IMG/VR virus record: IMGVR_UViG_3300021964_000209
Span: 1-36,273 of that record
Source: a virus
Direction: 5' to 3' (one strand)
Length of the DNA: 36,273 nt
Shown here: one piece after another, positions 1 through 36,273 of the stretch
Position numbering within the stretch: position 1 is the stretch's first letter
Layout of the letters: the number at the start of each line of letters is the position of its first letter
The notes under the pieces: model-generated
What the model was told of the DNA's origin: nothing
Seen by the model: the letters and a program-made list of their open reading frames with translations, nothing else
The model's database searches: none
Position numbers and translations under genes: made by a program

Positions 1-491
1 AAACCACCAAGCAAATCATCTTCATCAGTTTCGATAGTGATGTTTACTCGAATAAGTTCTTTTTTAAGTTTAGCACAAACTTGTTCTACCATTAATGTTT
101 TACCATTACCTGATAGACCAGTGATAAAGATAGGATAGAACATCCCAGACTTGACAACTTTCTCAATCAGGGAAAAATTACCCCAAGAGACAAACCCCTC
201 AAATTTAGCAGGAACTAGATTTTGTTTTTCCATATTAGTAGCAACCAGATTGACTACTGATGCTTCTGCATTAACAGGAGCCGCAGTAATAGGAGCGACA
301 GGAGCGACACTCTCACTAGGTAATTTATATGAATTATAACCAACAGAACATGATTTACGAAACCATGTTGGATATGGAATTTTTGCTTTTGCAGCTGCTT
401 CCTTGGTCATAGATTTTGTTAGGACTGCACCATCACCAAACATCTCAGTGGCGGTATCAACAAACAGTTTTTTTCGTGGTGACAAATTCAT
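1..491 (-). CDS. cobS: CobS-type AAA+ ATPase (MoxR-like), 5' part only
   Basis: N-terminal 163 residues of an AAA+ ATPase; the rest lies beyond the window's left edge. A P-loop GLSGNGKT is seen at residues 125-132, followed by the basic stretch KLKKEL. The N-terminal 60 residues (KKLFVDTATEMFGDG, later YPTWF) resemble the N-terminal domain of the phage CobS proteins common in marine T4-like viruses. I chose ATG at 491 because AAAGGA lies six bases before it; in-frame ATGs at 497, 512 and 515 are possible. The gene follows the VWA-domain gene by about 65 bases and has its own promoter in that gap. Bacterial CobS is the ATPase of cobaltochelatase (with CobT and CobN), so phage copies are often called cobalamin genes. 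With a VWA/HExxH partner next door, a MoxR/VWA chaperone-type role is equally possible. Confidence 0.85.
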   Translation of the reverse strand, partial: MNLSPRKKLFVDTATEMFGDGAVLTKSMTKEAAAKAKIPYPTWFRKSCSVGYNSYKLPSESVAPVAPITAAPVNAEASVVNLVATNMEKQNLVPAKFEGFVSWGNFSLIEKVVKSGMFYPIFITGLSGNGKTLMVEQVCAKLKKELIRVNITIETDEDDLLGG

Positions 492-521
492 AGTCATTCC
501 TTTATTTTTCATCATATATAC

Positions 522-550
522 ATGCTAACATGGCAGCCAAGGTTTGTCAA
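522..550 (-). promoter_or_regulatory. Sigma-70-like promoter P1 for the cobS-type gene
   Basis: Reading on the minus strand, TTGACA (545-550) is followed after exactly 17 bases by TAGCAT (522-527). The spacer carries CTTGGC at the same position as in two related promoters at 2769-2797 and 2846-2874. Transcription would begin near 515, just where ATGATGAAAAATAAA begins. Confidence 0.7.
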
Positions 551-557
551 GGCAAAT

Positions 558-2762
558 CTAAGCCACCAGTTTAACAAATTTGTTTAACAATTGGCGACTT
601 GAGATTTTACCTTTCATGGATTTACCAAATGCAGATTTTAGTTTTGCTTTTGACGCACCAGTGAGTTCATCACTCAATCCACCATTTTCAACTTGGAGAT
701 TGTTACCGCCTGGCAAAATGTAATATTCATCATAACCAGCAGAAGTAATTGCAAGGTATTTGTTTTTATTGACAAACTTAACTTCATCCACAACATCCCA
801 AATTGATTTATCTAAAAGGTCAGCTATTATTCTTTTATCAACTCTACCTGACTTTCCATTTCCAGCGATAAAGAAACCAACTAGATTCATTCCATTAACA
901 CGATCTTTTAAAATCTTTAATAGTTGATTAGTCATATCAGAACCGCGTCTATCTTCGACCACATAAGTTTTTCTTGTTTTTTTATCTGTAAAGATTATTT
1001 CATTGCGGCCACCAGAACTGTTATAAGACCCCAAACGAATTGTAGATTGTTCGTGTTCATTTTTATCTGCGTTAAATTTTAAATCATAAACATAACGAGT
1101 TCCATTTGACTCACCATCAGTCAGAAAAATTGTATTAACTTTCTGAACACCAGTATCTTTTTTAAACTTAGGAACGATATCCATCATTGCAATGATTGCT
1201 TCATTTAATGGTGTACTACTAAGATCCAATATTCTTGGTTGCGAAATTCGATATATGTATTTAAAGTTACGACTGTAAGAAGGAGCGTGTACTTGTGAAA
1301 CCATGTATAGAGCGTGCATCATTTCAATTTCTTCATCAACTTTCATTTTACTAGAAAAGAAGTTTAGAAGTTTCATATTGTTTAATCTCAAATCACCAGA
1401 TTTGAATGGTAACAAATTAGAAGAATAATCAGCATACGCAGATTGGTCTGGAAACGATAAAGCTGAACTTGAATTTGAAAACGCATAAACCTCAAAAGGA
1501 ATTTGAGTTCTGCGACAAAACCATATCAAATTAAATAACTGTTGTAATGTACCACTTAGGTTGTTGTACATTGAACCGCTCCAATCGACAACCATAACCA
1601 TACCATGATTAGTAGCGCCTGGCAATGTAGTGACTTTTTTGAATAAGTCCTCATTGTATTTGTAAGTGTGTAACCGATTCATATCAAGAGAACCAGTTTT
1701 AGAAACCGCAGCCCGAGCATACTGGTCAGCAGATTTCTTCATTTCAAATTCTTTGACCATGTAAGCGACAGTCTTTTTAGAATCTGTTTTCATATCAACA
1801 ATAGTTTTTTTAGTGGATGTATAATATTCAGAACTAAGTTCATCAGAATAAGTTTTACGACACTCATTAAGAATTTTATCATACCCTATAATAACATCCT
1901 CACTAGGGATACTTGGAATATTTGCATACACGCGATCACTAGCTTTCCCATCAATCAACTTTTCAATTGCATTGTTGGTATCAGTATCAGTAGTTGCTTC
2001 TGGTTCTGATTTATTAGTAACATCATTTGAGTCAGATTGTATAGAATCATCATCTGAATCTTTTTCCTCATCGTCAGCAGAACCACTATTACTTGGTGAA
2101 AGTTCTTCTTCGTCTTCCTGACTTTTTTCACTAGATGAAGTGTCAGAATTCATATCATCAAATTCATCAGATTCACTAGTATCTTCTGAAGAGCTTTCAC
2201 TAGATTGTTGTTGTTCTTCTTCTTGATCTTGCATAAATTTGTAAAGTTCTTCAGCAAGGTTAAGAACATCGTCAGAAGTTTTACACTCAGAAACTTTTTT
2301 AACCCAAACTTTTTCCTCATCAGAAAATTCAACTTTCTGTTTTTTGAAAAATAAGTTAATGCGATCAATCAAATTTAATTCAGAAACATCACGATCATTT
2401 AGACTAAAAAAATCTTGTTTAGTTAGGTCACGATACCCACGATTGAATACTGCGACAGAACCGCGATAGCGTTCCTGTACCATGCGTTCAATACGAGCAT
2501 CCTCAATAATGTTTACAAACGAGTGATTAATTTTTCTTGATTGTGCTTGTTCTAACATATCAAGAGGTGTCCAAAGTGCATGAGCAATCTCATGACAGAC
2601 CATCAAATCTTCTATGTCAGCTGTCATCAATTCATCATTCCAGATGGGCAGACCCAACTCGCGTGTTTTAGGATTGAAATATGCTGTTTCCATTTTTTTG
2701 TAAACAACGAAGATATCCTCTTCAGCGAGGAGTTTTGCAATTATTGATTTATTTTTCATCAT
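558..2762 (-). CDS. VWA-domain protein with HExxH motif (CobT-like partner of the AAA+ ATPase)
   Basis: A 734-residue protein in three parts. The N-terminal region holds HEIAH at residues 57-61, the zinc-binding HExxH pattern of metallopeptidases. Residues about 170-265 are a low-complexity linker rich in Asp, Glu and Ser. The C-terminal half is a von Willebrand A domain with the metal-site motif DWSGS (393-397) and a later FLTDGES. An acidic middle and a C-terminal VWA domain is the build of CobT, and marine T4-like phages often carry such a gene beside cobS. Neighbour and shared promoter type suggest the product works with the ATPase downstream, as in MoxR/VWA pairs that remodel or insert metal into a target complex; that role is inferred. 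The start at 2762 has no ribosome site and lies about where the promoter's transcript should begin, so the mRNA may be leaderless. ATG at 2759 is equally possible. Confidence 0.85.
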   Translation of the reverse strand: MMKNKSIIAKLLAEEDIFVVYKKMETAYFNPKTRELGLPIWNDELMTADIEDLMVCHEIAHALWTPLDMLEQAQSRKINHSFVNIIEDARIERMVQERYRGSVAVFNRGYRDLTKQDFFSLNDRDVSELNLIDRINLFFKKQKVEFSDEEKVWVKKVSECKTSDDVLNLAEELYKFMQDQEEEQQQSSESSSEDTSESDEFDDMNSDTSSSEKSQEDEEELSPSNSGSADDEEKDSDDDSIQSDSNDVTNKSEPEATTDTDTNNAIEKLIDGKASDRVYANIPSIPSEDVIIGYDKILNECRKTYSDELSSEYYTSTKKTIVDMKTDSKKTVAYMVKEFEMKKSADQYARAAVSKTGSLDMNRLHTYKYNEDLFKKVTTLPGATNHGMVMVVDWSGSMYNNLSGTLQQLFNLIWFCRRTQIPFEVYAFSNSSSALSFPDQSAYADYSSNLLPFKSGDLRLNNMKLLNFFSSKMKVDEEIEMMHALYMVSQVHAPSYSRNFKYIYRISQPRILDLSSTPLNEAIIAMMDIVPKFKKDTGVQKVNTIFLTDGESNGTRYVYDLKFNADKNEHEQSTIRLGSYNSSGGRNEIIFTDKKTRKTYVVEDRRGSDMTNQLLKILKDRVNGMNLVGFFIAGNGKSGRVDKRIIADLLDKSIWDVVDEVKFVNKNKYLAITSAGYDEYYILPGGNNLQVENGGLSDELTGASKAKLKSAFGKSMKGKISSRQLLNKFVKLVA

Positions 2763-2768
2763 TTATAT

Positions 2769-2797
2769 ATGCTACCATGTAAGCCAAGTATTGTCAA
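2769..2797 (-). promoter_or_regulatory. Sigma-70-like promoter P2 for the VWA gene
   Basis: Minus-strand TTGACA (2792-2797), 17-base spacer containing CTTGGC, then TAGCAT (2769-2774). The expected start of transcription is at about 2762, which coincides with the ATG of the VWA gene. Just downstream of the -10 box the DNA also reads TATAAATG, one base from the late-promoter box. Confidence 0.7.
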
Positions 2798-2845
2798 CAA
2801 AAATTTTTATCGTGGGATTTATGTAATTTTTCATTTTATATAGCT

Positions 2846-2874
2846 AGTATAAGGCTTGGGCCAAGATTTGTCAA
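2846..2874 (-). promoter_or_regulatory. Sigma-70-like promoter P3, upstream tandem copy
   Basis: Minus-strand TTGACA (2869-2874), 17-base spacer with CTTGGC, then TATACT (2846-2851). It shares the block GATTTGCCTTGACAAA with P1. It lies 77 bases upstream of P2 and is followed within about 12 bases by ATGAAAAAT, the same kind of start as after P1 and P2, here opening a frame of only 20 codons (2772-2834). Confidence 0.65.
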
Positions 2875-2962
2875 GGCAAATCGCCAACCGCAAGTCATTG
2901 ATTTTTAAAACAATTTTAAATTAATTTTGTCATAAAACTGTAATTCTATCTGATATGGAAAG

Positions 2963-2996
2963 TATGTTGTGAACAAAAATATTGCAATGCAACATA
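2963..2996. repeat. Inverted repeat overlapping the plus-strand late promoter
   Basis: TATGTTG (2963-2969) is mirrored by CAACATA (2990-2996), and the right arm runs into the TATAAATA box at 2995-3002. It could be an operator or mRNA-end structure; with seven-base arms in AT-rich DNA, chance is also possible. Confidence 0.3.
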
Positions 2997-3002
2997 TAAA
3001 TA
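2995..3002 (+). promoter_or_regulatory. T4-type late promoter box, plus strand
   Basis: An exact TATAAATA, the sequence recognised by gp55-containing RNA polymerase in T4. The transcript would start at about 3008 and carry a leader of about 35 bases with an AAAAGGAA ribosome site before the ATG at 3043. It points away from the VWA gene, so 2763-3042 is a two-way control region with early-type promoters leftward and a late promoter rightward. Confidence 0.7.
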
Positions 3003-3042
3003 TTTTTGTAGAATAAATCAATTTAACCAAAAGGAAAAAATA

Positions 3043-3216
3043 ATGAAAACCGCTTACCTCGCATCAATTCTCATTGCACTCATAGTGGCTCAAATCATAC
3101 CACTTGCAAGTGAAGAATTTGGATCAGGAGCAGCTAGAACAATTACTAGAGCTAAAAATAACGTAGACGTTGAATCTAAGACCCAACAAGTTTTTGAGAT
3201 TTCTTTGTTACCTTAG
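3043..3216 (+). CDS. Small exported or single-pass membrane protein, late expressed
   Basis: A 57-residue frame on the strand opposite to nearly all other genes. The N-terminus is one Lys followed by a hydrophobic stretch of about 18 residues (AYLASILIALIVAQIIPL), then ASEEFGSG and a polar, basic tail. This fits a signal peptide or a single membrane span. Support for a real gene comes from AAAAGGAA placed about seven bases before the ATG and an exact TATAAATA box 41 bases before it. Its last 41 bases overlap the 3' end of the convergent deformylase gene. I do not recognise the family. Late timing plus a membrane segment would suit a lysis accessory or a membrane-modifying protein, but nothing in the sequence proves either. 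Confidence 0.7.
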   Translation: MKTAYLASILIALIVAQIIPLASEEFGSGAARTITRAKNNVDVESKTQQVFEISLLP

Positions 3217-3694
3217 ACAATCGTTTTTTAGCCATGTCAAGTTTTAATTTACTGACATGATTGGTGAAGTTCGTACCTTCCATATGATCATATTCATGTT
3301 GGAAGATTCGGGCTTCTAAACCAAACATTTGAACTTCGTTCAACTCACCATTCTCATCTTCATATGAGCAGGCTATATCTTTTGACCTTCGAACTTTTAT
3401 CCATAAGCCAGGATATGTCAAACACCCCTCGTCCATGAGAGACTTGTCTTTGCTGTATGATATAATCTTAGGATTAAAACAACCAATGATTTCTTTTTGT
3501 TTAATATCAGAGTACATAACAAACGCACGTTCCATAATACCACATTGATTTGCAGATAGACCAACACCGAAAGAAGATTGCATTGTTTCAATTAAATTTT
3601 CTTTCAGTTCGTTCCTGTCTAAACCCTCACTACATTTTTCAATAGGAACGCTTAGAATAGGATTTGTGTTTTCAATTAGTTTATATACTGACAT
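3176..3694 (-). CDS. def: Peptide deformylase
   Basis: Removes the formyl group from the N-terminal methionine of new proteins in the cytoplasm. All three family motifs are present in the 172-residue protein: GVGLSANQ (43-50), EGCLT with the metal-ligand Cys91, and QHEYDH with His133, catalytic Glu134 and His137. I chose ATG at 3694 (MSVYKLIE) because AGGAA lies about nine bases before it; an upstream start inside gp46 is less likely. The first 14 bases overlap the end of gp46, so the two are translationally linked. Deformylases are known in marine T4-like phages, where they are thought to support host or phage protein turnover during infection. The Thr in EGCLT replaces the more usual Ser. 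Confidence 0.93.
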   Translation of the reverse strand: MSVYKLIENTNPILSVPIEKCSEGLDRNELKENLIETMQSSFGVGLSANQCGIMERAFVMYSDIKQKEIIGCFNPKIISYSKDKSLMDEGCLTYPGLWIKVRRSKDIACSYEDENGELNEVQMFGLEARIFQHEYDHMEGTNFTNHVSKLKLDMAKKRLSKVTKKSQKLVGS

Positions 3695-5390
3695 GACTAA
3701 AGTTCCTATTTTTTTCAAACTTGATTGTACTTCTAAATTTATCAACCAGTATGTCTTGCTTGTGACTAATCACAAACACATTCTCATCACCTAATGTATT
3801 CAGAATTTTTAGAAACTCATCTGTTCCTGTTCCATCAAGTGAGCTGTCGAATATCTCATCTAGAATAAGTAGATTGCAATTTGTTGAGTTTTTCATCTTT
3901 GCAATTGCTCTCCAAGTAAAGAGTAGTGCAAGATCAATACGCATCTTCTCACCTTCACTAAATGATGCGTAGGTAAACTCATCACGATAACGTGACTTTA
4001 TAGTTTCGTCAAAGTTTTCATTCAACGTGAAGTTTACATAAAACTCCATTGATGTTAGATAGGTATTGATTAATTTATTCATCACAGGCAAATACTGTTT
4101 GATAATCTTGGTCTTGATACCAGTGTCCGTCAACATATTTCTTGAAGCTTCACTATATATCTGTTCTTCTCGCAACTTTGATTTTTGCATATCCAAACCA
4201 GATAAAGTTTTCTTTAAATCATTTAACTTATCGTGATCAGTATTATTAACTTCACCAGTATTCAGTTGGTCAATCTCTGATTGCAATGTAGCATTAAATT
4301 TTTCAAGTTGGATAAGAGAACTATTTTCTTTTGCAATATGAACTTCGTTGTCTCGTACTTTAGCACCAATAACATTAATTTCTTTCTGTCGTTCCAAAAC
4401 TTTTTCTAATTCATCTTTTAGTTCTTTCATTCCAGAACTAACTTTGTCTGCTTCACCTTTCTTTTTATCAATCATAGATGATTTAAAAACTTCATCAATA
4501 TGTTGTTGACAGGTTGGGCAATCTTCATTGCTTTCAAAAAATCCAATAAGTCTGGTATGTGTTCTATGTTTTTCTTTTAATTGTGATTGAATATCTTTTA
4601 ACTTGCTATGTTTTGTGTTTATCTTATCACTGTCAGTAATTTGAGCAAGAAGTTCCTGATTGTTTTGAGTGTAAAATTTAATATCAGAATTCTTTTTAAA
4701 TATTTCTTCTTCATTGTTACTCATTAAAGAAGTCTTTTCTTTTATAAGCTTTTCTTTGTGCATAAACATTTCATCAATATATTTTTCTTGAAGAGTAATT
4801 TTTTCTTCTGTCAAATTATATTGATAATCTATATCACGAATATCATCAGAAATAGTTTTAAGTTTTTGTTTGAGAAGCATATTCATCAAAGAGAAAATTT
4901 GAATGTCAAGAATTTCTTCAACAACCTCTCGGCGGTGTCTAGCTTTTAACTGCATAAAAGGAATAAAGGTAGATGAACCTAGAATAACAACTTGTGTAAA
5001 ACTGCGATAGTTTAGTTTAAGAATTTGTTGTTCAAGATACTTTTGATAGTCTCTCGCATTTGCATCTTGATTGTACATTTTGTCGTTGATGTAAATCTCA
5101 AACACGTTAGGCTTGATACCACGAACAACTTTCACTTTTTTAGAACCAATTCTAAATTCAACTTCTACTAATCCACCAGTACCATTGACAGAGTTTAACA
5201 GCTGTCCCTTGTTGATGTTGCGAAATGGTTTACCAAATAAACCAAAACACAGTGCATCAAGAATAGTAGATTTACCAGAACCATTCTCACCAATAATTAA
5301 TGTGGTAGAATTCCTATCTAACTGTATCTCGGTAAAGTTATTGCCAGTTGACAGGAAGTTTTTCCACTTCACAGTCTCAAAGTGTATCAT
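3681..5390 (-). CDS. gp46: gp46-like recombination endonuclease subunit (SbcC/Rad50 family)
   Basis: A 569-residue SMC-type ATPase that, with gp47, trims DNA ends for recombination-dependent replication and helps degrade host DNA. Walker A GENGSGKST is at 34-42. Long coiled-coil arms surround the zinc hook CPTC (Cys291, Cys294). The ABC signature SEGEK begins at 478, and Walker B LLILDE ends with Asp511-Glu512. The length is close to T4 gp46 (about 560 residues). It lies four bases after the small gene at 5394-5612, which in turn follows gp47, so the subunits are made from one transcript. Confidence 0.95.
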   Translation of the reverse strand: MIHFETVKWKNFLSTGNNFTEIQLDRNSTTLIIGENGSGKSTILDALCFGLFGKPFRNINKGQLLNSVNGTGGLVEVEFRIGSKKVKVVRGIKPNVFEIYINDKMYNQDANARDYQKYLEQQILKLNYRSFTQVVILGSSTFIPFMQLKARHRREVVEEILDIQIFSLMNMLLKQKLKTISDDIRDIDYQYNLTEEKITLQEKYIDEMFMHKEKLIKEKTSLMSNNEEEIFKKNSDIKFYTQNNQELLAQITDSDKINTKHSKLKDIQSQLKEKHRTHTRLIGFFESNEDCPTCQQHIDEVFKSSMIDKKKGEADKVSSGMKELKDELEKVLERQKEINVIGAKVRDNEVHIAKENSSLIQLEKFNATLQSEIDQLNTGEVNNTDHDKLNDLKKTLSGLDMQKSKLREEQIYSEASRNMLTDTGIKTKIIKQYLPVMNKLINTYLTSMEFYVNFTLNENFDETIKSRYRDEFTYASFSEGEKMRIDLALLFTWRAIAKMKNSTNCNLLILDEIFDSSLDGTGTDEFLKILNTLGDENVFVISHKQDILVDKFRSTIKFEKNRNFSHVSI

Positions 5391-5393
5391 TAT

Positions 5394-5612
5394 TTAATCA
5401 ATAAATCTCTGTGTTCCGTTATCCCATTGATCCAATACGTTAAGTTTATCTTGAGCATCAGCAATCAATTCCATTTGTTCATCAACTGCTTGAACAACGT
5501 CAGGATGTTCTCCAATACCAGCTGCATTGTTAATGTAAACTTGTACGTTTGCTCTGGCAACTGCAATGTCACCTTCGTATTTTTTTCTAAGTGCTTCTAA
5601 AATGAAACTCAT
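5394..5612 (-). CDS. Conserved small protein between gp47 and gp46
   Basis: A 72-residue, mostly helical and acidic protein starting MSFILEALRKKYEGD. I do not know its function. The ATG at 5612 is preferred over GTG at 5627 because GGGAGA sits about six bases before it. Its ATG lies just after the gp47 stop and its stop lies three bases before the gp46 start, so it is made together with both halves of the nuclease. Small genes in this position occur in other marine T4-like phages. An accessory role for the gp46/47 complex is a guess from position only. Confidence 0.8.
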   Translation of the reverse strand: MSFILEALRKKYEGDIAVARANVQVYINNAAGIGEHPDVVQAVDEQMELIADAQDKLNVLDQWDNGTQRFID

Positions 5613-5623
5613 AATTATCTCCC

Positions 5624-6679
5624 TCACATCTCTAAATCTTGTGCTTCTGTGTAAAGCGCTCTCATTGTATTTTTAAGTCTATCTTTACTTAGTGTAACAT
5701 CTAACTGGTCAATATATTTTTCCAGTAATGTCATTGTATCTTCTGTATTTTCTACAATATCATCTGATACATTCTCAGCATCTAACTCTGAGAAATCTTC
5801 TATGATTTTAACTTCGTATGCATCTGCTAAGAGAAGTCTGTCTACAAACTTGTCAAAATTATATAAATCTTTTTTATTTACAACAACCAATTTTACATAT
5901 TGATCTTTGTATTGTGTTACATCGTGTTTAGTATAATCCTCTTGCGTATCATCATAATATATCTTTTTAAATAATGTGTACGGATTAACTATGCGTTCTA
6001 GCTCTCTTGTACTTGTATCAAAGATATGAAAACCTTTCGGGTCTTGAAAATCATTCCAGTAAATTTCATAGGGCGTGCCTAGATAATATATTTGACCATC
6101 GTCAGACTTGTGATGAAAGTGTCCACTAAACACAGTATCAAATCTTCTAAACAACTCTCTATCCCAACCACCTTCTGCAAACTGGCCACGATGCATTTCA
6201 AAACCATTGATTTCTAAATGTCCAAACAAAATATCTGACTTTGCAGTATTTAAAACATTCACAGATTCATCATAGTTATTAGCATTAATCCAAGGCATAA
6301 ACACAATATCAGTTCCATCAAAATTTACAACCTCCGGCCCAGTATATATTTTAAATTTGTCTTTACCAACCAGCTCTTCCATTGAATTAACTTCGTTGGT
6401 ATTTTTGTAGTAAGTGTCGTGGTTGCCGATAATGATGTGTAAGTCAATACCCAACTCTTTAAATTTATTAATAAATCTTTTACGAAAATCATTTGCAATT
6501 TTAAAACTTATAAACTTGCGTCTGTCAACAACATCACCCATATGGACGCAAGTTGTTATTTCTTTTTCCTTTAGAGTTGGAAAGAAAACATTTTCGTAAA
6601 ACTTATAAAAATATTCATTAAAATTTAGATTGTCATTCCTAGCACCAAAATGGGTGTCAGTTATAATCGCAAGCTTCAA
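5624..6679 (-). CDS. gp47: gp47-like recombination nuclease subunit (SbcD/Mre11 family)
   Basis: The metallophosphoesterase partner of gp46, 351 residues, close to T4 gp47 (339). The metal-binding motifs are in order: DTH (Asp8, His10), GDVVDRR (Asp49), GNHD (86-88), GHLE with His154, and GHFHH with His187 and His189. It acts as a nuclease on DNA ends in the cytoplasm. It starts two bases after the gp55 stop, placing nuclease and late sigma factor in one unit. Confidence 0.95.
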   Translation of the reverse strand: MKLAIITDTHFGARNDNLNFNEYFYKFYENVFFPTLKEKEITTCVHMGDVVDRRKFISFKIANDFRKRFINKFKELGIDLHIIIGNHDTYYKNTNEVNSMEELVGKDKFKIYTGPEVVNFDGTDIVFMPWINANNYDESVNVLNTAKSDILFGHLEINGFEMHRGQFAEGGWDRELFRRFDTVFSGHFHHKSDDGQIYYLGTPYEIYWNDFQDPKGFHIFDTSTRELERIVNPYTLFKKIYYDDTQEDYTKHDVTQYKDQYVKLVVVNKKDLYNFDKFVDRLLLADAYEVKIIEDFSELDAENVSDDIVENTEDTMTLLEKYIDQLDVTLSKDRLKNTMRALYTEAQDLEM

Positions 6680-6680
6680 A

Positions 6681-7277
6681 TCAATTATATCCTTTGTCTG
6701 CTACTGTATCCTCTTCTTCTTTTTCCATAAAAGTTTCAAGACCTTTAGCTTTTACTTTAGTTTTATTCTTAGGTTTGTATACATCTTCGTCTGGTAACAT
6801 TATATTTGGATCAAATCCTTGTACAACATATTTGTTAGTGTCACCTTCATTAACTGTCCAAGATTCATAACTAACACTTTCAATCATTTTGTTTCTAACG
6901 TGAGTTTGTTTTTTCTCTTTTGCAATCCTACGAAGAAAGGCATAGTAAATAATTTGTGTGAAGTAAGCAAAAGGATTCTTTGATTTTTCTGGATCAAAAT
7001 TACCACAATACTGTAAACAGTTTTCAATACCATCAGCAATCATTTCATCTCTGTAAGTGTAGTTTATAAAGTTTGGTCTATATGATAAGTGAGTTGCAAT
7101 CTTTAAAAAACATTCACCAATATAATTAGTTATTGGAGGTCTAACTTTGTCCTCTTTAGGTAAATCTTTTTGTTCTTCTTCTGCTATTTTACACTTATTT
7201 TTCCAATCGGTTATGGCTTGAAGAAAAACTTTATTATCTACGTAATGTTCTCCTTTTGCCTTTTTACCTTTTGCCAT
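6681..7277 (-). CDS. gp55: gp55-like RNA polymerase sigma factor for late transcription
   Basis: A 198-residue protein matching T4 gp55 in size and pattern. The central part has the sigma-2-like helices: YRDEMIADGIENCLQYCGNFD, then NPFAYFTQIIYYAFLRRIAKEKK. The latter resembles the core-binding and -10-reading helices of sigma factors. In T4, gp55 directs host core polymerase to TATAAATA boxes together with gp33 and the sliding clamp. Many such boxes are present in this window. The N-terminus and C-terminus are lysine- and acid-rich. AAAGGAATTGAA precedes the ATG. Confidence 0.92.
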   Translation of the reverse strand: MAKGKKAKGEHYVDNKVFLQAITDWKNKCKIAEEEQKDLPKEDKVRPPITNYIGECFLKIATHLSYRPNFINYTYRDEMIADGIENCLQYCGNFDPEKSKNPFAYFTQIIYYAFLRRIAKEKKQTHVRNKMIESVSYESWTVNEGDTNKYVVQGFDPNIMLPDEDVYKPKNKTKVKAKGLETFMEKEEEDTVADKGYN

Positions 7278-7308
7278 TTCAATTCCTTTTTTTTCAATTG
7301 AAGATATA

Positions 7309-7674
7309 CTATACCAAATCAGACAAGCTTTGTCCAGTATCTTTCTCTATTTTCTTTCTAGCATAATATGCCTTATTATATTTCTTCATATATGTTTTAT
7401 TATATTCCTTCTTATATGCGCTATACTCTGGTGTTTGTTGATATGCCTTATTATATTCCTTCTTCCATGCCTTATGCTCTGGTGTTTGACTACGTTTCTT
7501 TTTATATGCCTTCATATCATATGTAACACCACCTTTCCACATCGGATTATTCTCACCAGAGTTTAAGTTGCTCGCACTTTCTGCTATCAACTCATCTTTA
7601 CTTATCTCAAGCGTATCCCTTAGGCTTGGAAACATAATATCACATTCTTCTTGGGTTGTTATATAAATAGACAT
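7309..7674 (-). CDS. Tyr/Lys-repeat protein with a NUMOD3-like motif
   Basis: A 121-residue protein of unknown role. Residues about 39-49 read SGENNPMWKGG, similar to the NUMOD3 DNA-binding motif found next to the catalytic domain of homing endonucleases. After it come two 17-residue repeats beginning QTPE and containing KKEYNK, then a partial third. No GIY-YIG or HNH catalytic residues are visible. It could be a DNA-binding protein, or the leftover of a homing endonuclease. The ATG at 7674 has AAAGGAG about nine bases upstream and a late-promoter box at 7734-7741. It lies between the Sm-like gene and gp55. Confidence 0.75.
   Translation of the reverse strand: MSIYITTQEECDIMFPSLRDTLEISKDELIAESASNLNSGENNPMWKGGVTYDMKAYKKKRSQTPEHKAWKKEYNKAYQQTPEYSAYKKEYNKTYMKKYNKAYYARKKIEKDTGQSLSDLV
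7387..7488 (-). repeat. Tandem 51-bp coding repeat (two full units)
   Basis: Two adjacent 51-base units (7438-7488 and 7387-7437) each encode a 17-residue unit starting QTPE and containing KEYNK. TTATTATATTCCTTCTT recurs with exactly this period. A partial third unit (KKYNKAY) follows. Confidence 0.8.
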
Positions 7675-7700
7675 TGCTGATACTCCTTTACAGTATTAGA

Positions 7701-7728
7701 GTAGGTGGTATTCCAGTACGCGACCTAC
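7701..7728 (-). other. Hairpin in the leader of the Tyr/Lys-repeat gene
   Basis: GTAGGT (7701-7706) pairs with ACCTAC (7723-7728), with a further GTA/TAC pairing inside. It lies between the late-promoter box and the ribosome site, so it would form in the 5' leader. Function unknown. Confidence 0.4.
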
Positions 7729-7733
7729 ACCTT

Positions 7734-7741
7734 TATTTATA
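7734..7741 (-). promoter_or_regulatory. T4-type late promoter box for the Tyr/Lys-repeat gene
   Basis: An exact TATAAATA on the minus strand, about 60 bases before the ATG at 7674. Transcription from here would also reach gp55, gp47 and gp46. Confidence 0.6.
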
Positions 7742-7779
7742 ATAATCATACCAGTAACTAATAAAAAAATAAAAGAGAC

Positions 7780-7809
7780 TTGACTTCACCAAAATAAACG
7801 TGTTATATT
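7780..7809 (+). promoter_or_regulatory. Possible plus-strand sigma-70-type promoter
   Basis: TTGACT (7780-7785), 18-base spacer, TATATT (7804-7809), with GTGT just before the -10 box. Spacing, -35 box and the GTGT are the same as in the promoter of the winged-helix gene (12434-12463). It would read into the 3' end of the convergent Sm-like gene; I see no plus-strand gene downstream. A seven-base inverted repeat (ACTTGAC 7778-7784, GTCAAGT 7824-7830) surrounds it. Confidence 0.35.
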
Positions 7810-7829
7810 AGCTCTGTTGTTGGGTCAAG

Positions 7830-8243
7830 TTAATGATATTTAGATTTATTTGTTTTAATAAACTCCTCTAGTATATCATTAATTTTATCTCTATCAATCA
7901 TTTCTTCATCATCTAAATTATCTTCAAAATCTATAACATCTTCTGGGATGTGCAATCTGTTTCTTTTTTCTACAATGTTTTTATAATAAGCACTCAACCC
8001 TACTGACGCATCTGCAATTATTATAACGTGAGATTCTTTTAGCTCAAAATATTTACTTTCTGTAAACGGAGATATCCAAGCAGTAAGGTGTAAAGATTCT
8101 ATCATACCTTTGCTAGTTTCTTCATTAACTGTTTCCATTTTTAATGGAGTTTTAATTATATATTTTTCATTAGCATATTCTTTCATTTCGCAAATAATAC
8201 TTTCGCCATTTGTTAACTTAACGACTTTATAATCTGTATCCAT
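7830..8243 (-). CDS. Conserved phage protein with Sm-like N-terminus
   Basis: A 137-residue protein. The N-terminal part (VVKLTNGESIICEM, then YIIKTPLKM) looks like the first strands of an Sm/LSm fold, the family that includes the RNA-binding protein Hfq. This rests on pattern resemblance only. The middle has TAWISPFTESKYFELKES and VGLSAYYKN, a run I associate with a conserved family in marine T4-like phages. The C-terminus is very acidic (DFEDNLDDEEMID). ATG at 8243 is chosen over TTG at 8249 because AAGAAGG sits six bases before it. The gene follows uvsW by about 40 bases. Confidence 0.8.
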   Translation of the reverse strand: MDTDYKVVKLTNGESIICEMKEYANEKYIIKTPLKMETVNEETSKGMIESLHLTAWISPFTESKYFELKESHVIIIADASVGLSAYYKNIVEKRNRLHIPEDVIDFEDNLDDEEMIDRDKINDILEEFIKTNKSKYH

Positions 8244-8272
8244 ACGCAACCTTCTTTTTAATCATTGTCTTA

Positions 8273-8280
8273 TATTTATG
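8273..8280 (-). promoter_or_regulatory. Near-consensus late promoter box
   Basis: Minus strand CATAAATA, seven of eight bases matching TATAAATA, about 30 bases before the ATG of the Sm-like gene. Weaker evidence than the exact boxes. Confidence 0.35.
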
Positions 8281-8283
8281 TGA

Positions 8284-9759
8284 CTACAATTTTACCTTAC
8301 TGATATGATAATCAAATTGTTGTTCGTTATACAATGATATCCTTTCAGAAAAATGATTTAACGTAAAATTACGCTTATTGTTGTGTGAAATGTCGTCTGC
8401 AATATCATATATTAAAACGGAAACTTTATTGTCGGTCTTACGCAGTCCACGGCCAAGGCTTTGGAGCACTCTAATCCTACTTTTGCTTGGGGAACTGAAC
8501 ACGATATTGTTGATATTCCTAATATTAATACCAGTGCTAAACGTGCCGTAACTTGCAAGTATAACTGATTTCTTTTCATTTTCTACAACTCCTCTTATTT
8601 CTTCTCTTTCTGATGTGTCTGTTCCACCATAGACAAAAAATGTTTTTCTATCTGTAATTGTTTCTTCTACTTGTTCGTATAATGGTTTTCCATGTTTCTC
8701 AACTAACTGAAATAAACAAAGCGTATTACCATCTAAGTGTTGCAAAAGATTGACTATAAAGTTATTTCGTTTCTCGTTTGTAGCCAAATATTCTAGTTCT
8801 TCTGCATATGTCATTTTCTCACGAATGTTTTTATGTTTTAATAAAATACACTTAACAGTCAAGTCTGCAAGTGTTTTCTTGTCTATAAGTTCCTTAGTGG
8901 TCACTATAGTTTCAGCAGTACCAAATAGACCTTCTAATACTAAGCGATGCGTCAGCGTTCCGTCTAGGGTGCCTGTGAGTCCAAATCTATACCTACACTG
9001 GTGTAACTTAGTCATAATCCCTGTCAATGATTTAGACTTAAACATGTGTGCTTCATCACCAATTACACACCCAAATGCTTCAAAATATTTCTTAGGCAAC
9101 TTGTACAAAGATTGCCATGTTGATATCACAACATCTTTAGTTACTTTGCGATCATGACCCTGATATATCTTTTGACAGTATGTACCAGAGCTCCAACCAT
9201 AATCTTCAAAGTCAGTATACATTTGTTCTACTAATGAAGTGGTAGGAACTAGTATTAGAGTTCTTAACCCCATCATTTTGTAATAACGAACTAGTGCATA
9301 TATTATTAATGACTTACCAGAAGCAGTGGGAGAAAGCAACAAAGCGCGATGTCTGCTAACAGCGTGGTGTACGGCATCAATCTGATAGTCACGAACTCTA
9401 AGAGATTTTCCTTTTGACTTTGGTTTAAGAGATTTAACGAATCCTGAGACAACCTCTCGTTCAATATTTCTTTCATCTTCTACTCCATCTTCTAGTATAT
9501 ATTTAATTCCGTTTCTTGAACAATAGTTTTTAATATAGGATAACAACCCAACATAGATTTGTCCTGTAGCTGGTGAGAATAAACGTATCTTACCATCCCA
9601 CATACGATTTTTAAACTGAGGCATAAACTTAGCGCCAGGCACTTCAAACGTAAAAAACTGTGTAAGTTCTTGTGTTGTTGATGGGTCTAGGTCATCTAAA
9701 ACTAAATGCACTTCGTTCTTTTTAGATATACGCATTTTGTAAAGTACCCTGTTTACCAT
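8284..9759 (-). CDS. uvsW: UvsW-like DNA/RNA helicase
   Basis: A 491-residue superfamily 2 helicase. In T4 UvsW unwinds R-loops and branched recombination intermediates and helps switch replication from origins to recombination. The N-terminal domain (FFTFEV, then NRMWDGKIRLF) is the UvsW-specific DNA-binding part. Helicase motifs follow: Walker A SPTASGKS (143-150), motif II DEAH (235-238), motif III GLTGT near 257, and motif VI QSLGRGLRK near 434. The ATG at 9759 has AAGAGG about six bases upstream. Its first 38 bases overlap the end of the preceding oxygenase gene. Confidence 0.95.
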   Translation of the reverse strand: MVNRVLYKMRISKKNEVHLVLDDLDPSTTQELTQFFTFEVPGAKFMPQFKNRMWDGKIRLFSPATGQIYVGLLSYIKNYCSRNGIKYILEDGVEDERNIEREVVSGFVKSLKPKSKGKSLRVRDYQIDAVHHAVSRHRALLLSPTASGKSLIIYALVRYYKMMGLRTLILVPTTSLVEQMYTDFEDYGWSSGTYCQKIYQGHDRKVTKDVVISTWQSLYKLPKKYFEAFGCVIGDEAHMFKSKSLTGIMTKLHQCRYRFGLTGTLDGTLTHRLVLEGLFGTAETIVTTKELIDKKTLADLTVKCILLKHKNIREKMTYAEELEYLATNEKRNNFIVNLLQHLDGNTLCLFQLVEKHGKPLYEQVEETITDRKTFFVYGGTDTSEREEIRGVVENEKKSVILASYGTFSTGINIRNINNIVFSSPSKSRIRVLQSLGRGLRKTDNKVSVLIYDIADDISHNNKRNFTLNHFSERISLYNEQQFDYHISKVKL

Positions 9760-10300
9760 AGTTGCCTCTTAATAGTATATTCCATGAGACACTTATACGT
9801 TGTTCTTGAGGCGACGGCACCCAATGTTGCAACCATGATGGAAAAATTAATCCAGACCCCTCAATAGAATCAAACCTAACCATACTGGAATTGTATTGGT
9901 TTGGTGTATTTCTTGGCTGCAATACGCTTGCAGATGGTCGTGGATCAAAAAATTGTATTGGTGCGGTATTATTAGATTTTAGATAATATACACCAGACAG
10001 AAAGTTATTTGAATGTGTGTGTGGAGGGTGAACATCACCACTTTGCATTTGGTTTGCCCACATGTTTGTAATTTCTATTTTATCATATTCGTATTTTAAT
10101 TTTTTTAAAATTTGAGTTGTTGATTCAATTACGCCATCAACCAAAGGTTTAAAGTTTGGTAAGAGAAACAATTGATCTTCTTCCTCTGAAAACCGCAAAT
10201 TAGTTATCATGGGTTCATGATCTATCTTCAAAGAAAAAGAATGAATTGTTGTTGGAAAACAATCAAAAGATTTTACATTAACCACGTTACTATGCTCCAC
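9722..10300 (-). CDS. 2OG-Fe(II) oxygenase (TIGR02466-like), first of three in the window
   Basis: A probable iron- and 2-oxoglutarate-dependent dioxygenase of 192 residues. Likely iron ligands are in PHTH (His94, His96) and in SWLQHWV (His159), and the following Arg168 in QRISVSWN would bind 2-oxoglutarate. This is the layout of the TIGR02466 family seen in marine phages. I chose a GTG start at 10300 (GTG GAG CAT) because AAAGGAACAAG stands directly before it; the frame stays open further upstream inside the previous gene. It overlaps the P4H-type oxygenase by 28 bases and uvsW by 38. The substrate is unknown; hydroxylation of a phage or host protein or of a nucleotide is possible. Confidence 0.85.
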   Translation of the reverse strand: MEHSNVVNVKSFDCFPTTIHSFSLKIDHEPMITNLRFSEEEDQLFLLPNFKPLVDGVIESTTQILKKLKYEYDKIEITNMWANQMQSGDVHPPHTHSNNFLSGVYYLKSNNTAPIQFFDPRPSASVLQPRNTPNQYNSSMVRFDSIEGSGLIFPSWLQHWVPSPQEQRISVSWNILLRGNYGKQGTLQNAYI

Positions 10301-10815
10301 CTTGTTCCTTTTGTAACTGTTTTTGCTTCGTGAGGAAACATAAAGTTGGATGGAAATATAATTGCAGAACCCTTGGCTGGGCAAAACTTTTTATTTGCTA
10401 CATAAAACTCTCCACCTTCATAATTATCATTAAGATATAATAATGCAGATACTTGTGGATAGCCGTAATGTTGACCATGACTATGATGAATGTTGTCAAC
10501 GTGTTTAGACATAAACCCGCCCTTACCATACCGATTAATACGAAAGTCTGTGGTATGTTTAACTGCAAACAATTCAAAGTCAGATTTGTAATTTACTATC
10601 ACGTTTTCAAAACACTCTTTAATATCTTGATAGAATACATTGTTTTTTCGTATCCAATACTCTAACATCTTAACACGTTCTTCTTTTATAACTCGCCCAC
10701 TATCGTGTGTGGAGTATGCAGAAGGCTCATATGGAAAATCGTGTCCAGTTAAATCATTACATAAACTTTCTGAGACAATACCTTCATAATATTTTATATA
10801 ACCATCTACATTCAT
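10273..10815 (-). CDS. 2OG-Fe(II) oxygenase (prolyl-4-hydroxylase-like), second of three
   Basis: A 180-residue dioxygenase of the P4H type. The iron-binding HxD is His105/Asp107 in KHVDN, the distal His is His162 in FPHEA, and Arg172 in GTRWSIVTWL is the usual 2-oxoglutarate anchor. The core YPQVSALLYLNDNYEGGEF is typical of the family's double-stranded beta-helix. The ATG overlaps the uvsY stop by one base (TAATG), so translation is coupled. The substrate is unknown. Such enzymes are frequent in marine T4-like phages. Confidence 0.9.
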   Translation of the reverse strand: MNVDGYIKYYEGIVSESLCNDLTGHDFPYEPSAYSTHDSGRVIKEERVKMLEYWIRKNNVFYQDIKECFENVIVNYKSDFELFAVKHTTDFRINRYGKGGFMSKHVDNIHHSHGQHYGYPQVSALLYLNDNYEGGEFYVANKKFCPAKGSAIIFPSNFMFPHEAKTVTKGTRWSIVTWLM

Positions 10816-11246
10816 TACATCATTCCAGCTTCAAACTTTCTCCACTCTATTGCGTTTTTAATATCCCACCCACGATTATCAATGGACTTGATTACACCAT
10901 CAATATATTTTACAACAATTTCTAGATAACCAATTTTGTTCATCAGTTCAATTATATCTTCGTCAGAAGTGATGTACATCGCAAGGTCACTTTTAAGAAC
11001 CTTTAAGTCAAATGGTTTAGATGCATAAACTTTTGCGTCAGCTTTACCACCATAGTATTCCCATTTCTGACGATACAAACGCTGATAGTCTCCATTGTGT
11101 TTTTGCAACAACAATTGAAACTTTGACCTGTGGTCAAGGTATTTTGATTTTATTTTTTGATTAGTAAGGGATTCAGACGCTAAGTCCTCTTGATTAGTAA
11201 TCACAAGATCGTTTCTAGCTTCTTCTTTCAATTGGTCTAAATTCAT
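10815..11246 (-). CDS. uvsY: UvsY-like recombination mediator
   Basis: A 143-residue protein, close to T4 UvsY (137), which loads UvsX recombinase on single-stranded DNA coated with gp32. The best match to T4 UvsY as I remember it is the C-terminus: IDNRGWDIKNAIEWRKFEAG here against an IKSRGF...FEAGK ending there. A central WEYYGGKADAKVY block matches the YYSG-D region. ATG at 11246 is chosen over TTG at 11264; AAGAGAA lies about nine bases before it. It heads a chain of overlapping genes ending with uvsW, so mediator and helicase are made together. The leader is long and may be structured. Confidence 0.88.
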   Translation of the reverse strand: MNLDQLKEEARNDLVITNQEDLASESLTNQKIKSKYLDHRSKFQLLLQKHNGDYQRLYRQKWEYYGGKADAKVYASKPFDLKVLKSDLAMYITSDEDIIELMNKIGYLEIVVKYIDGVIKSIDNRGWDIKNAIEWRKFEAGMM

Positions 11247-11268
11247 TATATTATTTCTCTTCAAAAAT

Positions 11269-11354
11269 GAGCAGAGTCGATGTACTCTCTGAGTATATCT
11301 TGACTTTCTACGAAGTCTTAATTGTAGTTTGCTAAAGCGTTATCTTTTCTGCTC
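11269..11354 (-). other. Inverted repeat spanning the uvsY leader
   Basis: On the minus strand GAGCAGA (11348-11354) pairs with TCTGCTC (11269-11275), enclosing 72 bases, just upstream of the uvsY ribosome site. A smaller GACTT/AAGTC hairpin lies inside. Size and end pairing recall a tRNA, but no T-arm or D-arm consensus is present. Confidence 0.35.
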
Positions 11355-11359
11355 GGTTA

Positions 11360-11367
11360 TATTTATA
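11360..11367 (-). promoter_or_regulatory. T4-type late promoter box before uvsY
   Basis: An exact TATAAATA on the minus strand, overlapping the stop codon of the gp3-like gene. The transcript would begin near 11354 and have a leader of about 108 bases before uvsY. Confidence 0.6.
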
Positions 11368-11953
11368 AAGTTTTTACTTCGTATATTTTGTACGCAAACT
11401 CAGCGCTTACAATTAAATTATCAACATCAGTTGCAGATTGTGTATAATCTAACGCACCCAATGATATTGGAAAAATATCTTCAAAACTAATCTCTACGAT
11501 AGGATTATTTTTATTAGACAATATCATAAGGTTTGCATCAGAATACATTGACTTGTCTGGCGTTGCATTTCCTACATCTCCAATATCTGAACTGGTTGAT
11601 CTTTGACTTGCAGGCGTAGTTGATGTTACATCTCTATGTGTTGTAAATTGGCCCCTGTTCTTAGGAAATCCAATCCCCGTTATCCAATTATGTAAAGATA
11701 GATAGTTTTCTAGATACTCATCTACAATAAAAGATATTGAAAGATTTTCATATTCAAGTTTATCTCCCATTGTAGGTATATTTTTAAATGGTGTATTTAA
11801 AATTGCTGGCGTGCCAGATATGCCTGGCACGTTAGCACTAACAGTAAAAAATTCAACTTTAGGAAGCTGAAGTATACCAAACTTAAACTGAGTTGGACTT
11901 GCGTAGTCTAACTTGTCTGGTTGTCTATCTAGTGGGGATTGAGATGTTGCCAT
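11363..11953 (-). CDS. gp3: Tail-tube-fold protein, probably gp3-like tail terminator
   Basis: A 196-residue protein with the tail-tube protein pattern: FFTVSANVPGISG (35-47), PFKNIPTMGDKLEYENL (55-71), then ISFIVDEYLENYLSLHNWITG. It ends with a YKIYEV strand. T4 gp3, gp19 and gp54 share this fold. A separate gp19 lies at 18370-18903, and in marine T4-like phages gp3 stands between gp23 and uvsY, so gp3 (caps the tail tube and stabilises the sheath) is the best reading; gp54 is the main alternative. The ATG at 11953 closely follows the PqqA gene, whose stop is two bases upstream, so the two share the late promoter at 12058-12065. I see no strong ribosome site of its own, which suggests coupled translation. 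Confidence 0.65.
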   Translation of the reverse strand: MATSQSPLDRQPDKLDYASPTQFKFGILQLPKVEFFTVSANVPGISGTPAILNTPFKNIPTMGDKLEYENLSISFIVDEYLENYLSLHNWITGIGFPKNRGQFTTHRDVTSTTPASQRSTSSDIGDVGNATPDKSMYSDANLMILSNKNNPIVEISFEDIFPISLGALDYTQSATDVDNLIVSAEFAYKIYEVKTL

Positions 11954-11955
11954 AG

Positions 11956-12030
11956 TTAACGATTGTGAATATACATTGTTACTTCAAATCCAAATCTAAC
12001 ATCTTGATAAGTTGGTTTTGTCCATTGCAT
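11956..12030 (-). CDS. pqqA: PqqA, precursor peptide of pyrroloquinoline quinone
   Basis: A 24-codon gene encoding a peptide that begins MQWTKP, has GFEVTMY at residues 14-20 and ends HNR. This is the PqqA signature. Glu16 and Tyr20, spaced E-x-x-x-Y, are the two residues joined by the radical SAM enzyme PqqE (with the chaperone PqqD) and turned into PQQ. Length and flanks match bacterial PqqA; from memory, the Acinetobacter peptide is also 24 residues, begins MQWTKP and has GFEVTMY. The gene has a strong ribosome site (AAGGAGAGG) five bases before the ATG and an exact TATAAATA late-promoter box 28 bases upstream. The gp3-like gene follows two bases after the stop. No pqqB, C, D, E or F gene is seen in the window, so the host would have to supply the maturation enzymes. 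Confidence 0.88.
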
Positions 12031-12057
12031 AATACCTCTCCTTATTAATACTACTAC

Positions 12058-12065
12058 TATTTATA
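12058..12065 (-). promoter_or_regulatory. T4-type late promoter box for pqqA and the gp3-like gene
   Basis: An exact TATAAATA on the minus strand. The transcript would start near 12052, leaving a leader of about 22 bases that includes AAGGAGAGG. It directly abuts the A/T tract of the terminator at 12068-12099. Confidence 0.7.
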
Positions 12066-12067
12066 AC

Positions 12068-12099
12068 AAAAAAAAGGGGGAACATTAATGTTCCCCCTT
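12068..12099 (-). terminator. Rho-independent terminator of the winged-helix gene
   Basis: A perfect 26-base palindrome (12074-12099) with a GGGGGAA/TTCCCCC core, followed on the minus strand by eight T residues. It ends the winged-helix gene and isolates it from pqqA/gp3. Confidence 0.9.
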
Positions 12100-12119
12100 C
12101 GTACCATACTACAATGGTG

Positions 12120-12377
12120 TTATGCAGAACGTAATGCCTGATAACCAGCTGCGATCACTGAACGAGGTGCAGTACCTAAACGATACTTGTTGTAAGTTTC
12201 CCCATCAAATGAACTCACTCGCTTGTTGAGAAATATAGGATATCCCTCAGTGCGTAGTTTGCTCATCACTGCTCGAACATTCTTTACACCATATCGTGAT
12301 GTAATTTGTTTTGCAGTAAGTTCTGCTCCGCCCATTAGTGCGTTAAGAACCTTCTCAGTTTTAGTAATAGTAGTCAT
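12120..12377 (-). CDS. Small winged-helix/HTH DNA-binding protein next to gp23
   Basis: An 85-residue basic protein. KTEKVLNALMGGAELTAKQI and SRYGVKNVRAVMSKLRTEGY form a helix-turn-helix with a recognition helix at about 30-43, and IFLNKRV to NKYRLG would form the wing. This looks like a transcription regulator or DNA-binding accessory protein. I chose ATG at 12377 because AAGGAG lies about ten bases before it; an in-frame ATG at 12398 is possible. The gene has its own sigma-70-type promoter, a hairpin at the mRNA's 5' end, and a strong terminator. It is therefore a separate transcription unit inserted between the capsid gene and the tail gene. Small genes of this type occur next to gp23 in other marine T4-like phages; the regulated target is unknown. 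Confidence 0.82.
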   Translation of the reverse strand: MTTITKTEKVLNALMGGAELTAKQITSRYGVKNVRAVMSKLRTEGYPIFLNKRVSSFDGETYNKYRLGTAPRSVIAAGYQALRSA

Positions 12378-12406
12378 TATATAATTTCTCCTTGTCATGA
12401 CATTAA

Positions 12407-12426
12407 CAATCGAGATTTCCCGATTG
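12407..12426 (-). other. Hairpin at the 5' end of the winged-helix mRNA
   Basis: CAATCG (12407-12412) and CGATTG (12421-12426) form a six-pair stem with an eight-base loop, starting at about the first base of the predicted transcript. Such 5' hairpins can protect mRNA from decay or be a repressor site. Confidence 0.45.
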
Positions 12427-12433
12427 AATTAAT

Positions 12434-12463
12434 ACTATAACACACTATATTGGATAAAGTCAA
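12434..12463 (-). promoter_or_regulatory. Sigma-70-type promoter of the winged-helix gene
   Basis: Minus-strand TTGACT (12458-12463), 18-base spacer, TATAGT (12434-12439), with GTGT just before the -10 box. It lacks the CTTGGC spacer element of the VWA/cobS promoters and is not a late box, so it would work with the host's main sigma factor. Confidence 0.65.
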
Positions 12464-12484
12464 TACCCTTTTTAAATAAAAGCT

Positions 12485-12512
12485 AAAAAAAAGGGGTCTT
12501 TTAGACCCCTTC
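12485..12512 (-). terminator. Rho-independent terminator after gp23
   Basis: A nine-pair stem AAGGGGTCT/AGACCCCTT with a three-base loop, followed on the minus strand by a T run (A85-A92 on the plus strand). It lies about 37 bases after the gp23 stop and ends the capsid transcript. Confidence 0.9.
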
Positions 12513-12548
12513 TTAATATTAGGTTGGTTGACCCAACTCTTATGTTTA

Positions 12549-13898
12549 TTACATAAGGTTTGTGACTTTAACCCTTCGATACCAAGCATTGGTGTTTGCA
12601 TCAAGAGAAGCATCAGTGTTAACTGTGTCTCCAGCAGCAACTGCACCAGCAGCAGCGAATGGATTAGCTGCAAGACCATAACGTGTCTTGAAACCAATCT
12701 TAGGTTGGAAAGAACTTTCACCAACCGCACGAACCATCTGTAGTGGAACGTATGGGCAGTAGAAGAATCCAGCGTCATAAGGTGAAGTACCCTTGTAACC
12801 AACAACATAGTACTGCGATGCAGCTACGTTAGCAGCATATGGATCAACATATACTTTGTAACGTCCGTTCATAACACCAGCGAATGTGGTAGTTGTGTCG
12901 TCTACGTTTAGGTTGTTAGATAGAGCAGGAGTGTAATCAAGTACACCTGCCATCTGAAGTGCAGAAGCAACATCAGCTGAACAGATAATCATGTTACCTT
13001 TCCCTCTACGAGTCTGTTGACCAATCGCATTGGCATCACGTTCGATTGCGAACATTAAACCTTTGAATTTCTCAACTGACCAACGACCATTTGAATCTGT
13101 ATCAAGGTCGAATATACCAGCAGTAGTTGTGTTAACTTGAGCACCCTTAACCGCAGTTACATACAACGAGCGAATAACTTCTCGGTTGATTTCTGCGAGG
13201 ATTTCAGAACTTAAAATGTTAGAAAGTTCTGTCTCTGCGTCAAGACCATGAATTGCTTTAAGGTCTTGTGCGAGTTCCATTGTGTACTCAGCTTTTAACG
13301 CACGACTAACAGCAGTCACAGTTGACTTCTCGATTGAGAATGCCATCTGAGCAAATCCGTTGTCAGAACTGTCACCTAATGCTTCTGCCTGAGCAGTTGT
13401 CATACCTGTTGCACTTGTGTAAGTACCAGCTGACGGACTGTCGTTAAGAACAGCAGGGTTAGTTTCTGTTGATCCAACATCACCACCACCGATATCACCA
13501 GCGGAGTTCTGGTTAGATGCACCAGTTTGGCCAGGCAATGCCTCGTCAACAAGTGCTTCTGCACCATCTTGTGAAAGGAAAGATGAACGCATTGCAAAGA
13601 TAAGACCAGTAGGCCCTGTCATTGGTTGCACACCACATACGTCATATGCAATCAAGTTAGGCATTGCACGCCGTACGAGTGATATTAAAATTGGATCCCA
13701 TGTATCGAATTGTCCACCACCAGTACTGTTGACTGGCGCTGTTTCTCCGAGGAAACCTCTATCTTCTTTTAAAGCTTTTTCTTGGTTCTCTAAGATGAGA
13801 GTAGTAACTGCCCGCTTATAAGGATCGGCGATCTCAGGAAGATCGGGATGCTCTAGGACTGGCTGCCACTTTTCTTGTAGATGTTCTGTCTGAAACAT
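12549..13898 (-). CDS. gp23: Major capsid protein gp23
   Basis: A 449-residue protein that forms the hexamers of the head. It opens with MFQTEHLQEKWQPVLEH and has GGGQFDTWDPILISLVRRAMPNLIAYDVCGVQPM, the conserved gp23 region. A prohead protease site fits LGE52|T53 in the stretch RGFLGETAP, so the mature protein would begin at Thr53, as T4 gp23 is trimmed by gp21. AAGGAGAAACAA precedes the ATG. A terminator follows. I see no consensus late box directly before it, so it may depend on the promoters before gp22. No gp24-like vertex gene is present, as in other marine T4-like phages. Confidence 0.97.
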   Translation of the reverse strand: MFQTEHLQEKWQPVLEHPDLPEIADPYKRAVTTLILENQEKALKEDRGFLGETAPVNSTGGGQFDTWDPILISLVRRAMPNLIAYDVCGVQPMTGPTGLIFAMRSSFLSQDGAEALVDEALPGQTGASNQNSAGDIGGGDVGSTETNPAVLNDSPSAGTYTSATGMTTAQAEALGDSSDNGFAQMAFSIEKSTVTAVSRALKAEYTMELAQDLKAIHGLDAETELSNILSSEILAEINREVIRSLYVTAVKGAQVNTTTAGIFDLDTDSNGRWSVEKFKGLMFAIERDANAIGQQTRRGKGNMIICSADVASALQMAGVLDYTPALSNNLNVDDTTTTFAGVMNGRYKVYVDPYAANVAASQYYVVGYKGTSPYDAGFFYCPYVPLQMVRAVGESSFQPKIGFKTRYGLAANPFAAAGAVAAGDTVNTDASLDANTNAWYRRVKVTNLM

Positions 13899-13938
13899 TT
13901 GTTTCTCCTTTAATTAATATACATCTGTTTAATATAAT

Positions 13939-15171
13939 TTACGCACTTGCCTTTTGATTACGACTGATTGCCGACAAATAAGCGTTCATCGCATCTGTCG
14001 TATCAATGTCCTTAGCAGTGCTACCATCTTCATCATCAAAAGTCTGTTCGACTACAGTATTTTTAGGAAAGTAACTTTCCTTCAAAGTATTCAGTTTTTC
14101 TCGAAATGATTCCTCATCTGCAAAATCAACGTCTTCTGTAAGTCCTTTGAACTTCTCAATTTCTGTGTCGGCTAAATCTTCGGAAACCTCAGATATAACC
14201 TGTTCACGAACTAGTTTAGAGTTTGAATTAACCAACTCAACTGTTTTCTCAATTGACTCGTTTAACTTATCTTCTAATTCAGAAATTCTTTCAGATTGTG
14301 CTTCAAGAACGTCATACTTCTCGTTAGGCACATCAATGTAGTGATCTTCAAACAACTGTTTCAGTCCAGAGATAAAGTCTTCTGCAATTTCGCCCTTCAA
14401 ACCGCGTTCAATTGCCAACTCGTTCTCTTTAGTCCATTCTTCTACAACGTAGTTGAGATAAGTATCAACTTTCTCTGTAAGTTCTTCTTTGAAAGTCTCT
14501 ATTTCAGTTTCTTTCTCAGAACCAACTTCTTCATGAATACGTTCAATTTCTGAACGTACTTTAGATTTAACCGCAGCTTCAAATATTGTAGCTGCCTTAA
14601 CCTTGAAGTCTTCAGAAAGACTGTCATCAGCGTTCATCAAAGCTTGTACATCTTCTTTTACGTTGATGTCTTTGATTCGTGCTTCAACTGCTTCTGCTTT
14701 TTCTAATTCTTCTTCAGTAGGTTCTGCTTTTTCTGCTTGCATCGCGGCCATGATGTTTTCGTACTGAGATTTTAAATCTCCAGCCTTCATCATTTCCATC
14801 TTGTTAACCATTGCTTGCAACATTTCTTTCTTAGTCTTAGGCATTTCCATTTCTGAAATAACCTCTTCACCTTCTGGTTCGTGACTAGCTGCTAGTTTTT
14901 CTGGTTTGTCTGCCTTGCCTGCACCTTTTTGTTGTGCATCACCTTTAACTTCTTTTGCTTTCTTAGATGCAACGTCTGTTGGAGAAGATTTAGCTTCAGG
15001 GTCAACTACTGCCGCCCCTCCGTCTTCTACTTCACCGCCAGGTGTGACTGCATCAATTTTTTCAGCTTTCGCGGAAGGAGCAGCACCGTCAGTAGGCTGT
15101 TTAGATGCCTCTTCTAGTTCTGCAAGTACTTCGACTTCCAGCTCTTCAATTGTTTTATCTAATTCGGACAT
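13939..15171 (-). CDS. gp22: gp22-like prohead core scaffold
   Basis: A 410-residue, strongly acidic, mostly helical protein rich in Glu, Lys and Ala, with long coiled-coil stretches and an Ala/Pro/Gly-rich segment near residues 25-75. This is the build of the T4 scaffold, which fills the prohead and is then cut up by gp21. The C-terminus (MNAYLSAISRNQK) is a conserved end in marine gp22 proteins. It lies between gp21 and gp23, its usual place. AAGGAG precedes the ATG, and two overlapping late boxes lie 24-37 bases upstream. It is longer than T4 gp22 (269 residues). Confidence 0.9.
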   Translation of the reverse strand: MSELDKTIEELEVEVLAELEEASKQPTDGAAPSAKAEKIDAVTPGGEVEDGGAAVVDPEAKSSPTDVASKKAKEVKGDAQQKGAGKADKPEKLAASHEPEGEEVISEMEMPKTKKEMLQAMVNKMEMMKAGDLKSQYENIMAAMQAEKAEPTEEELEKAEAVEARIKDINVKEDVQALMNADDSLSEDFKVKAATIFEAAVKSKVRSEIERIHEEVGSEKETEIETFKEELTEKVDTYLNYVVEEWTKENELAIERGLKGEIAEDFISGLKQLFEDHYIDVPNEKYDVLEAQSERISELEDKLNESIEKTVELVNSNSKLVREQVISEVSEDLADTEIEKFKGLTEDVDFADEESFREKLNTLKESYFPKNTVVEQTFDDEDGSTAKDIDTTDAMNAYLSAISRNQKASA

Positions 15172-15194
15172 AGGGTGTCTCCTTACCTTTTCTG

Positions 15195-15208
15195 TATTTA
15201 TATTTATA
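15195..15208 (-). promoter_or_regulatory. Two overlapping late promoter boxes before gp22
   Basis: The minus strand reads TATAAATATAAATA, two exact TATAAATA boxes sharing two bases, directly after the gp21 stop. It should drive scaffold and capsid protein, which are needed in largest amount. Confidence 0.7.
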
Positions 15209-15210
15209 AA

Positions 15211-15870
15211 TTATAAACTTTTGAGGAACTTTGCGAATTCCAAAGCTTCCTGTGCGTGGTTTCTCTTTTCTTCAACCACATCAAATTGTTGTTTCAAGTC
15301 CTCTAACTCCGCTTCTAAAAGTGCGCCATGTTTCCAAACCCACTCTTTACCTTCCATAATACCTTCTACGAAAGCATTTGGTGCGGAAGGATCAGCAACA
15401 ATATCTGCGGCTGTTGCAAGATAAAAATCGTCACGAACATAGTTCGCACCATTTTTTTGATTTAAACTACCCATTCCTCTAGAGGAAACACCTAGTTTTG
15501 CACCTTCATCCATAAGACTTTTAACAATCTCACCCATAGGAGTTGACATTATTTTTGCCTCACCGATAAAATTTTTACCATCTGGTGTCAAAGAAGTAAT
15601 CATATGTGATACACGTTCTAGATTGACTGTTGGGCCATCAGGGTGTCCTAACTCACCATATGCACGATTCTCTTTGATAAAATTCTTGTTGTATTTTGAT
15701 ACTTCATTTTGAAGCACTTCCATAGGATACACGCGACCGTTACGATTTTTAATGTCAGCCTGCATAAAGATACCACGAATTTTATATGACTTTTTACCAT
15801 CATCTTTTTCTTCACAGATATACTCTACATCGTGGTCTACTGCTTCTGAAAATAATTTTACTGTATTCAT
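15211..15870 (-). CDS. gp21: gp21-like prohead core protease
   Basis: A 219-residue serine protease that matures the prohead by cutting scaffold and capsid proteins. The family's catalytic motifs are visible: GELGHPD with His76 and GVSSRG with Ser129/Ser130. NRNGRVYPMEVL near residue 42 is also typical. LLE186|A187 near the C-terminus fits the enzyme's own cleavage rule, which suggests self-removal of the last about 33 residues. AAAGGATAAGGAT precedes the ATG. Confidence 0.95.
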   Translation of the reverse strand: MNTVKLFSEAVDHDVEYICEEKDDGKKSYKIRGIFMQADIKNRNGRVYPMEVLQNEVSKYNKNFIKENRAYGELGHPDGPTVNLERVSHMITSLTPDGKNFIGEAKIMSTPMGEIVKSLMDEGAKLGVSSRGMGSLNQKNGANYVRDDFYLATAADIVADPSAPNAFVEGIMEGKEWVWKHGALLEAELEDLKQQFDVVEEKRNHAQEALEFAKFLKSL

Positions 15871-15881
15871 ATCCTTATCCT

Positions 15882-16268
15882 TTATGTGATGTTATCAAAA
15901 CCAGATATTTTTTTCATTTTTAAAACTATAAATCCTACACAGGCTGCATCATTTTCAAAAAAAATATCACCTGTAATTCCCGAACCAGCATTGTTTGCTA
16001 AACTAGGTAATGATTGTCCACCACCATTGTACGAACCAGTTCCATTTAACGTAAGACAAGTTACATTTGATGTTGCATCCCATTCTATTTCTGTAGTAGA
16101 ACTAACTGACCATTGACAAGCAACAATAGAAACTCTGGGGTCAGTTGCGGCTCCAGCAAGTTCTGAAACGTCAACAACTTTGGTAGCCGTTGCGTTTGTA
16201 CCAGTAATTGTGGTCTTGGTTACGGTTTCAAAGTCTGAATCCACCAATGTTTGTGTTGTGTACGCCAT
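15882..16268 (-). CDS. Putative virion protein in the prohead gene cluster, unknown function
   Basis: A 128-residue protein rich in Thr, Ser, Gly and Asn, with alternating beta-type pattern and few charged residues, starting MAYTTQTLVDSDFET. Its make-up resembles small beta-sandwich decoration or fibre proteins more than a scaffold component. It lies between the gp68-like gene and gp21, has a good ribosome site (AGGAG) and short spacing, and is therefore made with the prohead proteins. I do not recognise the family. A head decoration protein is a plausible guess. Confidence 0.75.
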   Translation of the reverse strand: MAYTTQTLVDSDFETVTKTTITGTNATATKVVDVSELAGAATDPRVSIVACQWSVSSTTEIEWDATSNVTCLTLNGTGSYNGGGQSLPSLANNAGSGITGDIFFENDAACVGFIVLKMKKISGFDNIT

Positions 16269-16277
16269 TATCTACTC

Positions 16278-16526
16278 CTAAATTGATAACATCTCTTTTT
16301 CGAAATAGTTCATAAGGTCTTTTTCCCGAACTTTGAATCTTTTCGATACGTCTGTAATAGTTTTGTCAAAAGTATTTAGGAAATCTGAAGGTTTAGAATC
16401 CATTTTATTAAAAATTTGATCAACAGCGTTCTTCATCTTCGGAGAAAGCTTCTTATACGTCTTAGACTTCTTATGCTCATCTTTTTCTACAACAGATGAA
16501 TATACACTTTCAAACTTTTTAGTCAT
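16278..16526 (-). CDS. gp68: gp68-like prohead core protein
   Basis: An 82-residue, lysine-rich helical protein (KSKTYKKLSPKMKNAVDQIF, then FKVREKDLMNYFEKE). T4 has gp67 and gp68 in this order between gp20 and gp21, both being inner core components of the prohead. Here the gene directly follows gp67 with an 8-base overlap. The call rests mainly on position and general composition; it is shorter than T4 gp68 (about 141 residues). Confidence 0.6.
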   Translation of the reverse strand: MTKKFESVYSSVVEKDEHKKSKTYKKLSPKMKNAVDQIFNKMDSKPSDFLNTFDKTITDVSKRFKVREKDLMNYFEKEMLSI

Positions 16527-16698
16527 TACCTACTTCTTCTTCAGCTTCGTCTTTTGCTTGTTGCACAAATGTCTTTGCAACTTCAGATCGTTTAGTTTCT
16601 AATGAATCTCCAATTTTTGTTGCCATTGAAGTTTTGAAAACTTCCTCTGCGCCTAAATTGTTTCCTGACGCAACTGCGTCTACAAATTCTCTACTCAT
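16519..16698 (-). CDS. gp67: gp67-like prohead core protein
   Basis: A 59-residue protein. EFVDAVASGNNLGAEEVFKT, then MATKIGDSLETKRSEVAKTF and an acidic tail AEEEVGND, follows the T4 gp67 pattern as I remember it (short N-terminal helix, LxxArklF..AM...I.. and an acidic end). T4 gp67 is an essential core protein, cut by gp21. The ATG at 16698 overlaps the gp20 stop by one base (TAATG) with GGAGA just upstream, so translation is coupled to the portal gene. Confidence 0.82.
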   Translation of the reverse strand: MSREFVDAVASGNNLGAEEVFKTSMATKIGDSLETKRSEVAKTFVQQAKDEAEEEVGND

Positions 16699-18335
16699 TA
16701 TTTCTCTCCTTTTTCAAATTTATGGCTATCGTCTGGTTTGCCATCATGTTCTGGGTCTTCATAGTCAGGCATATCTTCTGGAGTTACTATACCACCAGTG
16801 CCATCTTGTGGATAACGAGTAATGCCGTCACCACCATCAGGAACATCAATACCACCGTCCATAGGATCGGTATCGCGTTCTTTCCTAATCTGATCATTCA
16901 TATCAGAAATTTCTGCATCATTCATACGCAAGACTTTCTTTAATACATATTCTTTACTAAAGAAAGTACCGATATATGATTGTATGCCGTCAAGTGCTTG
17001 TATTCTGTCGTTGAGAAGTTCTGCATCTTTAAGTTCTGCAAAGTGACCATCTTGTAAGAAATCATATTGAACATGTTCTTGTATTGAAGGCCAGTCTTCT
17101 GGTGCAATAACACCCTTTAATAAAAGTTGTGTTTTAAGAATATCTGTAAATAAAGGAACAAACTTCTTACGAATACGTTGCACAAATTTAGTAAATTTTA
17201 ATTCATCTCTTGTTATCTCTGATGCTCTACCTAAAGAAAATCCAGCTTCAGAATCCATACGAGATATTGGAACATTTAAAGACTTGTAAAGTTTCTTTTG
17301 AAAATATTGAATGTCATCAATCTCTCCTAGATTAGAACCGCCAGGCAAAGTTGTAATCTCTGTACCTCGACCACCCTCTCTACGAGGCAACCAAAAATCT
17401 TCCAACATGGACATGTGATTTCGGTCATCTCTGATTTCACCAGTAGATGCATCGTATACTAACTTGTTACGATAACGATTCATAACATCTTTGAGATATT
17501 GTTCTGCTTTAATCTTTGGTAGATTACCAACATCAATATAGAATATGCGTCTTTCTGGCGCTCTTGATATGCGATAGATAACTAACGCATCTTCAATCAT
17601 TCTAAGTTGGTTAACAGGTTTGATTGCTTTGTGTAAATATGAAAGGACTCGACCACTGTTGCCATCAATCAAACCAGATGGGCAATACGAAATCGAATCT
17701 ACTGCAATTCTTAACCCTTGATTAGAACCAGAAGTTCCAGCTGATGCTAATCCTTTTTCATTATAGACATAGTACTCTTCAATTTTTTCAGTCATCTGTA
17801 TTGAAGTTTTTTTGTCTATACTTTTCTTAACTTCCCTTACTTTTTTAATTTTAGTAGGATCAATATATCTTAATTCTTGTATACCCTTTCTAGGGTTTTT
17901 ACTGTCAATTATTTTGTGATAAAACAAACGTCCGTCCACATACCATCTACGAAAAATATCGTGACCCTTTTGTTCAAAGCTAAGAAGTCTTAAAACTTCA
18001 CGAAACTCTGAACGAATCTTTCTTTTAATTTTATCTGGATAGGGTAAACGATCAAGAGTAATTTCTACTGCTTGGTCGTCTTCGTTTGCAACAATACCTT
18101 CATTAATGATATCTTCTATTGCGGTATCACATTCTGCTTGCTGTGCAATATCACGATACCGCCGAATCAAATCTAAATCGGTTCGTTCTCTGCCATCTGT
18201 ATCTAAAATTTGACCGAAAAAACCACCGCCGGCAACGTCAATAGTGCCGTCATCAGGAGTTGGAGTGGAGAAAGTTGTTCCTCCACCCGAATCCTTAGAT
18301 GATCTTTCAATCTTGAAACCAAATAACTCAGCCAT
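16698..18335 (-). CDS. gp20: Portal protein gp20
   Basis: A 545-residue portal subunit; twelve copies form the head vertex through which DNA passes and on which the prohead starts to assemble. The sequence DLIRRYRDIAQQAECDTAIEDIINE near residue 55 is characteristic, as are FWLPRREGGRGTEITTLPGG and KKLYKSLNVPISRMD in the second half. The length matches T4 gp20 (524). The C-terminus is Pro/Asp/Gly-rich. The ribosome site lies next to an inverted repeat at 18342-18369. Confidence 0.96.
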   Translation of the reverse strand: MAELFGFKIERSSKDSGGGTTFSTPTPDDGTIDVAGGGFFGQILDTDGRERTDLDLIRRYRDIAQQAECDTAIEDIINEGIVANEDDQAVEITLDRLPYPDKIKRKIRSEFREVLRLLSFEQKGHDIFRRWYVDGRLFYHKIIDSKNPRKGIQELRYIDPTKIKKVREVKKSIDKKTSIQMTEKIEEYYVYNEKGLASAGTSGSNQGLRIAVDSISYCPSGLIDGNSGRVLSYLHKAIKPVNQLRMIEDALVIYRISRAPERRIFYIDVGNLPKIKAEQYLKDVMNRYRNKLVYDASTGEIRDDRNHMSMLEDFWLPRREGGRGTEITTLPGGSNLGEIDDIQYFQKKLYKSLNVPISRMDSEAGFSLGRASEITRDELKFTKFVQRIRKKFVPLFTDILKTQLLLKGVIAPEDWPSIQEHVQYDFLQDGHFAELKDAELLNDRIQALDGIQSYIGTFFSKEYVLKKVLRMNDAEISDMNDQIRKERDTDPMDGGIDVPDGGDGITRYPQDGTGGIVTPEDMPDYEDPEHDGKPDDSHKFEKGEK

Positions 18336-18341
18336 AATATC

Positions 18342-18369
18342 TCCTACTAGTTATTACTATTTAGTAGGA
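18342..18369 (-). other. Perfect inverted repeat in the gp20 leader
   Basis: TCCTACTA (18342-18349) is mirrored by TAGTAGGA (18362-18369) with a 12-base loop, between gp19 and gp20. On the minus strand the 3' arm ends in AGGA, part of the gp20 ribosome site (AGGAGATAT before ATG), so the stem could limit portal translation. Confidence 0.5.
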
Positions 18370-18903
18370 CTAAAAATTGACGCCAGAAGCCTCAAAGTGT
18401 TGATATCTCCATGTACACTCAAACTCCTCAAGAGCATCTTGATTTTCTGAGGTTAGTTCAATTGCACTAATAGTTACTGGCCATGCGCTTCTGAAAATAT
18501 ATGTCTTCAGAACTGTATCATCTCTGTCTAACTGTTCAACAGTCAAATCCGTCTGATAATCAGCAGGGTCAATAACACCAGTGTTTAGTGCTAAGTCGTT
18601 TATTCCGTTAGACCACCTTTCCAGTGCGTTACGAATCATAAAGTCCGTATCGTTAATGAATGTAGTAGTCCAAGTTTCACTAAATTCTCTATCACCAGCA
18701 ATATAAATTTTTCTGCCGCGAAAGGGAACTTCGATTGGGGTCAATTCTTGTGCTGGAAGATTACTTCCTTTACACATGAAAGATGTTCTACGAACATCAA
18801 GACCAATTGCAATGCCTGGCGGAGGAGTAATAGTTACTCTGAACTGATTAGCCCTTGCGCCACCACCGATTAAGTTTGCTTTGAAATCGTTTATACTAGC
18901 CAT
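18370..18903 (-). CDS. gp19: Tail tube protein gp19
   Basis: A 177-residue protein building the inner tail tube, close to T4 gp19 (163). It starts MASINDFKANLIGGGARANQF, and has FMCKGSNLPAQELTPIEVPFRGRKIYIAGDREF, the conserved tube region; it ends with WRYQHFEASGV. It stands directly after gp18, from which it is separated by three bases. Confidence 0.94.
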   Translation of the reverse strand: MASINDFKANLIGGGARANQFRVTITPPPGIAIGLDVRRTSFMCKGSNLPAQELTPIEVPFRGRKIYIAGDREFSETWTTTFINDTDFMIRNALERWSNGINDLALNTGVIDPADYQTDLTVEQLDRDDTVLKTYIFRSAWPVTISAIELTSENQDALEEFECTWRYQHFEASGVNF

Positions 18904-18906
18904 GAC

Positions 18907-21120
18907 TTATCCTCCTACCTCGCTAAACGATACGCCAGTTCGTACCGCGATAAAGTTTAATGAGATAAAGTTGATAGAACGAGCAGGTTTGATGAATATA
19001 TCTCCAACAAACTCGTTGCGGTCAATAACTTCACCAGTGTTATTTGTTGCATCACATTTTACTGAAAAGTCTGTAATACCTCTTCGACCTTGAACATCTC
19101 GTAAGAAAGGTTCAACTTGGTTTCTAAATTGTGCCCTTGTAAATTCATCGTTGAATTCAAAGAGTTGAAATTTAGCTGCGGTTGCAATTGCTTTTTCAAG
19201 AACCAAGAATAATCGTCTGACGTTAATACGGTCAAATGCACTTGGTTTTGTTTGAGCAGTTTTATCACCGAATAGAACCACGCCTTGGCCAGGAAAATTA
19301 ACCACTGGATTAATTCTAGCTTTGTAAAGTATGTCTCTATCTGCTTTTAGTGGGTTGTAAGAAAGTTTAATTGCACCTCTTACATTACCGCGAGTATAAC
19401 CAGCAGGGGAGAACCAAGGATCAGCAACTGTATCTGTGTGGGCACAAAGACCAGCAGTATCACCATTTAGTGGCACAAACCGATAAACGTCATTGTACTT
19501 GTCATACATGTATTTGTATCCACTATCGAATACCATGTAAGATGATGATGGGCAAGTGTCAAATGCGTCTTTAACATTCTTAGTCATAGTTACATTACTT
19601 GTACCACCAACAGTTGCAGCCCGATACGGAGAAACAAATCCTACACAATCTCTGCGAGATTCGCAAAGTGCAGTAATCATTGTTACATGTGTATCATGTC
19701 CAGCAACAGTATCAGCAACAGCAGAACTTGGCCCACCTAATACTAGGTTAATGTCAAGATTTTCTGTGTCCTCAAACTTACCATACGCAAGTTCCAATTC
19801 ACCAGCAGTCACAGAATAATCATCTGTTCCACCAGTTAGTGTAGAAACATCAACACCAGATACTAATGTGTAATCTGTTCCTGTTGCAACATCTGTACCC
19901 CAATTAGTACCAGAAGAAAGATGATCTGTCCAGTAAATAAATTGTGACTTACGGAAAATAACATCTGGATAATAGTTGTTATCCCCTTGTGGAGATTTTG
20001 CTTTAATGTTCTTTGACATAAAAGGAAATGTTTCAAGAACTGCAGCTGTTCGTTGTCCAGCAACATCAACATCAAAACCAGTAAGATCACCAGTTGTGTC
20101 GTATACTGCAACATGAAGTTCATCTTCCTCACCGCGACCATTCGCAGTTGCCCAAGGAGATGTGCCAGGAGGCCCATCAAATAAGTCAGAAAATCTCCAA
20201 CGTCTTGTGATGTATGAGTTATCAGGAATAATTGTTTGTAGTCCAGCTCCAGCAGGATCATCTAACAAACGAATTGTTAGAGTTTCAGAAGAAACAGAAG
20301 TAACTTCATATTCTTGGTTGAGTGATTCTACGTTTGCATCTGTTGTAAATGCAAGAACAACATCATCTGCAACTGTAATTGGTTTGTCAAGTATTAATTC
20401 AGTCTGTGAAGTGACTGTTGCAATTTTAACAACCTCACCACCATCAGAAATGCCTGCACCGATTACTCGTTGTCCAACTTCAGCTGTACCAGAGTTAGCA
20501 TCAACTGTTAAGTTTTTAGTTGGAACTGTGATTGCACCATTAACAACTGCTGTAACAGAGTTGTTTGTTTGGAATGAAATGATGTCACCAACTGCGATTG
20601 TTGCGTTGGTTGCGTCTTGGTCATCAACTGTGATTTCCAGATCACCAACCGCACCAGCACCATTCACTAGGTTAAGTGTTCCAAGTGGTTGTGTAAACGC
20701 ACGTTTGCCAGGGCAAATATCTACACCAAGCGAGTTACCATGTGTTCCAGCAGTCCTTGCGGCCCACTCACCATGAGTACCTTCACCACCAGCAAAACTT
20801 GCTTCGTAATGGTCATCATCACGAATAAGAATACCACTGGTTGCACCAGCGTTTAGTATTGTTGACTCTGCACGAACTATACGAAGTGCGTCAGAGTACT
20901 GCAAAAAGTTTGCAGCTGTAAAGAAAAACTCAAAATTACTTGAATTTGGTTTTCCAAATATTGATACCAGTTGTTCCTCTGAACTAATTGTAGTTACAGA
21001 TGAAACTGGCCCCTTTTCAAATGGCCCTGCTATCGCACCTATTGAGGTGGATACTGCTGGGATAACATTTGTTAGGTCTATCTCTCTGACTTGAACGCCA
21101 GGCGAAACTAAAAATGCCAT
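18907..21120 (-). CDS. gp18: Tail sheath protein gp18
   Basis: A 737-residue contractile sheath subunit. The N-terminus (FLSVPGVQVREIDLT type: MAFLVSPGVQVREIDLTNVI) and the C-terminus (DVQGRRGITDFSVKCDATNN, then VGDIFIKPARSINFISLNFIAVRTG) are the conserved sheath parts that interlock between subunits. The middle, about residues 110-420, is a variable, Thr/Val/Asp-rich surface region longer than in T4 (659 residues in all). AAGGAG precedes the ATG and a late box lies 47 bases upstream. Confidence 0.96.
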   Translation of the reverse strand: MAFLVSPGVQVREIDLTNVIPAVSTSIGAIAGPFEKGPVSSVTTISSEEQLVSIFGKPNSSNFEFFFTAANFLQYSDALRIVRAESTILNAGATSGILIRDDDHYEASFAGGEGTHGEWAARTAGTHGNSLGVDICPGKRAFTQPLGTLNLVNGAGAVGDLEITVDDQDATNATIAVGDIISFQTNNSVTAVVNGAITVPTKNLTVDANSGTAEVGQRVIGAGISDGGEVVKIATVTSQTELILDKPITVADDVVLAFTTDANVESLNQEYEVTSVSSETLTIRLLDDPAGAGLQTIIPDNSYITRRWRFSDLFDGPPGTSPWATANGRGEEDELHVAVYDTTGDLTGFDVDVAGQRTAAVLETFPFMSKNIKAKSPQGDNNYYPDVIFRKSQFIYWTDHLSSGTNWGTDVATGTDYTLVSGVDVSTLTGGTDDYSVTAGELELAYGKFEDTENLDINLVLGGPSSAVADTVAGHDTHVTMITALCESRRDCVGFVSPYRAATVGGTSNVTMTKNVKDAFDTCPSSSYMVFDSGYKYMYDKYNDVYRFVPLNGDTAGLCAHTDTVADPWFSPAGYTRGNVRGAIKLSYNPLKADRDILYKARINPVVNFPGQGVVLFGDKTAQTKPSAFDRINVRRLFLVLEKAIATAAKFQLFEFNDEFTRAQFRNQVEPFLRDVQGRRGITDFSVKCDATNNTGEVIDRNEFVGDIFIKPARSINFISLNFIAVRTGVSFSEVGG

Positions 21121-21166
21121 GTCTTTTACTCCTTTGTATTAGAGTGTTTTTTTAATCTTCTACTGA

Positions 21167-21174
21167 TATTTATA
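21167..21174 (-). promoter_or_regulatory. T4-type late promoter box for gp18
   Basis: An exact TATAAATA on the minus strand, giving a leader of about 41 bases before gp18. It is 43 bases from, and divergent to, the late box of the plus-strand HNH-like gene. Confidence 0.7.
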
Positions 21175-21217
21175 AAAAAATAGTTTCCAAAAAGTCATTT
21201 TTATAAGTGTTATTGCA

Positions 21218-21225
21218 TATAAATA
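21218..21225 (+). promoter_or_regulatory. T4-type late promoter box for the HNH-like gene
   Basis: An exact TATAAATA on the plus strand. Its end is five bases before the ATG at 21231, so by T4 spacing the transcript would begin at or next to the start codon, giving a leaderless mRNA. Confidence 0.6.
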
Positions 21226-21230
21226 ATTTT

Positions 21231-21533
21231 ATGCCAAATGAACATTACGAAAAATACAAAGATACCATTAAAAAGGTAGCTCGTAGAAACTATCGCAAGA
21301 GAATTGTTTTACTTAATGAATTCCTTGCAGATAAGTCGTGCAAACACTGTGGCGAAAGTGAAACAGTATGTTTAAAGTTTTATCCTCACGATTCTCAAAT
21401 ACGAAAGATAACAAAAAGAGTTGGTTTAAATAATGAAAGTCGTAAAGAAATAATTGAACTTATAGATACCTCTTTGATACTGTGTTCAAATTGTTGGATT
21501 AAAAATGATAATGACCTAATCGAGTTTATTTAG
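21231..21533 (+). CDS. Degenerate HNH-like zinc-binding protein between gp17 and gp18
   Basis: A 100-residue basic protein on the strand opposite to its neighbours. Cys37-x-x-Cys40-Gly and Cys85-x-x-Cys88 frame a region laid out like small phage HNH proteins, where CxxCG is followed by a LEFDH-type strand, a run of helices and LCxNCH. Here the catalytic strand reads CLKFYPHD and the last motif LCSNCW, so the usual catalytic His and the final His appear lost. It may bind zinc and DNA without cutting, or be a decaying homing endonuclease. I chose ATG at 21231; a GTG at 21207 would lie upstream of the late box. No ribosome site is visible. Its stop lies four bases from the convergent gp17 stop, so insertion was compact. 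Confidence 0.75.
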   Translation: MPNEHYEKYKDTIKKVARRNYRKRIVLLNEFLADKSCKHCGESETVCLKFYPHDSQIRKITKRVGLNNESRKEIIELIDTSLILCSNCWIKNDNDLIEFI

Positions 21534-21537
21534 ACTT

Positions 21538-23181
21538 TTACCAATCTGAATCATGAGTTCTAACCACTGGACTCCAGCGTGTCCCATACTCATCAACCAT
21601 TGTACCAACATTTTCATCTTCCAAACCATTTACAACAAACCCAAACGGAGCCATGTCTTGTTCTAACATGTCTTGTTGTTCTCGCATCATAGTCTGTCGT
21701 ATGTCCATATCAGTTAGTTCTTTAAAATATGTCTGGTCTGTTGCCCATGCAAACATAAACAAACACGCAACTAAATCATCTGTGCAACCATCGTCTGCTT
21801 CAAACGATTGTCCTTTAACAATAAAGGTAGATAGTTCACTAATAATCTGTAGGTCTTGAATAATAAGTTTATCATCCTCAATCATTTGTTTAAGGTTAGA
21901 ACAACCTATTCGTTTTACAGCTTTAGTTGTTCTTACACCCAACTGCGCCCTACCACCTGAGAACCCCCCACCAAGTACTTGTCCTGCACGCCCTCGCATA
22001 CTTGCCATAATAAGGTTGTCATACTCCAAGTCAAACTGCATAGTAGTCGCAACCTGTTCTCCGATGTCATTTACCTCTATGAGAACAAATGCTTGATTGT
22101 ATGCTCTTGCAACATCGTATATCTTAGCAGGAAACAATAGTGGTTTTACTTCGTTATCACGATACTTTCCAACAATTTTATACGGCATTTGCGTTACATC
22201 AAACACTAAAAATGCAGAATAGTCGTTAGATGTACCTCTTGAAACGTCAGCAGTCATCACATAGGTGTGGTCTTTCTGTGGTTTTTCAAACATATCAAAC
22301 CCAGCATTAGACGTAATTGGTGGATTGTAAGACATTGTTTTTAGTTTTTGTGCTTTAATTAAGGTATCAATACTTCCTAAAAACTCACACTCAAACTCTG
22401 TGTTGAACTGTTGTTCGCTAGTGTTCTTTATAGTTTCTGCTTTCCATTTATCATCACGGCCAGGAATTTCGCTCCAGTGAACTTCTATTGGAACGTAAGA
22501 ATTTCTTTGGTTCTCTGCATCATTCCACAATTTATAAAACATGTTCATGCCATGCGGTGTCGATACTATCATCACTTTTGTAGTTTTACCCGAACTGATT
22601 GTTGGATAGACTGAACTAAAGAATTGTTCTGCTACGTTAGAAGGAACGTATGCAAACTCATCAAGAAAAATAATATTATATGAACCACCACGAACCGCAG
22701 ATGCAGAAGTAGAACTTGCAAGAATTTTAGAACCATTTTCTAGTTCTAAAGAACCCTTGTTCCAACTCATCACTCCTTGTTGCAACCATTTAGGTAGGTG
22801 TTCATATGCGAGTTGTAACCGTCCTAGCAAGTCCCTAGCGGTTGCAGCTTTGTTAGCAAGTATCGCAACATTAACTGAAGCATTGAATAACACATAATGC
22901 AACAAATATGATATAATGGTTGTAGATTTACCAGACTGTCTAGGAAGTTTGCAGATAGTAAAACGATTGCTGTGAAATGTGCCAACCATCTCTTTTTGAA
23001 AGTCATACATCTTAAATGGAACTAAACCCTCATCCAATGACACAATCATAATATAGTTTTCTATAAAATATTGAGGGTCATTCATACACTTAGAGTATTC
23101 TTCAACCTCTTTCTTTGTCCACTCTTGGGACACATTTGCCCGTTTGAGGTTTGGATTGCCCAAATAGACGCTATCGGCCAT
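21538..23181 (-). CDS. gp17: Terminase large subunit gp17
   Basis: A 547-residue packaging motor ATPase and nuclease. The ATPase domain has Walker A LPRQSGKST (79-87) and Walker B IIFLDE (Asp174, Glu175). The nuclease domain carries the acidic residues of the RNase H fold: Asp312 in TADVSRG, Glu368/Asp371 in IEVNDIGEQ, and Asp467/Asp468 in CTDDLVACL. Size is close to T4 gp17 (610). It pumps DNA into the prohead through gp20. The start overlaps no other gene but is two bases after the oxygenase stop. Confidence 0.97.
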   Translation of the reverse strand: MADSVYLGNPNLKRANVSQEWTKKEVEEYSKCMNDPQYFIENYIMIVSLDEGLVPFKMYDFQKEMVGTFHSNRFTICKLPRQSGKSTTIISYLLHYVLFNASVNVAILANKAATARDLLGRLQLAYEHLPKWLQQGVMSWNKGSLELENGSKILASSTSASAVRGGSYNIIFLDEFAYVPSNVAEQFFSSVYPTISSGKTTKVMIVSTPHGMNMFYKLWNDAENQRNSYVPIEVHWSEIPGRDDKWKAETIKNTSEQQFNTEFECEFLGSIDTLIKAQKLKTMSYNPPITSNAGFDMFEKPQKDHTYVMTADVSRGTSNDYSAFLVFDVTQMPYKIVGKYRDNEVKPLLFPAKIYDVARAYNQAFVLIEVNDIGEQVATTMQFDLEYDNLIMASMRGRAGQVLGGGFSGGRAQLGVRTTKAVKRIGCSNLKQMIEDDKLIIQDLQIISELSTFIVKGQSFEADDGCTDDLVACLFMFAWATDQTYFKELTDMDIRQTMMREQQDMLEQDMAPFGFVVNGLEDENVGTMVDEYGTRWSPVVRTHDSDW

Positions 23182-23183
23182 TT

Positions 23184-23789
23184 TTATCTATTTCCATGTA
23201 TTAGAAAGTTACATGCTATACTTATTCTTGTTGTGTTTTTGGTGCTTGGAGCAACACCATGTTCTAACCAACTTGGAAACAATATAACCTCTCCAGCATT
23301 AAAAGGTCTTTTACCAATTACATTACTATAAGGTTTTTTCAAAAGTCCATGAGATGCGTCCATAGCTTCTTGTATTCGTGGGTCTTTAAGATATAAAATT
23401 GCATCATCTGTTGGTGTTACATAATATACTGCTGACCAAGAAGCTTCTTCGTGAATGTGTGGCATGGTACACTGACCTTCTCTTGCAATGTTTGCCCAAC
23501 TATTAATTAAACTTATGTTTGCATCGTCAATGTAAATTTCACTTAAAATTTTATTGACACTAGCGAGCATTTTTTTTCTTAATGATTCAAGACTTGTAGC
23601 ATAAGAGTCAACTCCTCCAAGTAAAGATTTATTGCTTTGCCAACCACCACCTTGCACTGGATTAAATTGAAATCCCCAACCTCGTTTTTCTCTTTCTAAG
23701 ATTTCACTTTTGATTGATTCATTATCTAAGTTTTCTAGTTTGTAATTAAAAATTGTGGTAGGCCACAATTGTTGTCTTTCTACATTCAT
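23184..23789 (-). CDS. 2OG-Fe(II) oxygenase (TIGR02466-like), third of three
   Basis: A 201-residue dioxygenase. Likely ligands are His111 and His113 in MPHIHEEASWSAVYYV, His177 in SWLEHGV and Arg188 in TTRISIACNF. It is of the same type as the protein at 9722-10300, but clearly diverged. It lies between the two terminase genes gp16 and gp17, within a transcript for DNA packaging. The ATG has AGGATTATATT upstream. The substrate is unknown. Its position suggests late expression, perhaps to hydroxylate a virion or host protein. Confidence 0.85.
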   Translation of the reverse strand: MNVERQQLWPTTIFNYKLENLDNESIKSEILEREKRGWGFQFNPVQGGGWQSNKSLLGGVDSYATSLESLRKKMLASVNKILSEIYIDDANISLINSWANIAREGQCTMPHIHEEASWSAVYYVTPTDDAILYLKDPRIQEAMDASHGLLKKPYSNVIGKRPFNAGEVILFPSWLEHGVAPSTKNTTRISIACNFLIHGNR

Positions 23790-23818
23790 AATATAATCCT
23801 AATTGTAAATCTAAAATG

Positions 23819-24253
23819 TTATTTTTTTTCTTTTAACATCTTTTGTAGTTCAGCTGTAGAACCAACGTATAGTGCGTTGTTTACTGTTCTTGGTGCGTGG
23901 TCTGGTACTTCTTTCAATTTTCTCATTTTTTCTTGTAGGTCTGCAAGTTTTTCTGTAACCTCTGCAACTTGCTTGATACCATTAAGTGCAACTTCGTATG
24001 TTCTTGGGTGTTCTGATTCTTTCGCAAGTTCTAGAATACCATCAATCGCATCTTGACCTCGTTCAATCAAGTTATAAAGATTTTCTCTTTGATATTTGTA
24101 ATCATTGTCAATGTCTTCAGCATTAAAGGCTGGATTTTGTGGATGACCATCTCTAGCATCACCAAGTCTTTTTTCAATGTCAGTTGATTCTGGAACAATC
24201 TTTTCTATAACACCTAAAGTTTTATCAAGTCGTAACGTAGTATCTTTATTCAT
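23819..24253 (-). CDS. gp16: Terminase small subunit gp16
   Basis: A 144-residue, mainly helical protein. AFNAEDIDNDYKYQRENLY, then LIERGQDAIDGILELAKESE and the coiled-coil AEVTEKLADLQEKMRKLKE, match the T4 gp16 family (164 residues), which forms a ring that recognises DNA and stimulates gp17. It overlaps the end of gp15 by eight bases and is followed by an oxygenase gene and then gp17. Confidence 0.92.
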   Translation of the reverse strand: MNKDTTLRLDKTLGVIEKIVPESTDIEKRLGDARDGHPQNPAFNAEDIDNDYKYQRENLYNLIERGQDAIDGILELAKESEHPRTYEVALNGIKQVAEVTEKLADLQEKMRKLKEVPDHAPRTVNNALYVGSTAELQKMLKEKK

Positions 24254-25046
24254 CTGAACCTGTTACTGGATTAAAGTCTTTTGCATCTTCAAAGAAAGAT
24301 GTAGTTTCGTTAAATCCAAAATCATCATCTGCATCAGCACTTGTTGGGTTTGGTGTAACTGTAAGTCTTTGTTCTCTTTTCGGCGAATTAACTTCTACGT
24401 CAGTGTATTGGTCAACTTGTACAGTTTTAATAACCTTACTAGAAGTGACAGGGCCATACAAATAAAACTTCGCAGTAAATGACAAAGTGTATATCAATGC
24501 TCTACGAGTTGTAAAGTCTCCTTGATAATTATCTTCATACGAAATAGAATTTAGTACAATAGGAACATCTCTTTTACTATCCATCGCAACATTATCATTA
24601 ATTGTCAATGTATAGTCTGGTTGGAAGTATGGAAGAATTTGTTCTACAATTTGTAATGCGTCATCAGATTGTTTTGCCATAACGTATAGTTCTATTGATA
24701 GATTATACGGTACAGGCATATACTGTGCGTCTAACTGTTTGGCTTGAGCACCTTTAACCTTTTTAAATCGTTGAACCCGATTTAGTTTACGTCCTGCGTC
24801 ATATTCTAAGTTTTGAATTTCAAATCCAATACGAGGTAAGGTAATTGCGACTTGTTTCGTCAAGTCTGCATCTTCATTCAATCGCACTAAAAACTTTTCT
24901 CTTGGGCCATACGCAAGAGGAACTTTCATAGACTGACTTATGTTTCCAGAATTATCTTTACGAACAAGGTTTATGTTGTTAAACATTGTTCCAAATGAAA
25001 CAATAACCTTTCTTATACTTTCATGATAAAATTGTTGTCCTAGCAT
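24246..25046 (-). CDS. gp15: Tail sheath stabiliser and completion protein gp15
   Basis: A 266-residue protein, close to T4 gp15 (272), which forms the ring closing the tail and binding the neck. LPRIGFEIQNLEYDAGRKLN, YMPVPYNLSIELYVMAKQSDD and the run QIVEQILPYFQPDYTLTIN match the T4 protein, where an almost identical QIVEQILPYFQP occurs. It overlaps gp14 by one base (TAATG) with GGGAG ten bases upstream. Confidence 0.95.
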   Translation of the reverse strand: MLGQQFYHESIRKVIVSFGTMFNNINLVRKDNSGNISQSMKVPLAYGPREKFLVRLNEDADLTKQVAITLPRIGFEIQNLEYDAGRKLNRVQRFKKVKGAQAKQLDAQYMPVPYNLSIELYVMAKQSDDALQIVEQILPYFQPDYTLTINDNVAMDSKRDVPIVLNSISYEDNYQGDFTTRRALIYTLSFTAKFYLYGPVTSSKVIKTVQVDQYTDVEVNSPKREQRLTVTPNPTSADADDDFGFNETTSFFEDAKDFNPVTGSDE

Positions 25047-26068
25047 TATGTATTACTCCCTACATCTCCAAATGGGTTTGATTCGCTGAAATCTAGAACT
25101 GTCACGCTTTGTGTATTAAACAACTCATTTTGTGCAGTCTTGTCAGTCACCATATCTCCTACTATATAGTCCTCTTGTATGAGATAAGAATTGTCACCTG
25201 TATCAGCAGAGTTTTCGACCAACATACTTTCACCTACAGAGGTAGAATCACTTTCACCAAGTATGTTATCACCGTCTGTTTCTTCAAGTAGTAGTCCTGC
25301 ATCGTCACCAGTTCCTAATTCAAGTCTTATTTCTTCTGTTACAGCTGAAGACTGTTCCATTGTAAATTGATGAACTAGAGCATTTGTTGATAGTTCATCT
25401 TCAATCGCATCAATGTCTGCAATACCTGTATCAATAACTTCTGCACTATAATCATACAGACGGCATCTTAGTTTGTAAACTGGATTGTTGTCCAGTTGAT
25501 AAAATGGCTCATCGTGGTCTACGAAATTAACTTGAAACATTTTGTCAAGTACAGGATGATATACTACATCTCCCTCATTTGGTCTGTCTGCGTCTGTCGC
25601 AGATGTGTCTTGTATAATATAAAAATTAGAATCGCCCGATGCAGTTGACAGAGTAGTAGAACTATCTGATTGGTCTATCGTTCCTGACTCTAATAATATA
25701 GAACCGCCAGAAGTCGTGTCTGTTGCGGTTTCTATTTGCATCTGTCGGTCTAGTTCTTGAAATCTTGTTTTATTTACAACGAAAGTAACTTCACTTAAAT
25801 TTTCTAAACCAAACTGACTCATTATTTCTTTTTCGCCTGCAAACCCACCCTCTGAATCTTCAATGTACATTTCTATAGGGTGTTGTTGTGTAAACTTAGA
25901 AAGTGAATCTTCGCCTAGTATAGTATCTTCTGCAACTAATGTGCGATCAAGATAATAAACGTCATGGCCATAAATCTGTATTGCTTCTTTTATTAGATCG
26001 CTGTAGAGAGATTGTTCGGTTGCTATTGCGGCGACATTACTTGTATGGAAAAACGAATTAATTGCCAT
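25046..26068 (-). CDS. gp14: Neck protein gp14
   Basis: A 340-residue neck protein joining head and tail. The N-terminus (SDLIKEAIQIYGHDVYYLDR) and the region KEIMSQFGLENLSEVTFVVN are those of T4 gp14. Compared with T4 (256 residues) it carries two extra Gly/Ser/Asp-rich segments with ILLESG and LLLEETDG-type motifs, about residues 118-150 and 250-310. These are typical of marine T4-like gp14. The ATG follows AGGATAACAG. Confidence 0.93.
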   Translation of the reverse strand: MAINSFFHTSNVAAIATEQSLYSDLIKEAIQIYGHDVYYLDRTLVAEDTILGEDSLSKFTQQHPIEMYIEDSEGGFAGEKEIMSQFGLENLSEVTFVVNKTRFQELDRQMQIETATDTTSGGSILLESGTIDQSDSSTTLSTASGDSNFYIIQDTSATDADRPNEGDVVYHPVLDKMFQVNFVDHDEPFYQLDNNPVYKLRCRLYDYSAEVIDTGIADIDAIEDELSTNALVHQFTMEQSSAVTEEIRLELGTGDDAGLLLEETDGDNILGESDSTSVGESMLVENSADTGDNSYLIQEDYIVGDMVTDKTAQNELFNTQSVTVLDFSESNPFGDVGSNT

Positions 26069-26071
26069 CTG

Positions 26072-26893
26072 TTATCCTATCATATAATTGATTGGGAGCT
26101 CAAATGCTAATTGTATTTGTTCTTCTAGTTTTTCTAATTCCTCTGTTGCTTGACTGAATATGGTTTCACCATTCATAGTGACACCACCTAACATTGCAAC
26201 CCCTGAGAACTTAGACAAGTTTGCACCCCACTGTCTTTTGATAAGTGCAGTTGCATATCTTTTTAAGTAAATGTCATCGTAAATATCTGTAAATGAATTT
26301 GGGTCAAGCTTCCGATAACATTCGATAATCATATAGTCTACGTCAGCAGTTATATCGTTTTCCCAATCCATATCAACGTAAAGACGATTTTGATGTTGGT
26401 TAAAACGAATGGGTGTTTCTCCCACAAGAATATGTTCTAGGAAATCTAAATTCTGCATTGTCATTTCATATTGAATGACAGACGTTGAAGAAAAATCAAA
26501 CAGGTCATTCAATCGTAATTGATAACGAACATCAAACATATTACTGCCACCGCCTGTGTCAGTAAATGGAAATACTCTGGTAACAGATACTACAGAGTTT
26601 GGAATAGGAATCCAATTGTTTCCTTCACTCCAAGTTGCAGTTACACTGGTGTCCACCACATCTGTCGCAGTAGTGTCTGAGTTTCCTCTTGCACGAGTAA
26701 CATCTGTTGATGTTATGAGATGTTTAAGATACATTCTCTCAATACCATCATAATGATATTGTGCGAAATATTGGAGTGCTTCGTCTAAACGGTCATCTAC
26801 CTGATCGTCTGAAACATTTATATCGATAACACCGAAACCTAGAGCTCTAAGACAGTATGTTTTTAATGTAGCTTTTGTTGATGGTACGGCCAT
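26072..26893 (-). CDS. gp13: Neck protein gp13
   Basis: A 273-residue protein (T4: 309) that, with gp14, seals the filled head and makes the tail joint. TLKTYCLRALGFGVIDINVSD and DEALQYFAQYHYDGIERMYLK are the conserved start. DDIYLKRYATALIKRQWGANLSKF is the conserved late part. AAGGGGAAAAGAGT precedes the ATG and an exact late box lies 21 bases upstream. Confidence 0.95.
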   Translation of the reverse strand: MAVPSTKATLKTYCLRALGFGVIDINVSDDQVDDRLDEALQYFAQYHYDGIERMYLKHLITSTDVTRARGNSDTTATDVVDTSVTATWSEGNNWIPIPNSVVSVTRVFPFTDTGGGSNMFDVRYQLRLNDLFDFSSTSVIQYEMTMQNLDFLEHILVGETPIRFNQHQNRLYVDMDWENDITADVDYMIIECYRKLDPNSFTDIYDDIYLKRYATALIKRQWGANLSKFSGVAMLGGVTMNGETIFSQATEELEKLEEQIQLAFELPINYMIG

Positions 26894-26913
26894 ACTCTTT
26901 TCCCCTTTCTACA

Positions 26914-26921
26914 TATTTATA
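26914..26921 (-). promoter_or_regulatory. T4-type late promoter box for gp13-gp17
   Basis: An exact TATAAATA on the minus strand, giving a leader of about 15 bases. It should drive the packed run gp13, gp14, gp15, gp16, oxygenase, gp17. Confidence 0.7.
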
Positions 26922-26952
26922 ATGTTCAAGGGTTGTACCCTATACCATATAT

Positions 26953-27654
26953 TTAATCAATAGTGGCGATTGGAGATGAAAGTGATTCTACCTGCCAAAC
27001 TCCATTTGTACCATCGTCTGTCAAACAAGTTATTCTTGCTCTTGAACCAACTACTGTACTACTAACGAATGTAAATGCATCGCCAGCAACATCTAAGACT
27101 GCGTTTGCAGCCGTTCCACCAGCAAGACTTAACGCGCCAACAAACTGACCACCAGACCCATCAATATTAACAATTGTACTTGTACTACCACCTACAGCTG
27201 TTAAAACTATAAAGTCATAATATAAGCCTGGATTTGTTGTTGCTGCAGCAGGTAAGTTAATTATGTTATTGTTAGTACCATGAATTAATACAGTAGAACC
27301 TGATTCTGCGGCAGTTAATGTAGCCGTAACTGCACCAGAAGCATTAAATTCAGTTTTAATTGGTTTTCTACCAGCTAAAGTAGTAGCAGTCAAATTAACA
27401 TCAAGAGTTATATTTGCACTGTCTAAAAGAACATTGCCTGATTGATCTGGAAATACAATAGAACGATCTGCTGTTGGGTCAGTAACGCTTAACGTAGTTT
27501 CAAAGGCATCAGCTGTTGCACCTTCAAAGATTATTTGAGTATCAAAAGTGTTTCCTGATGATATACCTGTAACATCAGTAACTAGTTTATTAAACTCAAT
27601 TCTGAATTCTTCAAGTGTATTATCAGGAAGTACTTGTGTCGATGATATTGACAT
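26953..27654 (-). CDS. Fibre-like virion protein
   Basis: A 233-residue, Thr/Ala/Gly/Asn-rich protein with beta-strand repeats and low charge. TFDTQIIFEGATADAFETTL, then DPTADRSIVFPDQSGNVLL, is a motif widely found at the base of tail fibres and related marine phage virion proteins. The rest resembles a beta-rich trimeric fibre or head-fibre domain (NIINLPAAATTNPGLYYDFI). It lies next to the DUF4815 gene and before the neck genes. A short fibre, or an adhesin attached to the baseplate or head, is likely; the exact T4 equivalent is unclear. Confidence 0.75.
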   Translation of the reverse strand: MSISSTQVLPDNTLEEFRIEFNKLVTDVTGISSGNTFDTQIIFEGATADAFETTLSVTDPTADRSIVFPDQSGNVLLDSANITLDVNLTATTLAGRKPIKTEFNASGAVTATLTAAESGSTVLIHGTNNNIINLPAAATTNPGLYYDFIVLTAVGGSTSTIVNIDGSGGQFVGALSLAGGTAANAVLDVAGDAFTFVSSTVVGSRARITCLTDDGTNGVWQVESLSSPIATID

Positions 27655-27656
27655 TA

Positions 27657-27887
27657 TTATTTACTCTCTACTAATTTGTTTAAGAGATTTTTAATCTCAT
27701 GCATTTCACACTTTAAGTTATTTATCTCTCTTGTAGTGTTGCGTATTTCATCTCTTTGTGCTTGTGCAGCTGCAGCTCTTTTTCTTGCGGCCGCATATGC
27801 ACTGTGATTAGTGTTAATAACCGCACCAGTTTTCATGTCCTTTACTAAGTCTGGAAATCCTTCTACTTGTCTTATATCACTATCCAT
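27657..27887 (-). CDS. Small coiled-coil protein after the DUF4815 gene
   Basis: A 76-residue protein. The N-terminus DIRQVEGFPDLVKDMKTGAV resembles short linker proteins in marine phage fibre clusters. Residues 30-76 form an Ala-rich then charged coiled coil (ARKRAAAAQAQRDEIRN, ending LLNKLVES). It overlaps the giant virion gene by eight bases. It may be a structural adapter or assembly helper for that protein; this is inferred from position. Confidence 0.7.
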   Translation of the reverse strand: MDSDIRQVEGFPDLVKDMKTGAVINTNHSAYAAARKRAAAAQAQRDEIRNTTREINNLKCEMHEIKNLLNKLVESK

Positions 27888-30800
27888 AACCTTTGTCCAA
27901 TGCCAAAATTCTTAAATCTTTAAGTCTAGGTGGAGCCGCACAGTTTGTTCCTTGCATAACAATTTTAACTTGAAATCCTGAAAATTCGTCTAATATATCT
28001 CCTCCACCATTATCTCTTAATCCAGCACTATATTGATATTCGGTGAATGATCCTCTAGTTGTTGCTGGAGCAATAGTTGTATCAGGTGAACCAGCCCCTT
28101 GTGAGGAATTGGGATTAAAAAATTCAAAAGCAAGATCGTCAAAATCTATTGCACTGTCTGTTCTTAAAAGTTTATATAAAACTTTTACATCTGAAGTTGA
28201 TGGTCTATGAACATCTACTATAACTCTTAAACTTGTTGCTGGGATTGCTAAATTAACTTGTTTAGTAAGATAGATAGCTGTGTTACTATCGCCCTCATTT
28301 TCATTTGACGATACAAAATCTGTAGTTGGAAAAACATCAGATGATGAATCAATATTATCTAGTCTATTTGCAACTGTTATTATGCCCATTCTTCCTGTAT
28401 CAATTATAGGAGAAAGTGCAGCATCGGTTGTACTCATATTGAGTCTTACTTCTAAAGATTTTCTGCCACCCAGTTCATTTGTTTCATTGATCGCAGAAGC
28501 AATAATATATGGTTTATCAAGTTCGTAATTATCATTCAATGCAAAATTTATTGGACTAATGGATTCATCATTTCTAGTATTTAGATATGACGATTGAGAA
28601 CCCGATGGGCTTGTTCCAGTAGTTACCAATGCATTAGCAGTTATTGCAGTTTTAGGTAGTGCCAGTGTTTCAATATTTGTTGAAAAATAATCCATCAATG
28701 CGTTTTCAGTTGCAGTTGCAGTTGTACCACCAACTTGAACAGAAGAACCAGTTGCCCCTACTTCTGGAGTAGTTGATGAGGTAATTGTATAACTATCAAT
28801 TCCTGTATTTCCAATAGAAGTGTGTGTTTTGTTTATTTCTGTAAGAGGCACTCTATACACCTGATAAAATTCAACTGTCGCGCCAGCTGCGTGTGTAGTT
28901 GCAGTTGTGCTGTTCACACCTCGGATAGCTCCAGATATTGTACTCCCACTAATTGTTGTATATGTTATAATTTCATCACCAATTTTAATAGTAAATGTTC
29001 CACCAGATCCACCAGTGGTATTACTATAAATTCCAGAGGTGTTGCCAAAATTAGTTCCACTCGACAATTCTATTATAGAACTAGTACTAGTGATTGCAGA
29101 TTCCAAAGTTGTTGTTAGTCCAGATGATACTTTATCTATCGTTACATTATTAACAACATCATACATATGATGATCTTGATGTTTAACTTGTATTGTTGTG
29201 CTTGCATCTGTAATAACAATTGGGTCTTCTCCCAATGTTGCAACTGGAACGTCATCATTTGTAAGTGTACAAGTTCCAGTAGATCCAGTAGTAAAAGATG
29301 CACATTTAAGTGTATATTTTAAATCTTCCATTGGAGATATTGCCCAACCAGTGTTGTTGTGAGATTTAAATAAAATTCCCCATGCTGGTTGGTCTTGAAC
29401 TGAATTACCAGAAACAATATCATCTTCACCCATTTGTGCAATCCAAACCTTGTGTTCTGGCGTGTATGATATTAAAACAATACAATATTCTGTATTTGTT
29501 TCAACATAAACAGGAGAAGGAAAAGTAAATGTTGTTGCAGTTGCACTAGTGCTATCTACAGTTATATCAGCAGCTGGTTTTATAACTCTACCAAAAGGTA
29601 TTACTGTAGGGCCAGGATATCCATTGATGACATTTCTAATTTCCATAGTAACAGGAACATTCGCGTCTTTTGCTCCAAAGAAAACATCAACAGAAGTAAT
29701 AAATCTACCTGCGGGGCCAAGAGTATCAGTTTCAGTTGGAATTGAAAACGTCTGAGCAATTGGATCAACTCGACGAGCAATTGGACTTTCCGTTGTCTGT
29801 TGAGTAGTAAAGGAAGTACTTTCATTTACATCAGTTCTAGTAACCTCAGCATTTCTTGTTGCAATAATTGTTGTTTGTTTTGTTGTTAACAATCCAACAG
29901 CTGAAAATATCGCAGTACCTACTGAGCCAGGCGCTGTTGCTGACCCAACTGTTTTGTTAGTAGAACTTGAAGTTAATTTAAATTCTACATCACCTGTTGA
30001 GAACTGTGGATTGCCTGCAACTTTGGGGTCTGGTAAATGAAACCTTCCCTTTGCATTACCAACAGCATCGGTAACAATATTAGTTCCTTGCACAAGAGTT
30101 GATGCAGCTGGTTCAGCTCCACTTTCAGTTTGGTCTGCGAAAGGATAACAGAATTTACTAACATCACGTTTGTTAAAAAACGGATACAGTCTTGTATTGG
30201 GTTTAAAACCACCACCAGAGAATTTTATAGTAACTGCTCTCATTGTTGGAATCGCAACTACCGAGAGTACTCTTTCTCCCTGACTCTCTCTATCTACACG
30301 AAGCGCAACAGAGGTATTAACACCAGTTCTGGTCTGATCCGTTCTAATACTATTTGTAGTTCTCGTCATAGTATCAGCCGTTCTCACCCTGAAGGTGCCA
30401 AATGTAAAAGTTTGACTACCAAATGTTTCCACTGATGTTTCAACAACACCTGACCATTGAGTTTGCCATGAGTTCCAAACAGTTCCAAGATTATTTCTTT
30501 CTCTTGCTAAAACCGCATCATAATCACCTTCTTTGTTAATTGTAAGGTCTGGAAGAACATCAGTTTCAAACCATGTATCTGAACTAGGAGTTAGATTTAC
30601 TTGACCAATCCAAGTAGCTGTCAGAAATGGATTAACTCTTTCTAATCTTGTTGCAAGTGGTTGGTCTAAAACTACTTCATTAGTATAAGGAAGTGTAATT
30701 AAATCACCTGTTTTTTGGTATCCGCGTGACGTTCTTACAGAATCAATAGTTGTATCTTCTATTAAATTAATGCCTTTTGATCTGTGAGCAGGTCGCAACT

Positions 30801-33800
30801 CTCCATTTTGAACATCCATAGAGTTATTGTAATCTCTATGAACAACATCACCAACTCTATGTCCTTGAAAATTGTCTACCATAAAACCAGATTTAAATCG
30901 GGTTTTTCCTTCCTCATCAGTTACTTCAAAACTCTCCGCATCTTTTTCTAACAAAGACAATGCAGTAGAATATTCAATATTATCCAAACGACCAGCAATC
31001 TTACCAATGTCTCTCATAGTATATCTTCGGTGATTTACTCTTCGTATTGTAATATCTTGTGGATTAAAAGTATACGCTGGAACAAACATTGTTGCGATTA
31101 ACATTGAATCGTCTGGAGTTTTTGGTAGTTGTGGCAATTCTGCTGATGGTGACTCTATTATTTCAAAATTTCCTTCTGAAGTAAGCACCAACGATGCAAA
31201 TTTAGACAAGAAATATTCAAAATCACTTTGAATAAAAGAGCCAGGTTTTGGAATATCAACAGTTGAACCGCCTTGTGCCGAAAACCCTCTTTCAAAAAAG
31301 TTAAATGAGTTTCCTGATATTTCATCTACTGATGATTGATCAGTAGATGCACCTGTAACGTCCTCAACTCTTGGACGAAAATCGTATACATCTTGAAGTG
31401 GAAATTGACCACTTGGGTTTCTATCTTCCGTATCAATTTTTGACGCAGTATATGTTGGAATATCATCATATTCCATTTGTTTTGCAACGTCAGTATATGA
31501 CTCTACTGTGAACATATCTCCAGCACCATGTTCAAAGTAATCAAATATAATTAACATTCTTCCAATCGGAGCTGCTCTACCTGACTTTCTTATAATTCTT
31601 GCAATGTCATAGTACGAATCTCTTTGACCCGAATCAAGAAGATATCTACTTGTAAGAACTGGATCACCAGCCGTTAGTGAATCAATAGTTGCAGTTGCGC
31701 CCGAGGTTTGACCAGTAATTGTTTCACCAACAGCAAATTTAAGTGTTGTCGATTGCACAAACCCAAATGGACTTGATGTTCCAATAAGTCTTCCTGTTGC
31801 GGTTGAAGTTCCACCAGTTATTTTTTCTCCAAGTTCAAATGTTCCAACAGCTGAAGATACAGTCATAGTTGGAGCAACAGCATCAGTTGATGTGTCTTGA
31901 GAATCGTAAACTGCTGCAAGTTTAAATGCATCTGCACGACCAAGAGATATTTCTTTATCGGAGGTCTGCGCTCCATAGTTTTTATAAGTATTTCGAACTG
32001 CTACTTGTTTCATTAAAACAGTTGTTTTAGTTTTTGGAGTTACATTTGTTTTAAGAATAGTTGCAATCACTTTAACTATTGCACTGTCACCAAGAATAGT
32101 ATTATCGGTAATTGTTATTTGAGTACCAGTTGGAGTACCACCTCTAGTAAAATTTGCAGTACTAACTAGTTGACCAGCAACACCAGTACCATCACCAGCA
32201 GTAAGAATTGACATTACATAATCTTTTTCTGAGTGTGCAACAAAAGTTTCTGAACCAGTGGTAGTAAAAGTTACTGCACCATCACCATCAGTTGTTCCGA
32301 TAAACTGTCTGCGAACTGTATATTGTGTATCTCTTGTTCCAGCTGCAACATTAGCTGCAGTAGTTGTTCTTTTAATAGCATTTTTAGGAAGTTTTTCTAA
32401 TAAATTAACTTTATCGGTATCTGTTATTTTTGAAAATAAACCACTTTCATCAGACTCAAGTAAAATACCTCCACCTGCTCCACCTTGAAGAGTATATTCT
32501 CCTGTATCACCATTCTCTCGACCACCTAAAGAAAATTTACCATCATCTTCTGATGAACCAGTAATTGAATTAATTACAAGTTTTTGTATTCTATCAGTAT
32601 TATTAGTAATTTGTGTTTTCACTAAGTCAGCAGTAAAGTTATGAGCTGCAGTGTCATCTAACATTACCATAGAATCAACTTGTTGAAAGGTGTGAGTATT
32701 ATCTGCATCTTCACCGTTTGCAGCAATCATTGTTATATTTTCATCAGAACTATTTTCTACAATCTTATCACCTTCTGTCGAATCTGAAACAGTAAATGTT
32801 TCACCGTTAGAAAATCTTCCAGAAGTTTTCATTACAACCAATTGTGTTCCAGATGTAGTTGCATTAATATCGCTATTATTGACAACGAATCCAGTTGCAC
32901 CAGATTGAACACCAGTAATTTTTGCACCTTGCGTAAAATTAGCAGTCAGTGTTGGACTAGGAGTATCACTTAAAGTGATGTATGTAAACATTCTTATATC
33001 AAAAAGATATGCTTTGTATTGTGCGCCATCAGAACCAACTGATGTTGAGTCAGTCGATACTGGTTCAAATGCTCTTATACGACACTGCCCTAAAGCTGCT
33101 ACAGATGGAGCGATACCTTTAGTAGTTATTTTTTCTCCATAAAGAGCAACAGTCTTAAACGCGGTTGACTCACCAGTTATAAATGTAATATCAGGAGTGC
33201 CGTATATATTTGTAACAGTTGCAAAATTTCCTAAATCAAACTGTGTGACACCAGAGTTTACTGTTGCAAAATCTCTAGATTTATTAAGGTCTTTAAATGT
33301 TGGAGATATTTTTTCAACCTCATAACCTTTAACATAAGCTTTACCAGTAGAAACTTGTAAAGTTAATAAATCATTAGTTGCAGTATTCCCATCGTCAGTA
33401 GTATCGTTTGCTGTGTATACACCAACTTCTTCATTTAAATCTGTAGTTTCTCTAGCAACAACATTAAATGGACGAACAGTGTAATCTCCAGATTCATCAG
33501 CAGTTCTTCTTGCAAGAGTCTTTCCTAAAATATTTAAATCTTCTCTTTCTACTTTTGCAAGAACTTTGTCTTTTTTTACATCTAATAACTGAATAAAGTT
33601 AGTAGGTATTGTTGCATCTCTCGCGTATTTTGCAAGTGCAATAGAAAGCTGAAGTCGATGTGCGCCCTTTGCTGCAAAGTTTGTAGAACCAGTTGCATTG
33701 TCTAAAAGACTAGATGTTCCTTCGGGCGTAACAATATTTTCTGTTACTGTGAACCCAATCAAATAACTTGATTCTGTAGAATATTTTTCAATAACCAATG

Positions 33801-34458
33801 TTTCCTCTGAACATTCTACAAAGAAACCACGAATGTAATAAACCCCTGATTGAATGATAGCTGCTGAACCAGTTGCAGCTGCAGGCCCTAACGAACCTTG
33901 AAGTTGAGCAGTGGTCGAACCTTTTGCAACACTAAACTCCGAAGTAAATGTTGTTGCAGATGCAACTGAAGTAGCATATGTACTTGTATGCGTCACTCCG
34001 GCAGATGATAAAATATCTTCTCCGTCTGCAAAAACAACTGTTTCATTATCTGTTCCAGTTTTTTCATAACTAATAAAAAGTGTTGGTTGGTCTGTTGCGG
34101 TTGCAGCTGCAAACCCAATAACTTTTGCAGTAACGCCAGTTGTTGCTCCTGTAATTGTTACAGGAGTTGTTGCATTATAATACTGAGATGGGTCAACTGT
34201 CTCTCCAGCAAACGTGGTTGCTAATTTTAAAGAGTAGTACTTATTATTATAAGAGATGGCGCCAGGGATAACCATTGACCCTTCTCTAAACGTATAAGTT
34301 CCATGCTGTTCAATCTGATGTTGTAGTTGCGACTGTAATTGTGTAAGCTCTCTAGCCTGTATCGCAAAGCCAGGGCGAAATAAAGTTCTTACATAATTAT
34401 TCGCACCATCGTGGTCATCATAATAAGGAGCTACATTTAAATCTGTTTTCTGAGCCAT
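27880..34458 (-). CDS. Giant virion structural protein, DUF4815 type
   Basis: A 2192-residue protein. The N-terminus (AQKTDLNVAPYYDD, then LFRPGFAIQARELTQLQSQL) is the start typical of DUF4815 proteins, which are large baseplate or fibre-related virion proteins of marine T4-like phages. Further known blocks are GFKPNTRLYPFFNKRDVSKF near 1417, SVDVFFGAKDANVPVTMEIR near 1590, and a KIGDEIITYTTISGSTISG to RGVNSTTATTHAAG segment near 1823-1856. Several short ITG-SGATA-type modules are scattered in the first 930 residues. Few hydrophobic segments and no signal peptide. It starts right after the gp8 stop, so a baseplate role is likely. Confidence 0.85.
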   Translation of the reverse strand: MAQKTDLNVAPYYDDHDGANNYVRTLFRPGFAIQARELTQLQSQLQHQIEQHGTYTFREGSMVIPGAISYNNKYYSLKLATTFAGETVDPSQYYNATTPVTITGATTGVTAKVIGFAAATATDQPTLFISYEKTGTDNETVVFADGEDILSSAGVTHTSTYATSVASATTFTSEFSVAKGSTTAQLQGSLGPAAATGSAAIIQSGVYYIRGFFVECSEETLVIEKYSTESSYLIGFTVTENIVTPEGTSSLLDNATGSTNFAAKGAHRLQLSIALAKYARDATIPTNFIQLLDVKKDKVLAKVEREDLNILGKTLARRTADESGDYTVRPFNVVARETTDLNEEVGVYTANDTTDDGNTATNDLLTLQVSTGKAYVKGYEVEKISPTFKDLNKSRDFATVNSGVTQFDLGNFATVTNIYGTPDITFITGESTAFKTVALYGEKITTKGIAPSVAALGQCRIRAFEPVSTDSTSVGSDGAQYKAYLFDIRMFTYITLSDTPSPTLTANFTQGAKITGVQSGATGFVVNNSDINATTSGTQLVVMKTSGRFSNGETFTVSDSTEGDKIVENSSDENITMIAANGEDADNTHTFQQVDSMVMLDDTAAHNFTADLVKTQITNNTDRIQKLVINSITGSSEDDGKFSLGGRENGDTGEYTLQGGAGGGILLESDESGLFSKITDTDKVNLLEKLPKNAIKRTTTAANVAAGTRDTQYTVRRQFIGTTDGDGAVTFTTTGSETFVAHSEKDYVMSILTAGDGTGVAGQLVSTANFTRGGTPTGTQITITDNTILGDSAIVKVIATILKTNVTPKTKTTVLMKQVAVRNTYKNYGAQTSDKEISLGRADAFKLAAVYDSQDTSTDAVAPTMTVSSAVGTFELGEKITGGTSTATGRLIGTSSPFGFVQSTTLKFAVGETITGQTSGATATIDSLTAGDPVLTSRYLLDSGQRDSYYDIARIIRKSGRAAPIGRMLIIFDYFEHGAGDMFTVESYTDVAKQMEYDDIPTYTASKIDTEDRNPSGQFPLQDVYDFRPRVEDVTGASTDQSSVDEISGNSFNFFERGFSAQGGSTVDIPKPGSFIQSDFEYFLSKFASLVLTSEGNFEIIESPSAELPQLPKTPDDSMLIATMFVPAYTFNPQDITIRRVNHRRYTMRDIGKIAGRLDNIEYSTALSLLEKDAESFEVTDEEGKTRFKSGFMVDNFQGHRVGDVVHRDYNNSMDVQNGELRPAHRSKGINLIEDTTIDSVRTSRGYQKTGDLITLPYTNEVVLDQPLATRLERVNPFLTATWIGQVNLTPSSDTWFETDVLPDLTINKEGDYDAVLARERNNLGTVWNSWQTQWSGVVETSVETFGSQTFTFGTFRVRTADTMTRTTNSIRTDQTRTGVNTSVALRVDRESQGERVLSVVAIPTMRAVTIKFSGGGFKPNTRLYPFFNKRDVSKFCYPFADQTESGAEPAASTLVQGTNIVTDAVGNAKGRFHLPDPKVAGNPQFSTGDVEFKLTSSSTNKTVGSATAPGSVGTAIFSAVGLLTTKQTTIIATRNAEVTRTDVNESTSFTTQQTTESPIARRVDPIAQTFSIPTETDTLGPAGRFITSVDVFFGAKDANVPVTMEIRNVINGYPGPTVIPFGRVIKPAADITVDSTSATATTFTFPSPVYVETNTEYCIVLISYTPEHKVWIAQMGEDDIVSGNSVQDQPAWGILFKSHNNTGWAISPMEDLKYTLKCASFTTGSTGTCTLTNDDVPVATLGEDPIVITDASTTIQVKHQDHHMYDVVNNVTIDKVSSGLTTTLESAITSTSSIIELSSGTNFGNTSGIYSNTTGGSGGTFTIKIGDEIITYTTISGSTISGAIRGVNSTTATTHAAGATVEFYQVYRVPLTEINKTHTSIGNTGIDSYTITSSTTPEVGATGSSVQVGGTTATATENALMDYFSTNIETLALPKTAITANALVTTGTSPSGSQSSYLNTRNDESISPINFALNDNYELDKPYIIASAINETNELGGRKSLEVRLNMSTTDAALSPIIDTGRMGIITVANRLDNIDSSSDVFPTTDFVSSNENEGDSNTAIYLTKQVNLAIPATSLRVIVDVHRPSTSDVKVLYKLLRTDSAIDFDDLAFEFFNPNSSQGAGSPDTTIAPATTRGSFTEYQYSAGLRDNGGGDILDEFSGFQVKIVMQGTNCAAPPRLKDLRILALDKGYG

Positions 34459-34459
34459 A

Positions 34460-35959
34460 CTAGAATTCCACTATAAGTTTAATATCTTCCGTTTGGTCAC
34501 TTGCACGACCTATCGGTTTTCTGTTTTCTTGGTATATAATATTTCCACTATCGGGTTCAAGTTCTGGATTTGCATATCCGTCAACAAACGTGATAGTATT
34601 TGAATTTGCAAGTGTTACTGCGCTGTCTGCGGTTGAGTCTGGAGTTCCAGTTGCACTAGAAGATGCACCTGTAACTGCGTTTGCACCAGAAAACGCGACA
34701 TATGCACCAGTAGTGCTGTTTGTTCCAAAATCTCCAAATCGTTCTTGTTGATAATAAAGAATTGAAAGTGTGCTATCCCACTCAACTACTTTACCTATTG
34801 CGCCAGTAGATGTTTGGGTTATTTTTTCATCAGCAGTAAATGTTCCTGATACTGAGGTTAATTTTAGTGCATATGTCTGACGATGGGTTGATGCTGACGC
34901 AACGGTAGAAGTTCCATATGTTGTTGGGTCTATAACAAGAGAAATATTTCTAAAGTCATTTCCTGTTAGTAGATCATCTCCTTCTGCGCCAGTTAGAGTT
35001 GATTGCATCATTACATAATGACCACCCAACTCAGCTACTGCATCATTTCCATGTCCTTCTTTTGGACTAATTACAACTGTTACTGCGCCACCAGTTCCAC
35101 TACCTACAGAGGCAGAGGAAGTTAATGCAGTATCAGAAAATATATAATCATCACCAAGATTAACTGTTCCGTATGTATATCCACTACCAGCATCATGAAT
35201 TGATGTGTCCGTTCCAGCAGCCAATCCAAAAGAAACAATTGCACCACCAGAGATAACGATAGAAACTATTGCACCAGAGGATGTGCCTGCACTTGTTCCA
35301 TCACCATATACAGCTGCGTAATACGTTCCGTCTGTATAACCCGAACCACCAGTTATCTGCAAACTTTCAATCGCACCATCAACCGCAGCTGCACTTACAG
35401 TGCTGTCAGTTGATACTGGCATAAAGTCAACAGTAAGAAATTTTGTTTGTTGTGATGCAGAAATGGTGTACATATATTTTAACACATAACCACCTAATGC
35501 AAAGGCTGATGTTGATTCAGACGTAGGTTCAGAACCACTATATGCAGTTCCACCATTATTATCTAATACTTTGTAGACTCTGTTATCAGATGTGCGAAAA
35601 AAGAATGTAGATTGGTAAAGACTTGTTGCACCAGATGTGGATGCATTTGATGAACTTATGTTATCATCATACATGTCATATATGGTGTTGTTTGCCCAAT
35701 CCCTTCTAGGAAGTGCATAAGATATATCACTAGATGTAATATTTTTTAATGCAACCGCAGAGTCCCAAGTATAAAATTCAGTAGAAACATCGTCAGCAGG
35801 AGTAGGGGGAGAATTGTCTGTTCCCCCTGTAGTTCCTGATGTAAATGGAGTTGCCTTACCAATCATTAGATAATAAACATTAGCAGACGATTCAGAGAAC
35901 GATTCAAAAAAGTTCCCTGCATTGTGTTGTCTAAATTTTTCTGTTATGATTGCTGACAT
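34460..35959 (-). CDS. gp8: Baseplate wedge protein gp8
   Basis: A 499-residue protein. The ends match T4 gp8 (334 residues): IITEKFRQHNAGNFFESF at the start, LPRRDWANN near 83-91 (IPRRDWGD in T4), and the last 24 residues with ENRKPIG and DQTEDIKLI (ENRPPI, DQTEEINIL in T4). Between them lies an insertion of about 160 residues rich in Gly, Ser and Thr. gp8 forms part of the wedge around the hub. GGGAAG precedes the ATG and an exact late box lies 25 bases upstream. Confidence 0.9.
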   Translation of the reverse strand: MSAIITEKFRQHNAGNFFESFSESSANVYYLMIGKATPFTSGTTGGTDNSPPTPADDVSTEFYTWDSAVALKNITSSDISYALPRRDWANNTIYDMYDDNISSSNASTSGATSLYQSTFFFRTSDNRVYKVLDNNGGTAYSGSEPTSESTSAFALGGYVLKYMYTISASQQTKFLTVDFMPVSTDSTVSAAAVDGAIESLQITGGSGYTDGTYYAAVYGDGTSAGTSSGAIVSIVISGGAIVSFGLAAGTDTSIHDAGSGYTYGTVNLGDDYIFSDTALTSSASVGSGTGGAVTVVISPKEGHGNDAVAELGGHYVMMQSTLTGAEGDDLLTGNDFRNISLVIDPTTYGTSTVASASTHRQTYALKLTSVSGTFTADEKITQTSTGAIGKVVEWDSTLSILYYQQERFGDFGTNSTTGAYVAFSGANAVTGASSSATGTPDSTADSAVTLANSNTITFVDGYANPELEPDSGNIIYQENRKPIGRASDQTEDIKLIVEF

Positions 35960-35983
35960 ATTTTTCTTCCCATTTGTTTCTAC

Positions 35984-35991
35984 TATTTATA
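35984..35991 (-). promoter_or_regulatory. T4-type late promoter box for gp8
   Basis: An exact TATAAATA on the minus strand, giving a leader of about 19 bases with a GGGAAG ribosome site. Confidence 0.7.
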
Positions 35992-35998
35992 AGAAAGT

Positions 35999-36250
35999 TT
36001 AGGACACTTTCACTTCACTTTCTTCTTTATTTTTTACCTCAGTAGATTCTTCTTTTTCTTTTTCTGCTTCCACCGAAACCAAGAACCCCTGAGAGAATGC
36101 TTGTTCTGCAACTTTTACTTGATCTAAATCAAATGTTAGTTGTGCAGCTTTTGCTTTACAGGAACGAATTTGACTTAAAAGATATCTTTGTTCTTCATTG
36201 AAATCTTCCTCTGTGTACTTTGTTCCATTTATGTTTATTACTTCTGACAT
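35999..36250 (-). CDS. Small acidic protein, possibly DUF6447-like
   Basis: An 83-residue protein starting MSEVININGTKYTEEDFNEE. The INGxxY start, followed by QLTFDLDQVKVAEQAF, resembles a small family common in marine T4-like phages (INGKEY, then ELARLQ and TAR.AY). The C-terminus is a run of Glu, Lys and Ser. Function unknown. It comes just before gp8 with a strong AAGGAG ribosome site, so it is likely made with baseplate proteins. Confidence 0.75.
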   Translation of the reverse strand: MSEVININGTKYTEEDFNEEQRYLLSQIRSCKAKAAQLTFDLDQVKVAEQAFSQGFLVSVEAEKEKEESTEVKNKEESEVKVS

Positions 36251-36273
36251 TTTTTTTCTCCTTCAATTTAATT

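Follow-up and report, generated by a model that had tools for sequence, protein, structure and literature searches.

The pqqA locus of the window

The window, by which we mean the whole stretch of 36,273 nt analysed here, is a 36-kb genome fragment of a T4-like phage. Its gp23 is 74% identical to those of Pelagibacter phage Mosig and methylophage Melnitz, and its gene order is T4-like. The features around pqqA, all on the minus strand, are as follows.

12549..13898, minus strand: gp23, major capsid protein (74% to Mosig and Melnitz), with the pqqA slot just downstream
12120..12398, minus strand: small HTH_39-like gene between gp23 and pqqA, within the variable slot (17.8 bits, below cut-off)
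12073..12100, minus strand: intrinsic terminator hairpin with a 12-bp stem and a T run, upstream of the promoter, ending the preceding transcript
12057..12065, minus strand: T4-type late promoter box TATAAATAG, kept in relatives and immediately upstream of the tail gene in the clade with the empty site
12035..12043, minus strand: ribosome-binding site AAGGAGAGG of pqqA, with an equivalent AGGAG in all pqqA-bearing relatives at the site
11956..12030, minus strand: pqqA, 24-residue PQQ precursor peptide with Glu16 and Tyr20 (PF08042, TIGR02107, conservation in relatives)
11363..11953, minus strand: gp3-like tail completion/sheath stabiliser gene, 2 nt after the pqqA stop
10815..11264, minus strand: uvsY, flank of the slot (PF11056, 111 bits)

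The pqqA reading frame runs from the ATG at 12030 down to the TAA ending at 11956 and encodes 24 residues. The initial annotation had read this peptide as PqqA, preceded by a strong ribosome site and an exact late-promoter box, and each of these readings holds. The peptide scores 42.5 bits with Pfam PF08042 (GA cut-off 21.1) and 43.8 bits with NCBIfam TIGR02107 (cut-off 20), i.e. about twice the cut-off of both curated models, with full or near-full coverage of the profile core. Glu16 and Tyr20 stand exactly where they had been placed, in E-x-x-x-Y spacing, and the length of 24 residues, with a start codon and the ribosome site AAGGAGAGG (12043–12035), falls in the PqqA range of about 22–24 and up to about 29 residues. 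The window contains a single match to the PqqA motif, and 300 Markov shuffles of the window yielded none. Since the model scores are high and the motif is absent from the shuffles, the frame is not a chance one, and by its sequence the ORF is a genuine pqqA gene. It resembles the bacterial PqqA family (PF08042, TIGR02107) in its length, W-x-x-P, R-[FL]-G-F-E-V-T-M-Y, Glu16/Tyr20, and strong scores, but differs in that the phage copy is solo, lies under a T4-type late promoter, is joined to a tail-gene operon, and has no pqqB–E nearby. No family in PHROGs matches the 24-residue phage PqqA.

The late promoter box TATAAATAG occupies 12065–12057, and the ATG of pqqA lies 26 nt downstream. The exact box occurs three times in the window, compared with about 0.6 expected by chance. 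The other minus-strand TATAAATA boxes of the window are likewise found a short distance before genes on that strand, and the reading of the box as a late promoter is therefore sound. At the other end, the pqqA stop ends at 11956 and the ATG of the gp3-like gene is at 11953, leaving a gap of 2 nt, and the gp3-like gene has no Shine-Dalgarno sequence of its own. From this layout, pqqA and the gp3-like gene probably share one transcript. Elsewhere, the window carries three 2OG-Fe(II) oxygenases (9722–10384, 10273–10815, and 23184–23789), the one after uvsY being replaced by a different member in relatives, and a peptide deformylase gene at 3176–3745 (PF01327, 124 bits).

Conservation and spread of viral pqqA

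For the site itself, 80 viral loci were collected with the gp3-like protein as bait. The gene is present in the loci whose gp3-like protein is 100%, 90–94%, or 84–85% identical (L130–L139, L147–L149, and L151), always with an AGGAG ribosome site. Loci L140–L146 (88–89% identity) have conserved flanks and no pqqA, and thus provide a natural clean empty site, in which TATAAATAG runs directly into the ATG of the tail gene. Among the compared pqqA copies, the amino acid sequence varies only at residue 22 (H/M/N) and in an optional Q2; synonymous changes are found at Thr, Asp, Ile, and Arg codons. The initial annotation had singled out the interval between gp23 and gp3/uvsY of T4-like relatives, and pqqA was indeed found there, in the same slot. 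It had also held that absence from all close relatives with conserved flanks, frame-breaking changes, or loss of Glu16/Tyr20 would speak against the gene. Most close relatives carry pqqA, and one sister clade cleanly lacks it; both residues are kept in all relatives, and no frame-breaking change was seen.

Where pqqA is missing upstream (L140–L146 and more distant relatives), the gp3-like gene starts 4–5 nt after TATAAATAG and is close to leaderless. Through pqqA, this gene gains both a ribosome site and translational coupling of its start.

In a T4-like clade at greater distance (gp23 81–82% identical), 11 contigs hold another type of PqqA at the corresponding position behind gp23, and there pqqA is closed by its own terminator. 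Locus L117 has a third PqqA type, and Melnitz carries pqqA elsewhere in its genome, away from the slot behind gp23. The differing types in the slot and the other location in Melnitz indicate that the slot has been used repeatedly and that the gene is mobile. By eye, the slot before the gp3-like gene in locus L160 (upstream of 4001) holds a putative CDP-alcohol phosphatidyltransferase gene, and the site behind gp23 can therefore be taken as a general cargo slot.

We then turned to selection on the viral peptide. The conservation of Glu and Tyr in a first scan was discounted as evidence, as its pattern fixed both residues. The test was based on two patterns that fix only the N-terminal half and end at Gly14, leaving Glu and Tyr unconstrained. 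All 14 and all 114 distinct viral sequences that they retrieved (128/128) keep Glu and Tyr and have the stop exactly 22 residues from the Trp. For the half left free by the patterns, pN/pS is 0.13 (pS 0.79, pN 0.10). Viral pqqA is under strong purifying selection and is thus kept by selection, as expected of an auxiliary metabolic gene (AMG). It is also a host-type metabolic gene in real phage genomes, flanked in the window by gp23 and the gp3-like gene and present in complete genomes of cultured phages.

A tblastn search with the 24-residue peptide against 50,697 phage records revealed unannotated pqqA in Melnitz (4 genomes, Kyanoviridae), Venkman, MEP301, MEP401/402 (Zobellviridae), P19250A, and an uncultured podovirus. 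Except for the podovirus and two records labelled Acinetobacter phage, all matches are phages of Methylophilales/Methylophilaceae. The longer of the latter two, 'Acinetobacter phage MD-2021a' (CAKLQF020000010.1), was rejected as viral evidence because it is a bacterial contig that carries the complete pqq operon. MEP431–434 and other named methylophages, whose membership in the searched collection is uncertain, gave no match. The gene had been expected to escape gene calling, and in the cultured methylophages it is either unannotated or hidden under a hypothetical ORF. In Melnitz (MZ577095.1, 3967–4072), the real pqqA is covered by the annotated CDS Melnitz1EXVC043M_151, which is placed on the wrong, opposite strand.

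In IMG/VR, one pattern gave at least 120 matches, each of those listed being a full PqqA whose start codon immediately precedes the Trp or lies a few codons upstream of it, and a gammaproteobacterial-type pattern gave 56 further matches. In total, well over 150 IMG/VR contigs carry pqqA. The alphaproteobacterial type is nearly absent from viral contigs, with two matches to one pattern. By shared proteins, 138 pqqA records fall into 14 groups, a count that includes some small singletons of unverified phage gene content and a largest group in which single linkage merges many phage types. Gammaproteobacterial- or methanotroph-type pqqA also occurs on very large viral contigs (L440, L450, and L461; records of 171–372 kb).

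PQQ pathway, hosts, and amoC neighbours

In one of its two alternatives, the initial annotation had left the chemistry to PqqB–E of the host. On the viral side, pqqE was above cut-off in none of 50 pqqA records, complete cultured genomes included, and one weak radical-SAM match was seen; the window record itself is a fragment. Judged by pqqE in these 50 records, viral pqqA is not accompanied by pqqBCDE in the same genome, which is not strictly disqualifying because methylotrophs commonly have pqqA copies that stand alone (PMC4109929). One of the 50 records, a 72-kb viral contig (L054; L410/L411), has a complete PQQ-dependent alcohol dehydrogenase in addition to pqqA. On the host side, 185 of 187 Methylophilaceae genomes carry pqqA, with a median of 3 and a maximum of 12 copies, and three copies are present even in many genomes of 1.2–1.3 Mb. 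For Methylophilaceae phages, the host hence has the pathway. Methylophilaceae have been described with 3–12 copies of pqqA versus a typically single pqqBCDEFG (PMC4109929). The viral gene is similar to this multi-copy pqqA of Methylophilaceae as an extra solo copy away from pqqBCDE, but the latter is chromosomal and host-owned. In Methylosinus trichosporium, the transcript level of pqqA is 11,857 versus 166–372 for pqqE, pqqC/D, and pqqB, a difference of about 30–80-fold (PMC3615186).

Viral PqqA is often identical to Methylophilaceae PqqA, and a form starting MWT[KT] is common to both. For the window peptide, no identical bacterial PqqA was found, the best having 18–19 identical residues. It is nearest to gammaproteobacterial forms, sharing 18 of 22 core residues with Methylophaga and 79% with two gammaproteobacterial genomes. 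The peptide, with its closer resemblance to PqqA of Methylophaga and other gammaproteobacterial types, thus lends no support to Methylophilaceae as the host of the window phage.

A full-length AmoC of betaproteobacterial (Nitrosomonas) type, with 270 residues, is encoded directly before pqqA in L134–L138 (e.g. L135:3015–3827). AmoC is also encoded in the same slot in L140–L146, the clade without pqqA (e.g. L142:3112–3924). Within the 36 kb of the window, pqqA is present and amoC is absent. The phage AmoC scores 424 bits with TIGR03078 and 391 with AmoC_BACT, over cut-off, and against PDB it scores 511–531 bits with ammonia monooxygenase chains and at most 238 with methane monooxygenase. These scores led us to reject an assignment of the gene in L134–L146 as pmoC. 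A second AmoC group, on other viral contigs (L336–L341 and L343; 80–88% to L142), has a different gene context and no pqqA in the sequenced stretch examined. The arrangement in L134–L146 matches that of St17_oxy_54, a 144-kb T4-like phage from an oxygen minimum zone with a Nitrosomonas-like amoC beside gp23 (PMC8115048): both are HTVC008M-like T4-like phages with the same slot behind gp23 and the same amoC type. In contrast, pqqA is unmentioned in that paper, and the window has pqqA without amoC.

The phage AmoC is 84% identical to AmoC of bacterial genomes with up to five amoC copies. In the family to which these genomes belong, pqqA was found in 0/125 genomes, PqqC over cut-off in 0/125, and a PQQ alcohol dehydrogenase in only 2/125. 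Weak PqqC matches of about 60 bits in this family presumably represent a related CADD-type protein. Ammonia oxidisers as PQQ makers were accordingly rejected for the sampled family. With amoC beside pqqA and 0/125 genomes having pqqA, the window clade may have a host that does not make PQQ. The explanations are an unsampled host with both systems, host switching by phages that keep a cassette for each host, or a pqqA that lies idle in some of the phages. With amoC and pqqA as neighbours, the question arises of which nitrifier or methylotroph in the sea serves as host to these abundant T4-like phages.

Proposed precursor dosage and alternative readings

The cross-link between Glu16 and Tyr20 is the known first step of PQQ synthesis (PMC10906245). 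One whole peptide is consumed per PQQ, and PqqA supply, rather than the catalytic enzymes, would therefore be what extra gene dosage lifts. We propose that phage pqqA is a precursor-dosage AMG working through PqqB–E of the host, with a probability of roughly 0.7. Precursor supply was the first of two alternatives in the initial annotation, and it appears to be the best-supported one. Specifically, a cassette of a ribosome site and 24 codons would have been inserted downstream of the late promoter and ahead of the gp3-like tail gene in a marine T4-like phage. Expression from the late promoter would yield the peptide in quantity late in infection, PqqD and PqqE of the host would cross-link its Glu16 and Tyr20, and PqqF/G, PqqB, and PqqC of the host would complete PQQ. 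The phage would thereby imitate methylotrophs, which themselves rely on multiple copies of pqqA. Additional PQQ may keep PQQ-dependent alcohol/methanol dehydrogenase charged and electrons flowing during host transcription shut-off, which would be the benefit to the phage. The most abundant transcript of OM43 is xoxF (PMC5120137). Three observations count against precursor dosage: the sister clade L140–L146 lives without pqqA, amoC is a neighbour, and no identical bacterial peptide was found.

In a different reading, the slot is a traffic point for host genes and pqqA of the window clade is left from a past or alternative host with no present benefit, e.g. where a phage alternates between an ammonia oxidiser and a methylotroph that makes PQQ. 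Near-identical phages have amoC alone, amoC with pqqA, or pqqA alone in this slot, the ammonia-oxidiser genomes lack the PQQ pathway, and the empty site of L140–L146 means that pqqA is dispensable. However, a passenger would decay quickly, whereas the frame, ribosome site, and key residues are kept at 84–100% identity with only synonymous change elsewhere, which leaves this reading unlikely. It is quite improbable that the peptide is a decoy or inhibitor that ties up PqqD/PqqE or the protease and thereby slows down the synthesis of PQQ. Its shortness and presumably strong late expression suit such a role, and PqqD binding is expected of any PqqA-like peptide, but a decoy is expected to lose Glu16 or Tyr20, and both are kept in the unbiased set of 128 sequences.

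We give very little credence to the ORF serving mainly as a leader peptide that places a ribosome site before the gp3-like gene and couples its translation. The 2-nt spacing, the tail gene's lack of its own ribosome site, and its nearly leaderless start in the empty-site clade are in line with this role; yet a leader needs no full PqqA sequence, pqqA of the distant T4-like clade is uncoupled by its terminator, and elsewhere pqqA precedes other genes. Just as little credence goes to processing by host PqqE/PqqD for a use other than PQQ, such as a modified peptide acting on the host, which could occur in hosts without pqqB/C, but viral peptides match bacterial PqqA variants residue for residue, as expected if the full pathway reads them.

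Viral PqqA has a precedent in the Lake Baikal virus population VP_266, whose PqqA was proposed to support the PQQ supply of a methylotroph (PMC7678222). That case is tied to a virus-encoded methanol dehydrogenase in one uncultured lake population, whereas pqqA of the window is solo, marine, and T4-like, and recurs in many unrelated phages. Large freshwater phages with pmoC (PMC7674155) likewise carry one small piece of a one-carbon/ammonia oxidation system, but it is an enzyme subunit and not a cofactor precursor, and no PQQ gene is mentioned there. pqqA is listed among sediment virus genes (PMC13188868), and the paper describing Melnitz makes no mention of it. Beyond these reports, the present analysis adds that pqqA recurs in phages that are unrelated and in cultured ones, that it forms a solo cassette preceded by a late promoter and followed by a tail gene, with the empty site as control, that its conservation holds in an unbiased test, and that amoC can be its neighbour.

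More tentatively, precursor dosage might be a general viral strategy, in which unrelated phages of PQQ-dependent bacteria repeatedly take the stoichiometrically consumed member and leave the enzymes, and the amoC/pqqA phages might infect an unsampled marine ammonia oxidiser or an AmoC-using PQQ maker that combines both; we consider this combination possible, at less than even odds. A gene of 24 codons is about the cheapest metabolic lever for a virus, and one that is missed by gene callers and virus protein families. As the peptide often equals that of the host, viral PqqA may serve as a host marker. That pqqA recurs across unrelated phage families, among them every cultured methylophage that the search turned up, suggests a limit set by PQQ precursor supply on methanol/alcohol oxidation during infection.
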